Below, in pieces: positions 1 through 64,000 of a DNA stretch of 64,000 nt; within the stretch, counting starts at the first letter, position 1, and each line of letters begins with the position of its first letter. A program made the position numbers and the translations under genes. The notes beneath the pieces were generated by a model. The model did not search any database. It was not told where the DNA came from and saw nothing but the letters and a program-made list of their open reading frames with translations. Location: assembly GCF_020360975.1 (NCBI RefSeq), contig NW_025408669.1:6882001-6946000 (forward strand), in the 5' to 3' direction. This DNA comes from Hirsutella rhossiliensis (lineage: Eukaryota > Ascomycota > Sordariomycetes > Hypocreales > Ophiocordycipitaceae).

Positions 1-189
1 GTTCCAAAATATGGAGCGGCTGAACCTCATCTCGCTTTCAATGTCAGTGCGGATGCTCCTCTAGTTTCTTCAGTGTGAGAGCATGGAAGTCCATGCGATG
101 GCGTGAAAGTCTGACTGCAGGGCATCCTGTTTTGCTTCTGCCGTTGCTCATGATGCCTAGAATCATCCAGCGGACGCCTTATTTGCTGG

Positions 190-241
190 GTTGCGTTTTC
201 AACAGCTGATGCCGCACCCCTAGGTGCGGGCTGCCAATAGC
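190..241 (-). repeat. Left arm of a diverged inverted repeat around the caspase gene
   Basis: Read on the minus strand, this segment matches plus-strand 3150-3200. The shared core runs from AGCTATYGGCAGCC through GCACC, AGGGG and GCGGC to TCAG, with scattered C/T and A/G differences. Conceptual translations of the two arms share the string QPAPRGAAS. The arms point inwards towards the caspase-like gene. The repeat may be the ends of a mobile element or two copies of a small dispersed repeat. Confidence 0.55.
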
Positions 242-417
242 TAGACCAACACCGACGCATTCGTTAGCCTCGTATTGTGACAGTAAGGCAGAATTCGGGC
301 TGAGGACGCGAAGCGCCGGGGCCAGGCGCAGCCGCACTACCACACGAGGCTGTGCTGGATTGCCTAGTAGCATGAAGATGAGCGATTAACAGATGCTGCC
401 TAAAGCAGGTTGAGAGA

Positions 418-884
418 ATGGCTGGGCTGGAAGATAAATACGGAGCACACCCGACCAAATATCCGTTTAATATAACGCATTTTACGCGACGCCTACAAAA
501 CACCTCCATTAAAGAAGCGACAGGACAATGGATCAAGAGCCAAGGTGAGACCCCCTTATTAACGGCACAATTGTATTTCCATTCTGAAATACTGAAATAC
601 CCAGGTTCATTTTCTGCGAAGATGGGGCCCGTCCTCGAATCCGAAAGGGCCCCGTAAGGATATACATCCGAGCAACGTCCGCATTTTCTGATCGTTACCA
701 GGCCCCAAAGTTCCGAATCAATGATCAAGTTTACCTCCTTGGTGCTGAAGAGACGCGTGAAGGGCCGTATAGAGTATCTTCTGTGAGCGATGGACAATAC
801 AGGCTCTGCGATGAGAAGGGAAGCCCAGTCAAGAACAATGGCTGGTATGAAGAGACACAGTTGCTGTCTTGTGATGGGTGAGAC
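418..884 (+). pseudogene. Remnant or mis-resolved small gene with a C-terminal SH3-like module
   Basis: Two coding-like pieces lie in different frames. The first (418-657) begins with ATG and has no recognisable domain. The second (about 702-884) encodes a stretch with KFRINDQVYLLG, then a REGPY-like motif and YRLCDEKG, ending in a TGA. From memory, this pattern (basic start, VYLLG, EGPY, YTLC, VKNG) recurs at the C-terminus of small fungal hypothetical proteins. A GTAAGG donor at 654, a CTGAT branch site and CAG at 699-701 suggest a 48-nt intron. That intron does not bring the two frames into phase. The locus is therefore either broken or has an exon I cannot place. Function unknown. Confidence 0.35.
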
Positions 885-978
885 TGGGACGGCAGCAGAT
901 AAGGGCAATTAGTAGAATGCAAATGCTAGGTTGATAGATGATAAAAGCTTAGCTATTAACGTAAAGATTCTCCCCATG

Positions 979-3033
979 CTACCTATTTTCTTTTATAGCT
1001 GTGCAGATGATGAAGTTTCGGGTGGCCCATCCCTCTGTTACGGTGGAATCTTGGCCCCGGAAGCCTGTGGTTAGCCCCCAAAGAAACTCCTGCACTTGAT
1101 AGACATCCCCACGAACGGCTCTATTAGGAATTGCTCCGGTGAGGGGGATTTCTGGCAAGACCATGCTTGGGAAATCTGTTGGCTTGCTGGTGATGAAGAC
1201 CTTTACTATGTCTTCGCACCGTTTTATGCCCCGACTTTGAAGGAATTCTGGAACTTCCATCGCGAACCGTAGAGTTTCCTTGTTGCTGTTTTCTGCCTCG
1301 TCATTCTTTGGCTGCACAACCAGGAAATCCCCTCCGCCGGAACCTGATATAAGATTGATAATCTTCCAGGACGGCGTAAAGTTGAACAAGGCCAGATATA
1401 GAGGCGTTTCCCCGAGGTTCTCGATTGTAAAGCCCCATTCACCGCCATGCTTAACATCGAAAATTTCGGGAGCTCCGTCGCCGTTGATAGGAACAAGCAA
1501 GAATGATTTTTCAAAGGCCAAGTCTGGATGTCGATTCTCGATGCCTTCTAGGTACTTGAATGTTGCGAGATGCTGCAAGACGTTTGCGACACGGTCAGAC
1601 GCTCCAGGCTCTTCAAGCGGTATGGCTGGCAGACTGATGATGCTCTGATATTCCGAATCCAGTATCTCGTATTCAGCATGTTCATTGACTGTGACATTGA
1701 ACAGGCAAGATTCTGTCTTCTCGTCCTCGGCACAAAGGTTTAGGAAACGCAGCTGCTCCGAAGCTTCTCTCTGGACTTGATTTCTAGCGCTTGCCTTGAT
1801 CCGTACGGATATTTTCCTAGGCGAGAGAGACGTCAACGGCTTTGCTATCCAACCCGTCTTGACGGCTTGTAGGGACAATGTCGATACGACTTCCACTAAG
1901 TCCGATTCAAGACAACGAACCCTATCCACTTTAACTTTTGTGAGCTCGTTTTGTGCCTTACTGTCAATTCTTCCTGGAGTGACAAATGGGCACACGAGAT
2001 ATTCGTCGCCCTTGTAAACGCCGTGCGCCTGTCCCGCACCTAAGTACAAGGGGCCATCATGATCCTTCCTAAAGACTGGAGCATAGGAGGATGTATGATA
2101 CGTAGGGCCAAGCTTGTCGAAGAAGGAGAACTTTCCAAGTCCGTAACGCATTGGAGTTTGCCGCGGCCAATGTGCGTGGAATATGATACGCAGATGCTGA
2201 TAGAGAGACTGGTGTGTGACCTCTACACCAGCCTTCCTCAAGGCGCTGAGAGCCCAGATGATGAAAGACGTGAGCGCCCCTCTTCGCTCTCCCTCGAAAT
2301 GAATTTCATGCGCATTTTCATGTGGACCACAAGCAGCGAGGATTGTGTACCCGTCGGGATTGACAAGCCAGTTGTCCGGTGGTATCCGAGAATCTCGTAA
2401 AGCATTCTGGCCAGTAGAGGGGGGTAGGCAGGGCTCCTGTGACGACGCCGCATCGACAAGTGGATTGTATTTAATGGACCGAACACCAGCGTTCTGTATT
2501 TGGCCAGCGCGCATGACACTTCCCGAGAAACAACAGTCGATGACGAGGTTCACGAGAAGCTTTTTCCTTACCATCCGGTCTAGATAGCTGGCGAGGTCTT
2601 GCCCATTGAAATAGCTATAGCCGAAGTCCAGATGTTTTCTATCATCCTCAAAAAGAACAAATGCAAGGTTCCCGGCCTCATGAGCGTATTTAACGAAATC
2701 GTCCGGGGACTTCCTCCGTGTGCCGTGGCCGGAATAATGAACGTATACAGAGTCCCCCTCCTTGGCATTACGGAGAATTCTTTCAAGCTTCTTAATCACA
2801 TTATCGCGCGTTGGCTGGAAAGCTGGGTCCTCGACTGGAACGCGAGCGTCAGGGTTCCCAGGCGTTGTTGCAGTCAGAATGGCGATATCCACGGGTGCAG
2901 GCCCGGCCTCTAGATACTGCTTGGCGACCTCCACATCTCGCACTGCGCCCTTAAGGCACGTGTCACCGACGTAGAAATTGACTCCAATCAAAATCGCCCA
3001 GTGGCTCGCGGCAACATCGGGTTCATCGGGCAT
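979..3033 (-). CDS. Caspase-like (peptidase C14) protein, metacaspase type
   Basis: Intact single-exon ORF of 684 residues. The p20-like region starts at about residue 11 with AILIGVNFY. The catalytic histidine is in YSGHG (about residue 103) and the catalytic cysteine in VIDCCFSGS (about 167-168). A p10-like part follows, with GYTILAACGPHE and RGALTSFI, ending near residue 310 at the FFDKLG motif. The remaining 370 residues are a beta-rich tail with FTIENLGETPLYLALFNF, a C-terminal extension seen in many fungal caspase-like proteins of unknown partner. Known family members are cysteine peptidases cutting after Arg/Lys or Asp, linked to cell death and stress. There is no signal peptide, so it is probably cytosolic. 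It is not fused to a STAND/NLR domain. The start is the first ATG in frame, directly before the domain. The substrate cannot be inferred. Confidence 0.9.
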   Translation of the reverse strand: MPDEPDVAASHWAILIGVNFYVGDTCLKGAVRDVEVAKQYLEAGPAPVDIAILTATTPGNPDARVPVEDPAFQPTRDNVIKKLERILRNAKEGDSVYVHYSGHGTRRKSPDDFVKYAHEAGNLAFVLFEDDRKHLDFGYSYFNGQDLASYLDRMVRKKLLVNLVIDCCFSGSVMRAGQIQNAGVRSIKYNPLVDAASSQEPCLPPSTGQNALRDSRIPPDNWLVNPDGYTILAACGPHENAHEIHFEGERRGALTSFIIWALSALRKAGVEVTHQSLYQHLRIIFHAHWPRQTPMRYGLGKFSFFDKLGPTYHTSSYAPVFRKDHDGPLYLGAGQAHGVYKGDEYLVCPFVTPGRIDSKAQNELTKVKVDRVRCLESDLVEVVSTLSLQAVKTGWIAKPLTSLSPRKISVRIKASARNQVQREASEQLRFLNLCAEDEKTESCLFNVTVNEHAEYEILDSEYQSIISLPAIPLEEPGASDRVANVLQHLATFKYLEGIENRHPDLAFEKSFLLVPINGDGAPEIFDVKHGGEWGFTIENLGETPLYLALFNFTPSWKIINLISGSGGGDFLVVQPKNDEAENSNKETLRFAMEVPEFLQSRGIKRCEDIVKVFITSKPTDFPSMVLPEIPLTGAIPNRAVRGDVYQVQEFLWGLTTGFRGQDSTVTEGWATRNFIICTAIKENR

Positions 3034-3149
3034 GGTGACGGCTGGAAAAACTCAATTTGTAGTCGTGAATGAGGAGGGTAGGACGGTGAGAATAGGGATT
3101 AAACAGCCTACCTTCCCAGTGGAGGGGGGCGCCTGGTGCCTCTTATTAT

Positions 3150-3202
3150 GGAGCTATCGGCAGCCTGCACCAAGGGGCGCGGCGTCAGAAGCTGAAAACG
3201 GC
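3150..3202 (+). repeat. Right arm of the inverted repeat around the caspase gene
   Basis: Plus-strand partner of the segment at 190-241, with the same core order (AGCTATCGGCAGCC, GCACC, AGGGGCGCGGCGTCAG, then CTGAAAACG). About 48 bp align at roughly 80 percent identity by eye. It lies about 120 bp upstream of the caspase start codon. Confidence 0.55.
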
Positions 3203-3205
3203 TGA

Positions 3206-4102
3206 CAGAAACAGCCAACGAAACGGTTCTGGAAAACATTGGTCATTTGTATACTCCGCACAAAACGTAATAACCTAGCCTTCCATTTCTGCCTGACTTA
3301 GTGACGCGGGATAACGGCAAGGGGCGTTGGTGTAATTATTAGAGCCCGCTCCCCGGGGTGCGCCAACATCATACGGAACTAAGTTACTTCGTATCCCTCA
3401 ATTGTCGCACCCAAAAGTGTAGGCCCACGTTGACAGTGGACTTAAGGATGCTTATGAATGTTGATGCGACAGAAATGCTGCAAGCTAGTATTGGTACCAA
3501 AGGTCCATACCATCCGCCCCCTGGATAGGCCCTGGATAGGGTCAGAGGCAATTTACACACATTCAAGACCGTATCTTAGCTAAAAGTACGTACGTTCTGT
3601 ATACAAATCCGGTGGCGCCAAGACATGTGGGGCCACCACCTCCCGAGGCCGTTAGGACTTGCTTGAATTGGTGCTCTGCAGCAGACGCTGCATCGATCCA
3701 CGAATCATCGTACGCCATGTGTCGTGGCTGCCTAACTAAGCCACAGGTTTGCTCACTGCCGCTGCTGCGCCGCGATAATTCTTTCCTGTAGGCTTGGGCG
3801 CAGCCTCTCAATATATGCGGCAGAGCTCAAAAGGGAGCATCTAGAGGACGTGTTGCAACGTTGAATTGAGCAAAACTAGGAATATAGAACGGAGCGCCCG
3901 GGCAGTTATTACGCCAGTATCTATGCACCTTCTGATCCCATATAAACGTAAAAATACACATTTCCCACCTGCCACAATTCCCTCCGGCCGGAATAAATTG
4001 TGGCACAAGGCGGCGCTCCGTCTCATTTCTGCCCGAGTTAAACCCCAAATCCTGCCTTGCATACAACATTCCATGGCCCTAGGGAAACCCCAAGGCTGCA
4101 AT
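3206..4102. other. Intergenic stretch, no gene recognised
   Basis: Only short overlapping reading frames, none with family resemblance. It separates the minus-strand caspase gene from the plus-strand DUF6594 gene and so should hold both promoters. No convincing core element seen. Confidence 0.5.
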
Positions 4103-5243
4103 ATGGAAGACTCACTAGAGGCCGATATCGAACTTGGCCACCGCAGCGATTCTCCCTTTACACCGCGCAGAGATACCAACAGCTTAGGGGCGAGGTGTGC
4201 CAGCCAACCTCGGGTTATTAATGGTTCCCCGCAAGGGGCTCGAGAGAGAGTGCAGAGTACGACGTGAACCGACCTTAAATGCGCTACATTAACGGCTAAC
4301 ATAGCTTAGTTGAAGACTACCCGCCTGGATACCCTAGATATTCGGCACTTATTGCGTCTGATAGCTCGTTCCATCTTTGTCGCCGGTTTTCTAATCTACG
4401 TGTGCGCCTACTCCTACTTAAACAAGATAGGCTCTTACTGCTTGAAAAGCAGCTAGAGACGATAGATCAAGAGGAAGCCACCCCGCTATCCCTTGGATGC
4501 AGCAGAAGAGACACCAATAAGGAGAGACGCGCTGTTTTGTTAGAAATTGATAAAAGATTGACTGACTACGGTGCGTTTCTCTCTAATCGTCCTCAGAACA
4601 ATACTAAAAGAGGGGTAGATGCATTGGTCGAAAGAAATCGCCGGGTAATTGGCTTTGAAGCCGCATCGCGTCGAGACATAACGAACTTGCGAAACTGGGT
4701 AGATGGGAATGGCTGCATAGCTCGGGAAGAAACGGCATACCTAGCACAGACCGAAGATCTTCTTAGTGTAGCCGTCACAGATGATAGCGCCATGACGTGG
4801 ATAGGGGCGTTGGTGGAGGATGGCCGCGTCTATTTCCGCGAGCATTTTAGCAAGGTAAGAAATCCACTCTAGGCATTGCTACTGGATGCTAATCATGACA
4901 AAGAATTCCCGGTTTAGCATCTCGAGAGACCCAAACGTGCACATATTTCCGCCGGCATCCACAACCCAGGCAGCCAGACTGTTAGTAACACCATTCATCG
5001 TTGGCTTGCTTTTAACCCCTGTCGTTATATGCAACTTTGTTAGCGGCTTAAATGCTCGACTAGCTATTATCATAATTGCCACCACTGGTTTCGTTGCAGT
5101 ATTATCTGGCTTAACTAAAGCGAGAACTGTTGATTTAGTTGTAGCAGGTGCAACGTAAGTATATACCTTAATTTAAACTAATCTCATAGCTAACCTATAT
5201 AATAAGATATACAACAGTTTTAATCGTTTTTATTTCTAAGTAG
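4103..5243 (+). CDS. DUF6594-type fungal membrane protein (four exons)
   Basis: Proposed exons: 4103-4263, 4305-4854, 4904-5154 and 5207-5243, giving 999 nt (332 residues) with all phases consistent. Donors are GTGAAC, GTAAGA and GTAAGT; branch-like CTAAC or CTAAT precedes each acceptor. The first intron, 41 nt, is at the short limit. Exon 1 encodes a polar N-terminus starting MEDSLEADIEL. Exon 2 carries the DUF6594 pattern, YPRYSALIASDSSFHLCRRFSNLR followed by a helical stretch and a LRNWVDG region. Exons 3-4 encode two to three hydrophobic helices near the C-terminus (about residues 260-330). The family is fungal, membrane-anchored and of unknown function. The last exon ends about where the RIP-affected DNA begins, so the final intron and exon are AT-rich and less certain. 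The N-terminus is the weakest part of the model. Confidence 0.75.
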
Positions 5244-5403
5244 AGTGGGTCTGCGGGATTGTTAACTCTATTCCCCGCAGATATACGAATTATATAAAAA
5301 GGTAGAGGGGTTATAAGGCAAGCTAAAGGCTATAGCAGCGAGAGTAGGAAAAGGAGGGTTGCCTTTAAAGAATCTACCATAGTAATTTAATAAATTAGAC
5401 TAG

Positions 5404-5853
5404 TCTTAGCGCCGTCTACCAGGGTGTTCCCTATAGGTCTTAGCGCTACTTATTTTCTATAGTATATATACTAAGCCGTTTGCAATTTCTATTAGACGTA
5501 TACTATTTTTTATATTACTAGCCCTATTTTAAAGCTTTAAAGCTAAAGTTTATAATGCCGCCGCTTAAAGAGGCGCGGCCGCTACTAAAGTAGCTTAACT
5601 ATAGGAATAAGAGGCTAGGCCTAAAGAAGAAGTTATTATTAGAGCGAGCTTTTAAGGCTAGCCTTACTATTTAGCGCGTAGAATAAAGCTATTCCTACTA
5701 TAAAAGAAAGAAGGCTATAATCTTCCTTATATATTACTAAATCTTTAACTCTTTAAAAAAAGAAAGTAAGTAATATTATTAGCTTAATATATATACTATA
5801 TAAAATAGGTAACGCTAAGACCTATAGGAAATACCTTAGTAGATAGCGCTAAG
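5404..5853. mobile_element. Small element with about 65-bp terminal inverted repeats (MITE-like)
   Basis: Left arm about 5404-5468 and right arm about 5786-5853, inverted. Both contain CCTATAGGTCTTAGCG, preceded by a CTACYARGGTRTTYC-like stretch and followed by CTATTTT(C/A)TATAGTATATAT. Differences between arms are mostly C/T or A/G, as RIP would produce. The interior (about 320 bp) contains an ATGCCGCCGCTTAAAGAGG stretch that may be the start of a lost transposase frame. Likely a deletion derivative of a DNA transposon. The target-site duplication is not clear. Confidence 0.6.
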
Positions 5854-8800
5854 TATAGAATATATATAAACTAAGAGTATTAGAGATAAAAGGTAGCTTC
5901 TATAGGTATAAGTATATATCTAGATAGTTATTCCTATAAAATAGACCCGAAGACGCGCTAGATTAACTAAAGATTCTCCGAGCCGATAAGACTTTACTTA
6001 GATACGCTATAAAAGCGCCTAGAAATCTATATAATATCCGCTATAATAATCTAAGGAAACCTATAGACCGCGCTACTAGGATTTTACTAAGATATCTTAG
6101 GAAGATACCTAGAAATCTAGGCGATATTTAGCGCTGTTATATATAGGATATTAGCCTTTAATAAGCTAACCCTTACTATCTATACTATACTAAATAGCTA
6201 TACTAACTATTAATATTATATATACGTTATAGGCACCTATACTATATAATTAAATACTTTTAGTATCTCTTACCTACTCCTTTATATTATCTATAAAGAT
6301 ATTACTCCTTTTCCCCTTTAAATAGCTAAATTAAGAGTTCTTTTACTTCTTAATCTTTATACTTACTACTACTTTATACCCTATATAATAAGCGCGTAGC
6401 GATTTATAGAATCCTATAAAAATATAATAGAGATTTTACCTAGATATCTTAAAAAGATACCTAGAAATCTAAGTAATATTTATTATATAGTAACTTATAG
6501 AATCTTATAGAATTATAGTAAAGATTTTACTTAGAAATCCTTAAAAGACTCTAGGAAATTTAAGTAATATCCTTTATAGAAATCCCTTAAATATCTAAGG
6601 AAATTACTATAATTTATTATATAGAGGATAAGCTAAGTAAGTATAAAGATTAGGGACTAAGTAGCTCTTAATTCTCTATCTAAGTAATAGTAAGAAGTTA
6701 GCTTCTTATACTTATAACTTTAGACTAAGTAGCGATATCGCTACTTAGGTAGCTTAGATAACGATATAATCTAAAAGGTTTAAATCTATTACTAATATAG
6801 TATTATAAACTACTATAACCTAAAATATAGGCTAACTATATAAATAAGGGAATTAGACTATTAAAGACTAATATACCTTATATAATATACCCCCCTAGGT
6901 TATACTAGCCGGTAGGTAGTATAAACTAAAGAACCTATACCTTTAAAAGTAAAGAGATATTAATAAGGCTAAGTTATTTAGTAAAGTAAGTAAATTTTTA
7001 GCCTAGTAAAACCTTTATAAGGCTATTTATAAGTATTTATAAAGTAGGTATATAAATAAGGTCGTAGTAGCCCTACTTATATAACTGCCTTACTTAATAA
7101 GAGTAGATATCGATATAACGAAGGGCTATATAAAAGTAAGGGATATCTTATATAATAAGACGAATTATTTAAAGGTTATTATATTAGATTATAGGTTTCC
7201 TATTAAGCTTAAGAGAAAGCTATTAAAAGAAATAGAAAGTAGTAATAGTTTCCTTAGCTATATATATAAGGGCGAGAAGCTTAGCTTCTATAAATAAAGT
7301 AGTAACTATATTTTATTTCCTAGCTTTCTAAGTAATAGGGCCGCTAAAGAAGGTATAAATTAAACCCTAAGATAACTTATATATTTCCTTATTATTAGCG
7401 AAAGCAGCGTCTAAAGCGCTCTAAAAGTCGCTATAATATTAAGCTTAGATTAAAGTAATATAGTCTCCGTTAAAGCTAAAGGTGCCTAAAAACTAAATAG
7501 CGAGATACTTAGTAGTATATAAGTACTTAATTAAATAGTCCGCGAGCTTAAAATAAAGCTTAAAAGGGTTATAAAGGAATTTAGCTAGTTTAGATACTAG
7601 TTTAGCTATATTTAGATAAGTAATATATATAGTATAGTTTAGCAATCTAACTTTACTTTAATAGAGCTAAATTTAGTCTTAAGAAGCTTACCTTATATTT
7701 AGCTAGACTTCGTTATATAAAAAAGGGGCTCCTTTAAAGGTATTAAGGTATCGAAGGCTAAATCGTTAAACTATCCTTTTAATATAGGAGTCTTAGTATA
7801 GCTAAAGCTTCTTATTACTTTAGTTATAAAGGATATAGATACCTAGAAACTACTATAATTCCCCTTAATTAGTTATAGCGTATTTCCTCTTAAGGGCTAT
7901 AACTATATAATTAGCTATATCCTTATTATCCTTATAATAAAGGAAGATATTATTATTAATAAAGAAGAAGACTATAAGCTAGTCGTTTTAGAAAATATAG
8001 GGCTTATTAAGATACTATAAAAGGCTAAGCTCTTTAAATACTATAGTAAGCTCTTTCTATTAAAGAAAAAGGGAACGCTATAAGCTATAAAGTATATAGA
8101 GTAGGTATAAGACCTAGCCTTATCTATAGTATTTATCTAGGAATAATATATAGACCTCCTTATCTTTATCTAAGAGGGCGTTAGTAAAGGTATTAACTAT
8201 ATCGAGCTATTAAGATTCGAGGTTAAATCTAGCTATAATAGCTATAAGAACGCGGAATAATTTTCTAGTAAGGTAGTAGTATAAGTATCTTTATTACCTA
8301 GCTTTTAAAGGTCTCTCTATATATATAAGCGGGCTTTAAACTTAATAAGGAAGCTATACTTATTAAATTTATACTTAAATACCTAGGTTAAGGGCAACGG
8401 CTAACCTATTACTTAGTCTCGCGGAATAGCCTTAAAGGTTCCTCTCTATTAAAGTAATTTCTATTTAGTATAAGCTACTTTTTTAAATTAAGGGCTAAAG
8501 CAGTATATACTTAGTTCCTTATATAACGTTAGCTCTAAGGGTAAAGAGCGATAATATAGCTTTTCTTCTTATCTAAGAAAGAAAGAGCTATAAAAGTAGT
8601 TTTAGGAACTACTAAAGCTACTAAAGTTTTATAGCTTAGGTAGATATAATAAGCGTCGAAGTTACTAATCGCTCTAAGTAAGATTAGGCGTTAGGTATAG
8701 GTTATCTACGTTATAAAACTTATCCTTTAAATCTTTATATTTAAAGGGTTCTTATTAAACCTAGATAGTACTATTATCTTCTTAACTAAATATAGTTAAA

Positions 8801-9938
8801 GAAGGGGTATCTAGTTAAGGATTAAGCTCTTTTATATAAGTAGGGATTTCCTTATATTTTAATTTATCTTTAATATATACTAAAAGCTATACTTTTAAGC
8901 GTTAAGGGATAGGCTCCTATAGCTTTACCTTTTCTTTATAGAACTTATATTTATTAAAGGTTATATCTCTAAGCTTTTAGACTTTAGATAATAAAAGGAT
9001 CTAAATCCTAAAAAATTTAATAGAGTTATAGCTTACTAAATAACCGATTTTAGTATAAAGGTTAGTCTTAAGGTTATTTTTCTATTTATTTTAAAGGGCC
9101 TTAGTTATTAAAAGGTAAGCTCGGTAGCTATACGCCTTAAGAAAAGTAGTATTAAGCTAGAGCTACTAATAGCTTATATCTTTATTATTTTTATATAGCT
9201 ATTAATAAAGTAGCTAGAAAGGCGTTTAAAAGTTATAGTACTATATAAGCGATCTATTATATAAGAATATAGCGGCTATCTAAGTCTTAGGCTAAAGATT
9301 AAATAGAAAATTAAGGTTAATTTTTATCGTACTAAAAAGACTAGATTAGTAATAGCTTTTTTAAGGGTAGCTATCGCTTTTACTTATTTATCTCCTTACT
9401 TTTAGTAAACTTCTTTCTTTAATAAGTCTATAAGGGGTTTTACTAAGATAGCGAACTATTTAATTTAAATTCGATAATATCCTATAATATTAATAAAAGC
9501 TCTAATATATATTATATTAAGGTATCTTATTTATTCCTTAATCTTAATAACCTTAGCTTTTATAAGGTACCTTTTATTTATTTTATAAATATAACTAATA
9601 ACTTTAGTTACTTACTAGTAGAATTTCGATTTAGCCCTTATAATCGTATAACTAAAGAGTTTAACGTTAATAAAGACTTTATTAAGGTTAATAAGGTATT
9701 TAAAGATAAATCTCCTTACTCTTAGCGCTACCCCTTTATTATTATATATTATATTAAGCCCTTTAATACTTATATTATTAAGGAAATTCCTATAGATATT
9801 TAGTATAAGGTCTTATAGGATTCTTTATATTATCTTTATAAATTAGCCGACTAAGTTTATAGCCCCTTAAAGTAGTATATATATATATAAGAGGCTAATA
9901 AGTATTATAAATATTATTAAGTTATAGCTTTTAATATT
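5854..9938. repeat. RIP-degraded DNA, family not assignable
   Basis: AT-rich with stops in all frames. I could not find reverse transcriptase, integrase or transposase motifs here in either direction. It is presumably transposon-derived, given its composition and position between identifiable elements. Confidence 0.5.
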
Positions 9939-10052
9939 CTTAAGGTATATAAGTAAAAGCGGAATTTTAGGAAATCAAGGAATTACGTAAGACTACGTAA
10001 TAGAGGGGAAGAAGGAGTATAAGGTAGGATTTTTAATGGAATTTATTAGTAG
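9939..10052. repeat. 114-bp block next to an LTR, duplicated at 17874-17987
   Basis: Starts CTTAAGGTATATAAG and continues through AAAAGCGGAATTTTAGGAAAT to the LTR edge. The copy at 17874-17987 has exactly the same length and differs by a few transitions. Both copies abut the same side of a 453-bp LTR, so the combined repeat is 567 bp. Confidence 0.75.
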
Positions 10053-10505
10053 TGTATTAGTATATAGAAGAGGTGTTAAAGTTAATAATTCCCTATCTAT
10101 CTACTAGCGGACATGCTGTCTTATATAGATAATTGTAGCTAAACGGAAGAACCTTTCGGGACTAGATTTAGGCTGCCGTATAGCCCTAAGACTAGGGAAT
10201 TCCGTAATATCTCGAGTAAATCTAGAAGTGTCTTAGTTCTACTAATAATCGTGTTTAGAGGAGGTTAGTCGTGCCGGTGTTCTTAAGAGGTCTTAGCTAG
10301 CATTCTAAGCTAGCTCTATTCCTTCGATTCCCGATTATACGATAACCGGCAACCCGTTTAATGTATAATAACATGCAAAATAACGAGCGATTCTTGCTCT
10401 ATAGGATGAGATTTTGTCTATAATTAATATACTACTTATTAGCTTATATAATCGGGAGAGTATATTATAGCTGCTTTATTTATAATAGGAACACTATTCC
10501 TTATA
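10053..10505 (-). repeat. LTR of the copia element (3' LTR, copy 1)
   Basis: 453 bp, matching the LTRs at 15194-15646 and 17988-18440 in length and almost everywhere in sequence. Shared landmarks are CTACTAGCGGACATGCTGTC, CGATAACCGGCAACCC and a right edge of GGAACACTATTCCTTATA. Differences between copies are C/T or A/G, fitting RIP after insertion. The left edge begins TG here, TA in the other two. Confidence 0.85.
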
Positions 10506-10789
10506 GCCTCCCTTAAAGAGTAGATTTATATACTCTTTACTAATTTATTTATAGTAGTATATATATAGGGTAAAAACCTAATTTTAGGAAAACTATTCTT
10601 ATACCTTAATAGGATATATAAAAACCTATTCTTTCTTAGAAAAAAAAATCCTTAGGTATATACTAATAGAAAAACCTATAGTAGGAAAAATCTATAGTTA
10701 TAATAATTATTTATAGGATAACTTTATATAAGGTAAACCCTATTATTGCTAGGAAAATCTTAATAGATAAAAACCTAGTAAATATTTCT

Positions 10790-10981
10790 CTAAAAAACTC
10801 TAATTTCCCCTTCTCTTATACTAGTTTTAGTATAGTAATAGGCTAATCTTATATACTTAGACCTTTTATAAAATTCCGGATTTTCTGCTAATTTAATAGC
10901 AGCAGTATTATCCTTTAAAATAAGAGGTATAGTATTAGGAATCTTAATAGATAGATCCTTAGTAATATTTTTAAAAAGCAT
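10790..10981 (-). pseudogene. Copia RNase H fragment
   Basis: A 63-codon open piece. It contains DNTAAIKLAENPEF and a KYIRLAYYYTK stretch, matching the D-N-x-x-A-I and H-I-D-x-R-x-H region of Ty1/copia RNase H, with the conserved His/Asp positions substituted. It is the terminal domain of the pol remnant, next to the 3' LTR. Confidence 0.75.
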
Positions 10982-11599
10982 ATTTAAATAAATAGCTTCT
11001 TTATTTGCCTGCTTAAGGCTAATATACTCTACTTCGTAGGTAGAAAGGGCAACGGCTTTCTACTTAGAGTAAGCCTAGCTTATTATATTATTATATATAT
11101 AAAAACAGTAACCGGAAAAGGATTTTCCGTCCGTTAAATCCGACGCCTAGCTTAAGTCGGTAAAACCCTTTATATAGATAGGTAAAGGGATATTATAATT
11201 ATATTTAATCTTTAGGCTAGGAAATTTATTTAAATATTTCTAAATTATATTTAAAGCCTTAAAATACGTCTAGTCGGGCTTAGCCGCGAATCTAGCATAG
11301 GAAATTATAGAATATAAGATATCTAGCTTAGTAAATAAGGCTAAGTATAATAAAGATCCTATTTCTTTCTAAAATTGCAATATATCTTCCTTAGAAGGTA
11401 ATTCCTTTGCTTTTATAAGCTTAAAGCCTACTATAGCGGGTAAATTCGAAGTTCCTAAACCTTCTTTATTAAATTCCTTTTATTTATTTAAGGTATAATT
11501 TTCTTAGGATATATATAGCTCTTTATTTTCTCGGTTTATTATAATATTTAGACCTAAGAAGTCTTTTATATCTCCTAAGATAGTAAAATCTAAGAATTT

Positions 11600-11890
11600 A
11601 GATAATTCTTTAAATAATCTTTCTTCTATTATAGATTTAGAGGCCCTACTATAAGAAAGTCGTCGACGTAAATTGCTAAGGCTATACTATAGTCCTTATT
11701 TATAAATACTCCTTTATCTATTAAAAGAAGAAGAAATCCGAGATTATTTAGTATAATTTTTAAATAATTATACTAGAGCTTAGGACTTTATTTTAGGCTA
11801 TATAATGCTTTCTTTAGCTTTGCTTTAATTTAACCGGTTTTATATAGGTCTAGGAATTTAGTTAATTTAATTCCTTTAGCTCTATAAGCT
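11600..11890 (-). pseudogene. Copia reverse transcriptase fragment (YVDD box)
   Basis: Minus-strand translation shows KAKLKKALYSLK, then a stop, then NYLKIILNNLGF and finally AIYVDDFLIVG. This is the palm-domain order of copia reverse transcriptase. In-frame stops at former Gln/Trp-type codons fit RIP. Confidence 0.75.
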
Positions 11891-12948
11891 AATCTATGTT
11901 TTAAATAATATTCTTTAAGAGCGTATTCTTCGTAGCCTATAGGAAGATCGATATATACTTCGCTATCTATATCGGTATATATAAAGGCATTTATTATATC
12001 TATTTATAAAGCTTTGAATTCGTAGATAATAGCTAAAATAAGTAGAATTCTAATAGATTCGGGTCTAGCTATAGTCGAGAAGGTATCTAGGAAATCTAAG
12101 CTATAGATCTGCTTAAATCCCTATATTACGAAACGGGCTTTATATTTTATTATATTATTTTAACTATCCTTCTTAATAGTATAGACCTAGCGGCCTCCTA
12201 TAGCCTCCCTATCCCTAGGGAGCTAGGAAAATTCCTAAGTTTTATATTTAATTAGCTAGATAATTTCCTTAATTATAGCTTCTTTCTAAAATGCTATTTT
12301 AGGGCTATTTATTGCCTATTTATAGGTCTTTAGAATTTTTAGATCCTAATTTTCTATACTAGCTAGAATTAACTTTATAAAATCGTAGTTTAGAAATAAA
12401 TTAACGTTAGGGTATTCGATATAGTTAGAATCGAACCCTTCTAGCTTCTTAGGTAATTCTACTACTATTTTACTAGTAGTAGGAATAGGATCGTTATTTA
12501 GAGACTCTTCTTCTATAGAAGGCGAGGGACTTTTATCTCTAGGTTCTCTAGTAGCTTCCTTTATAAGGATATAGCTTTCTAGCTTATCTTTATTTAGAAT
12601 AGAATTAAAATCAAAGGTATTATTACTACTAGAGATTTCTAGATTTTTTATAAATTTATTTTCTAGTATAGTAATATCTCTAGAGATAGTAATCTTTCTC
12701 GTAGAAAATTCCTAGATTTTATATGCATTTTCTAAATAGCCTACTATTATTCCCTTTAAAGCTCTATTATCTAGCTTATCTTTAGGGTCTTTATTCTTAT
12801 AATATATAAGGCTTCTAAAGGTCTTAATTTTATTTAAGGTCTCGAAGGGTAGTATTATATTATCCCTCTTTTCTATAAGACTTTTAAATCCTATCGTAGA
12901 ATGCGGTCATCTATTATATAAATAGGTAGCTATTAAAATAGCTTCTCC

Positions 12949-13299
12949 CTATAGATATTTAGGAAGCCTAGCAGTAAATAAAAGAGCTCGTACTTTTTCT
13001 AATATAGTACGATTTATTCTTTCTATTCTACCGTTAGATTCCGGCGTCCTAGGAGGACTAGAATTAAAGGTAATTCCTTCTTTTTTATAATAGAGCTTTA
13101 TTTTATATATAAATTCTTTAACATTATTAGAAAATGCTTCTCTAATCCTAGTATTTTTAGGGTTATTTTTTACCCTATTTTTAAATTCTAGGAACCTATC
13201 TAGAGCTTCTCCCTTTTTTCGAAGAAGGTATATTTTTAGATATCGGGTTCCTACGTCTAGGAAAGAAATATAATAGTAATATTTATTATAAGTAGGCAT
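12949..13299 (-). pseudogene. Copia integrase core fragment
   Basis: 116-codon open frame. It contains YYYISFLDVGTRY near the start and TPESNGRIERINRTI near residue 85, matching the second Asp and the catalytic Glu neighbourhood (NGxxER-N) of Ty1/copia integrase. It is the longest surviving frame in the AT-rich block. Confidence 0.85.
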
Positions 13300-14379
13300 T
13301 TTAATTAGCCCCTAAATATCTAATACTATTTTTTCTAAATAAGAATAAGACTTATACGAAGGTTATTTATTAACCTTATTCGTTGCTTTAGCTCTAATAT
13401 ATATTTCGCATTGCCTTATTTTATTTTCCTCTTCTAGAAGTATTTTTATATCCTTATTATATCTTTTTAATATTTCTAAAATAGCCCTACTATTTATATG
13501 CCCTAAGCGTAAGTGCTAAGTATAAAAATCTATATCCTTTACTTTTAAAGATATAATAAGGATCGATTAGCTTTCTAATAAAGGTTCTATAGGAATATAA
13601 TATAATTTATTTCTAAGAAATCCTTTAGTAAGGACCTTAGCCTTATTATCTAATAAAAGGACTTTATTTCCTCTTATTAAAGCATAGGTATTATTAAAAT
13701 AAGATTAGGATAGTATATTTACCCTTAATTCGGGTATATAAAAGCAGTCTCGAAGGATATACCTTTTTCTACTATACGGGAACTTAAATACTAAGTCCCC
13801 CTTTCCTTTTACTAATATAAAGGAAGCTTTTCCCTAGTAAACTTTAGACTTAATTTCTTTATAGTTAATAAGGAAATTCTTATTAGATACTATATGCCTA
13901 GTAGCTTTAGTATTATAGATAAAATCAAAGATCCTTTTATTCTTATAACTAGGAAATCCTCCTTCTCTTACCTTTTAGACTAATTCCTTTATTCTAGGAA
14001 TCGAGGCTTCTAGAGGTCCTAAAAGAGAGTCTTTATTAGCTTCTACTATAGGGGTATTTATAAAGGTTAAAATTACCTCTAAATCCTTAGACGTTTATAT
14101 AGGGGTCGGAGCCCTAGAAAGGTCTATAAGGTCGATATCTAGGTCTATATTTTCTTACGAAGCTATATTTAAGACCTTATTACTATCGTCTAAATCGGAC
14201 TCTAGCTCTATAATTCGAGCCTTCCTTCTTTTATTAGTAGTAGAAACACTACTAAAAGGGGATTTCTTCCTAGAAGAAGAAGATAAAAAAGAAGATTTTC
14301 TCTTCTTAGAAATTCGAGTCCTATCGTCCTTCTTTCCTTTATTTAAAACCTAATAAGTAGGAGCCTTATTCGGGTATAA

Positions 14380-14445
14380 TTTATAGCAATTTACTATAAA
14401 ATGCCCTGGTTTTTTGCATTCCTTATAATAAGGAGTATCCGTAGA
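14380..14445 (-). pseudogene. Copia gag zinc-knuckle trace
   Basis: Minus-strand translation gives YYKECKKPGHFIVNCY, a CCHC knuckle whose first cysteine position is now Tyr (TGT to TAT on this strand, a RIP-type change). It lies upstream of integrase in the element, as gag should. Confidence 0.65.
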
Positions 14446-15193
14446 ATTTCTATGGGATTTCTAAGGCTTCCTTCGTATTAGGAAGGCTTTCTCCGAAGAT
14501 TTATCTATATCCTTTATTCTTCTAGCTTCGTCTAAAAGACTAGCTGTTAGGGATTCGAGGGTAAACGCCGTAGAATTATGCCTAAGGCTCTACGTAATAT
14601 TTATAATATAGCTTCTAAATTCCTTATTAAGGCAATTAAGAATCTATGCTATAAGGATAACTTCTAGAATTTCTATGTTATAGGATTTTAAATCCTCGTA
14701 GATTTCTTTTACCTTATAAAGGTATTTCTCTAAATTAAAGCCCGAGGGACTAAGATTAAAGAGCTGCTTTATAAGCAAATAATTCGACGAGAAATTCGAC
14801 GGATTATATAGCTTTATAAGCTTATCCTAAGCAGCTTTAGTATTTATTAAATGCTTAATTTATATTAAAGGGCTATTTTCGACTTAAAGAAAAATCTAGG
14901 ATAAAGCTTCTATAGTCTTTATATAATTTTCTTACTCTAAGGTAGCGATAAGCTTTTCCTTAGTAAGGATAGCTCTTATCCTTATAGTCTAAAGAGTATA
15001 ATTTAAATTTCCCTTAAGTCTAGAGAATTTATATTCTTTCTATCTACCTATTTTATATAAATTCGGTATTATTTCGTTCGTAGGGATCGAGAAGTCTAGA
15101 CGGGAGTTTAAGAGCGTAGGAAGGTAAAAGAAGTTAGGGGGAATTTCGAAAGGAATTTTAATTAAATATTTCGACGAGGAATTTTAAAGGTAG

Positions 15194-15646
15194 TATATTA
15201 GTATATAGAAGAGGTATTAAAGTTAATAATTCCCTATCTATCTACTAGCGGACATGCTGTCTTATATAGATAATTATAGCTAAATAGAAGAACCTTTCGG
15301 GACTAGATTTAGGCTGCCGTATAGCCCTAAGACTAGGGAATTCCGTGATATCTCGAGTGAATCTAGAAGTGTCTTAGTTCTACTAATATTTGTGTTTAGA
15401 GGAGGTTAGTCGTGCCGGTGTTCTTAAGAGGTCTTAGCTAGTATTCTAAGCTAGCTCTATTCCTTCGATTCCCGATTATACGATAACCGGCAACCCATTT
15501 AATATATAATAACATATAAAATAACGAGCGATTCTTACTCTATAGGATAAGATTTTATCTATAATTAATATACTACTTATTAGCTTATATAATCGGGAGA
15601 GTATATTATAGCTGCTTTATTTATAGTAGGAACACTATTCCTTATA
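15194..15646 (-). repeat. LTR of the copia element (5' LTR, copy 2)
   Basis: 453 bp, collinear with the other two LTR copies. On its left it joins element-internal sequence. On its right it joins unrelated AT-rich DNA. Confidence 0.85.
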
Positions 15647-17873
15647 AATATTAAGAGGGATTTAATTATAGCTTAAAAAAAGGTCTAAGAGGGAAAGGAT
15701 TATATATATTAAGAAGTAGTCGCTAAACTTATCTATATTTAGTAGTAGGTTTATATCTCTTATTATAATAGTATTTATATATATAGCGGAATTAATTAAG
15801 CGTAGCCCTTTATTATTCTTAACTATAAGGGAAAAGGGGTTCTTATAGGGCCTATACCCTTTTTAAGGACTCTTATTTCTAGTCTAATTTTAAGGATATT
15901 AATAACTTTCTACTTTATTACTTTTAAGATTAAAATTAAGGCTACTTACTATACTTTATATTTTATTATCTTAATAACTTATAAGAGGGCTATAGCTAGG
16001 TCGACTTTACTTCTTTCTATAAAGTCCTAGGATAACGCTACTTCCTTATTAAATAAAATACTATTAAAGATCCGGATTTCTACCTTTATAAGAAAGCCTT
16101 TAAATTATTTATAAATTACTTTAAGTCTCTTTTATATTAGCCGCTTTCCTTTCTATATACTTAAGAATTTTCTTATTAAGTATTCTAAGTAAGGTCTAAG
16201 CTATATCCTATCTTTAATAGTATTTTATTTAGTCTTTATTTTAGTTAGGGTCTCCTTTTAGTATTAAGCCGTTTAATAAAGTATCGTTAATAGGGTTAAT
16301 CTTATTTACTTTTCTTTTAAAAAGAGTATTAACTCTTAGATTATATAATCTAATAGGTCGTTTCCTTCTTATCTTAACTTTAACCTTCTAAATCCTTTTA
16401 AACTTCTTTCTAGCTTTAATAATACTTTTCTTAAATTCTCTTATAGCTTTTATAACTATAACTTTAATAATCTCTTTTACTATTTTAGATCTAATAGCTA
16501 GAATCGCCTTATCTCCTTTATCTATAATTAATTACTATTATACTAGTACTATAAAGGGCTCGTTTATACTAGCGTAAGCTAGGTTAAGGACTTAGTTAGC
16601 GCCCCCTCTATAACTAAGGATCTTACTTCTTAGTAAGAGAATCTTAGCTATTAAGGTATTTAAAAGGGGGTTTCTTTATAATTATTAGGTAGCTCTAAAG
16701 CTATCTTCTTTAACTTTTATTACTAAAGCCTAAAAAAGATTTCTTAGGAGCTAGGTAGCTATTTCCTATATAGTCTCCTTAAGCTTTAGTCTTTTATATA
16801 CGTTTTTATTAACTATTAAGGTTATAGTTTAAAAGGATTTTACTATATCGACTTTATTTAAGAGCTTTTATTTAATAGCTCTTATTACTAGTATAACTAC
16901 TTAAATAGTACTAATTTAATATTTAACCTATATATCGCTATTCTTTAAGTAATAATTAAATAATATATACGCGGCTTTAATAAATAGTATACTTAAGATA
17001 AAAGGGACTAAGACCTTATTTAGCGTAATATAAAGATAGATTAATATCTAAGCTATACTTAGATAAAGATTAGTCTCTACCTCTTTAACTATATTTATAA
17101 GGGACTTAATATACGCCGTTATTAATACTCTTATTAATAGGATTTTAAGCTTATATATATTTATATATCTTTTAATAATAAGGCTTCCTTTAAACTTAGT
17201 ATTAATTAAGGCGCTTCGAACTTTAGCTTTCTAGCTACTAAGCTATACTTAAATATAAGTCTTATATATACTTAAGCGAGCGGAAGGGTATAAGGACTAT
17301 ATTTATATATATTATAGGAATCGCTATAAGGTCTTTTAAAGTTATCTCTTAGTATCTTATTAAGAGTACTACTTCCTATATAATAAATTTATCTTTCCTT
17401 AGTCTTACTACCTATAGAGTTTATTAATTAAATAGTCCTTAGGCTAGTTATATTACGCTAATTATATTAGTTATAAACCTTACTTCCTTTAATACTTATT
17501 AAACTTTAAGGCACTTATAATCTAATTCTTTATAAGTAAGGTAAGTAAGCTTAATTAATTCGACTTAGTATTCTTTATCTTATTCTTTAACTTATATTAA
17601 AGCTACTATAAGTTTTCTTTATAGATATTTAAGGAGGAGTAAACTACTCCTTATATTATTTTTAGCTACTTTTATAACTATTATTATAGCTCTATAAGGT
17701 TTTATATTACTCTTTACTTTCTTTAAGGTTTAGAATTTCGTGTTTTATATACCTTAGGCTATATCTATATATCTTATACTAAGTCTCTTACTTAGTTAAG
17801 GAATAAAGTTAATTAGGTAACTTAAAGGGATTAAGATCCTTTTATATATAATTTCTTTAATAATTCTATTTAT
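15647..17873. repeat. RIP-degraded DNA, family not assignable
   Basis: AT-rich spacer between the copia element and the third LTR. Stops in all frames and no domain motif recognised. Since an LTR with its 114-bp neighbour follows, part of this may belong to another element of the same orientation. Confidence 0.45.
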
Positions 17874-18440
17874 CTTAAGGTATATAAGCAAAAGCGGAAT
17901 TTTAGGAAATTAAGGAATCACGTAAGACTATATAATAGAGGGGAAGAAGGAGTATAAGGTAGGATTTTCAACGGAATTTATTAGTAGTATATTAGTATAT
18001 AGAAGAGGTGTTAAAGTTAATAATTCTCTATCTATCTACTAGCGGACATGCTGTCTTATATAGACAATTATAGCTGAACGGAAGAACCTTTTAGGACCAG
18101 ATTTAGGCTGCCGTATAGCCCTAAGACTAGGGAATTCCGTGATATCTCGAGTAAATCTAGAAGTATCTTAGTTCTACTAATATTCGTGTTTAGAGGAGGT
18201 TGGTCGTGCCGGTGTTCTTAAGAGGTCTTAGCTAGCATTCTAAGCTAGCTCTGTTCCTTCGATTCCCGATTATACGATAACCGGCAACCCGTTTAATATA
18301 TAATAACATGCAAAATAACGAGCGATTCTTGCTCTATAGGATAAGATTTTGTCAATAATTAATATACTACTTATTAGCTTATATAATCGGGAGAGTATAT
18401 TATAGCTGCTTTATTTATAGTAGGAACACCGTTCCTTATA
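17874..18440 (-). repeat. Third LTR copy with its 114-bp neighbour block
   Basis: 17988-18440 is a 453-bp LTR matching copies 1 and 2. 17874-17987 repeats the 114-bp block at 9939-10052. The LTR has no partner on either side within the window, so it is either a solo LTR or the edge of a decayed element. Confidence 0.8.
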
Positions 18441-21140
18441 ATTTATAAGTCTATTAAACTTCTTATTTAGATCTACTTTATATCTATAATATATAGGAAT
18501 AATCTTTAGGCTAGTTTTTACTATTCTTATTATCTTAATTTCCTTTATAACCTCTTTAACTCTTTATCTTTTCCCTTTATAAGTATTAATCCCTATTAAA
18601 GTTATATAGATTATTTAATTATATATACTACTTTATTATATATTATCTATAATTATAATAACTAATATCCTTCTTACCTTTTTTCTTATATCGCTTACTT
18701 TTAGATTCCTTAGCTTTTACTTATATAGGCTTTTATATCTTTCTTTAAAACTAGTTTAAGAAACTAGATTCTCTTTTACTAATAGCTTAATTTAAGTAAG
18801 ATAGTATAACTATAGCTTTAACTTATTTTATAAATAGTAATATAAAGGAGTCTAGCTATATATTTACTTAGTATATAATAAGCCTTTAAATATATATATA
18901 TATTTAAGAGAACCTATTAGTAAGTACTAAGGGAATTATACTTTTATTATCTTTTCTTTTAAGGAAAAGAGTCTTATTTACTACTTTATATATTATAAAT
19001 CCGATCTTATAGTTCTAAGAGTATACCTCGTACTTATTAAAGTAATATCTTTCTTTACTATAATAAAAGTATCTCTTAGGCCGGTTAAAAGTATTAACTT
19101 AAAACTATATATATTAATTAGATAGGTAATAAAATTTAATAGTATTTACGCTACCTCCTTATTTATAACTTAAAGAGTAGCCTCTACTACTAATATATCT
19201 TTATTCCTTATTAAGCTAGTTAAATATTTACTCTTACTAGTAAGTAAGGTTAATCTTTATATTTTTAAAGGCTTTTATTAAGTCTAAGATCTCCTTTATA
19301 AGCTATCTAGGTTTCTTATCTATTTTCTTTAACTCTTTAAGAAGTTTTTCTTTACCTTTATTAAATTTAGCTTTCTTTATTACTTTATTAATTTCCTTAA
19401 AGAGCTAATCTTTCTTTAGGTTCTTAAGCTTTTAATTATAGACTTTAGATACTATATCTTATCGCTTAACGTCTTAGCGAGGTATTAAGTAGTTATTAAT
19501 TATATAGATAAGGCTTTTATATAAGAGTTTTAAGATAACTTTAAATATCTTCTTATTTTTCTTTATAATATTAATAATAAGTTCTTTTAGTATTATATAG
19601 TAAATAAAGTATAACTAAACTATAGATTCTTCTTAGCTATTAAGTTATACCTTATACTATAAGTATAAGTAGAAACTAAGCTATTTTATAAGTTTTATAA
19701 TAATCTTAAGCTTTTTAATATTATAATAGTTTAAGTAGTTATTAATAGTTTCTAGTTATTTAATATTATATATATAGTAGTATTAAAAGAGTCTTTTCTT
19801 TACTTCTTCTTAAGTAAGTCTATTTATAATAATTTTAATAGTAAGGGCTTATATAGAGGAGATATAGATTTTAAGCTAGTTTATTTTATACTTACTATAA
19901 ATATAGTTAATATATATCTCTTATTTAAACTTCTTAAGGAATTTAGTTATATTTTTACTATTAAATTTACTAATAAGTAAGAGTTATAGTTAGTAGAGTC
20001 TTCTTATAAGGTTATCTTAGCTTTTAGTAAGTATATCTTTAAGTCTATTAGTAATCTTATTAATATCTACCTTAATTCTTTTAGTATTACTAATAGTAAG
20101 ATTAAATAATCCCTTTTAATAGCTAGCGTTTCTAAATATAGTATACTTATAGATTATAAGGTTATAAAATTTAAAGTTAGAGCTTTTAAAGTTAAAGGAT
20201 ATCTTATTATAACTATTTTATTACTTACTTTCTTATTTATTAAAGGGAGGTAAGCGTTCTCTATAAGCTACTATATAAAGGAGAGCTAAGGTTAAGGTTA
20301 TTAAGGCATCCCTTATTAGTACTTATATTAGTATTATTAATATATATATAAGTAAGAGGTCTTAGTAGGGTTCTATAATAGTCTAGATTATACTATTATC
20401 GTTATTTATATCTTTTAAAGTATTATATAAAGATTATAGTTTCTTAACTAAGTCGCTAGTATTAAGGGTTATAGGGCTAATAATAAGAGCTTAGGGTTTT
20501 TTAGTATTAGCTTATTACTTTTCCTTTACTACTAGTAAAGGTATTATCTAACTATTTATTTCCTAGTAAGCCTATTACCTTATTAGGTCCCTAACTCTAA
20601 CTATTAAGGTAGTTACTACTTTAATTATTAAATCCCTAGATTTTATTTTCTCTAAATAGTACCGTTATCCTCTTAGTATTCTTAGCTTTATAAAGCTACT
20701 TATCGCTATATAAATAAAACGGAATAATAAGTTTACGTCTTAAAGACTAGTTTTAATAAGAATAAAGGTATATACTTAAAGTATATATAGTATATAGCTA
20801 AGGATTAGTAGAGCAATTAACTATATAATTATTTAATTATCGGTCCTATATATAGCTCTAAGAGCCTTAGGTTATTAATATAAGTCTTAGAGATTTCTTT
20901 ACTCTTTACCTCTTTATCTCTACTAAAGTTACGTAACTAGCGGCCTTTACTTTAAAGGGGGAAAATAAAAATTTAAATTAACTATAATTAAGGAAGGTAG
21001 GTAATTAAATAATTTAGGCCTTTATAAAGCTTTTAAGTATATTTAAAGGGAAGTTAGATAGGGAGCGCTAAGGGTCTTATCCCTTTAACGGGCTAATATC
21101 TATAAGGGTATAATCTTACCCGTTAAAGTATAAGCTAATT
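18441..21140. repeat. RIP-degraded DNA, probably retrotransposon interior
   Basis: AT-rich with no recognisable domain. A plus-strand RNase H remnant follows it, so it may hold the upstream pol part of that element, but no reverse transcriptase box could be found. Confidence 0.4.
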
Positions 21141-21149
21141 AATCTAGCT

Positions 21150-21720
21150 ACTATAAAGCTTATTGTTTTTACTAATAGATCTTTTATAAATAATAAGGAC
21201 CTATCCTCCTAGCTAGGATTTATTATTATACTTATTAATAAGACTAATAGTAGAGATAAATAGTTTAAGATCGAAGGTAATATTATATATTAGAGTTTAA
21301 CTAAGTATAAATATACTACCTATAGCGTTCTTACCTTAGATATTTATAGGATAGTTAACGGATTCGATATTAAAATATCGCTTATAATAACTTTAAAGAT
21401 AATTATAGACTACCTCGGATTTCCTTCTATCCCTTTTATTATCTATACGGACTTATATTCCCTTTACGAATACCTTATTAAACTAAGTATAATAAAGGAG
21501 AAACGATTAATAATCGATATTATAGCCCTTTATTAGTTATATAAGTAATAGGAGATTATAGAGATTCGTTAGATTAACGGTATAAATAACCTAGCTAATA
21601 CTATAACGAAGGCATTACTAAACTAAGCCCTCGAACGCTTTATCGATACTAATAGTCTAATAATTTAAATAGAAGGATATATCTCGCGCCCTTAATCTAT
21701 TAAGTAGCTTATAATTAAAT
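21150..21720 (+). pseudogene. Second copia-type RNase H remnant (plus strand)
   Basis: Conceptual translation reads KLIVFTNRSFINNKDLSS, then TAG, then LGFIIIL. Further on come TDLYSLYEYLIKL, EKRLIIDI and a WINGINNLANTITKALL stretch. These follow the order of fungal copia RNase H (D-x-S-F-x-N-N-x-D, then the TDS-SLYD box, then the N-x-A-D-x-x-T-K end). Several catalytic Asp positions are now Asn, and TAG replaces a probable CAG. All are C-to-T or G-to-A changes. The opposite orientation shows it is separate from the 10-15.6 kb element. Confidence 0.75.
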
Positions 21721-24700
21721 AGTTCCTATAGTTAAAGGGCCCTATTTCCCCTTTTTAGTTATTATAACCGACCTATTTAACTAGGTCCTTTTAGTTTATA
21801 TAGTTCGTTATTATAACCTACTTAACTAGGTCTTCTTCCTTATTTATTATAGTAGCTATAACTATAAAAGAAAAGTTACTAGTATAGGAATTATAGTAAT
21901 CTACTATACTTATCTAGCTAGCTTATATACGCTTTTACGTATATAGCTAAGGATAGCTAAGGCTATATAGCTAGCTTTATAGCCTCCTCCTTTCCTAGAA
22001 GATTATAGATAATTATAATATACTAGTTACCTCTATTATCTATATATATATATATATTAAGACCTACTAATAAGGTCTATAGCTAAGTAGGGCCCGTACT
22101 ATCTACTTAAAGTGCTTTCTATTATAATTAACTAAATAAAGAGGCATAAATATATAAATAGTAATAGGATATCTATAGGATTAAATAATAAAGGGAATCT
22201 AAAAGCTAGAATAGAAATTAAAACTAGACCTACTACTTATAATTGCGACGGCCGAAGTATAATACTATAGACCCTTATAATATAATTCTAAAAATAGTCG
22301 AGGCTCTTTAACTTTAGATTAGCTTACTTATACTCTAGGTACTTATATACGATAAAGCCGTCTCGCTTTATTTCTTCTATAGTTTTTAAGTGCTCGCTAT
22401 TAAAGTAGTTATTTATTACGGCCGGCCGGTAGTAAGAAAAAGTTCTCTCCTTAACGGATATTAATTTATCGCTAATATAACGCGGATACTATATCTTCCT
22501 TATAAGAAGCGAAAATTTCTTAAGTTCTAATAACTCCTTTATAAGGGCGGAAATACTAGTCTAAGGTATACTATATATACGCCTTTATTTAACTATTTCC
22601 CGTTTACTATTAAGAGCTACTATAAGCTTAGCGATCTTAATATATAGCTAGGAGAAGTTATTAAAGCTTAGATTATTTAGTTACTAGTAAAGCAATTCTA
22701 TAAGTCGCGCGCGCTCTAGTATATATAGGTTAATAACTAAGGCAATATAGGTATCCTTACTATTATCTTAGCTATCTTTAGTAAGCTACCGCTTAATTTC
22801 CTATATAGGGCGATAATAAAAGTAGTACTATTATTATTATTATTAGAGAGCCTTTTCGCGCTACGCTTACTTAGTCTAAATTATCGTTATAAGTTATTAT
22901 ATCTCCTCTTTATATTTAGAGCCTCGAATATAGTATCTACCCTTCTTAAGCTACTCCCTCTACTCTTTTAGTACTAGTACTTTAGGATTAAAGGGTAGAT
23001 CCTACTAGACTTTATTAGGCACTATAACTTACCTCGCTTATAGATTATATATTAGGCTTATATATATAAATAAGTCGATTAAATAGTCTTTAGTTAGCTT
23101 ATTAGCGATAACTTTTTTAAGATAAAACTTAACTTTTTCGTTAATATATATACTATTAAAAGTTACCTATCTTAGATTATAGCGTATTATTTAATTATAA
23201 ATAATATCGGACGTATTCCCTATAGAATTTTATATAAGTAATTCTTCTTACTTATATTAGGGTATTAAGAAGCTTACTATTAACGGCGTTAGCGGCTCCT
23301 TTATAGAATACTTTTAGCTTAAGTGCCTTTTTAAATCCCGTATTAAGAGTCTATCGCTCTATATTCTCGTTTAGCTTATAGTAAGGAAGAGGCTTCTCTT
23401 AGGAAACGGTTAAGCCGTTAAAGCCGCGGAATATAGGCCGCTTTAACTACTCTTCTTTCTACTAAAGCGGCGTATATAGGCCTAGCTTATAGTTTTAAAG
23501 CTAAAAGATACTTAATATAGTCGTTAAGCTTAGGGCATTAAAGGCTTAGTCACTAATAGTAAGACTTACGATAACTATAATAATATAAAATATAAGTCTT
23601 CTTATACTAGTAAAGAAGAAAATAGTTCTATATATATTAGTATTAGCCTAGTAGGGAGGGTTTAGGGATAAGCGGATTATAAGAGCGCTACTAGGAGGTA
23701 TAGGCTAATAAAGTACTCGGGTACGTAGTACTAATATATTAGTAGGGTATCGGTAGGGAATTATGCCTACCCCGCTCGTATATTATAGACCTCTCGCTAC
23801 TCCGACTAAAGAGGAAAAATCCCTCTTCTAGTAAGCTTTAGTCTTATAATAAGGAGAATATAATATATATAGCATAGTACCTCTAGCTATCTCTACTACC
23901 TAACTAATCGTACCGTAATACGTATTCCCTTATACGGATTAATATAGACGGTTTAAGCTTCTTATCTACTCCTTTATAATAAATAAACTTAACTACTATA
24001 GTTAGAATATTAATACTAGTTTCCGGATAACGAATATTACGGGACACCCTATGGTCGATAATCTAGGTACCTATAACGATATCGGCCTCCCCTAGGGAAG
24101 TCACCCCTAACTCCCTAAGGCTCTCCGCGGAAGAAGGAACCCGGAAGCTACCGGGCAAACTCCGGGAAATTACCCGGAAATCCCGGAAACGATAACTAAG
24201 CGGATTACACGGATATTTTACGGAGATTTCCCCTAGGGATATATTGCATAGGGAATATACTACGATTTCCTAAGTAATAATAGCTCTTTAGGGATTATAC
24301 TAATATTTCCCTAAGAAGTTACTATAAGAATATAGCGGGGAAAATACTAGGAAATGCTACTAATACGCCGTACTACCGTCGTACGATTATAAGGTTAAGA
24401 TATTACTCGGTTAAAGCCCTAAGTAAGGTCTTACGCTTACTATAGTATATATAGAAGATAGAGAACCCGCTAGATCTTAGGCGGGTAGAGAAGAATATAG
24501 ATAGTTATTACTACTCTTACTTTAACTTATAAGACCGGTAGCTAGTCCGTATTTAACGCGCGTAATAACGTACGGTAGCTAGTCTATATAATACGTTTAA
24601 CTATATACGGTAGCTAGTCCGTTTAATTACCCGTTAGACCTATACCGGATCTAGGCAAACGGTAAGGTTAACGTACTAGCCCTATACCGAGGGACTAGTA

Positions 24701-25900
24701 CTTAATAATAAATAATTAATAAAGCGATATCTTTATAGTAAAGTAATTTAGGTCGTCCGCGACTAACGGTATCTTAGTAAAGTATATCTTTTAGTAGACG
24801 AGAGTTATTATTAAGAGGCTTATTACTATCCTCGTCTAAGTCCTTAATACTTACGGCCTAGCGACTATAAAGGTCCTTATATATTCTATCTTTTAGCTTT
24901 TTCTTTTTATTATTAATAATCTCTATAAGTTAAGCGCCGGTAAAAGTAAAGAGGAGGTAGTAGCTTAAAAGCTAGACTTAATACCGCTTAAAAGTAAAGA
25001 CGCTTTTATTATAAGTAAAGTTAAAGGTCTATAAAACTAAGAGATCGTCGGTGCTAAGAAATAGTTTTCTATTAATATTAAGGGGTCGAAGCCCTTATTT
25101 TAAAACTAGGATAGTATTATACTACTAAAGAATTACTATTATTAAAAGTTAATATAGATAGTAGGACTAATAATATACCTTTTATACCTCTCTATTATTA
25201 TTCCTATTAAAGTACTAGCCTATTACGCTACTATAAAGCTACTTATACTAACGCTAATATTCCTATAATATATCCTTAGATATAATCTTCTATCTTTTAT
25301 AAAGGTAGTTAAGGAAGTCTATAGCTATTAGTCGATTAAGTTTCTTAATTACCTTTATTTAATATCCGGTTTCGGTAGCAATATAGTACCTAGCTATTTA
25401 TTAGCGTATAAATACTCTCTCTCTTATATAAGGAATTATATATCTTTTATTTCCCTAAAATATAAGTAATATTAATCTTAGTACTATCGGCGTAGTCCGG
25501 TTTAAGGAATTATATATCCTTTAGCTACTTATATAAAGCTATATATTACTTAGCGCTTAGGGCGTCTAGCTTATAAATTATCCGCTTCTCGTTCTCCTAT
25601 TAAGTAAATCTCTTTAGGAAGTCGGTATAATAAGTTATATAGCCGTCCTAGCGATAGTATAAAGGAGCACGCGGGGCTATAGTAGAGGGGTAACGAGGTA
25701 AGACGCGCGCGGGTAAGTTAATAGGGAAAAGTCGAGAAGAGAGAGCTCGAAATTAGGCAGGAGGCCGGCTATTTTAAGAGCCTGCATTAGACCGCCTAAC
25801 GGGTCCGCAGCGTCCGTCTTAGAGGTATCAAGAAACGGACTTTCGTAAATTAGTTTATAAGATTTAAAACGAGGCATATAAGTCGGAGAGTAAAAGGGCC
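21721..25900. repeat. RIP-degraded DNA with short internal repeats
   Basis: AT-rich with no surviving gene. Two near-copies of GTTATTATAACC followed by an AACTAGGTC stretch lie near 21.76-21.83 kb. A GC-richer patch at 24.02-24.25 kb contains several CCGGGAAA-like words. The 12-mer CGGTAGCTAGTC occurs three times at about 36-bp spacing (24536, 24573, 24608). A minus-strand frame near 22.3-22.6 kb is partly open but unrecognised. Confidence 0.5.
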
Positions 25901-28347
25901 TTATTATCTACCCCGGTCCTGTCGTCCAGGTAATTACACTATACCTCTGAGCCGCCGTTGCCCCTCGCTGTCGAGCCCACCTAAGGCGGCGGCACCTCCC
26001 TCTCGAATCGGTGGGCTCAACAGCGCTTTCTAGACTTAACCTGTATTGCTAATGCATACCATCGTTATTAAATAATCCGTAAATTAATGCTTTATATAGC
26101 CAGCATGAAGACGGAAGTCTCGGCAAAAGGATCACGAATCAGTCTATCGACCCCGACAGCTATTCCGACGCTGACGATCCCTTCTGCGACAAGAACGTCT
26201 CGAAACATCCATCCAATGCGCCAAGGCCGTCTGGTGCGCATCGTCGTTATCCAAGGTCCAGGCAGGCGCAAACTGCTGGCCTTTGTGCTTGGCGATCATC
26301 TCGCGGTATTTCTACGCGTCCCAGAGTCCCAAGAGTGGAGGTCCCGGCGGGGAGAAGCAAAAGGGGGCGAATTGAATATGTTGATGGCCCTTTTGGCGAG
26401 GAAATAGTGCACCGTGGTCCGGTAGAAGGGCGGATACAAAAGAGAGAGAGTCGGCTCAACAGAGCCCGGTGTATGATGTCGGGGAGCCTCAACTGAGGTC
26501 GATGATACACCAAGTCCCATCTAGACGGGAGGCTCAATGGTCAACTATAGACACAGGACCTCGTTGTTCCGATTTTGTTGCTCCTGTGGCATGTGTATAG
26601 ATTGCCCACAAGCCCCAGTATATATGTTATTTGCCTTCTATCAATCCCGTCAAAGCCTGACGGGATCCCGTTCATGTCTCATCCCAAACCGCTTTGTTAC
26701 TTCCCAAGTCTATTGGTTTTATATTGGAAGTTTACATTTGTAGACTCGTGGCAGTCACTCAGCATTTGAACGACGAGTTGTTTGGACGGTCGCTGTGGTG
26801 CTTCTCTATGCGTAGAGGGATGAGAAGCTAATGGAGCGAACATGGCGGCAGCAGTCTTCGAAGCAGAAAATGGCATGGTCTCGAGGCCGAGAGTATGCGA
26901 AGGAGGCACTGGTTTGCCCACGAAGCAAGGGTATGGGTAGCGGGAACTCGAGTCGCGGTTTTCTCCCGAGTAGGGCGGAAGGAGAGGTGAAAACGAGTAA
27001 GCTATCGACGTTCACAGATGTAAAGGGGGAGAGGGCCCAGACTTCGTATCTTGCCCCTTCCGCGGAAGAGAGCCGGCTCTCAGCCTCAACTAGGACGCTA
27101 TTCGACCGAGGTATAGCTGTTCGATCAAGATATAGTGAGGCTTCTTGTAGCTGGCTAGTAGACTAGGCGTGTGCTGAGAGACGGCTCCCGATGAGGTCGG
27201 AGTCTCGGCGGTGGAGTTTTCGGCCTCATATTCGATGGAGTCGAGATTGAAGGTCACGGAAAGAGAAGTTAAAGCTCAAGGGAAGAGAAAGAGAATTTTG
27301 ACTGTCAGAACTAGCGTTCTGCGGCTTGCCAAGCAAAAGCACAAGGATCATCGGTGAGAGCAGAAAAAAGGCTAACAATGTGTGTGTGTATTTGCGAGTG
27401 AGGCCTCCTTTTGAGCCTCTTTTCCTTTCTTGCTATCCCGACTTCAAGATTACTGCACTTGGCATTAAGTCGGAGACAAATGCTCTGTCCCCGAAAACGC
27501 CGAGCGGTAGAACCGCCCGGCTCTTGACTTTGGCTCTCAAGGCTCTCGTCGACAAACTCCCACGACAACCCGTTGCTTCCCGTCTGCAGCCTACTCAGCG
27601 AACATCTCGAGTTCTCCGACAGCTCCTTTATCCACAAGACGGGCGATATCACCCTCAGCCAGGGAACTCGCCAGGCTATTATGATATTATCATTCAGTGG
27701 GACACCAGCTCTCCCACTTTTGTGACGGAGCGTGCCCCCCTTCATCGCTTGACGGATGACCACCGCTTGGCATTGGTCTGATGATCCGATGCCATTTCGC
27801 CGCTGGAAGGACGAGGCCAATGGCAACAGTTGACCAACGTGACGGGTGTCGGCCGGGTAGCCTTGGTCAACGCGCACAAGCCATGCAACTGCCGGAGTCA
27901 GCTTCACCTTTACGCTGATGATTCTGGGAGCGGACATGCGAGCCATCCATACATTTATTCGGCAGGAGACTTTGCCGCTGCTCTCTTCCAAGGCCATTGG
28001 GTAGAATGGCAGAAGACCTCTTCCAGGACTGTCACAAAGAGCTCTATAGCGATGTGTCGTTCGAATACGAGCCGAATTGCGGGATTGCTCTCGAGCTGTT
28101 CCTTCAGGCCAAGTTTCCCGGTCTCTCTCCCCCGCCTCTCCGGCTGGCATGCTCCAGCCCGTCTTTGTCGACTGCCTCGGCGCACGTTGCGTTTTGGACC
28201 CTATGACAGGTTTCAAGAAGGGCCCAGACCAGGTCAAGGTGGCGCTTAGCCTCGCGGGGAGCAGCACTGGGCACTCTTGATATTGAAAACCCGAAGCTCC
28301 AAAATTCGTCGGCAGAGCAAGCCCGAAAGAAAGGACCCGGCCCGGGC

Positions 28348-28540
28348 ATGAAGTCTGTTCCTCTCGGCCCCACGCTGGTCAAAATTCTCGCCAGAAAGCA
28401 AATTACAGCAGATGGAGGCTGCACGATTGTGGCGGCTTAGTTACATGTTCCATCCTGGACATGAAGCCTATTCTTCTCGGCCGAAAGCCGCTGAAAATTC
28501 GCGTCAGAAAGTGGATTGTAGCACACGGTCAAGGCGGCGG
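28348..28540 (+). repeat. Diverged tandem duplication with coding-like conservation
   Basis: Two units 113 bp apart (28348-28419 and 28461-28540). Their plus-strand translations align in the same frame: MKSVPLGPTLVKILARK against MKPILLGRKPLKIRVRK. The second unit runs into a frame with HCINCGKVW and ends at a TAG near 28706. Substitutions preserve residue type better than bases. A single gene cannot be defined. Confidence 0.4.
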
Positions 28541-30465
28541 AATGGAGCGCTCACAGGCACCCGCCCACTGCATCAACTGCGGGAAAGTATGGACAAAAAC
28601 CCCGCTGGGTTTCGCCTTTTCAGACTCTTCCAGCCAAGCAGAGAATGGTACAGCCAGACCAATTCCGGCTTTCTCGTGTCCGCGTGGGTGGTTCGTCGGA
28701 GTCTAGTGTGGATGGGAGCGTGTAGCATCTTGATCAGGACCACTACCCAGTAGCTAGACGACGGAGTATTAGATTGGAACCGGATGGAAAACTTCATGAG
28801 TGACGCCGAGTTGTGGATAACATATGCTGGGATGTATGGTGAAGGCACGATAATCGAGTTGTTTCAGCTGAGAAAGCGAGTCGCTCAAGTTTATGCCAAG
28901 TCGAGAGAATGTTCCGGGGTGGAGTGAGCGGACTTCTTCTCCTCAGATGAGGTCGTGCGGCGCCATTGTTTCTCTTCCCATCAGCTCCTGCCACGGAGTT
29001 GTTTGCTTGAAGCCTGCAAGGCGCCTCCTACTCAAGCAGTAGAGCTTCCCTCGCCGTCGCCCGCACAGGAGCCCAAGCGAGCGGTTAGTGATCTACCGGA
29101 TGAGACGATGCCGGGCAGAACACCCTAGCAAATGCTTTATAAAGTGGACGACCGATCCTGCCTCCGTACACCGACCCGTGGCAGACGAACCCCGTCGCAT
29201 GAGTCGCGGGCTGTGCAGCCTGCGGCACAAGCTATGCTCTCAACAGACGATTCCCGGCGCCAGATGGACAGGAAACGTGGGGGCTACAAACTATGCCTGA
29301 TTGCTCGACATGGATTGGCCCCCCTCCGCCCTGTCCTTTGCACTGGTGTTCCGAATGCACGTTTCTCCAGCTGAGGCTTTGACCTCGTTCTCGATTTTTT
29401 GCCTTATGGGAAGCCGAATGTACAGGCAAAGGAGGCAATGGTGGCGGAAGACGGAGGCGCTGTCGAAGTCCGAAACGTCCCTTCAATTTGGTCCGAGACG
29501 TATGATGCAATCTAGAGAAGGCGCAAGGAACACTCGACTGGGCCCAGCTTTGCCCCTGATCGACGCCACGGCACCCGACAAGCTATTAATAGAAGCAGAA
29601 GCAGAAGAGAAGAGCCGACGCTGAAGGCCGGCGGCTAGAGCAAGGTCGGAAAGCCTCTTTCAACACCGGCTGCGAAGCAGTTGTTGCAACGGGCATCCGT
29701 GTCCTGGTCGAGAGGCACAAAACTAGGCGGGCCACGTTGCTGCGTTCGAGGGGCGCGGCCACCTGTTTTCGCACGAGGCAAGTTTACAACGCCCTTTTCC
29801 CCAGTTTGTCTTCCCTTTTCCTTCGCTTCCATCTGTTCGTGGTGGCAGTTTTCCGAGGCCATCTCAGCCACCGGCACGCCCCCTGACAAACGTCTCAGAC
29901 GCCGCCAGGCTTGCCACAAGCAGTAAGGCTAGCAGACGATATGGACCCAGGATTCTGGACCCAGGATTCTTTTGACCATTAGGTAAGTAGCGTTTGGCTG
30001 TCAGCTCCCGTCGTCTCGGAATCACACACCGGACCATTCAATGCTGCCTTGGACGTCAGTCCTTCTTCCCTGCTCCGCCGGCTCAAGGAGGGACAGACGC
30101 GAGAAGGAGGCCGATTTCTAATACAGTCTAGTCCACATGCTGCGACATGGCCGCTCGAGGCAAATCAAACAAGCTTTTCAGACATGGTCGCCGGCCTTTC
30201 CCAGGCTAGGGCCGTCCCATAGTGCCGTGCATGAACCACGGCGGACATGGCGTGTTACAAAAATAGAAGCAGGCACGGAGTCACCTCCAGGCAGTCTACC
30301 CGAGATATAACAAGAGAGCCCGCTGGTTGCTTGCCTCTTCGAAGCTATCGTTACTCCAGCATCCATCCTTTTTGCCCCTTCTTGACCTTGACCAACGACC
30401 CGGCGTCGTCTGTTCCCCTGTGTTAATTCATCTCGGCCGGCCCGGTCCTCGTTATTTTTATTGCC

Positions 30466-30474
30466 TATTATATA
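30466..30474 (+). promoter_or_regulatory. Possible TATA box of the secreted-protein gene
   Basis: TATTATATA lies about 25-30 bp upstream of the ATG at 30498, after a CT-rich stretch. The implied 5' UTR would be very short. Confidence 0.35.
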
Positions 30475-30497
30475 CCCACCCCGCAAGCACTAGTAAA

Positions 30498-33400
30498 ATG
30501 GTTCGCATCGCTGCCGCCGCGGTTCTGGCTTGTAAGTTGCTGCTCTCCCCAGGGTTCTCCGTTTTCAACACCACTGACTCAAAACCACCAGTTGCCGCAG
30601 GGTGGCAAACCACTCAATCCCAGCAACGGTTGCTCAATATAGTTGAGCAACCGTCAACTCAATCAACTCAATCGAGTGTCTGCTGAATAAGCTTGTCAAT
30701 TCAATTCATGCTCCCGTTGATTGATGGATTGATGAGATTGCCGTTGACGGTCAGGGATCCTGTAGGGTAGGTGGCCAAGGCGAAATGTAGGTACGGATTG
30801 GGTATATAGCTACCACTAACCTTACAGGTTACTCAGGCCCGTTGTAGGTAAGCCTGCTCTCCTCTTCGGGGAACAGGGCCCCCTGTTCCGTTGGAAGAGT
30901 CGACGCGCTGCGCGCATCGACGCGCTTCACAACAAAGTTCAATCTCTCGCCTCAGTTCCACTTACACTTCTCGATTCTTCCACAACGCCTTGGCTGATCT
31001 AAACATTCCTATATGCAATGAGCGAATCTCCTGAGCCTTCTTCTACTCCCTTGCCGCCATCAGGCGATTCAGGCGACTCAGGCCCCGTTCCCCATCTCGA
31101 GTGGGATGCCTTCCCGGGCTTCACTTCCGCGGCTATACCAAGTCTCAACGCGCCGGCAAGCTCAAATCGTGGATCTGGAGCTTTGGGTTCGACATTGAAC
31201 GTCAAGCTAACGTAGATAATCGCCTCTGGGTCTGTGAGCGGTGTTTACCGAAGAAATCGCCGAAGGGACCCGTGAGCTTCGCGGCAAAGGGACCCTAAAC
31301 ATTGAGCGCCATCTACATGATGCTCACAATGTTATTGACCCATCAGGTAGACGGTTACCGAAGGGTTCTACAACCAACAAGCGTTCTATTGCCCAATTCT
31401 TCAACCTCGATGCCAATGACCAGAAGGAGCAAGCATTCATTAACAAGCTAAAAAACCAATTCGATAAAGATGTCTTCCAATCTCTCTTGCTTGCTTGGAT
31501 CACCGAGTCGAATGTTGCCTTCCGCGCAGTTGAAGCCCCTCGATTCCGGCGTCTTCTCGAATACCTCAATCCCTCGATCGCCCTGACTCAAGCCCACATG
31601 ACACACTCGACTATTCGAACGAAGCTTTTCCAAGAATACCACCAGTACAAGCATATTGTGATAAAGGAACTGAGGAGCGCCCCGGCAGATACACCTTGCG
31701 TTTGACGGCTGGAGATCGCCCAATCGCTATGCGCTTAATGGGATTGCTGCGTTCTATCTCTCTAAGGAAAAGCGGCCACAGAAGATCATCCTTGGGCTCC
31801 TGAACTCCGAGAGTCTCATACTGGCGAGAATATAGCGTCGCAGGTGGCGGAAGTGATCGAATCATTCGAGATTCAAGACAAGATCGGGTATTTCACGCTT
31901 GACAATGCGAAGAATAACGATACGGCGGTAGCAGCACTGGGGCACGTTTTTTATTTTTAAGGGGAGCAGAGACGGGGCCGCTGCTTTGGGCATATCATCA
32001 ATCTCGTGGCCAAAGCGCTGCTCTTTGGCAAAGATAATGAAGTCTTCAAATCAGAAGAGCGACTCGACCTGGACCTTGCTCGACATGATCTCTGGCGGAA
32101 GAGGGGGCCTATTGGCAAGCTCCACAACCTTGTCCACTGGATTCATCAATCGGATAGGTTAACGTACATGCTTCGGGATCTACAACGCAAGAGGGACAGT
32201 ACGAAGAAACCAGTTGACGTTCTAACGGATAACATGACACGATGGTTGTCCCATTATAAGATGATGGATCGAGCCCTTCTACTGCACGACTTTCTTGACG
32301 ACCTCGTCGCATTGGAACAGTTCGAATATACCCGAAGCAGGTCAAAGAAGAAAGACATGCCTGCATGCCTCCGAGATTCTGACCTGCTGACCGGTAACGA
32401 CTGGACAGTTGATGCATTTTGCATATGGATGAGATGAAGTGGGATCGTTGTTTCTCCAACTAAGCTATGACTGCCTCATCCTTATGTAGGAGGCAGCCAG
32501 GTCGGACTATCTAGGCGATCCGGCCGGTTTACAAGGCAGCCACATACCGATGCCTGTTCACACGGCTGCCTGTTTCACACGGCTGCCTGTTTCACACGGC
32601 TGCCTGTTCACACGGCTGCCTGTTCACATGGCTGTGCGTGCGGCAGCCGGTGTCCTTGATGCTTGGTGCCGTGCCCAACGCTCCAGTGTGCGTAGGGACA
32701 CGCAAAAAACGCATCAACAGTGATCAGCCACTTTCGGAATATTCTTAAGCACTTCGAAAATGCCATCAAGGCCCTCGAGGGGAGATGCCCAGATTCGGGT
32801 GCGTAAGGGCGGCAACCTCGTGGCATACGGAACAGCATGGGATATTATCCAAGCATTCGAATATCTCCTTGAACGATTGGAAGAGGCAAAGGAATTCGCC
32901 AAGGATGTGCCTGATTCCGAGCATTTCGCGATAAACGTCGAATTGGGGTGGAAGAAGTTGGAGAAATACTATATCAAGTTGGTTGAGTGCCCGGTATATT
33001 ATGCTGCAGTCGCTCTCCATCCCGCCTTGCGACTGCAATGGTTTGAGGAGGCTTGGGCTCATCGACCTGAATGGGTCCTTGAGGCACGACGGATTGTTCG
33101 GGGCATCTGGGAACGCGACTATAAGTCATTAATTCTCAGCGATGACGAGGCTATTCCGATGGTTAAACGTCGAAAGGTTGACGACTTGAACGAGTTCCAA
33201 CAGTTCCGACTGAGGCACCGGCTACAAGCTGGTCAGACGGCCACAACCCGTCGTGGGCCACCTACTGCCGATGAATTCGATCGCTGGACTGTTGATATCG
33301 GCGCAGATGACGGAGACATCACGGATCCGTTCCAATACTGGCAACTCAAAGAGTCAACGTATCCCAGACTTGCTCGAATGGCCTTTGATATGCTATCTAT

Positions 33401-34559
33401 ACCGCCAATGTCAGCAGAGTGCGAGAGGGCGTTCTCATTTGCTGGGCTAATGGTCACACGACTACGCAGCCGGCTTCAGGCTAACACGATCAATGCAGGC
33501 CAGGCAATTCGGTCTTGGCTGAAGGCAGGGCTAATACCCGACTACCAGGGGATTATTGATGCTTCAGTCGATGACGATGTCTTCCCCGAAGAGGTGCCCA
33601 CGAAGGACGAGAAGTTGATGGTGTTGAGGACCTTAAGTAGCTTACTAATAGGTAGGGTAGGGCATCAACTCCATCAATCAACGCAATCAATTCAACGAGG
33701 GCTTGGATTGCTCAACTCAACGAGAGGTTCGCTGATGTAAGCCGTCAATCTACTCAATTTGACTCTTTGGTTGAGTTGATTGAGTGGTTTGCCACCCTGA
33801 GTTGCCGTCTCCACCATGGCCATTCCTCTCGATGCCAGCCCCAAAAACGGTGTGGAAAAGATGCCCATCGCCGGCGGCGTGGTGAGCACACTCAGCATCG
33901 CCAAAGCCACCATCGCGGCAATCGAGTCCTCCAATACCGAGAGCAAGAACGGCACGGGAGACGTCACAGGGCCCAGCGGAGTCGCCGCTGAGCAACAAGC
34001 CAAAGCAGGTACCGAAGGGGCAGGAGGAGGAGGAGCCAGACCAGCAGGCAACGGAACAACGGCCATAGGAGGCTCGCAGCAAGGACCAAAAGCAGGTGTC
34101 GGAGGAGCTGAGGGAGGTAGCGAAACCGAGGAGCAGAGAGAAAAGGCCGAGGAGAAGGAAAAAGAGAAGAAGGAGCAGAAAGAAAAGGCCGAGGAGCAGG
34201 AGAAAGAGGGCGAGAAGCAGCAAAAAGAGACCGCGGAGCAGCAAGAGGAGATAATCAAAGCAGCCCGCGAGAAAGACGCCGAGGCACAGAAGGAGGCGGC
34301 GGAGAAACAGAAGGAGCAGATTGAGAAACAGGAGAAAGAGTCCAAGGGCGAGGCGGCCAGACCGGGCGAGGCGGCCAGACCAGGTGAGACGGCCAGACCG
34401 GGCCAGACGGCCAAACCGGGCGAAGTAACCAGACCTGGGGAGGCGAGGAGCGTGGAAGCCTCTGGCGAGAGCGCCGAATGCGGAGAGGAGGCCAAGGCCA
34501 AGGCCAAGGCCAACGAGGGCGAGGAGTGCGCCGAAGAGGCCGAGGCCGCGGCCGAATGA
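30498..34559 (+). CDS. Predicted secreted K/E-rich protein, interrupted by a hAT transposon
   Basis: Exon 1 is 30498-30531 (11 codons plus one base). A 60-nt intron follows (GTAAGT donor, CTGAC branch site, CCACCAG acceptor at 30591). Exon 2 now continues as 33802-34559 after the transposon. Without the insert the coding length is 792 nt (263 residues) in a single frame. The N-terminus starts MVRIAAAAVLA and, across the junction, continues FAVSTMA. That makes a classic signal peptide with likely cleavage after A-x-A-like TMA. The mature part is hydrophilic. A Lys/Glu/Gln-rich coiled-coil-prone stretch covers roughly 34125-34340, followed by five hexapeptide repeats of the GEAARP type (34347-34436) and an acidic Ala/Glu tail. 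No catalytic motif. Likely extracellular or wall-associated, function unknown. Whether it is expressed depends on splicing across the transposon. Confidence 0.7.
30532..30591 (+). other. First intron of the secreted-protein gene
   Basis: GTAAGT donor, CACTGACTC branch region and an ACCACCAG acceptor. The last two bases (AG, 30590-30591) are the first two bases of the 8-bp hAT target site. Confidence 0.8.
30590..30597. repeat. hAT target-site duplication, left copy
   Basis: AGTTGCCG, identical to 33800-33807 on the other side of the element. Eight bases is the hAT-superfamily length. Confidence 0.95.
30598..30618 (+). repeat. hAT terminal inverted repeat, left
   Basis: 21 bp starting CAGGGTGG, a perfect inverted match to 33779-33799. 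Confidence 0.97.
30626..30654. repeat. Subterminal palindrome of the hAT element
   Basis: ACGGTTGCTCAA, a 5-base spacer, then its exact reverse complement. Probably a transposase-binding site or hairpin just inside the left end. Confidence 0.8.
31018..33740 (+). pseudogene. hAT transposase pseudogene
   Basis: Collinear remains of one transposase. The N-terminus (ATG 31018) reads to about 31120, where the frame moves by one base. BED-finger-like WVCERCL and IERHLHDAH follow, with a second shift near 31280. The region with the first catalytic Asp (FDGWRS, about 31705) is in yet another frame. LDNAKNNDTA (about 31895) and GHIINLVAKALLFG (about 31990) follow. After 32437 about 320 bp of non-matching sequence with tandem repeats interrupts the gene. 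The frame at 32760-33740 (326 codons) is intact and ends in the hATC dimerisation motif SAECERAFSFAGLMVTRLRSRL (about 33410). With several frameshifts and stops, no functional protein is expected. Confidence 0.92.
32551..32632. repeat. Five 16-17 bp tandem units inside the hAT element
   Basis: Units of TGCCTGTT(T)CACACGGC repeated five times (lengths 16, 17, 17, 16, 16), the last with one change. They lie in a 32438-32755 segment that interrupts the transposase frame. Confidence 0.9.
33779..33799 (-). repeat. hAT terminal inverted repeat, right
   Basis: Reverse complement is identical to 30598-30618. Confidence 0.97.
33800..33807. repeat. hAT target-site duplication, right copy, carrying a second splice acceptor AG
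   Basis: AGTTGCCG. Its AG at 33800-33801 recreates the exon-2 boundary. The base before it is G (from the transposon end), so the acceptor is GAG, weaker than the original CAG. Confidence 0.93.
34347..34436 (+). repeat. 18-bp tandem repeat encoding GEAARP-type hexapeptides
   Basis: Five in-frame 18-bp units (GEAARP, GEAARP, GETARP, GQTAKP, GEVTRP) in the secreted-protein gene. Unit number may vary between strains. Confidence 0.85.
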
Positions 34560-34997
34560 AGGCGCAGGACTCTGGTCATGATGGGCACGATAGAGCTCCC
34601 TAAAGGTAGTTTTTAGTTTCTCAAACTTCTCTCACATCGTGGGTGAACAGACGTCTTGGTGCCCTGGCAACGTGGGCTGATGACGTTGGCAAGCGCTCAC
34701 GTGCCCCGAACCACTGGACGGACGGACGGCTGTTTACTGCGGCGCGTTAACCCCGTTCACGCCTTGAATTTCTTTCGCCGCTTCGACCTCTTCGCTCCCG
34801 CCTCCGCCACGACTCCCCACAACTTCCCGTCGCTCTCCTCCTTTGCTCTACGCCTCTACACCCTCGCTCTTCGCTCTCCCGCGTTTTGCTCCCTTCCGCC
34901 CATCTTCTCTCCCTCGCGCTCAGTCACCATCTGAACCTCTCTGGTTTCTCTGTGGCCGCAAAGACCCGGCAGGCCCTCTGCCTGTCTGGCCTCCAAC
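34560..34997 (+). other. Intergenic region and probable promoter of the DUF3638-family gene
   Basis: 438 bp between the stop of the secreted-protein gene and the ATG at 34998. The last 200 bp are CT-rich on the plus strand, common just upstream of fungal start sites. No TATA box seen. Confidence 0.45.
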
Positions 34998-37900
34998 ATG
35001 GCTCCCCCCAGCGGGGCTCATCTCGAGTCGGTCATTTCCGATGTCTTCCTTCCCGTCAAGCTGCCCAGCCGCAGCCAGGGCCGAGGACACGAAGATTACC
35101 TCGTCGATTGCGTCCTCACGGCCCTCAAAGACTTTCGTTCATGCGTCGGAGAGGACATGCGAGAAGCCATATGTGCCGCGACACAAATGATTCTCAACTT
35201 CAAGAGAACGAGAACAGACTTCGGAGGCGTCGATCAAGATCGACTTCAAAAACTCTTCTCAGAGTTGGCCAAAGACGATTGTAAGAGCCCTGAAACAACC
35301 CCTTGGCCGCGACTTGGATTCTGACTCCAGGGTCTCTCTAGCTTTCGTTATACCGCTCCATGTCAAAGCACAGAATGCCGGGATCGTCATTCGCCGTACC
35401 GACAAAACTGCCGTCTTCGAAGTCTTTCAACTCACGCCACCGAATCAAACTGTCCTGGCAGCTGTCGGCCGCTTGCGACGTTGCTTTCCGAGCCTCGGTG
35501 TCGCCGTCACACCCAAGATCTTTACGTCTTTGGATTTTCAAGCAACATCAGCTGCCACCATCTCCAAGATGAGCGAGCAGCATGTCTCGGAGACGGCTTC
35601 GGGTCACGCTTACCCCGATGACGAATCGATCAACCCTACCCTGGTTACTGATTTGCTATCAAGCTTCCTGCTTTCCAACGGCAAATCCTCTCCTGGAAAA
35701 GTCATTTGGAAGAACACAAGAGAAGAGGTCAATCTGTCGGATGGGAAGAGTCGTCCCTGGAAACGTTCGGCCGTCTGGTTGCTTCTACGCGTTTCTTTGC
35801 AGCAGATCATGTCCCCGACCCTCAAGGGGACTCAATCTGATGGCATTTACAAGCGATGGATGATTTTCCATCTGGCTCAGCTTCTTCGCGAGGCTACAGC
35901 AGCGAGACTGGCCAGCGAATTGATTGCGTGTATGAGCGGAAAACTGGCAAGACGTTTGGTCAAGCTCGACTTGAAGGAGCACGAACACTGGATGTCTCAA
36001 GTTTCCGAGCATTTGCGCAATGCAACCGAGCTTCTCGAGTCAAGATGGCATAAAACCATCGAGGCCCACACCCAACTCTTGGGCTTCACACGATTGGCAG
36101 CGCCTGATGTTGAGGCAGACACTCGATTCAATCTGCCGGAACTTGATTATTTCCTCGCGTCCATCGCGGATCGGCAGCTCGTCGACAAGAGACTTCTTTT
36201 CTGTCCAAAATCCCACCTTCTTTCGTGCAGTGCTGGAGAGCTACCTGCGATCGACTCCATCAAAGGCTCAAGCAAATACGAGGTGCACAATCTCTATGCC
36301 TTTGAAGAATGGGTTTCTGAACACCTTGATGGGTGGGCGCAGCGGAACGCAAAGAATCCTCAGGCCTGTTCCAAAATCGAAAGCGCCATACGAAAATACT
36401 TTGAAATCGCCCAACTCGTGTACAAAGATTCTGCCGAAGGGATCTCGGCCATGCTACTGACCCTCCTCGATCTCTGGATCGCGTGCGATAAGACGGCTTG
36501 CTCTATTCATCCTCTTCTATCAAGATATGATCACGAAGTCCCCACCGGGCCATTCGAATCTCTCTTGCTCAGGTTCAAAAGCGACATGGAAAGGCTCTTT
36601 CGCGCGGAGCGGTATCTCAAAGCACGTTCCAACAATGTAACTCGACGTGCCGAGCGCTCCGCCATTTTCGGCTTTGGAAAGGACAGATGCTTCTCCGTTG
36701 AGTTTGCTGCCGATTCACCAGAGCATCAAGGCATTCTTGACCGTATACTGGAGCAAGCAGAAGAAAGGAGGAACAGGAAGCGCCAGGAGTTTGAGCAGCT
36801 TCGTTCATTATACAACTCACACATGGAACAGTACGCGACAACCTCGTGTGCGCAGCATAATGGGCTTGACGAGGACTCGGATCCGAGCCACTCCCAGACT
36901 TGCGACAGATGCCTACACAAAGCCGAAGCAGGCAGGCTACAAATTGAGGCGTACGAGTGGCCATTGCCTTCGAGCAAGGCCGAGACCTGGTCTGTGGTCT
37001 TTGAGCTGGCCGTGCCTCCGTCCTTTCGGGCATGGAGGGATGCCAGCATCCACTTCCTCAGCGACGTGTTGGGCTACCAATCTCGTCGTCTTGTCGACGC
37101 ACGCGCACAATGTGCACTGCACACATTCGAGGGCCTGTCTGATCATTACAAGCCCAGCTCGCTAGACCAGCGTGTCAAAGTCGCCTCCGAGACGAAACCA
37201 CAGACAGCGTCTCGTCAGCGCATCCAGATTGGGTCAGATGTGACCGTGGACGATATATGCGTCGCCAACGAGATGCATTGGAGGCTCTTTGATACTTCGG
37301 CCGCAGCCTTCCTGGGACAGTTCAAAGCAACTGCCAATGTTTCGAAAAAGTGTACGATTCAGCTGCCCCCGCCGTCGGGCTCTCTCCAGAACTTTCTCTG
37401 CCGCAGCGCATTCCAAGGTCAAGGGCCACGGCCAAACGTGGTCATAGCCCAGCAATCTGCTTGTCCGGAAAAAATGTCCATCGGGGAATACAAGGCGCTT
37501 TGCGCTCTTCCATTTGGCTACCGCACACAGTGGATGAATATCCTCGTGCAACTGGCTATGCCCTCGGTCGATTAGAAGCAGATTGAGGCAGCCATTTTCG
37601 CATTGCAACTCTCCGAGCAAGCAGGCCCTGCCTTTGACAACCCTGCCAGGGACTGTCACGAGATTTTGACCTGCGAAGAGTTTGCGACGGCACTCTTGGA
37701 GAAGCTACAAACATGTCGGAAGAGAGTTGAGAAGAACTGGGAATCCTACCAAGCCGTTTGGACATTTACCATGCTTGCCGCTCGGCTCCTCTCGCTTGGG
37801 CCTGTTGAATTACGCCAGTCATGTCTGGAGTATCTTGCGGAATGTCGCAACACTTGCGTCCGCTGGCTCACGATCCTTCAGGACAAGGCGACATCGGCGA

Positions 37901-40900
37901 CAGACAACGCTGAAAGATCAGATTGTCTGGGAAAATGTCTCCAAATCGCACTGGTCTGCCTTTCCTCTTTTGACGTGGAACGCGAGTTCCTCCCCGGAAT
38001 CCTTGCGGAGTCCGGTGAAGCATTTCTGAGATGCTTGATACGCATCAGGGAAACCCAAGCGAAAGTCCACTCTGAGGATATCATGCTCAGCATCTTGATG
38101 CTCAGGTCTAAGCGTCTCGCTCGGAGAGCTCTTCCCATCATGACCGAGACTCTGAATGAAAACCGGAGGAGCCTTGACGGCGCTGTTGGCCATGCATGGC
38201 GGTCCGACCAACCCTGGGACCTTGAGGCCGAGTGCTGGGCTTCCAACCGGGCACAAGCCGATGGAGGCGTCACTATCCATCTGAATCTGCTCTTAGGGGA
38301 GCTAATAGTGGATGGACGCATATTGGGTCGACTTCCCTCCGAATATGAGGCGCATCCAGACTATGGGCTGTTTGGCTCGCGCCAGCTGGATGTGATGCCC
38401 AGCACGGAGCCTGGGTGCGCTTTTTCGGCACGAAGCAAGATTTGCGGTCACCAAGTCTCCCTGGGTCTGAGTCAATCATGTCTTGGGAACAGCGATAAGG
38501 ATCTCCTTTTGCGTGCCACGAAAGACGGAGCAGTCTACTATTTAATCCCCTCCCGGGTGTTTGTTGGGAGATTGCCCTTCAGCTTCGGCAATGACTTTGT
38601 CCACTTTTTCGACTCGGAAAATCGATCAGTCGAGTTTCGCCCAAAAACTGATCCTTGGACCTCGTGCCCAAAACATTGGTGTATAAAAGAACACGGTGGC
38701 AGTTGGCGTATTTCCAGATCCAACGGAGAAGCGTTGGTGGATCCTGCGAGCCCCACGGCAAGCAACGTCGTGGCTGTCTTTCGCCCTATCGAGGAAACCT
38801 CTTACATCCATGTCTCGTATCATGCGGCGAAGCGAGAGGTTTGCGTCCGAATTCCGCGGCTGAAGCTCGACTTTGACGTCGAAATGGGCTCCACGCTTGT
38901 TAAATCCCGTCAGTTCAGAGGCATGTGCGTGAGCAGCTACCAGGAAATTGGAACCCTGATAGGCTTGAGGAACAAGCTCTTGCTGAGTGATCAGGGTGAT
39001 TCTCTTCCGCGAATGATCCTTATCCCTGAAGGCGCGGTTTCTTCTAAACTCTCATACCTCAGCGAAGAGATTTCGCATGTTGCGGTGGAGGTTGACTCGG
39101 CCAAGAGAATCCAATCTTACCACATCGACAATCACCTAGGCAGGTTGGTCGGGAGCAGCCTCCAAAGCAAGTTGTATCTGGCTCATCTCCATGCTTTGAC
39201 ATCCTTTTGTTTGCCAGACCCGCTTACTGGGATTTCCGGGACGGAGCAAGCCCTAAAGATATTACAAAGTGGTGAAGTGAGATCCTTTCAAACATTGGAT
39301 TCCGAAAATGTCGAAACTCTGTGCAGTATCGCAAGCTTGACGCCCAAAAGACGTTACTTGAATCCAAAATCTCCCGGAATCCAGGTGACCACCTGGCAAA
39401 GCGACGGACCTGGGTCCCTTGCGCAGAGCCCGGGGTTTTACACGGCAGTGAAAGCTCTCTTCAACCAGGCGATCGAGACGCGATTTCTCTACCCCCAAAG
39501 CCAGGTTAAAATCCCTGACCTGAACTTGGGGGATGTCAACCTTCTGCGGCGAAATGCCATTCGGTCGTCGTCCTTTTTTACTTCAGCCTTTGGTGCTGAA
39601 GTGTTTACAAGCCAACATGACCGAGAATACGGCTTAAGAGAGCCCAATCTCAACGCGACGAGATCCCAAATGGCTTTACATGCGTGCCTTGTCATGGCCG
39701 AAGGAGAAGGCAAGATCATGAGCAAGTTTGAGCAAGCAAGGAAAGCCGTTTCACTCATCAGAAAGTCTCTCATGGGCAGTGGCTCAGCAACTACTTGTGG
39801 CCCTGTTGCCCCTCTGCTACCGGACTCGGAGTTTAACTTTGATGCACAATGGCTCAAGGCTCCGTATCAGATTCTGCCGGAAGCATTTCTTCGAATCCAC
39901 AAAGCTTTTGCGAGCCGAGGTTCCAGGATGAACCCCTTCGACCTCATGATGTGGATGGGAACAATCGCTTTCGCCGAGCATGCCGATGTCACCATCACCC
40001 AAACCCTTCTCGGCATTGTTTCAGTGAGGGCAGTTACAAGGATTGCAATCCCCGACTATCCTTCATATGCCTTGTCCCATGGGCCGAAGCCTAAAGTGAC
40101 AGACGTGCGAGGTGCACTGTCGAAAGCCTGCGTCGACTTTGAGACGAGCGATGAAGCAAGGCTTCCCGCGCATCCGGGAGAGGCTGGAAACGCCACCAAT
40201 CAGAGACGGAGATTGACCTTTAAAAGGCACCAGAAAGAAGCTGTTGACGAATTTGCGCAACGTGTGATTGCAAACTGGCCCAGTCAAGCCATCGAATTTC
40301 ACAGGAACGCGTCGTACATGCGTTTTTTTCACTTCGACAAAGTCTCTGATTCTTTGCGCAAGATTTTCCGTGAATGTGAAAAGAATAGTGCCATGGAATT
40401 GTATCTTGACCAGATCGCCAAAACGCTCGGGGACACGCAAGTGTCCAGGACAACTCTTTCACCACACCGCCAGGTTCGACAGCCTCGTTATGTCGCAGCA
40501 CGTCAGGTCCCGAGGTTCCTTACAGTCGCTGCGGCTCTGGAAAGAGCTTCAGCGATAGAGGCCAATGGTAGTGAGCCAGCCGTGTTGGCTCAGCTCTTGC
40601 TTGTGCCTACTCAGACTACGACGAGCCCTCGGCTGTTCGATCTGCTGAACAAGATCTCGACCCAAGCAACCACGAAGCAACACTCAATTTATGTAAACGA
40701 ATTGAAACAGAGCGTTTCATCGCTTGGAAACCAGATTCAGGGATACAAGCTTGTGAAGGCAGAACGCGGTCTTTTTGAGGTACTTGAGAGCCACCTTTCG
40801 TCCTGCAAAAAGCAGTTTGAGGACTTGTGGCGCAATTTCGAGCGCCTCGCAGGTCGACGACCTCTAGGGTCTCGTTTTCTAGACCTACTGTCATCAACCG

Positions 40901-43900
40901 AATTGGTGGCCTCGTCCTACAGCTGGCCAAGAATCACAGTCAGGACTGTCCTCGAGCAACTAAACCAGGATAACAGGGAAAGACTTGGTGAAGCAGTGAG
41001 GAATCGCATCGTTATGTTAGCAACGAGCTTAATCGAACTTCAACAAGCCGAACGTCTGCTACAGTTGGCGAGCAACGAGGCAGATTTGGTCAAGGAGATT
41101 CAGAACCAGAGGCCTCGAGCCTGGTGTCCTTTGCGACACCCCGACTACCTCCTCCTCGAGATAGAGGGCAACTTTCGGATTCGTCCCGTCCAGGAACAGA
41201 TCGCTGCCATCATGGAAAACCCGCCCAACAACCAAAACGCCGTTTTGCAGCTGAGCATGGGAGAGGGGAAGAGTACGGTGATTTCGCCTATGGTTGCCGC
41301 CTCTGTTGCCGACGGCCTGCGATTGGCAAGGGTTCTTGTGGCGAAGCCGCAATTCAGGCAAATGAATGAGATTCTCATTTCAAAGCTTGGAGGTCTTCTC
41401 GGGCGCCGAGTCTTTTATTTGCCATTTGCAAGAAAAATCAATATCCGGGAGGCCGAGGCGCAGCATATTCACAAAATTTGCACCGACTGCAGAGATGAAG
41501 GAGGGGTTCTGCTCGTACAGCCCGAGCATATACTTTCGCTGCAGTTGATGGCCATTCTCAAGAGCACAGAAAACGACAAGAGCCCAGAGTTGGGTCAAAT
41601 CCTTCTGAAGACGCTGACCCTGTTCCAAAACCATTCTCAGGATCTGATTGACGAGTCTGACGAGAACTTCTCCCCAAAGTTCGAACTTATCTACACAAAG
41701 GGGAAGCAAGGCCCCATCGGTTTCAGTCCGTACCGCTGGCTGCTCATTCATGAATTGTTATCCATGGTTGCCAAGTTCGCAAAGCAAGTTCAGCGTGAAT
41801 TGCCTCTCGCCATCGAGATTGACGACCAGCACCGGGACCGATTTCCGCGGGTTCGACTTCTTTCTGAAGAGGCTGGCGCCAAGCTCAACAGTCTGATTGC
41901 GGCACATGTCTGTCGCGTCGGCCTCAGCTCCGGATTGGCGATCGGACGCCAGTCTCACTCTGTCAAAGATGCAATTCTTCGTTACATAATAGACAGAGAT
42001 GTCGACATTTCGGTCATTGAGAAAGTCCAGACCAGTGTCTGGACGGATTCGACTAAGGATGCTATTTTGCTGCTACGTGGTCTCCTGGCGGGTGGCGTAC
42101 TCGCGTTCGCTCTGGCTAGTAAACGGTGGACAGTGGATTATGGGCTGGTTTGGAATCGCCAGCCAGCCACGAAGCTTGCGGTTCCATACCGAGCCAAAAA
42201 CGTCCCTTCGCTGGCCTCAGAGTTCAGCCACCCCGATCTTCAGATCATTCTGTCAACCCTGTCATTCTACTACGGCGGGATGAGTGACGAAGACTTGGTC
42301 GCGTCTCTCAAGCATGTGTCGCAGTCGGACCAAGCCAAAAATGAATTCGCGAACTGGACGGCCAGTACGAGTCTCTCAGAGGCTTTTTGCACCCTGGACG
42401 GACTAAACCTAAGCGACGAGACGCGCACCCAAGAAGTCTTTTCCGCTCTGAGATACTCGAAAGGGGCGATTGACTACTTTCTATCTCGCATTGTGTTTCC
42501 AAAGGCGATCAAGGAATTTCCCTCCAAGCTTGCGGCCTCAGGCTGGGACATTGGACGCATCAAGCCCTATCCAACCACAGGGTTCTCGGGTACAAAGGAT
42601 TCATCCCATGCCCTCCCTCTCGAGATGAGGCAAATTGAAGCTCCAAACCAGGAGCACACAGATGCTATGGTCCTCAGTAACATGCTTGCGGAGGGAAACA
42701 ATGTCGTCTTGCTATCCGAGATGGGACACAACGGGCCTTGTTTGGGAAGTCAGCTTATAAAGGCTATCGTGGGTATGAGACCGGGCGTGAGAGTGATCTT
42801 GGACGTGGGAGCTCAAGTCTTGGAGATGTCGAATGAGCAGGTTGCCCAGGCCTGGCTGGAATTGACCGAAAATCACGACAAGACAGAAGCGGCTCTATTT
42901 TGTGACGAGGATGACGAGTTTGTCGTCATCGACCGGCGAGGACACAAGGAGCCTCTGAAAACGTCGCCGTTCGCCAAGCAGCTTGATTTGTGCCTAATTT
43001 TCATGGACCAGGCCCGATGCTTCGGAACTGATTTGCAGCTCCCTCTTTCGTCGAGGGCGGCGGTGACCCTGGGCGCCAAGACGACAAAGGACAAACTTGC
43101 TCAGGCCTGCATGAGAATGCGCAAACTGGGCGCCGGTCAAACGGTTGTCTTTTGCGTCCCTCAGGAAATCGAGATGCGCATCCGGGAACAGCCGTGGCTT
43201 GGCTCCGGCCCAATCGAAGTCAGCGACATTTTGTGTTGGAGCATTCGCGAAACCTGGACCGACTGCCAGCAGTTAATCGGGGTCTGGGCCGTCCAAGGAA
43301 AGAGATATGAGAGACAGCGAATCCTCTGGGGGCAGTCAAGAGATGACGAGAGGCTCTGTCTGAGCAAGGATCTGGCCGAAAAGTTCCTGGAAAACGAGGC
43401 GCAAACCCTCGAGAGCCGGTACAAACCGGACTATGTCGAACCTCCAAGCATTGCAGAGCTGCCAGGAGATCCCAGCAACTTGGCACAGATCGTTGAGCGG
43501 TGCCAAAAGTTTCACGTCCAAATCCAGACTGCATCGTTGCAGGAACAGCAGGAACGAGAGCTGGCTCCCGAGCTAGAGGAAGAATCTCAAGTTCAACGGG
43601 TCGTGGACGCAACACCAGCTGATCACAGACTGCACCCGAAAGTGAGGGAATTCATCGAGAATGGTTGCTTGCCTCCGAGCAACAATGGCTTTCTATGGGC
43701 CTTTCAGACTCTGGAGAACACAACAGCAGCCACACACTTCGATGTCCGGAAGTTTCCTCGCCAGCTGCGATGCACTCATGACTTCGCCAGCACTGTCAAG
43801 GAAGGGGCGCCATCAGACGCGTACCAGCGTGGGGTCCAATTCGTTTTGACTAGCCACAAGGCCGAGAGAAGGGAGACGATCGTCGTCCTCATAAGTCCTT

Positions 43901-44487
43901 ATGAAGCAGAAAAGCTCTATGCCTCGATACAGGCTTCGGAGCACGTGCTACTGAGACTCTATGCGCCTCGGCAGAATCAGGTTTACGCGCCACTGAACCT
44001 CGACCTCTTCCACATTGGAAAGGCACCATCCAACCACCCGATTCCACGCGATCTCATGATTCAGCTGAACCTCTTTGCTGGCCAGCTGTGGTTTGACTCA
44101 TATCAAGAATACGTCGACGTCTGCCAATACTTATGTTTAACTTCGGGAGACCCAGCCGACGGCGACGACGCGGCAGTCGACGGCTTCATTGAGCCGGGAA
44201 GACGAGTGCGCCCGCATCGCGGCTGGACAAACTTTGCCGAAAGCCCCGTGCAGTTCCTCAAGGTACTCATGGCCAAGATCCGATACAGTGGCAACTCAAG
44301 CATCGAGCGGACACATGTTGGGAAGATGCTCAACGGCGTGATCCTGACCGAGGACGACTTTGAGCCTCGGCCGAAGAGAAAGGCGGAGAGCCAGCTGACT
44401 CGCGAGGACGATGCAGAGATAAGACTCTTTGTTCGTGATGTTGTCGAGGTGGGGATGGATGTCAGGCTGGATGAAACTTGGAGCTAA
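34998..44487 (+). CDS. Giant DUF6606/DUF3638/DUF3645 family protein with an in-frame TAG
   Basis: Exon 1 is 34998-35280, the intron 35281-35330 (GTAAGA donor, CTGAC branch, CAG acceptor), and exon 2 35331-44487. Together they make about 3,146 codons in one frame, the usual size of this fungal family. A TAG at 37573-37575 (about codon 843) is the only stop before 44485, and family-like sequence continues directly on both sides. The N-terminal part fits DUF6606. The DUF3638 region holds a P-loop, LQLSMGEGKSTVISP, near residue 2070. DUF3645 begins near residue 2396 (IILSTLSFYYGGMSD). Then come ILDVGAQVLEMS and GTDLQLP with ACMRMRKLGAGQ near 2660-2710. Automated annotation often calls the family ubiquitinyl hydrolase, but its activity is not established to my knowledge. 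Annotation pipelines would probably split it into two genes. Confidence 0.85.
37573..37575 (+). other. In-frame TAG stop inside the DUF3638-family gene
   Basis: The frame reads AMPSVD, TAG, KQIEAAIF without loss of phase. No intron of workable length removes it. A single-base change (for example TGG or CAG to TAG) would account for it. Confidence 0.85.
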
Positions 44488-45709
44488 GGGACACGGGAGG
44501 TGAAGCCGAGAGAGCGGCGGCCAGCGATGGCCATTGTTTTGGTTGACGATGTACGGAGCAATTGAAAACGGGTTGTGTAAAACTCTGAACCGTGACGTGA
44601 CCCGACATTCTGGCTTTCCGGCCTTCTCCCACAAGAACAGCTCAGGTGGAGGGAAGAACGTAGTGGAAAATCAATTCAAGACGACTTGCAGAGAGGGAGA
44701 AAGCAGACACTCTGATTGAGGGGCGGGCATATGCTCCAGTATCCTTCTGGGAGAAACTTGATGGTTTCACAAATACAACTAGGAATCATGACAGTGAGCT
44801 TGTCACAAACGTTTTCCTCACTGGACACAACCGGGATTGTGCTGAGACAGCTGAACTGCAAGAGACTAGACTGCTGACTTTTGTACCCTGAAACGGGCAT
44901 TTACCAATGTCGGGGCGAAACTTATTTTGCTTGCCTGTCCCTTGAGCACCATGACTTGCCCCATCCATGCACGTCAGCCCCTTCCCTCCGCTTCCGACGT
45001 GCATTCACGTTCCAGGACGTTTGTGCAGTTCTCGTTGACAAGCGCTGTCGCCGGCATCAAGGCGTCCGAGCCAGTCACGTACGGCCACGGCAAGAGAGTC
45101 GCATGACGGCGGACTATTGGAAAGAAGGACGGGGAGTGGCAGGGAGAGAGTCGGTGGGCCAAGGGCGAATAGTTACTTATGAATGAAGTCATGGAGACGT
45201 GTTTTAAAAACACTGTTGAGCTATCCGGCCAAGGTGGTTTGGCAAGATGGCATGAGCACCTCCCCGTCGACAAACGAGAGCTGATCCGTGCTGAATCGGC
45301 AGCAGCAAGCAGACAAAGAGGCTACGAGAAGAATATAGCTGAGGGAGAAATTCAAGTTTCGACTTTGGGGGGGCGGTTGTGTATACAGTAGTGTTTTCTT
45401 TGCGGTGAATGAAGCCAAAGGCACGGCAAAGGGCTCTCCTTGGTAGGGGTGTTAAGCCCAAGAGGACGCAGATATCGAAACCATCATCGGCTGCGGCTGG
45501 TTACATCGGAACCATCCAAGGGATATTGATCAGCAGAGGAAGACGACTTTTCGTATGCAGCTGGACAATGCTGTCCCGTCGGCGTGCCATGCTAGCAAAC
45601 AGCTCCGCCTAGAGTTTCGATATACTCACTGCGACAGGTAAACAAAGTATAAACAAAGTGCAAACGACATATGTGGCTCGTTTTACCAAGTAGATGGTTG
45701 CTGGAGCTG
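44488..45709. other. Intergenic region between convergent genes
   Basis: 1.2 kb between the ends of the DUF3638-family gene (plus) and the coiled-coil gene (minus). Small frames only, nothing recognised. It should hold both 3' UTRs. Confidence 0.5.
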
Positions 45710-47471
45710 TTACCCAAATCTCCGCAAAATCTCGTCTCGTTTCTCGCTCTTGGCGGTGAGATTCAGCTTGCCCACCGCGCGCAGCCGCTCCCTGGCCTTC
45801 CCAAGTTCTTGCTCGAGCACCAAGATAGATTCCTCAAGCTCGGGGTCCACCAGATTCACCTCGCCAAACGGACTCTCGGCGAAAACGCCGTCGCGGACAA
45901 GCTGAACGGCGAGCTTGCCGTCCTGTAGCTGCGACTCTATGCTCATCTCGAAACTTTCCTGAGCGCCGCGTACGACTTCGGCGGCCTTTTGCGATCGATC
46001 TGCCAAGACACCAGCCAGAAACTCTACCTGTTTCGTGCCCTCGTCCGTACTGAGAAAAGGCACAGACAAGCCAAGGTTCTGCACGAGCATCTCGATGGCC
46101 GGTTGGTCCTGGATGCTCGAAGACCTGTGTCGGCCGTGTGCGCCAGTCGCGGTGGCACCAATGCGCACAGGCGATGGCCTTCGGACCGGAGAGGCGGGGA
46201 ATCCGGCTCCCGGTGGCTTCGGCGGTGATGTGGCCTGGGCAATCTCAGCTCTGGCTATCGAGGCAATCGCTACGGTCGCAGCCTGGTGAGAACGGAGAGC
46301 TGCAATGTGTGCGCGGAGGCGAGCTGTTCGATCCAACAGATGGTCCAGGCAGTCATTGATCTAAGTCGCGATTAGTTCCGAGAGCACATGAGCAGACATG
46401 AGACGTACATATGCGAGTGCTTCAGTAGTACGGCATAGACTGTTGCCAGTCTTTGCCGTGATGGACTTGATGGCGGGCTCGAGGTGCTGCTTTTCCACGG
46501 ACATTTGGGTGACTGGCAGAATCTCCGAGTAGAGTGACTCGACCTCTTCCTCGAGAGCCTTGACCTCTTCCACCGTGGCGGGCTTGACGTGGCCAGAGCG
46601 CTCAGCAGTGACGAGGGAATCGAGATACACCGTGTCGAGCTTGATGCGGACGGTCTGCACCGTGATCTTGATTAGCCTACTGCAGATTTCACGCAGCCTG
46701 TCGACCGTCTGCTGCTCGTCCGGGCTGGGTTGGTGGAGCTCCCAGCCGAGCTTCTGAAGGCTGGAGAGCAGCTTGTCGTCAGACTTGAACAGACCGCCGA
46801 TGATCTCGCTGATGTTGGGCGAGGCATCTCGACATTGCAGCTCGGCATCGGAGAGCCTGAACCCCACGTCTCGGGATAGTTCCTCGACCTGGGCCAGTCA
46901 GCGCTCCGTCGAGCGGGTGTTGGAAAGCAGCAATTCACGGCACCTCAATTGAAAGTAGTCTCCGATCTGCATCCACCTTGCGCTGTCTGGCCTCACCCAA
47001 GCCCTGCCTCCTGGCATCATTCTCGGAATCTTTGCCGACGAGACGGGACAAGGCGTCCTGCTGCTGACGTAGAGTCTTTGTTTGCAGGGAAATGCGGTGC
47101 GTGGACTGCTCGAGCTCTTGGATAGCCAGTCTCAAGTCCCCCTCGTCGACAGCTTGCACCTCTGCCAGGTCATGCAAGGCGGCCAGCCTGTCGACCTGGC
47201 CACTGCGGTCCAGATCCGCGTACCTAGCACGTGCATGTCAGCCGGGGGCATCCGCCGGCCGAGACCCAAGTGAGAGCGCTTACAGGGCGAGCTCATCGAC
47301 AGACAAGAGGCAATCTGAGATGAGATGTTTGGTTGCCCACTCGGCAAAGGCGGTGCCATGGTGCGGGTCGTCGATGGCGCTCTGGACCTCTTCACGTCTC
47401 ACCTGGAACCCGTAGGCGCGGGCAGCCTTTAGCAACAGGGTCTCTGCATGGTCCCTGGTGGCCGGATCCAT
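45710..47471 (-). CDS. Coiled-coil protein, possible augmin (HAUS3-like) subunit
   Basis: Four exons on the minus strand: 47471-47284, 47223-46944, 46888-46409 and 46360-45710, giving 532 residues with all phases fitting. Donors are GTAAGC, GTGCCG and GTACGT. CTGAC/CTAAT-like branch sites and TAG/CAG acceptors support the introns. The N-terminus (MDPATRDHAETLLLKAARAYG, then FAEWATKHLISDCLLSVDELALY) is followed by long heptad-rich helices (LEQSTHRISLQTKTLRQQQ, then EVESLYSEILPVTQ) and a C-terminal coiled coil. The W/LLS-EL pattern and architecture resemble the N-terminus of HAUS3, a subunit of the augmin complex that recruits gamma-tubulin to spindle microtubules. The gene model is strong, the family call only a suggestion. 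Another coiled-coil spindle or trafficking protein is possible. Confidence 0.7.
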
Positions 47472-48975
47472 TTTGGGCCTGTGGTGAAGCGAGGTGGCGT
47501 AATTCAGGGGCGCCGAGCTCGACGTCAGACGCTGGCCTCGTCGTACAGAGCGAGATGTCGACCGAGCCAAGCGCAGCGAGTTTTGGCGGCGGCATAAGTC
47601 TGCTTCGGTCGCGTGAGTGGCCAACACGGCTGCAAAGCCAGGAGGGCGAGGCTCGGCTGAGCGGCGGCTCTATGGCGAACTGCGAGTTGAGATTTGGGCG
47701 GGTTGTTGACGATAGCCCCTTGTCGTCGTCAACAGCGGGGCTTTCGGGGCGTCTCATTGGCCCCTAATCTCGGTGGGCCGCAAAGGATGGTGCCTTAATA
47801 ATCAGTCCTGCCTCCCTCCACCATCTCCACGACCTCACCTCACCTCGCCTCGCCTCGCCTCGCCTTCATCTCTGGCCTCTATCTGTTCCCTTGCCTGTCT
47901 GGCGACGCTCCGTTGCGAACTCTGCACGTTCAGTCTTGTTCTTGAAAGCCCCGCCACGGACCTTGTGCGCTTCAAGACAACCCACCTTGGCTGCGGCCAA
48001 GTTTTGCTCGAGTTGCTGTCAAGTGTCATCCATCGATTGACTGGTCCGTCCAACGTGCCGCAACGCTCACGCCGTGGGACTGAGAGCCATTCGTGTCCTC
48101 CTGACCTGCCTCTCCATCTCCTGGGCCATGCTTTGCTGCCTAAATGTTTGCATAAGCTCACCATCGCCCTATGTCCTAGCACTGGAAATCCTGCTCGAGC
48201 AGCTCATTGCAATCCACGATCCCTGCGGAACCATGGCCGGTGCCAAACCCCTCCATGCTCGAGTGAAACCCGTCCAGACGTCTGAACTCGTACCGGATGA
48301 TGTCCGTTTACCCCGTCTCTGGAGCACTGCTCGGGCCGTCAATCAAGATCAATGGCTCAACTTGCCGTGTCAATGTAACGATGCCTCGATGTCTCAAACC
48401 CCTCGCCGAGTTCTGTGACCACTTCTTTTGCCTGACCCAAGATGGAGGACCTTGGTCGGCCCTGAACAAGCATCAAACCCGAATCCGGCATTTAAACAAA
48501 TCAAAGAGCGTTCTTGGCTCTTGGCTGCGTTTATTGGAGAAACGATCCGATCTCCCGGATCGCCTTTACAAAATCCGGGTTTTTTTTTCGTACACATCTT
48601 TGCTCTCTTGGGTGATCGTCATCGACGTCCCCATCACGGTTTCGCTCGGGGCAGTGGCAGTCTTGCTCACTCGCCGAGTCGCAATGATCCGCTGGTCCGT
48701 GTATCCGACTCAAGACGGGAGGGCAGGTGTTACTTGAGTCCAGTTTGAGCCATGGCAGCGATTCCGCCCCCGCGGCATTCAAACGCCAGCCCTTGCCGCA
48801 GCTCTTGACGCGATCCCGCCGTGATACAGTGAATCGGAGCTCGACTTAAAGGTCACCCACCTCTGCCTGCCGCTTCGGACAACCACATGGCAGAGCACGG
48901 TAGTCCCAGCCCTTCACCACTGGGCTTCTTTGCTTGATACCGCCACCATCTGGTCCAGAACCAGGCGATCCGATC
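47472..48975. other. Divergent intergenic region
   Basis: 1.5 kb between two start codons facing apart (coiled-coil gene minus, LrgB-like gene plus). It contains a short (CCTCG)n run near 47.83-47.87 kb and open frames without family resemblance, the longest 47773-48285. It probably holds both promoters and 5' UTRs. Confidence 0.5.
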
Positions 48976-50820
48976 ATGGCCAGGCGATGGCTAGATGTGC
49001 TGCTTCATCTGAGAGACTTATTTGGCGTCGCCGTTGTCTGCTTAGCAAGCGAAGTCTCTATTTGGGTGTTAAGTCTAGGTCTCGCCCAGGCAGATCTTGA
49101 GTCTTTTGGGGCCGTCCTCGGCATGTTCATCGTTTTTTGCGTAATGACGACGGTTAGATGGCTGAGCCCGAGCTGCGACAGAGTCTACGAGATTGTTAGG
49201 CCAAAGGTTGGTGCAACTTCTTCTGCCGACACAAATTGGGCTTACGCGCCGAGCTAGGTTGATACAATCAACTCGCACCTTGGAGTGGGCTTCCTAACAC
49301 CCATCGTCATGTTGAGCCAGCACGACATGTTGAGCGGAGTCGATACCGCTCGCGTCGTCGGCGCTTTTGGTACTACGTCCCAGACACATCTGCTCAAGGA
49401 CTAAGCTGACTGTCTGGCCGCAGTGACAACCTACTTGGTATCATTGGTTGCAATATTTGTCCTTGTTCTGGCGACCCTTGCTGGTACAAAAGCCCTTGAA
49501 CCTTGGCTTGCCCGAAGTACTGGCCACCTACGACGGCCGCCGGCGCCAATCTTTACGAGAAGAACGAGGCCGGCCAGAGACGCGTTCTTGACACTCCGCC
49601 CCGACTCTGCGGATAGTAACTCGGTTCGCGATGCGAGGATATCGTCCGACTCTGAAGCCCAATCCAATCCCTGCATCCTGGGACCCCCAGGCCTGGCGTC
49701 AGCAGGTACCATCTCGCGCAAAGGATCAGCTTGGAAAGCGCTCGCAGTGAATTGGCCGAGCGCATTGTCTTTTTGTGGCATATTTACTGTGGGCATTCCG
49801 ATCGCCGTCGTCTGGCAAGACGAGCGTTTCCTCGATGGCTTCACCCTATGGTTTGTTTGGATCACGACTCTACGGCTACAGCGTCTGTTCAGGGACTCCT
49901 CACTATTGTGCTCCAAGATGCGAGCGAAAAACTCCATAGCCGCCCTCCTCAACCCAATCCTTTCGACGACGCTGCTCATGATAGCATACATGAGGTTGAA
50001 AGCGGCGGCGGAGAAGAAGAGCCTGGATCACGTTCTGGCAACTTTCAGCAGCGGGACTCCTCTTTACGCCATCTGGACTTCCAAAATCACGGGAATCGCG
50101 CTTTCCGACAACCCCAGCGCCTGGTTTGGAGCCGGTGATGCCGCGCTCTGCATTCTGGAGGTTGGCATGGTGACGTGGGGCTTCAAGCTGTACGAGTGCC
50201 GCCGTCAGTTATTCAGCTTGGCGGGCGTGATTGCCTCCGTGTTGTGTGTCGCTGCAGCGGCAGCAAGCGTCTTTTTGTCAGTCCTGGCGGCCCGTGGCCT
50301 AGGACTGCGTGGACCCGAAACCCTGGCCTTTGCCGCTCGGAGTACCACCTTGGCGTTGGCCAAGCCGGCGGTGGAAGCAGTGGGCGGCAACCTGGTTGTG
50401 AATGCGAGTTTGATTGTCAGCAACGGGATAGTAGGACAACTGCTATATCCCTTTGCCCTCGATTGGCTTGGGGTGAAGAATGCCTTTGGCCCGCAAACAA
50501 GCGGCGACGCCAGAAGCGGCGAGACGTTGCCCGAGGCGGAAATCGCTGCCCAGTGGCCCCGAAATAAGACAGGGAGGTCACTGAGGACAGCCAGCCGCCG
50601 ACAAGCCGATGGCATCGTGACGGTGGCTGCAGGAGTGGCCGTCGGGACCAACGGGGCGGCCATGGGCGTATCCTATCTCTACGAGACGGGGAGCCACGCC
50701 GCCCCGTACGCGGCGCTGTCGATGACTGTTTTCGGAGTCATGACGGTTGTCTTTATTACCGTTGATCCGTTCAAGAGCTATGTCGAGTGGCTGGCGCGGA
50801 GCGATCTGATGGGAAGATGA
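48976..50820 (+). CDS. LrgA/LrgB-type integral membrane protein (PLGG1-like)
   Basis: Proposed exons are 48976-49194, 49258-49369 and 49424-50820 (575 residues). The second intron is well supported: GTACTA donor, GCTGAC branch, GCAG acceptor, joining GAF to VTTYLVSL in frame. The first uses a weak GTTAGG donor and a CTAG acceptor. The N-terminal part has LrgA/CidA-like helices and a NSHLGVGFLTPIVML segment. A hydrophilic linker follows, then LrgB features: FCGIFTVGIPIAVVW, NASLIVSNGIVGQLLYPF and the signature GVAVGTNGAAMGVSYL with AAPYAALSMTVFGVMTVVF at the end. Bacterial LrgAB/CidAB modulate murein hydrolases and carry small organic acids. The plant relative PLGG1 exports glycolate and glycerate. 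The fungal substrate is unknown. Roughly 10-12 membrane helices are expected. Confidence 0.85.
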
Positions 50821-51271
50821 ATGGCGGGAGGCTACGTGGGGGGAGCCGCGAGCAGTACCTCAACCCGGGATGCGTGAGCGAACTTCAAAACGGGATACAC
50901 GAGCGAGTCGCGCTGCCGAGACCGTTCTGGCATGCCTGGTGCAGCCAGTGACACTGGATGGCTTGCCTCTGTGTATGTGTGCGCATATATCTGACATGTC
51001 CGCAGCCAAACTACACGCCAGTAGGCATACGAAAAAAGGGGTATATCTACACGGCCAGTGCCGAATGATGAGAATACGACGAGCAGAGAGCTTGGTGATG
51101 GCCCTGCGCCAGTGAAACGCTCAAGCAACTTTTAATTGGTATAGATCCTCCTTTTTGATAGTGGCCCCTTGCCTCACCGATGTGATGATAAATGTTACGA
51201 TTTTTATTTGGTTTCCCTCGCGGGATGTCGACGAGGAAGCTGAAGCTACTCCAACCTGCTTGCTGTCAGTC
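50821..51271. other. Intergenic region between convergent genes
   Basis: 450 bp separating the stop of the LrgB-like gene from the 3' end of the parvulin gene. Nothing recognised, presumably two 3' UTRs. Confidence 0.5.
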
Positions 51272-51968
51272 TCACGCCATCGGCATCCCGTGTAGCCGGG
51301 GCGAGTGTCCGGGGCGTAGACGGATCACCGACCTCTCGATAAGATGCAGACCGCTCGCCGTCTCGACAACGCCGCTCATCTCGCCGGGCTTGAGGGCAAA
51401 GGCGGCATCCTCAAACTCCTTTTGCATGTCGCCGCGGCCAAAGTAGCCGAGGTCGCCGTGCTTGCGGGCCGAGGAGCAGTCGGACTCGGTGGGCGCGAGG
51501 TCTCCGAGGGATATGTCGCCGGATTTTATCTTTTGCTCGTGGGCCTTAATGACGTCCATGGCCTCGTCCTTTGAGCGGGTGATTTCGGACTGGCGGCGGG
51601 GCTTGTCAGCGTCTCTTTGGCGCCGTCGGCGCTGTGCGCTAGGTTAGGCGTACCTCTCTCCAGCTGCTGGGCCGCCTGCTGTCGCGGTGCTTGACGAGCA
51701 GGTGGGCGGCGCGAATCTTTCCATCGAGGGCGCCTGGAGCGGCGGCATGTTGGGGGCCGGCGCTGTGGTGGGTGGCCATGTAGTGCTTCAGCTTATCCGT
51801 GTCGGTGCCCTGCGGGGGCTCCCAGCGGGAGACTTTTTCGGCCGAGTTGAAGTAGTAGGGGAGATTCTTGGAGTTTGAGTGGCGGACCTCCCAGTTTGGG
51901 GGGAGACCGGTATCAGCCTGCCAAGGAGTGAGCGCAAGTCGACACGGGCAAGCTGCAGGGCTCACCAT
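51272..51968 (-). CDS. ess1: Peptidyl-prolyl cis/trans isomerase Ess1/Pin1 (WW plus parvulin)
   Basis: Exons on the minus strand: 51968-51966 (only the ATG), 51917-51654 and 51589-51272. Introns start GTGAGC and GTACGC and end GGCAG and GCCAG, both phase 0. The protein begins M-ADTGLPPNWEVRHSNSKNLPYYFN, a WW domain with both Trp residues (NWEV, SRWEPP). The parvulin domain follows: IRAAHLLVKHRDSRRPSSW with the basic phosphate-binding loop, then SEITRSKDEAM, DLGYFGRGDMQKEFEDAAF and GLHLIER. It isomerises phospho-Ser/Thr-Pro bonds, notably in the RNA polymerase II C-terminal domain. The family normally ends one to three residues after LIER. Here the frame runs 15 residues further, so a small extra intron or a divergent tail is possible. 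Length is about 195 residues, slightly long. Confidence 0.92.
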
Positions 51969-53533
51969 GATGACGGAGATGGAGGACAAGTCGCGAGGGT
52001 GAAGAAGCAAAGGGATTGGCAATTGAGTGGGAGGTGACGACGGGGGGGTTTAAGAAAGGCCGCCGTGGTGCCTGGAGGAACGGATGGTGAGGGCGAAAAG
52101 CGGGCTAATGAGCAATTTGGTGGATGGATGGATTGCCTCGGAGCTGGTCGTGAGCTGGAGCGAGCTGGAGGAGGAGGGGGGCGCAATGACGTGCAGAGCT
52201 TGTCCGCGTTGGCCCTGGCGACCAAGAGGTGGGGGAGGGGGGAGGGGGGGCCGCTTCGGGGCTGTCAAGAGGCTCGTCAGCGGCTCACAGGTCACGATCA
52301 TGGGGCCCTGCAGACATTAGTGCTGTATCCGTACTTCGTACCGCAGGGTGAGAATATAGTACGGCAGTGAGTGGGTGGCAGGTGTAGGCACGCAGGTACA
52401 TGCACGATGCGGCGTGGGTACACAGCGGAGTGATGGGCTGCGCCTGAAAAGTGAGGTAAGCCGGGTACTGAGCAAGTACCTCTGCTACCGCATCGCCGTG
52501 AATCTCCACTAATCTCCACGAAGGGGAGACCAGCAAAGAGTCGTCGGCTGGATGGCTGGGCAGGGCGACGGCAACATAAGCCGAGTGGTCAGAAGCACCC
52601 AGGTGATGGATTGGTCCATGCAGGCTGTGCTGGGAGGGAGGGCCAAACTGTATCAGGCACCACGGGGCGTCTGCGGCCCTGATAGGATGATGCGGGCAAG
52701 GAGGCATTCCAGCCCTCTCGCATCGGGAGGTGCTCCACGGGCTGTGAATAGTGGCCTCAGCGATTTATTAATGTGAGTCACATGGCCTCTTTTCTCGCTT
52801 CCCGTGACGGATAATCACCAGGATTCGTCACCGGCAAGGGACGCGCAGCTTGATCAGCAACTGATGTGACCTTTGATGAGACTGCCGAAACATCAGCGTC
52901 GAGCTTGGTGACTGTCCTCGAAAGAAACGGCTTACTGGCGTTTTTCGGGCGCGTCGCAGCAGCCAGCGAAGCACCCGGCACTGCTGTACCAGCGCTACCG
53001 GCCAGTGTCCAGCGGTCGTTGAAGGGTGGCGAGAGGTGCCGCCGCCCCACTCGGCAGCACCGCTTTTTTCCCTTAATCCCCACGCCGCCCAAAGATTCCC
53101 GCCCTTCGACTCTTCCACCTCCATCAAAAGCGTCCGCCACCAAACAACGCAGAGGCTCGTGAGCCATTGCCGTTATCCCTCTTCCCCTTTGAGAGCCCTC
53201 CTCAGCTCTTTTCTCGCCATCACATCCTTCATCGACCGCGCACCGCTCCTCAACGGTATCCCGCTTCCACCAAAACCTCGACAGGCCAGGCCGCTGCCGA
53301 TCCCCCGGAGTGGACAAGTTCTTCAGCACCACCAAGAACATCAGACCCCGTTTCCCTTTGTTTCCTTTTCGCCAACTTGCAAGAGCAGCAACCTGCTACC
53401 CCTCCCAAGCGACCGCAACACGACGGTTCGAGAACCACGAACTGAATCATCCCTCCGTTCTCGACCAAAGCGCCCAAACTCAGACAACTGAGCAAGTAGA
53501 CAAGAGAGACTGAATAAAGAGATCACGACAGCC
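51969..53533. other. Divergent region between ess1 and the Rpb9-like gene
   Basis: 1.57 kb between two start codons facing apart. The first 300 bp are G-rich on the plus strand (see 52228-52251). The last 500 bp are CT-rich with AC-rich tracts, a typical leader upstream of the ATG at 53534. Open frames present here match no family. Confidence 0.5.
52228..52251 (+). other. G-run tract with quadruplex potential
   Basis: Runs of 5, 6 and 7 G separated by single A, preceded by GGT. Lies about 260 bp upstream of the ess1 start codon, G-rich on the strand opposite to the ess1 coding strand. Confidence 0.5.
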
Positions 53534-54241
53534 ATGGCGACCCCCCAGTCGACTACCTCGCAGGACGACACGTCGGGCCCCAAGAAGCTGGAGCAAATAA
53601 CATTTCGCTTCTGCTCTGAATGCTCCAACATGCTCTATCCCAAGGAGGACGAGGATGCTCACAAGCTTCAGTTCACCTGCCGAACTTGCCAGTACACCGA
53701 GGAGGCCGCATCTACCTGCGTCTTCCGCAACGTGCTCAACAACTCGGCCGGCGAGACTGCTGGCGTGACCCAAGACGTGGGCTCTGATCCAACGGTTAGT
53801 GAACTCCCGCCTGTTGTCTGCCTTCACTGCGGCACCGTCATCTCCTGCGCCTACTGCTCCCAACCCGCCACCTGCACGTCCCTCGTCAAGCCAGAGGACA
53901 AGCCCGACGGTGACTTGGGCATTGCGCACTTTGTTCTCGCACTCGCCGACCATGAGGATGCCGATCCCTTTGCCGAATATGACGAGGAGCTCGACACTGC
54001 CGATGGCGCCGCCGACGAAGGCTACGCTACCGCCGATTCGAACATGTTTGGGCCTGGCGACCAGCCTCGCGTCGCAGGCCACACCAGCATCGTCGAATGG
54101 CACGGGTTCTTTGGCCCCTCGAGCGATGGAAATACTGGCCACCCCTCGACCTCGGGCCACGCACTCGGCCAATCTCTCGACGGCCACATGCACGACGGCC
54201 GGGCTTTTTGGGGCAATGGCGCCATGGTCATCCACCTTTGA
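53534..54241 (+). CDS. rpb9: Rpb9-like protein: N-terminal zinc ribbon with a divergent tail
   Basis: Single open frame of 235 residues from ATG 53534. Residues about 18-80 match Rpb9, the RNA polymerase II subunit of the jaw/lobe: ITFRFCSECSNMLYPKEDED, then FTCRTCQYTEEA, and AGVTQDVGSDPT. The four cysteines of the first zinc ribbon are present. Canonical Rpb9 then has a second, TFIIS-like ribbon with a CPxC start and an FFQSQ-type core. That is absent here. The frame continues with VCLHCGTVISCAYC (two CxxC pairs), an acidic stretch and a Gly/His-rich end. A GTTAGT at 53794 could be an intron donor, but no canonical ribbon exon is visible before 54.6 kb in any plus frame. So this is either a lineage-specific Rpb9 form, a paralogue, or a truncated gene. 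Confidence 0.75.
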   Translation: MATPQSTTSQDDTSGPKKLEQITFRFCSECSNMLYPKEDEDAHKLQFTCRTCQYTEEAASTCVFRNVLNNSAGETAGVTQDVGSDPTVSELPPVVCLHCGTVISCAYCSQPATCTSLVKPEDKPDGDLGIAHFVLALADHEDADPFAEYDEELDTADGAADEGYATADSNMFGPGDQPRVAGHTSIVEWHGFFGPSSDGNTGHPSTSGHALGQSLDGHMHDGRAFWGNGAMVIHL

Positions 54242-55338
54242 GTCCCGGCCTCCGCCCCGCCGCATGGCCATGATTTCGATTTCGACGTATGAACGACTAC
54301 GACAAATATACTTTGCTGTAACATGACCTGACATCAGGGTCACCGGCCGTTAAGCCTTTGAGTGTCTGGACTGGACAAGGACGGAAAAAGCAGGAGGTCG
54401 AATCACCATGAGCCGCTTGTTCTACCTATTGCGTCACAACAGTTTTGCTTGGTCGCTTTGGAGCTGCTGGCTGACTCATCTCTGCTTTTTCATCTCTACA
54501 GCTCCCTCGGTCGAACAAGACGTGTCCTAGGTGTCAACACGAAGAGGCCGTCTTCTTCCAGTCTCAACAACGAAGCGCTGAAACTGGCATGGTAAGCCGC
54601 CTCCTCGCACGCAGAATATATTATCGAGGGCAATATTCTAGTCCCCTGGGTTCTTGGGCTTTGGGCAGTACGGGTCATTTGTGATGGGCAACATTCGCTA
54701 ACTGGACGGGCGGCAAAGAAATTGTTTTATGTTTGCTGCGAATGCGGCCACATTTTCGATTGAACGGTTTACTACCATCCGCCCCACGACGTCCAACGAG
54801 GGTCTTCAGACATCGTGGTGGGCGTCACCAGCCGCGAGGTGGATAGGGGATTTTCTTTTGCATTCAGATACTATTCTCATGTATTTTTAGAGGCGTCTAA
54901 GGAAGGATTGCGGACCCCGGGATTCGGACCAGGCGTACGGCACCCTCGGCACGGCAGGTCAGCGTCTCTCATACACCCTTGGCAGCCGCCGGCAGCCTGA
55001 GGCGAGTTGAAGACGCGTGGGTTCAAGCCGCAGGGCACAAAATGAATACTCAATGATGAAAACTTTCAAAATCATCAACCCTTTTTGTGACACACTCCAT
55101 AACTATCGTTCACGTGTAACTACGTTCGTCATTGACTGGTGGAGCCTCCGTCAACCGACGGAAAGGGAAGCCTCTTTGCCCCTTTCTATAAACGCCTCGC
55201 AAATGCTTGTGGTGTCCGTAAAAGTACACGCGACATGAGGCTGTTCCATGCCCCTCATCCCGTAGCGTGACTGTTGACCAGTATCCTCGCCTGCGACGTA
55301 CCATCTTTGTAGCCCCATGAGATATAGAAAAAAGACGC
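54242..55338. other. Intergenic region between convergent genes
   Basis: 1.1 kb between the Rpb9-like stop and the uL14m stop. Short frames only, no RNA gene recognised. Presumably 3' UTRs plus spacer. Confidence 0.5.
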
Positions 55339-55878
55339 TCAGGCCTGCATGGGAGCCATGGACAGGATCCTGCTCCACTTCTTGCGCCTAAGCTCGGCAC
55401 CGACGACGCCGTTGATGCGGGAGCCGACGGGGTCGCCGTTCTTGTTGAGCAGGACGCAGGCGTTGTCGTCGAAGCGGGCGACGGAGCCGTCGCGGCGCTG
55501 CGAGGGGTACCGAGTGCGGACAATGACGGCGTGGCGGATGTCGCCGCGCTTGACCTTGTTGGCGGCGGAGAGGCCGGCCATGCCTCCGGAGGCGGAGCCG
55601 CGCTGTTCCTGGACGACGACGACGACGCGGTCACCTGTGCGCAGCGAGCGGTCAGTCAGGGACCATGGACTTTACAGGCAGTCTTTAAGGACGCGGGCAT
55701 ACCGATGCGGGCGGCACGCTTCTGGCCGATGACGAGGACACATTCGACGAGGGCGGCGCCCGAATTGTCGATGCAGTTGAGTATCGTCTGCGGGGGTCAG
55801 CCTGGATCTGAGCTCGACCATCTTCTTGTACGGCTTCAACCGAAAAGACCTTCGGGGGCAGACCTTGAGTTGAATCAT
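55339..55878 (-). CDS. mrpl38: Mitochondrial ribosomal protein uL14m (yeast Mrpl38 orthologue)
   Basis: Exons on the minus strand: 55878-55864, 55787-55703 and 55634-55339, giving 131 residues. The protein starts MIQLK, then TILNCIDNSGAALVECVLV, RAARIG/DRVVVVVQ, VKRGDIRHAVIVRTRY, RRDGSVARFDDNACVLLNKN and GSRINGVVGAELRRKKWSRI, ending near LSMAPMQA. This is the uL14 fold, and the short N-terminus and C-terminal LSMA/LS-A ending match the mitochondrial form rather than cytosolic L23. It sits on the intersubunit face of the mitoribosome large subunit. The second intron is standard (GTATGC, CACAG). The first has a non-consensus GTCTGC donor after the fifth codon but a good CTGAC...GCAG acceptor. 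No clear presequence, as expected for this subunit. Confidence 0.92.
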
Positions 55879-56874
55879 TGTGGCGACACCGCCCGTGGGG
55901 TGGGAGCTGCAATGGACGGGGAGGCGGTGCTGATCCAAGTCAAGGTCGAAGCTATCGCATATGATTCTTTTCCCCGGCGACGGAGGGTCACGTGCCGCGT
56001 TTGGTGGGGGCAAGAGGACTCAAAGCGCGACTTGGTCCGCTGATGCCAATTAGGTATCCATTTTACGCGCTTTCTTTCAGCTAGGCCCGTGCATGTGTTT
56101 CATGCTGCCCATTATTGCAAACCATGTACGAAGCATGTGGTATAGGTAATTGATCTCGAGGTCCGTCACGTCTCATGGTGACGGGGGTTGGAGTTGGAGA
56201 TTGGAGATGGGGTGGGTTAGGTAATCGCGCAGCTTTGGCCCGTCGCCCAGGTAGCGAGCGGGTGGCTGGGACCTCAACAAAGAGCAGCAGTTGTACGGAT
56301 ACAGTACGAGTGGTGTACCTTGAATCAACCACCACCTACCTGGTAGGTACCCTATTCTTCCTCTCCATCTCCCTCGAAAACCCCCTTTGTGATCAGACGA
56401 CAATTGCTCCTCGCTCCCTTTTGACCCTTCTCTTGGCCTGTTGGACTGTCTTGCTTGCTCGTCTCGAGACGCTTCCGCTCATTGTCCCTGGCGATGCCCG
56501 ATTAAGGTTTCAATTCTGTACCTAATTTTCATGCGTCGACTATTTTGGACGAGACCAACAGACCTTTGCTCCTCCTCCTCTTTGCTGCGGCTCCACTGCC
56601 CTCGATTCTGACACAGGCTACGCTCGGCCTTGGGCGGGAGACGGCGTTGGCGCTGAGGCCCGGGGAGCTAATCTCTCTCTTACCCAATCCCTTGTCCAGC
56701 CCCCAAGCGCTGAGTCGCTCTCCTGCAAACCAGGCGCCGTTTGATGAAGTGAACGAGGGCGGGCGGGGGCTAAACACCAGTCCGTTGGATTGTCGCATCG
56801 CTGAATCGCTGATTCCCCCAATTTCCTTGCTCTTGTCTCCCTTGTACGAGCGAACCTCTGCTGGCTGCTGAAAG
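55879..56874. other. Divergent region between uL14m and set9
   Basis: 996 bp between two start codons facing apart. CT-rich tracts at 56.34-56.60 kb precede set9. No further gene supported. Confidence 0.5.
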
Positions 56875-59034
56875 ATGCCCACCTCAAAGAGCGCATCGGC
56901 CGCCAAGAGACGGCGCCTGACGCTGGCTCAGCTCGCCGCTTACGACGACATCCTGACCGATGCCCTCGTCGACCATGTGAGTGCAAGCGGGACTGCCGCC
57001 GCCCGAGGACGCCCATTGACCGGTCGCGCATAGGTGTTTTACTGGACCAGCGTCCCCAAGAACCGCTCCTCCTACCACCCGTCCCGGGGCATTCGCGAAC
57101 AGGTCATCGCCGGCATCATACAGCAAGAGGTGGTCGTCAACCGCAGCCTCGAGGCCGCCGAGCGCAAGCTGCTGGCCACCGATGGCCTCCGCCGATTCCA
57201 CGACGGCCTCAAGACGGACCAGGAGCGCGACGACTTCCGCCGCCACCTGCTGCGCTATCTGCAAATCTACCTCCCCGACTGCCCGTGGGAGGTGGGCTCC
57301 ACAAACAGATACACCATTGTCACCCACGAGGCATGCGTCACGGCGCGGCGGCCCATCCGGCGCAACGAGACGGTCCGATACCTGTCGGGCATCCAGGTCA
57401 ACATCACCCCCGAAGAGGAAAAGGACATTGCCGTGCGCAAAAAGGACTTCAGCATCGTCGTCAGCTCCCGCAACAAGTGCACCAGCCTCTTCATGGGCCC
57501 CGCCCGCTTCGCCAACCACGACTGCGGCGCCAACGCCAGGCTCATGACCACGGGCCACGCCGGCATCGAGATCATCGCCACGCGCGCCATTGACCCCGGG
57601 GAGGAGATAACCGTGTCGTACGGGGAGAATTACTTTGGCGAGGACAACTGCGAATGCCTATGCCGCACGTGCGAGAAGAATTTGTGCAACGGCTGGACGC
57701 CCGAGCACGTCGCCGCACCCGCCGTCGAGGCCACCGTCGAGGGAGTGGACGAGGGCTTGGATGAAGAAAAGACGGAGAGCTATTCGCTGCGCCGCCGGCT
57801 CCGGGACGGCAGCAGCGCCGGCGCCGCCTCGTCGAGAACGCCGTCGGTGGCGCCACTCATCCGGCCGCGCATCTACAAGACGAGGATCAGGACCCCGAGA
57901 CGGGGCCACGCCAAGGCATCGTGGTCGGCAGCGACGTCCCCGGCTCCGGACGCCGACAGCCCGAGAGGGCGAAAGCGCTCTGCCGGCGCCATGGTGACGC
58001 CGCCCGTGACACCGGCCAAAAGACTCAGGAGCCTGGCGGAAAGTCTGACCGCCCAAGGTGTCACCTCCAGCGGCAGTTCCTCCAGCGGCAGCGCATCTTC
58101 CATCAACGGCGACGCCATGGAAACGGACTTTACCTCGCCCGACAAGGAGACTCCCGAGCCGAGCGCCGAGAAGCCGATGGAGAGCGATGCCCCGCGTGCG
58201 ATGAAGAGGGAAGAGAGCGATGCGGCTCACGTCGGCGCCTTGTCCAACGTGGACCACGTCTCGCTGGAGAGCGTTTGCGAATTGCAGTCCCCACCACTGT
58301 CGCAGGAGAGCGTGGCAAGCGCCTCGTCCGAAGCGGCCGTCGCACTCGCAACCACGCCCGTCGTCTCAGTCCCCCACTCGCCGCCGAGCGACAAGCCCAC
58401 GGCACCTGCGCCCGTCGTCATAGTAAGCAGCATCGAGGCGGTCGATGAGGGCCAAGAAGCTCAAGCAACGGGCGAAGGGGAGCAGATAGTCCGACGCAGA
58501 AAGTACCAACGCCGCGTCTTCATCAAGCAGACGACGCCGCCGGCTCGAATGCGGACCCCTGGTGACTACGTGCTGACGCCCTTGTTGCTCTCCGAGCCCG
58601 AGATGGCATGGATCCAGTGCAGCAATTGCAGCGCCTACTTTGTGCAGCAAAACGCCTACTTTACCCGGTCATCGTGTCCGCGGTGCGAGCGGCACTCGAA
58701 GCTGTACGGCTACCTCTGGCCAAAGACGGACAAGGTCGGCCCGTCAGACAAGGAGGAGCGGGTGCTCGACCACCGGACCGTGCATCGATTCCTGGACTCG
58801 CACGAAGAGCGCAAGGCGAGGGGTCGCAAGTCGTTTGATCGGGATGGGACATGTGAGGCGGATCAGTCCGACGATGAGCCCCGTGGGCGCGACCCGGCGA
58901 GGGGCCCCGCGAGTTCTGCCAAACAAGCGGCAAGGAAGGGCCACAAGGCCAAGATGGAGCACGAGAGGGCAGATGGCGTGGCTCCGCGACGCAGCGGCCG
59001 GGCTAGGAGAACGAGCTGCAAGCTGGCGGAGTAG
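56875..59034 (+). CDS. set9: Histone H4-K20 methyltransferase Set9/KMT5 family
   Basis: Exons 56875-56976 and 57034-59034 with a 57-nt phase-0 intron (GTGAGT donor, GCATAG acceptor), 700 residues. Exon 1 encodes KRRRLTLAQLAAYDDILTDALVDH, the helical start of Set9. The SET domain includes SGIQVNITPEEE, the SAM-binding RFANHDCGANARL (about residue 192) and EITVSYGENYFG. A post-SET Cys cluster, CECLCRTC, follows. The middle 330 residues are Ser/Pro/Glu-rich and probably disordered. Near residue 562 comes a CxxC zinc-binding module (CSNCSAYF, then CPRCERHSKLYGYLWPKT) characteristic of fungal Set9. The tail is basic. In fission yeast Set9 methylates H4K20, with a role in DNA damage signalling. Nuclear. 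High confidence. Confidence 0.95.
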
Positions 59035-59402
59035 ACTCGGATCGTCTTGTGAACGTGTGTGGAGGGAGGTGTCAAGAGCGGGATGAAAGACATAGACGAT
59101 GGCTGATATTTTTGTCGAAGAGTGTGGTGTAATATATGCTCAGATATAGACGAGGCAGCTGTCATTTACATAGCTAACTATTTCATCTGGCTTGTAGGCA
59201 GTTGGCCATGGCTCCAGAATACAGACTTTTGTTCTCATGCCGTGTTAAAGTGTGACTATTGCTGAGCTTCCGAGTGAAAGATGAGAAGACGGCTGTGGCC
59301 GGCATCAAGGTTAAATTCGTGCATATCCAGAGTCCAACTGAACCTTGACGGCAGCGCCTCTGCCCTCTCTTCCCTCGCCCTCATCTTCCAAGTTACTTTA
59401 CG
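59035..59402. other. Intergenic, no gene recognised
   Basis: 368 bp after the set9 stop, AT-richer than the gene, likely 3' UTR and spacer. Confidence 0.5.
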
Positions 59403-59529
59403 TTGATTGAAATCTCAAGTTTTGACAGCTTTTGGACTGTATTGATGCCTATTGCCTCCCGAAACCTGGTCCTTGGTCGCGCGTATAAATATCGTGCCAA
59501 CCCGATGCCCTCGAACTCATTTCACTCTC

Positions 59530-60770
59530 GTTGGCACCCTCGGCCATGGGACGCAACATCGACTCCCGAGCACGGCCGTGGCTCGGCCTCAGAAACACAC
59601 GCGACCCATCAGCCCCCCCCGGGATGAGTCCTCCACCATTGTCTCGGCGACGGCCTACGCGGCGGCCTCTTACAAGACGCCCTGGCAGTCGTGCACTTCC
59701 CCCAGCGCGCCGATCCGGAATCCCTAAAACTCTACGACCGGCGCGGCCACGCTCATCCGAAGAAGTGGGAGAACAAACAGCTGCCCAAGCAGCCCGAGGC
59801 CGACACTGCGGACCGGCTCAAGCGTCTCTGCTTGCAGCTAGGGGCATTTATCTATGACTATTTGCAGAAGGCGAACTCCTTACCGAGAGAGAGAGCCTTA
59901 CCCCACGGCCGGGCCATGCGCTGGTCCTCTTCGACTCCCTTTTGAGGCGGAGAGACGGAGAATCTTCAAAGCCTTCCTCCGCTATGAGATTCTGTCCAGG
60001 GTCTTCCGCTCCTCGTCAGACGACGACGCCCCTGTTCTCGGCCCCGTGGACCGGCAGCCACAGCCGTCCCGTCTCCCGAGTTGCAGCTGGGAATGCTGGA
60101 CCACTATGAGCGCAGGGCCTTGGCGCCGTGAGAGATTGAGAGCATCCAGTGCTTTTGGGAGTACGTACGCTGTCGCTATGGCGACGTCTTCGCTCGCTTT
60201 GTCCGCATACCGCGCTGGTTGCCCGATAGCTTCCACATTTTCGACCCCGACGTACAGTGTCTGCCCGACTACTATCCAAGCGAGGAAGAACCGCGTCCGT
60301 TACCTGGGGACAAGATGAACACCGACTTCCATGCGAGCTTATTCATGGAAGACCAGTTTAAACACTCGTTATGTATACATTGCTATGGCTGACTCAGTGC
60401 CGAGCAGTTCATCGACACCATGAGCCTCTGGGGAATCGACCGAGTCGAGCGTCTGCTCAAGTCCGGCACTGGCTACGTCGAGTGCTTTATCATCCTCAGG
60501 GTGGAAAGGATGGAAACCCTCGAGCCGAGACGGGGCGTAAGTCGGTTCGGCCAGAAAACCCCCTACTGGGACGAATCGGAGGGTGCCGTAAATGCTCTGT
60601 GGGCGAGGATGGACCCCACTAACCTGGCACAAGAAGAAGTTCTCGAGAACCTCTACCGCGCGCTCGTGTGCGTCAACCGCAACGGGCGGACCCTGTTCGA
60701 CGACGAATCACGCTATCCCGTCACCTGCCGGCTCCCCACGCCGGCTGATTTGAGGAAATCCGAGTCTTGA
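59530..60770 (+). pseudogene. Decayed member of a fungal hypothetical family
   Basis: Coding-like pieces occur in order but in different frames. They are DRLKRLCLQLGAFIYDYLQK (about 59810), AFLRYEILSRVFRSS (about 59970), LQLGMLDHYERRALAP then TGA then EIESIQCFWEYVRCRYGDVFARF (about 60080-60200), and FIDTMSLWGIDRVERLLKSG to ARMDPTNLAQEE (60409-60770, open). The AFLRYELLSRVF and E-x-I-x-C-x-x-EYVRxxYG patterns are common in a large family of fungal proteins of unknown function, some with F-box-like starts. At least one frameshift (between about 60070 and 60085) and one in-frame TGA make it a probable pseudogene. A possible intron lies at 60364-60408. Confidence 0.65.
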
Positions 60771-60772
60771 GA

Positions 60773-61761
60773 TGACTGGCTGTGTGCTCGCGAGGTAGGT
60801 AGGTAGGTATTCTCCAATTGATACATGGCGAAGCATTCGGAACCCCAGGGGCCGCCCTGGCCTAGGCCCAGGCTTGCCTCGTCGACAATGCTGCAAGCTT
60901 TTGGTGGCTTCCAACGTTGGCCATGTTCTTTCACATGCTCGAGTCCACCGTATCCCTGTCGCTCGGGCGCCTACGTATCGCCGGGCATCCGCATCAGACC
61001 ATTCCTGTCAGAGCCGGCGATGCACATGGCACGTGGCTATAACGCCCCGGCGACTAGAAAGCGATATGACTTCGTTGACGCTCGCTGCGGCGCTTGTTGG
61101 AACGGGCGAGAGCGGGTGGCTGGTTCATTTCGCCTGATGTTTAGGCCCGCCTCGCAACGTCTGCACCAGCTCGTCTCGGCCAAAGGTGAAAGTCAGCAAC
61201 TCGGGCATATTTCCATCGCTGCGGAGGATCTGCAGAATGCTTGGCCTTTACCTTGGCAAACGCAAGCGAGGAGCAACCCTCGCGAGCCGGGCCGTGTGAT
61301 GGTATTACCAAACCAACACAGGCGAAAGTGGAACGCGCTCCGATGAAGGCTCCGACGAAGATGCCCACGTCCACCGGCGACGGCTTGAGTTCGGGGAGCC
61401 AATAGAGGCGCGGACCCCCGCGCCTTTAAAGTCGGCGCGGACGTCCGCGCCTGTTATGTAAGCCTGGCAGGCCATTTGGGCCGCCGCCAACTGCGCTCGC
61501 AGTCGGCCTCACCGATACAGCATGCTTGCTGCATACATATAGCTTCAATTAATTGCAAAGGAGGATATCCCTTAGGGTTCGAACCCATAGCCTTCCCTAT
61601 TTGGTAGATTGACGTGACGCAAAGGGCGCCGCTGTTGCGTGGCAAGGAGGGTGCGCGGAAGTTCACCGCCTTAAATTGGCCAGCTACAGTGCTACACGCC
61701 GGTGCATGTCGGTGATCTCACGATCTGCCTCACATTTTCGCATCGCCGGCATCATCACCAC
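60773..61761. other. Intergenic, no gene recognised
   Basis: About 1 kb between the pseudogene and the Mutator-like transposase. It includes a GTAGG microrepeat near 60.80 kb and a palindromic GGGTTCGAACCC near 61.58 kb. The outer end of the Mutator-like element should lie here, but its partner end is beyond the window so it cannot be located. Confidence 0.45.
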
Positions 61762-61931
61762 TTATATATGTGAATAAAATGCCTGCTGTTCCTCTGAGTC
61801 TCTCTCGCAGTCAGCCCATATACCTGCAGTACCTCTTTCTCGTGAGAAAGGCTGCACCTGAATTTCCTCGGCCACCCGGGCATCTAATCGCTCTTCTTCT
61901 GCCTTATCCCAATCAAGGTATGCCATCATCT

Positions 61932-64000
61932 CTACCTTGGTCCATTGCCTCGAGCCGCAGCTCCTTGACATTTGCTTCCAGTCGAGGCACCAGTCATATT
62001 CAGTCTTGCTGTAGCGCAATGGCAAGCCCATTGCCTTTCGGTATGCCTGGTTGGTCTTGAGACTGCCGCGAGGCTGTGCTCTATACCAAGAGTCTCTTTC
62101 CTGACATACCTCTGATAGATGGCTCGTGGGTCATCATATAATAGATTCTCTGTAGTCTCTGTAGTCTCTGCAATTGCTGTAGAGACTGTAGAGACCGTAG
62201 TGACTGCAACTGTCATTTTCTCCATGACTGCTGCAGTCTGCGCAGTCTCTGGAACTGCTACCGTCTGTACAGTCTGTGCAGTCTGTGCAGTCCCTGCAAT
62301 TGCTGCAGTCTCTGCAGTCTGTGCCGCCCGTGCCTCTGCCCGCTGCAGTATGTCGCTATAGCGTAAAGGACAATTGCGAGATGTCATGATGTGCCCTTGC
62401 TGGTGGCATTTGCTGCATGTAGGCGGCGCCTTTGGCCGTAGATCTGACTCTATGGCTTCAAATGCACTTGGCTCGCGCTGTGTGGATGACTGTGATATCC
62501 TTGATGCGGCGACAAGTTGGTCTAGTCGCCGACGAGGCTCTATGAGGACCTGACCAATCTCTTTGTTATCCCGTCGAAGGCGCCAATGTGTATGAAAATG
62601 TTGTAGCCGGAGGGGCAGATCTTCCACTATGAGAGACTGTAATGCGTGCGCACAAGGGAGACCGCGAGACTTGGTGAAGCTGCCTGTGCAAGATGGGGTG
62701 TTTTTCTCGTTGAGGCGCTTGTGTTGCTTTGCAACCTGTCGCAAGGCTTCGTGTGATACCCAGCCACGTACCGTGCTATATACGGTTCCAGAGAGCTCAA
62801 TTGGCATCCGTATATGCTGCCTGGCTTGGTTGGCTTGTAGCTCGGCCAGTTGGTTGAGGAGAGCTTGCTTGATTGCCCTCGTTGCCTCGAAGAGGTCTAA
62901 TGTTGACTTCTTAAGGTGACTCTTCAATAATGCGTGGATGCCTTCCACCCGGGAAGTAGCCACATTGCCGAAGTGAGCATATTGATCGACCCAGGCCTTG
63001 ACGAGCTTTTCCTTATACGGGTCCAACCAGGTTTCCCGTATGTAGCTAACCTCCTTGACGTATCGTGGCACAAAGCGCTTCTCGAGCTCTTCAACTTGTT
63101 GATCAAATGTCTCCTCATCTTTCGAGCCCACGATTGAGTGCCAATACCCAAAGAACTCAGCCCACCTCTCATCACTATTAGAGTCCTCATCGTCACGGTC
63201 GAAAGCTGGTTTGCAATAGCTAAGCACCGCCTTATTCGCATGCCAGATGCAAAGCAGAGACTTGGACGCAGGAAAGCACCGGGAAATTGCGTTTATGCAG
63301 GCGAGGCAGCGATCTGTCAGGATAACCGATGGCTGGCGAATGTCATATAACTCGTATATCGATTGGAGTTGGTCCAGTGCCCAGATATAGTCATTTTCGT
63401 CTTCACCACTGAGGAAGGCAAAGGCAATACAGAATGACCGCTGACAGGCATCAACGCCGATCATATCGAGCAGTGGCATCTTATATTTGTTCGTCTTGTA
63501 TGTGCAGTCTAGCAGTAGTAATTCTGGGTATGCGTTGAGGTATCCTAGAGACGCTGGGTGTGCGAATAAGACTGCTGTGACTCGGCCATCATGATCAAGC
63601 TGTATGCGGCTCTGGAACCCCTCGTTGTCAAGCTCATTGGCAAGGGCATGCATTGTGCTCTGGCCAGCAAGGAGCTCTCGTCTGCGCTGTGCGATACAGT
63701 TATATATGTCTTGCTGTGTCGCTCCTTGGGCAGTCTGAGAGCTCTGGCGCATATATGTCCGGATATCCTTTGGTGCTATGCCAGCGCTTGAGAGGTTCCC
63801 AATAGCTGACTGGTCAGTTGAGGAGAGGGCACGATGAGCTGGATGTGCTGTAATATGCAGACTGGGCTCATGGTTGTGGACCGACTTCTCCTCGCCTGGG
63901 CGATGCCTGACATACCAGTACGACTTATCAAGGCTCTCTTTCGCATTGATGGAAAACTGGCATCCAGTGATACGGGAGCTTGTAGACCGTTGCCGATCAG
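61932..64000 (-). CDS. Mutator-like (MULE) transposase, 5' partial, C-terminal frameshift
   Basis: Open minus-strand frame continuing past the window end (N-terminus missing). Visible parts in order are a FAR1-like region with GCQFSINAKES and HNHEPS near 63.8-63.98 kb, then a MULE DDE domain (YPELLLLDCTYKTNKYKMPLL, GVDACQRSFCIAFAF, VILTDRCLACINAI, LCIWHANKAV). A SWIM zinc finger (CTGSFTKSRGLPCAHAL, about 62.65 kb) and a CCHC knuckle (CSKCHQQGHIMTSRNC, about 62.39 kb) follow. After a Thr/Ala/Gln/Glu-rich repeat tract the frame appears to slip by one base near 62090-62105. The continuation that looks family-like (GSLKTNQAYRKAMGLPLRYSKTEYDW to RQWTKVEMMAYLDW) is in the frame ending at 61762. The core domain is intact, so activity depends on the missing N-terminus and the shifted tail. 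Confidence 0.88.
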   Translation of the reverse strand, partial: DRQRSTSSRITGCQFSINAKESLDKSYWYVRHRPGEEKSVHNHEPSLHITAHPAHRALSSTDQSAIGNLSSAGIAPKDIRTYMRQSSQTAQGATQQDIYNCIAQRRRELLAGQSTMHALANELDNEGFQSRIQLDHDGRVTAVLFAHPASLGYLNAYPELLLLDCTYKTNKYKMPLLDMIGVDACQRSFCIAFAFLSGEDENDYIWALDQLQSIYELYDIRQPSVILTDRCLACINAISRCFPASKSLLCIWHANKAVLSYCKPAFDRDDEDSNSDERWAEFFGYWHSIVGSKDEETFDQQVEELEKRFVPRYVKEVSYIRETWLDPYKEKLVKAWVDQYAHFGNVATSRVEGIHALLKSHLKKSTLDLFEATRAIKQALLNQLAELQANQARQHIRMPIELSGTVYSTVRGWVSHEALRQVAKQHKRLNEKNTPSCTGSFTKSRGLPCAHALQSLIVEDLPLRLQHFHTHWRLRRDNKEIGQVLIEPRRRLDQLVAASRISQSSTQREPSAFEAIESDLRPKAPPTCSKCHQQGHIMTSRNCPLRYSDILQRAEARAAQTAETAAIAGTAQTAQTVQTVAVPETAQTAAVMEKMTVAVTTVSTVSTAIAETTETTENLLYDDPRAIYQRYVRKETLGIEHSLAAVSRPTRHTERQWACHCATARLNMTGASTGSKCQGAAARGNGPR
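62145..62335. repeat. Degenerate GCAGTCTCTGCA/GTCTGTGCA minisatellite in the MULE gene
   Basis: Many copies of a 6-9 bp CTGCAGTCT-like unit. On the coding strand they encode runs of QTAETAAIAGTAQ and TTVSTVSTAIAETTETTE type. Confidence 0.7.

What the first reader, a model, noticed from the sequence alone, without database searches (positions are those of the whole stretch)
30498..33815. Transposon insertion duplicated a splice acceptor and may behave as a spliceable intron
The 8-bp target site AGTTGCCG begins with the AG of the host intron's acceptor. After insertion there is one acceptor before the element (30590-30591) and a second directly after it (33800-33801). Splicing 30531 to 33802 would remove the whole 3.2-kb hAT element and restore the exact reading frame and the signal peptide. 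Using the upstream acceptor gives a short chimeric peptide ending at 30686. The downstream acceptor is weaker (GAG not CAG) and lacks the native branch site, so leaky expression is plausible.
Basis: partly seen in the sequence, partly recalled or inferred. Interest (0 to 1): 0.75.

Follow-up and report, generated by a model that had tools for sequence, protein, structure and literature searches.

The report
Jumping gene landed beside intron end
A recently moved hAT transposon sits six bases inside the second exon of a small fungal gene; it copied the intron's final AG by chance, but the original splice signals are intact and look much stronger, so the gene is most likely switched off rather than rescued by splicing.

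Summary
The anatomy is real. A 3,202-bp hAT element (30598-33799) has perfect 22-bp terminal inverted repeats and a perfect 8-bp target duplication, AGTTGCCG, whose first AG is the acceptor of a convincing 60-nt host intron (30532-30591). A second AG therefore lies just after the element (33800-33801), and by frame arithmetic 30531-to-33802 splicing would keep the frame of the uninterrupted gene.

That the element behaves as a spliceable intron is weakly supported. Donor, CTGAC branch site and CAG acceptor of the native intron are intact upstream, so ordinary splicing should read into the element and stop at 30686. The distal route needs a 3,270-nt intron, has no CTRAY branch site within 65 nt, and ends in a GAG that follows two nearer GAGs. 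The family has at least 21 complete, nearly identical copies in this genome. Of their 20 distinct target sites only this one starts with AG (about 1.25 expected by chance): a chance landing, not targeting. Most likely: a recent loss-of-function insertion. That a target duplication can supply a splice site is established for Introners, and Ds elements are known to be spliced. No RNA data were available.

The parts
30498..30531 (+). Exon 1 coding part, 34 nt, ends in codon position 1; encodes the start of a hydrophobic N-terminus (by eye)
30532..30591 (+). Native host intron, 60 nt: GTAAGT donor, CTGAC branch (A at 30577, 14 nt before the end), CAG acceptor; wholly intact
   Evidence: only strict signature on both strands of 26-60 kb
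30590..30597 (+). Left 8-bp target duplication AGTTGCCG; AG = native acceptor, last 6 bp = start of exon 2
30598..33799 (+). hAT transposon, 3,202 bp (18 complete copies without the nested repeat are 2,875-2,893 bp)
30598..30619 (+). Left terminal inverted repeat, 22 bp
30684..30686 (+). Stop codon reached after normal (proximal) splicing and also without splicing
32409..32717 (.). Nested repeat of about 309 bp (MITE-like) with 16-bp tandem units inside, flanked by CAG on both sides; interrupts the transposase region
   Evidence: ends by hand from the junctions printed
33315..33521 (+). hAT C-terminal dimerisation domain PF05699 (in ORF 32760-33740)
   Evidence: E 1.7e-17
33778..33799 (-). Right terminal inverted repeat, 22 bp
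33798..33800 (+). TGA in the host frame across the element/host border; blocks read-through fusion in the host frame
33800..33807 (+). Right copy of the target duplication; its AG (33800-33801) is the proposed distal acceptor, a GAG
33816..34559 (+). Main coding part of the interrupted gene (exon 2): 247-aa ORF from an ATG in CACCATGG context; low-complexity Lys/Glu/Ala-rich, no Pfam family, no homologue found

Best explanation
A recent cut-and-paste insertion of a member of a young, multi-copy hAT family landed by chance 6 bp inside exon 2 of a small fungal gene, so that the 8-bp target duplication includes the intron's terminal AG. The native donor, branch site and acceptor remain intact upstream, so the pre-mRNA should be spliced normally to 30592, read 29 sense codons into the element and stop at 30686, giving a 42-aa chimeric peptide and probably an unstable message (inferred). 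The allele is therefore most likely null or strongly reduced. The second AG is a by-product of the duplication and at most a rare cryptic acceptor.
For: Shown: perfect TIRs and target duplication; hAT domain E 1.7e-17; 21 complete copies, 0-10 substitutions each from their majority base, 20 of 21 with perfect 8-bp duplications, 20 distinct targets (L002 and L018 share one); intact native intron that matches 14 introns resolved in kinase genes of the same genome: 47-131 nt, 9 CAG and 5 TAG, branch A 9-22 nt before the end; near the distal AG the closest CTRAY has its A 66 nt away, GAGs at 33774 and 33783 come first, length 3,270 nt; exon 2 codon-usage score +0.214 in frame against -0.057 or less in the other five frames. 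Inferred: use of the proximal acceptor, fate of the message.
Against: No RNA data; splice choice is inferred from sequence. The distal acceptor is not impossible: TTGAT (A 22 nt) and TTGAC (A 39 nt) lie upstream, TTRAY branch sites are used in about 4-5% of the Fusarium introns (PMC5677156 passages; table and text disagree on 3.96 or 4.99%; TTGAT is the one motif there without EST support), and RAG acceptors occur. One of three ambiguous gaps that I dropped (L072) has a GAG candidate. The host gene has no homologue, so its structure rests on this sequence alone, and its high codon score may owe something to its repetitive composition.
Confidence: 0.78

Rival explanations
1. One reading: the distal acceptor at 33800-33801 is used often enough that the whole hAT element is removed as part of a 3,270-nt intron, leaving leaky expression of the normal protein.
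For: AG duplicated and frame arithmetic exact; weak TTRAY candidates 22 and 39 nt upstream. Ds elements of maize (hAT, recalled) are spliced as introns (passage in the review PMC2836002).
Against: Native intron complete and proximal; GAG acceptor behind two nearer GAGs; length more than six times the longest of 2,022 Fusarium introns (PMC5677156); 0 of 14 introns here use GAG (long introns could not be found by that script).
Confidence: 0.07
2. Exon 2 is still expressed without splicing: transcripts starting in or running through the 3' end of the element are translated from ATG 33816, giving the protein without its signal sequence. (Not exclusive of the best explanation.)
For: ATG in CACCATGG context, first in-frame start after the TGA at 33798-33800; transposase ORFs read in the same direction as the gene.
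Against: No promoter shown near the 3' end (none was searched for); upstream ATGs in a read-through message would be expected to capture ribosomes (recalled).
Confidence: 0.2
3. The gene really begins at ATG 33816; 30498-30591 is untranslated or unrelated sequence and the element sits in a leader or promoter, so the protein is unaffected and no acceptor was duplicated.
For: Exon 1 codes only 11 full codons; the intron is 3n long with no in-frame stop, so nothing in the frame demands it; no homologue confirms the N-terminus.
Against: Complete strict intron signature 34 nt after an ATG, expected 0.1 times per strand in 34 kb (pattern chosen afterwards); phase fits on both sides; exon 1 encodes a hydrophobic start as in secreted proteins (by eye).
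Confidence: 0.12

Closest known systems
Fungal hAT DNA transposons (Restless of Tolypocladium inflatum; features recalled, papers seen only as search listing)
   Same: hAT dimerisation domain, short TIRs, 8-bp target duplications, many dispersed copies
   Different: No transposase sequence comparison with Restless was made here; this family carries in 3 of 21 complete copies a nested repeat of about 309 bp
Maize Ds elements spliced as introns (review passage PMC2836002; details recalled)
   Same: hAT-superfamily insertion in a gene, with the possibility of splicing from nearby sites
   Different: Splicing of Ds was shown on RNA (recalled); here there is no RNA, and the native intron with its own acceptor remains intact upstream
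Introners (PMC9860276, passages read)
   Same: A splice site can be co-opted from the target duplication
   Different: Introner families have median lengths of 30-654 nt and make new introns at many sites; here one 3.2-kb element at one of 20 target sites; that paper found no TSDs or TIRs in ascomycete Introner families

Membership tests
hAT transposon superfamily | hAT C-terminal dimerisation domain in the transposase | tested here: met
   PF05699, E 1.7e-17; also in copy L012, E 2e-17. The other ORFs tried, two in the window and the 401-aa N-terminal one of L019, match no Pfam family
hAT transposon superfamily | 8-bp target site duplication | tested here: met
   20 of 21 complete copies perfect, 1 (L012) with 7 of 8
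hAT transposon superfamily | Short terminal inverted repeats beginning CAG (motif recalled) | tested here: met
   22/22 bp in the window
hAT transposon superfamily | Catalytic DDE residues | not tested
   Reading frame of the window copy is interrupted; no alignment to a solved hAT transposase was made
TE-derived spliceable intron (Ds-like) | Transcript with the element spliced out | not testable with these tools
   No RNA data
TE-derived spliceable intron (Ds-like) | Good acceptor and branch site at the distal end | tested here: not met
   GAG; nearest CTRAY has its A 66 nt away; nearer ones are TTRAY or CTCAA
Introner family | Recurrent insertion into genes as introns with recruited splice sites | tested here: not met
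   1 of 21 complete copies has an intron-like acceptor within 20 bp of the element, 1 of 20 distinct targets begins with AG (only introns ending towards the element were sought, in 400 bp on each side)

The most novel reading that the evidence does not exclude
The duplicated AG is really used at low level or under some condition, so that a hAT element has turned a 60-nt fungal intron into a 3.27-kb one with two competing acceptors, one giving a truncated peptide and one the normal secreted protein: an intron extension caught at its origin, made by the target duplication alone.
Probability: 0.07. Interest if true: 0.6.

Novelty: new member of a known kind. Interest (0 to 1): 0.25.

Why it matters
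If the distal acceptor were used, this would be a clean natural test of how fungal spliceosomes choose between a near, strong acceptor and a far, weak one, and of how transposons enlarge introns. As it stands it is an ordinary insertion allele in a young hAT family; the broader point is that a duplicated AG at an element border is not by itself evidence of an intron.

Tried and rejected
Targeting of splice acceptors by the family: rejected, 1 of 20 distinct target sites begins with AG (about 1.25 expected at random), 0 end in CT, no clear motif beyond some G richness; sites of partial or interrupted copies (L022-L025 and others) were not counted. Two copies, L006 and L009, have intron-like signatures further than 40 bp from the element. 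Paralogue or second allele with an empty site in this genome: none seen; 29000-30597 has 1 match, itself, and 33808-34700 has itself plus weak 68% matches on C10 to its repetitive part. Orthologue showing the ancestral structure: none found; with the whole exon-2 ORF 7,996 candidates were scored, none at E <= 0.001, and with residues 1-85 there were 143 candidates, none at E <= 10. Species: not determined. The one search that named relatives used a MULE transposase at 61932-63752; 120 of 410 hits were listed, among them many named Fusarium (first three 58-66% identity), Hirsutella (64%) and Metarhizium (57%), also Apiospora, Ceratocystis and one beetle record, so a filamentous ascomycete near the Hypocreales is likely; it was a poor query because transposons move, and it used one of three searches. 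Transposase called dead by frameshifts: rejected as unsafe; summed over copies there are 105 deleted positions (21 copies) and 40 inserted ones (the 18 copies without the nested repeat) against 81 substitutions, mostly in short runs and CT repeats, which suggests uncorrected long-read indels (inference). Genome-wide intron model: not possible without annotation or file; replaced by 14 introns taken from 24 gaps between kinase-domain exon hits in 20 stretches: 5 gaps were open in the same frame (not introns), 2 had no candidate, 3 stayed ambiguous (L072, L078 first gap, L082) and were dropped; L072 has a GAG among its candidates. Candidates were ranked by donor and CTRAY branch site, not by acceptor type; where several AGs tied I took the one nearest the branch site (L070, L071, L075, L076, L077); in L069 I took TAG at 12 nt with the GTAAGT donor over CAG at 7 nt with a poorer one. 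Paper search for transposons removed by splicing with five of six terms gave 0 papers. ARAGORN with the bacterial code found no tRNA in the window.

Full report
What was checked. The window lies in an 81.8-Mb, 40-contig genome, contig C3:6882001-6946000. Every coordinate of the finding is right. The element is bounded by perfect 22-bp inverted repeats and a perfect 8-bp target duplication, and its last ORF carries the hAT dimerisation domain (PF05699, E 1.7e-17).

The host gene. Exon 1 (30498-30531) ends in codon position 1. The 60-nt intron has GTAAGT, CTGAC and CAG with the branch A 14 nt before the intron end. That strict signature occurs once on the two strands of 26-60 kb, against 0.1 expected per strand in 40 Markov random sequences; the pattern was chosen after seeing this intron. 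It looks like the 14 introns that I could resolve in kinase genes of the same genome: 47-131 nt, 9 CAG and 5 TAG, none GAG, branch A 9-22 nt from the end (14 of 24 gaps, the rest being 5 open in frame, 2 without candidate and 3 ambiguous, one of these with a GAG candidate). Exon 2 (33816-34559) scores as coding in frame (+0.214 against -0.057 or less in the other five; training on the ORF at 37603-44487; four other ORFs score 0.06 to 0.141 in frame and a non-coding control -0.131 to -0.045). It is low-complexity, which may lift that score. It has no Pfam match, has no other good match in the genome and found no homologue.

The element family. At least 21 complete copies lie on 12 contigs (the search scored 40 of 124 candidates, so this is a lower bound). 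They differ by 0-10 substitutions from the majority base. 20 of 21 have perfect 8-bp duplications, one has 7 of 8. Among 20 distinct targets 1 begins with AG and 0 end in CT. Looking for introns that end towards the element in 400 bp on each side, only the window copy has an intron-like acceptor within 20 bp. So the landing at a splice acceptor is chance. L002 and L018 share one target; some other flanks share repeats further out. Three copies (window, L002, L003) carry a nested repeat of about 309 bp flanked by CAG, which also occurs at 7 listed places without other parts of the element.

What splicing should do. The insertion leaves donor, branch site and acceptor of the native intron untouched; in effect the element is inserted 6 bp into exon 2. 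Normal splicing to 30592 gives 43 codons including the stop at 30684-30686. The distal acceptor requires a 3,270-nt intron. The nearest CTRAY has its A 66 nt upstream; nearer candidates are TTGAC (39 nt) and TTGAT (22 nt), and GAGs at 33774 and 33783 come before the one at 33800. [quoted passage not shown] Distal use is possible but should be rare. I put appreciable use at 7%.

Other ways to make the protein. The host frame is closed by TGA at 33798-33800, so without the distal splice exon 2 would be translated from ATG 33816, which has a CACCATGG context. That would give a product without the hydrophobic N-terminus. This is not shown, but I rate it above the distal splice. Excision of the element would be expected to leave most of both duplications behind (recalled for hAT elements), hence two AGs 8 nt apart; this was not tested.

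Comparison with what is known. Splicing of Ds (hAT) elements in maize has long been known (review passage in PMC2836002). Recruitment of splice sites from target duplications is described for Introners, where ascomycete families lack TSDs and TIRs (PMC9860276, passages). So the principle is not new, and the present case lacks RNA evidence and good distal signals.

Verdict. Observation confirmed; interpretation partly supported; a new member of a known kind (a young hAT insertion with a fortuitously copied acceptor dinucleotide). Interest 0.25.

Noticed in passing
window 5001-25500: A 20-kb AT-rich block (about 28% GC over most of it) with extreme RIP-like dinucleotide indices (TA/AT 1.57-1.86; (CA+TG)/(AC+GT) 0.09-0.33), while the hAT element, with at least 21 near-identical complete copies, shows none (0.59; 1.33). 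The family seems to have spread after, or without, the process that mutated that block.
   Followed up: partly
L002 (C8:1210397-1213593) and L018 (C19:1020360-1023243): Both copies sit in the same target with the same duplication and flanks 99.3-99.4% identical over 1,232 and 425 bp, yet only L002 carries the nested repeat. L001-L004 share a G at the site equivalent to 31201. L002 may be the source of the two other repeat-bearing copies, including the window's (inference).
   Followed up: partly
window 32409-32717: Nested MITE-like repeat of about 309 bp with TTGATGC ends, CAG on both sides and five 16-bp tandem units; 7 further places listed at 100% identity without other parts of the element, so it too moved recently.
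   Followed up: partly
hAT copies L001-L021: Copies differ more by small gaps in runs and CT repeats (105 deleted positions in 21 copies, 40 inserted in the 18 without nested repeat) than by substitutions (81), which suggests uncorrected long-read indels in repeats; transposase frameshifts in this assembly should not be trusted.
   Followed up: partly
window 33737-33801: A GTAAGC donor at the end of the last transposase ORF starts a 65-nt stretch that ends with the copied AG, so a small intron inside the element's 3' end could use the same distal acceptor; out of the host frame by hand count.
   Followed up: no
G000, contigs C6, C13, C19, C1: A second, diverged hAT subfamily about 69-74% identical to this one over the transposase region, at 7 listed places.
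   Followed up: no
window 61932-63752: MULE transposase ORF on the minus strand, 410 relatives (120 listed), many of the named ones from Fusarium and other Hypocreales.
   Followed up: no
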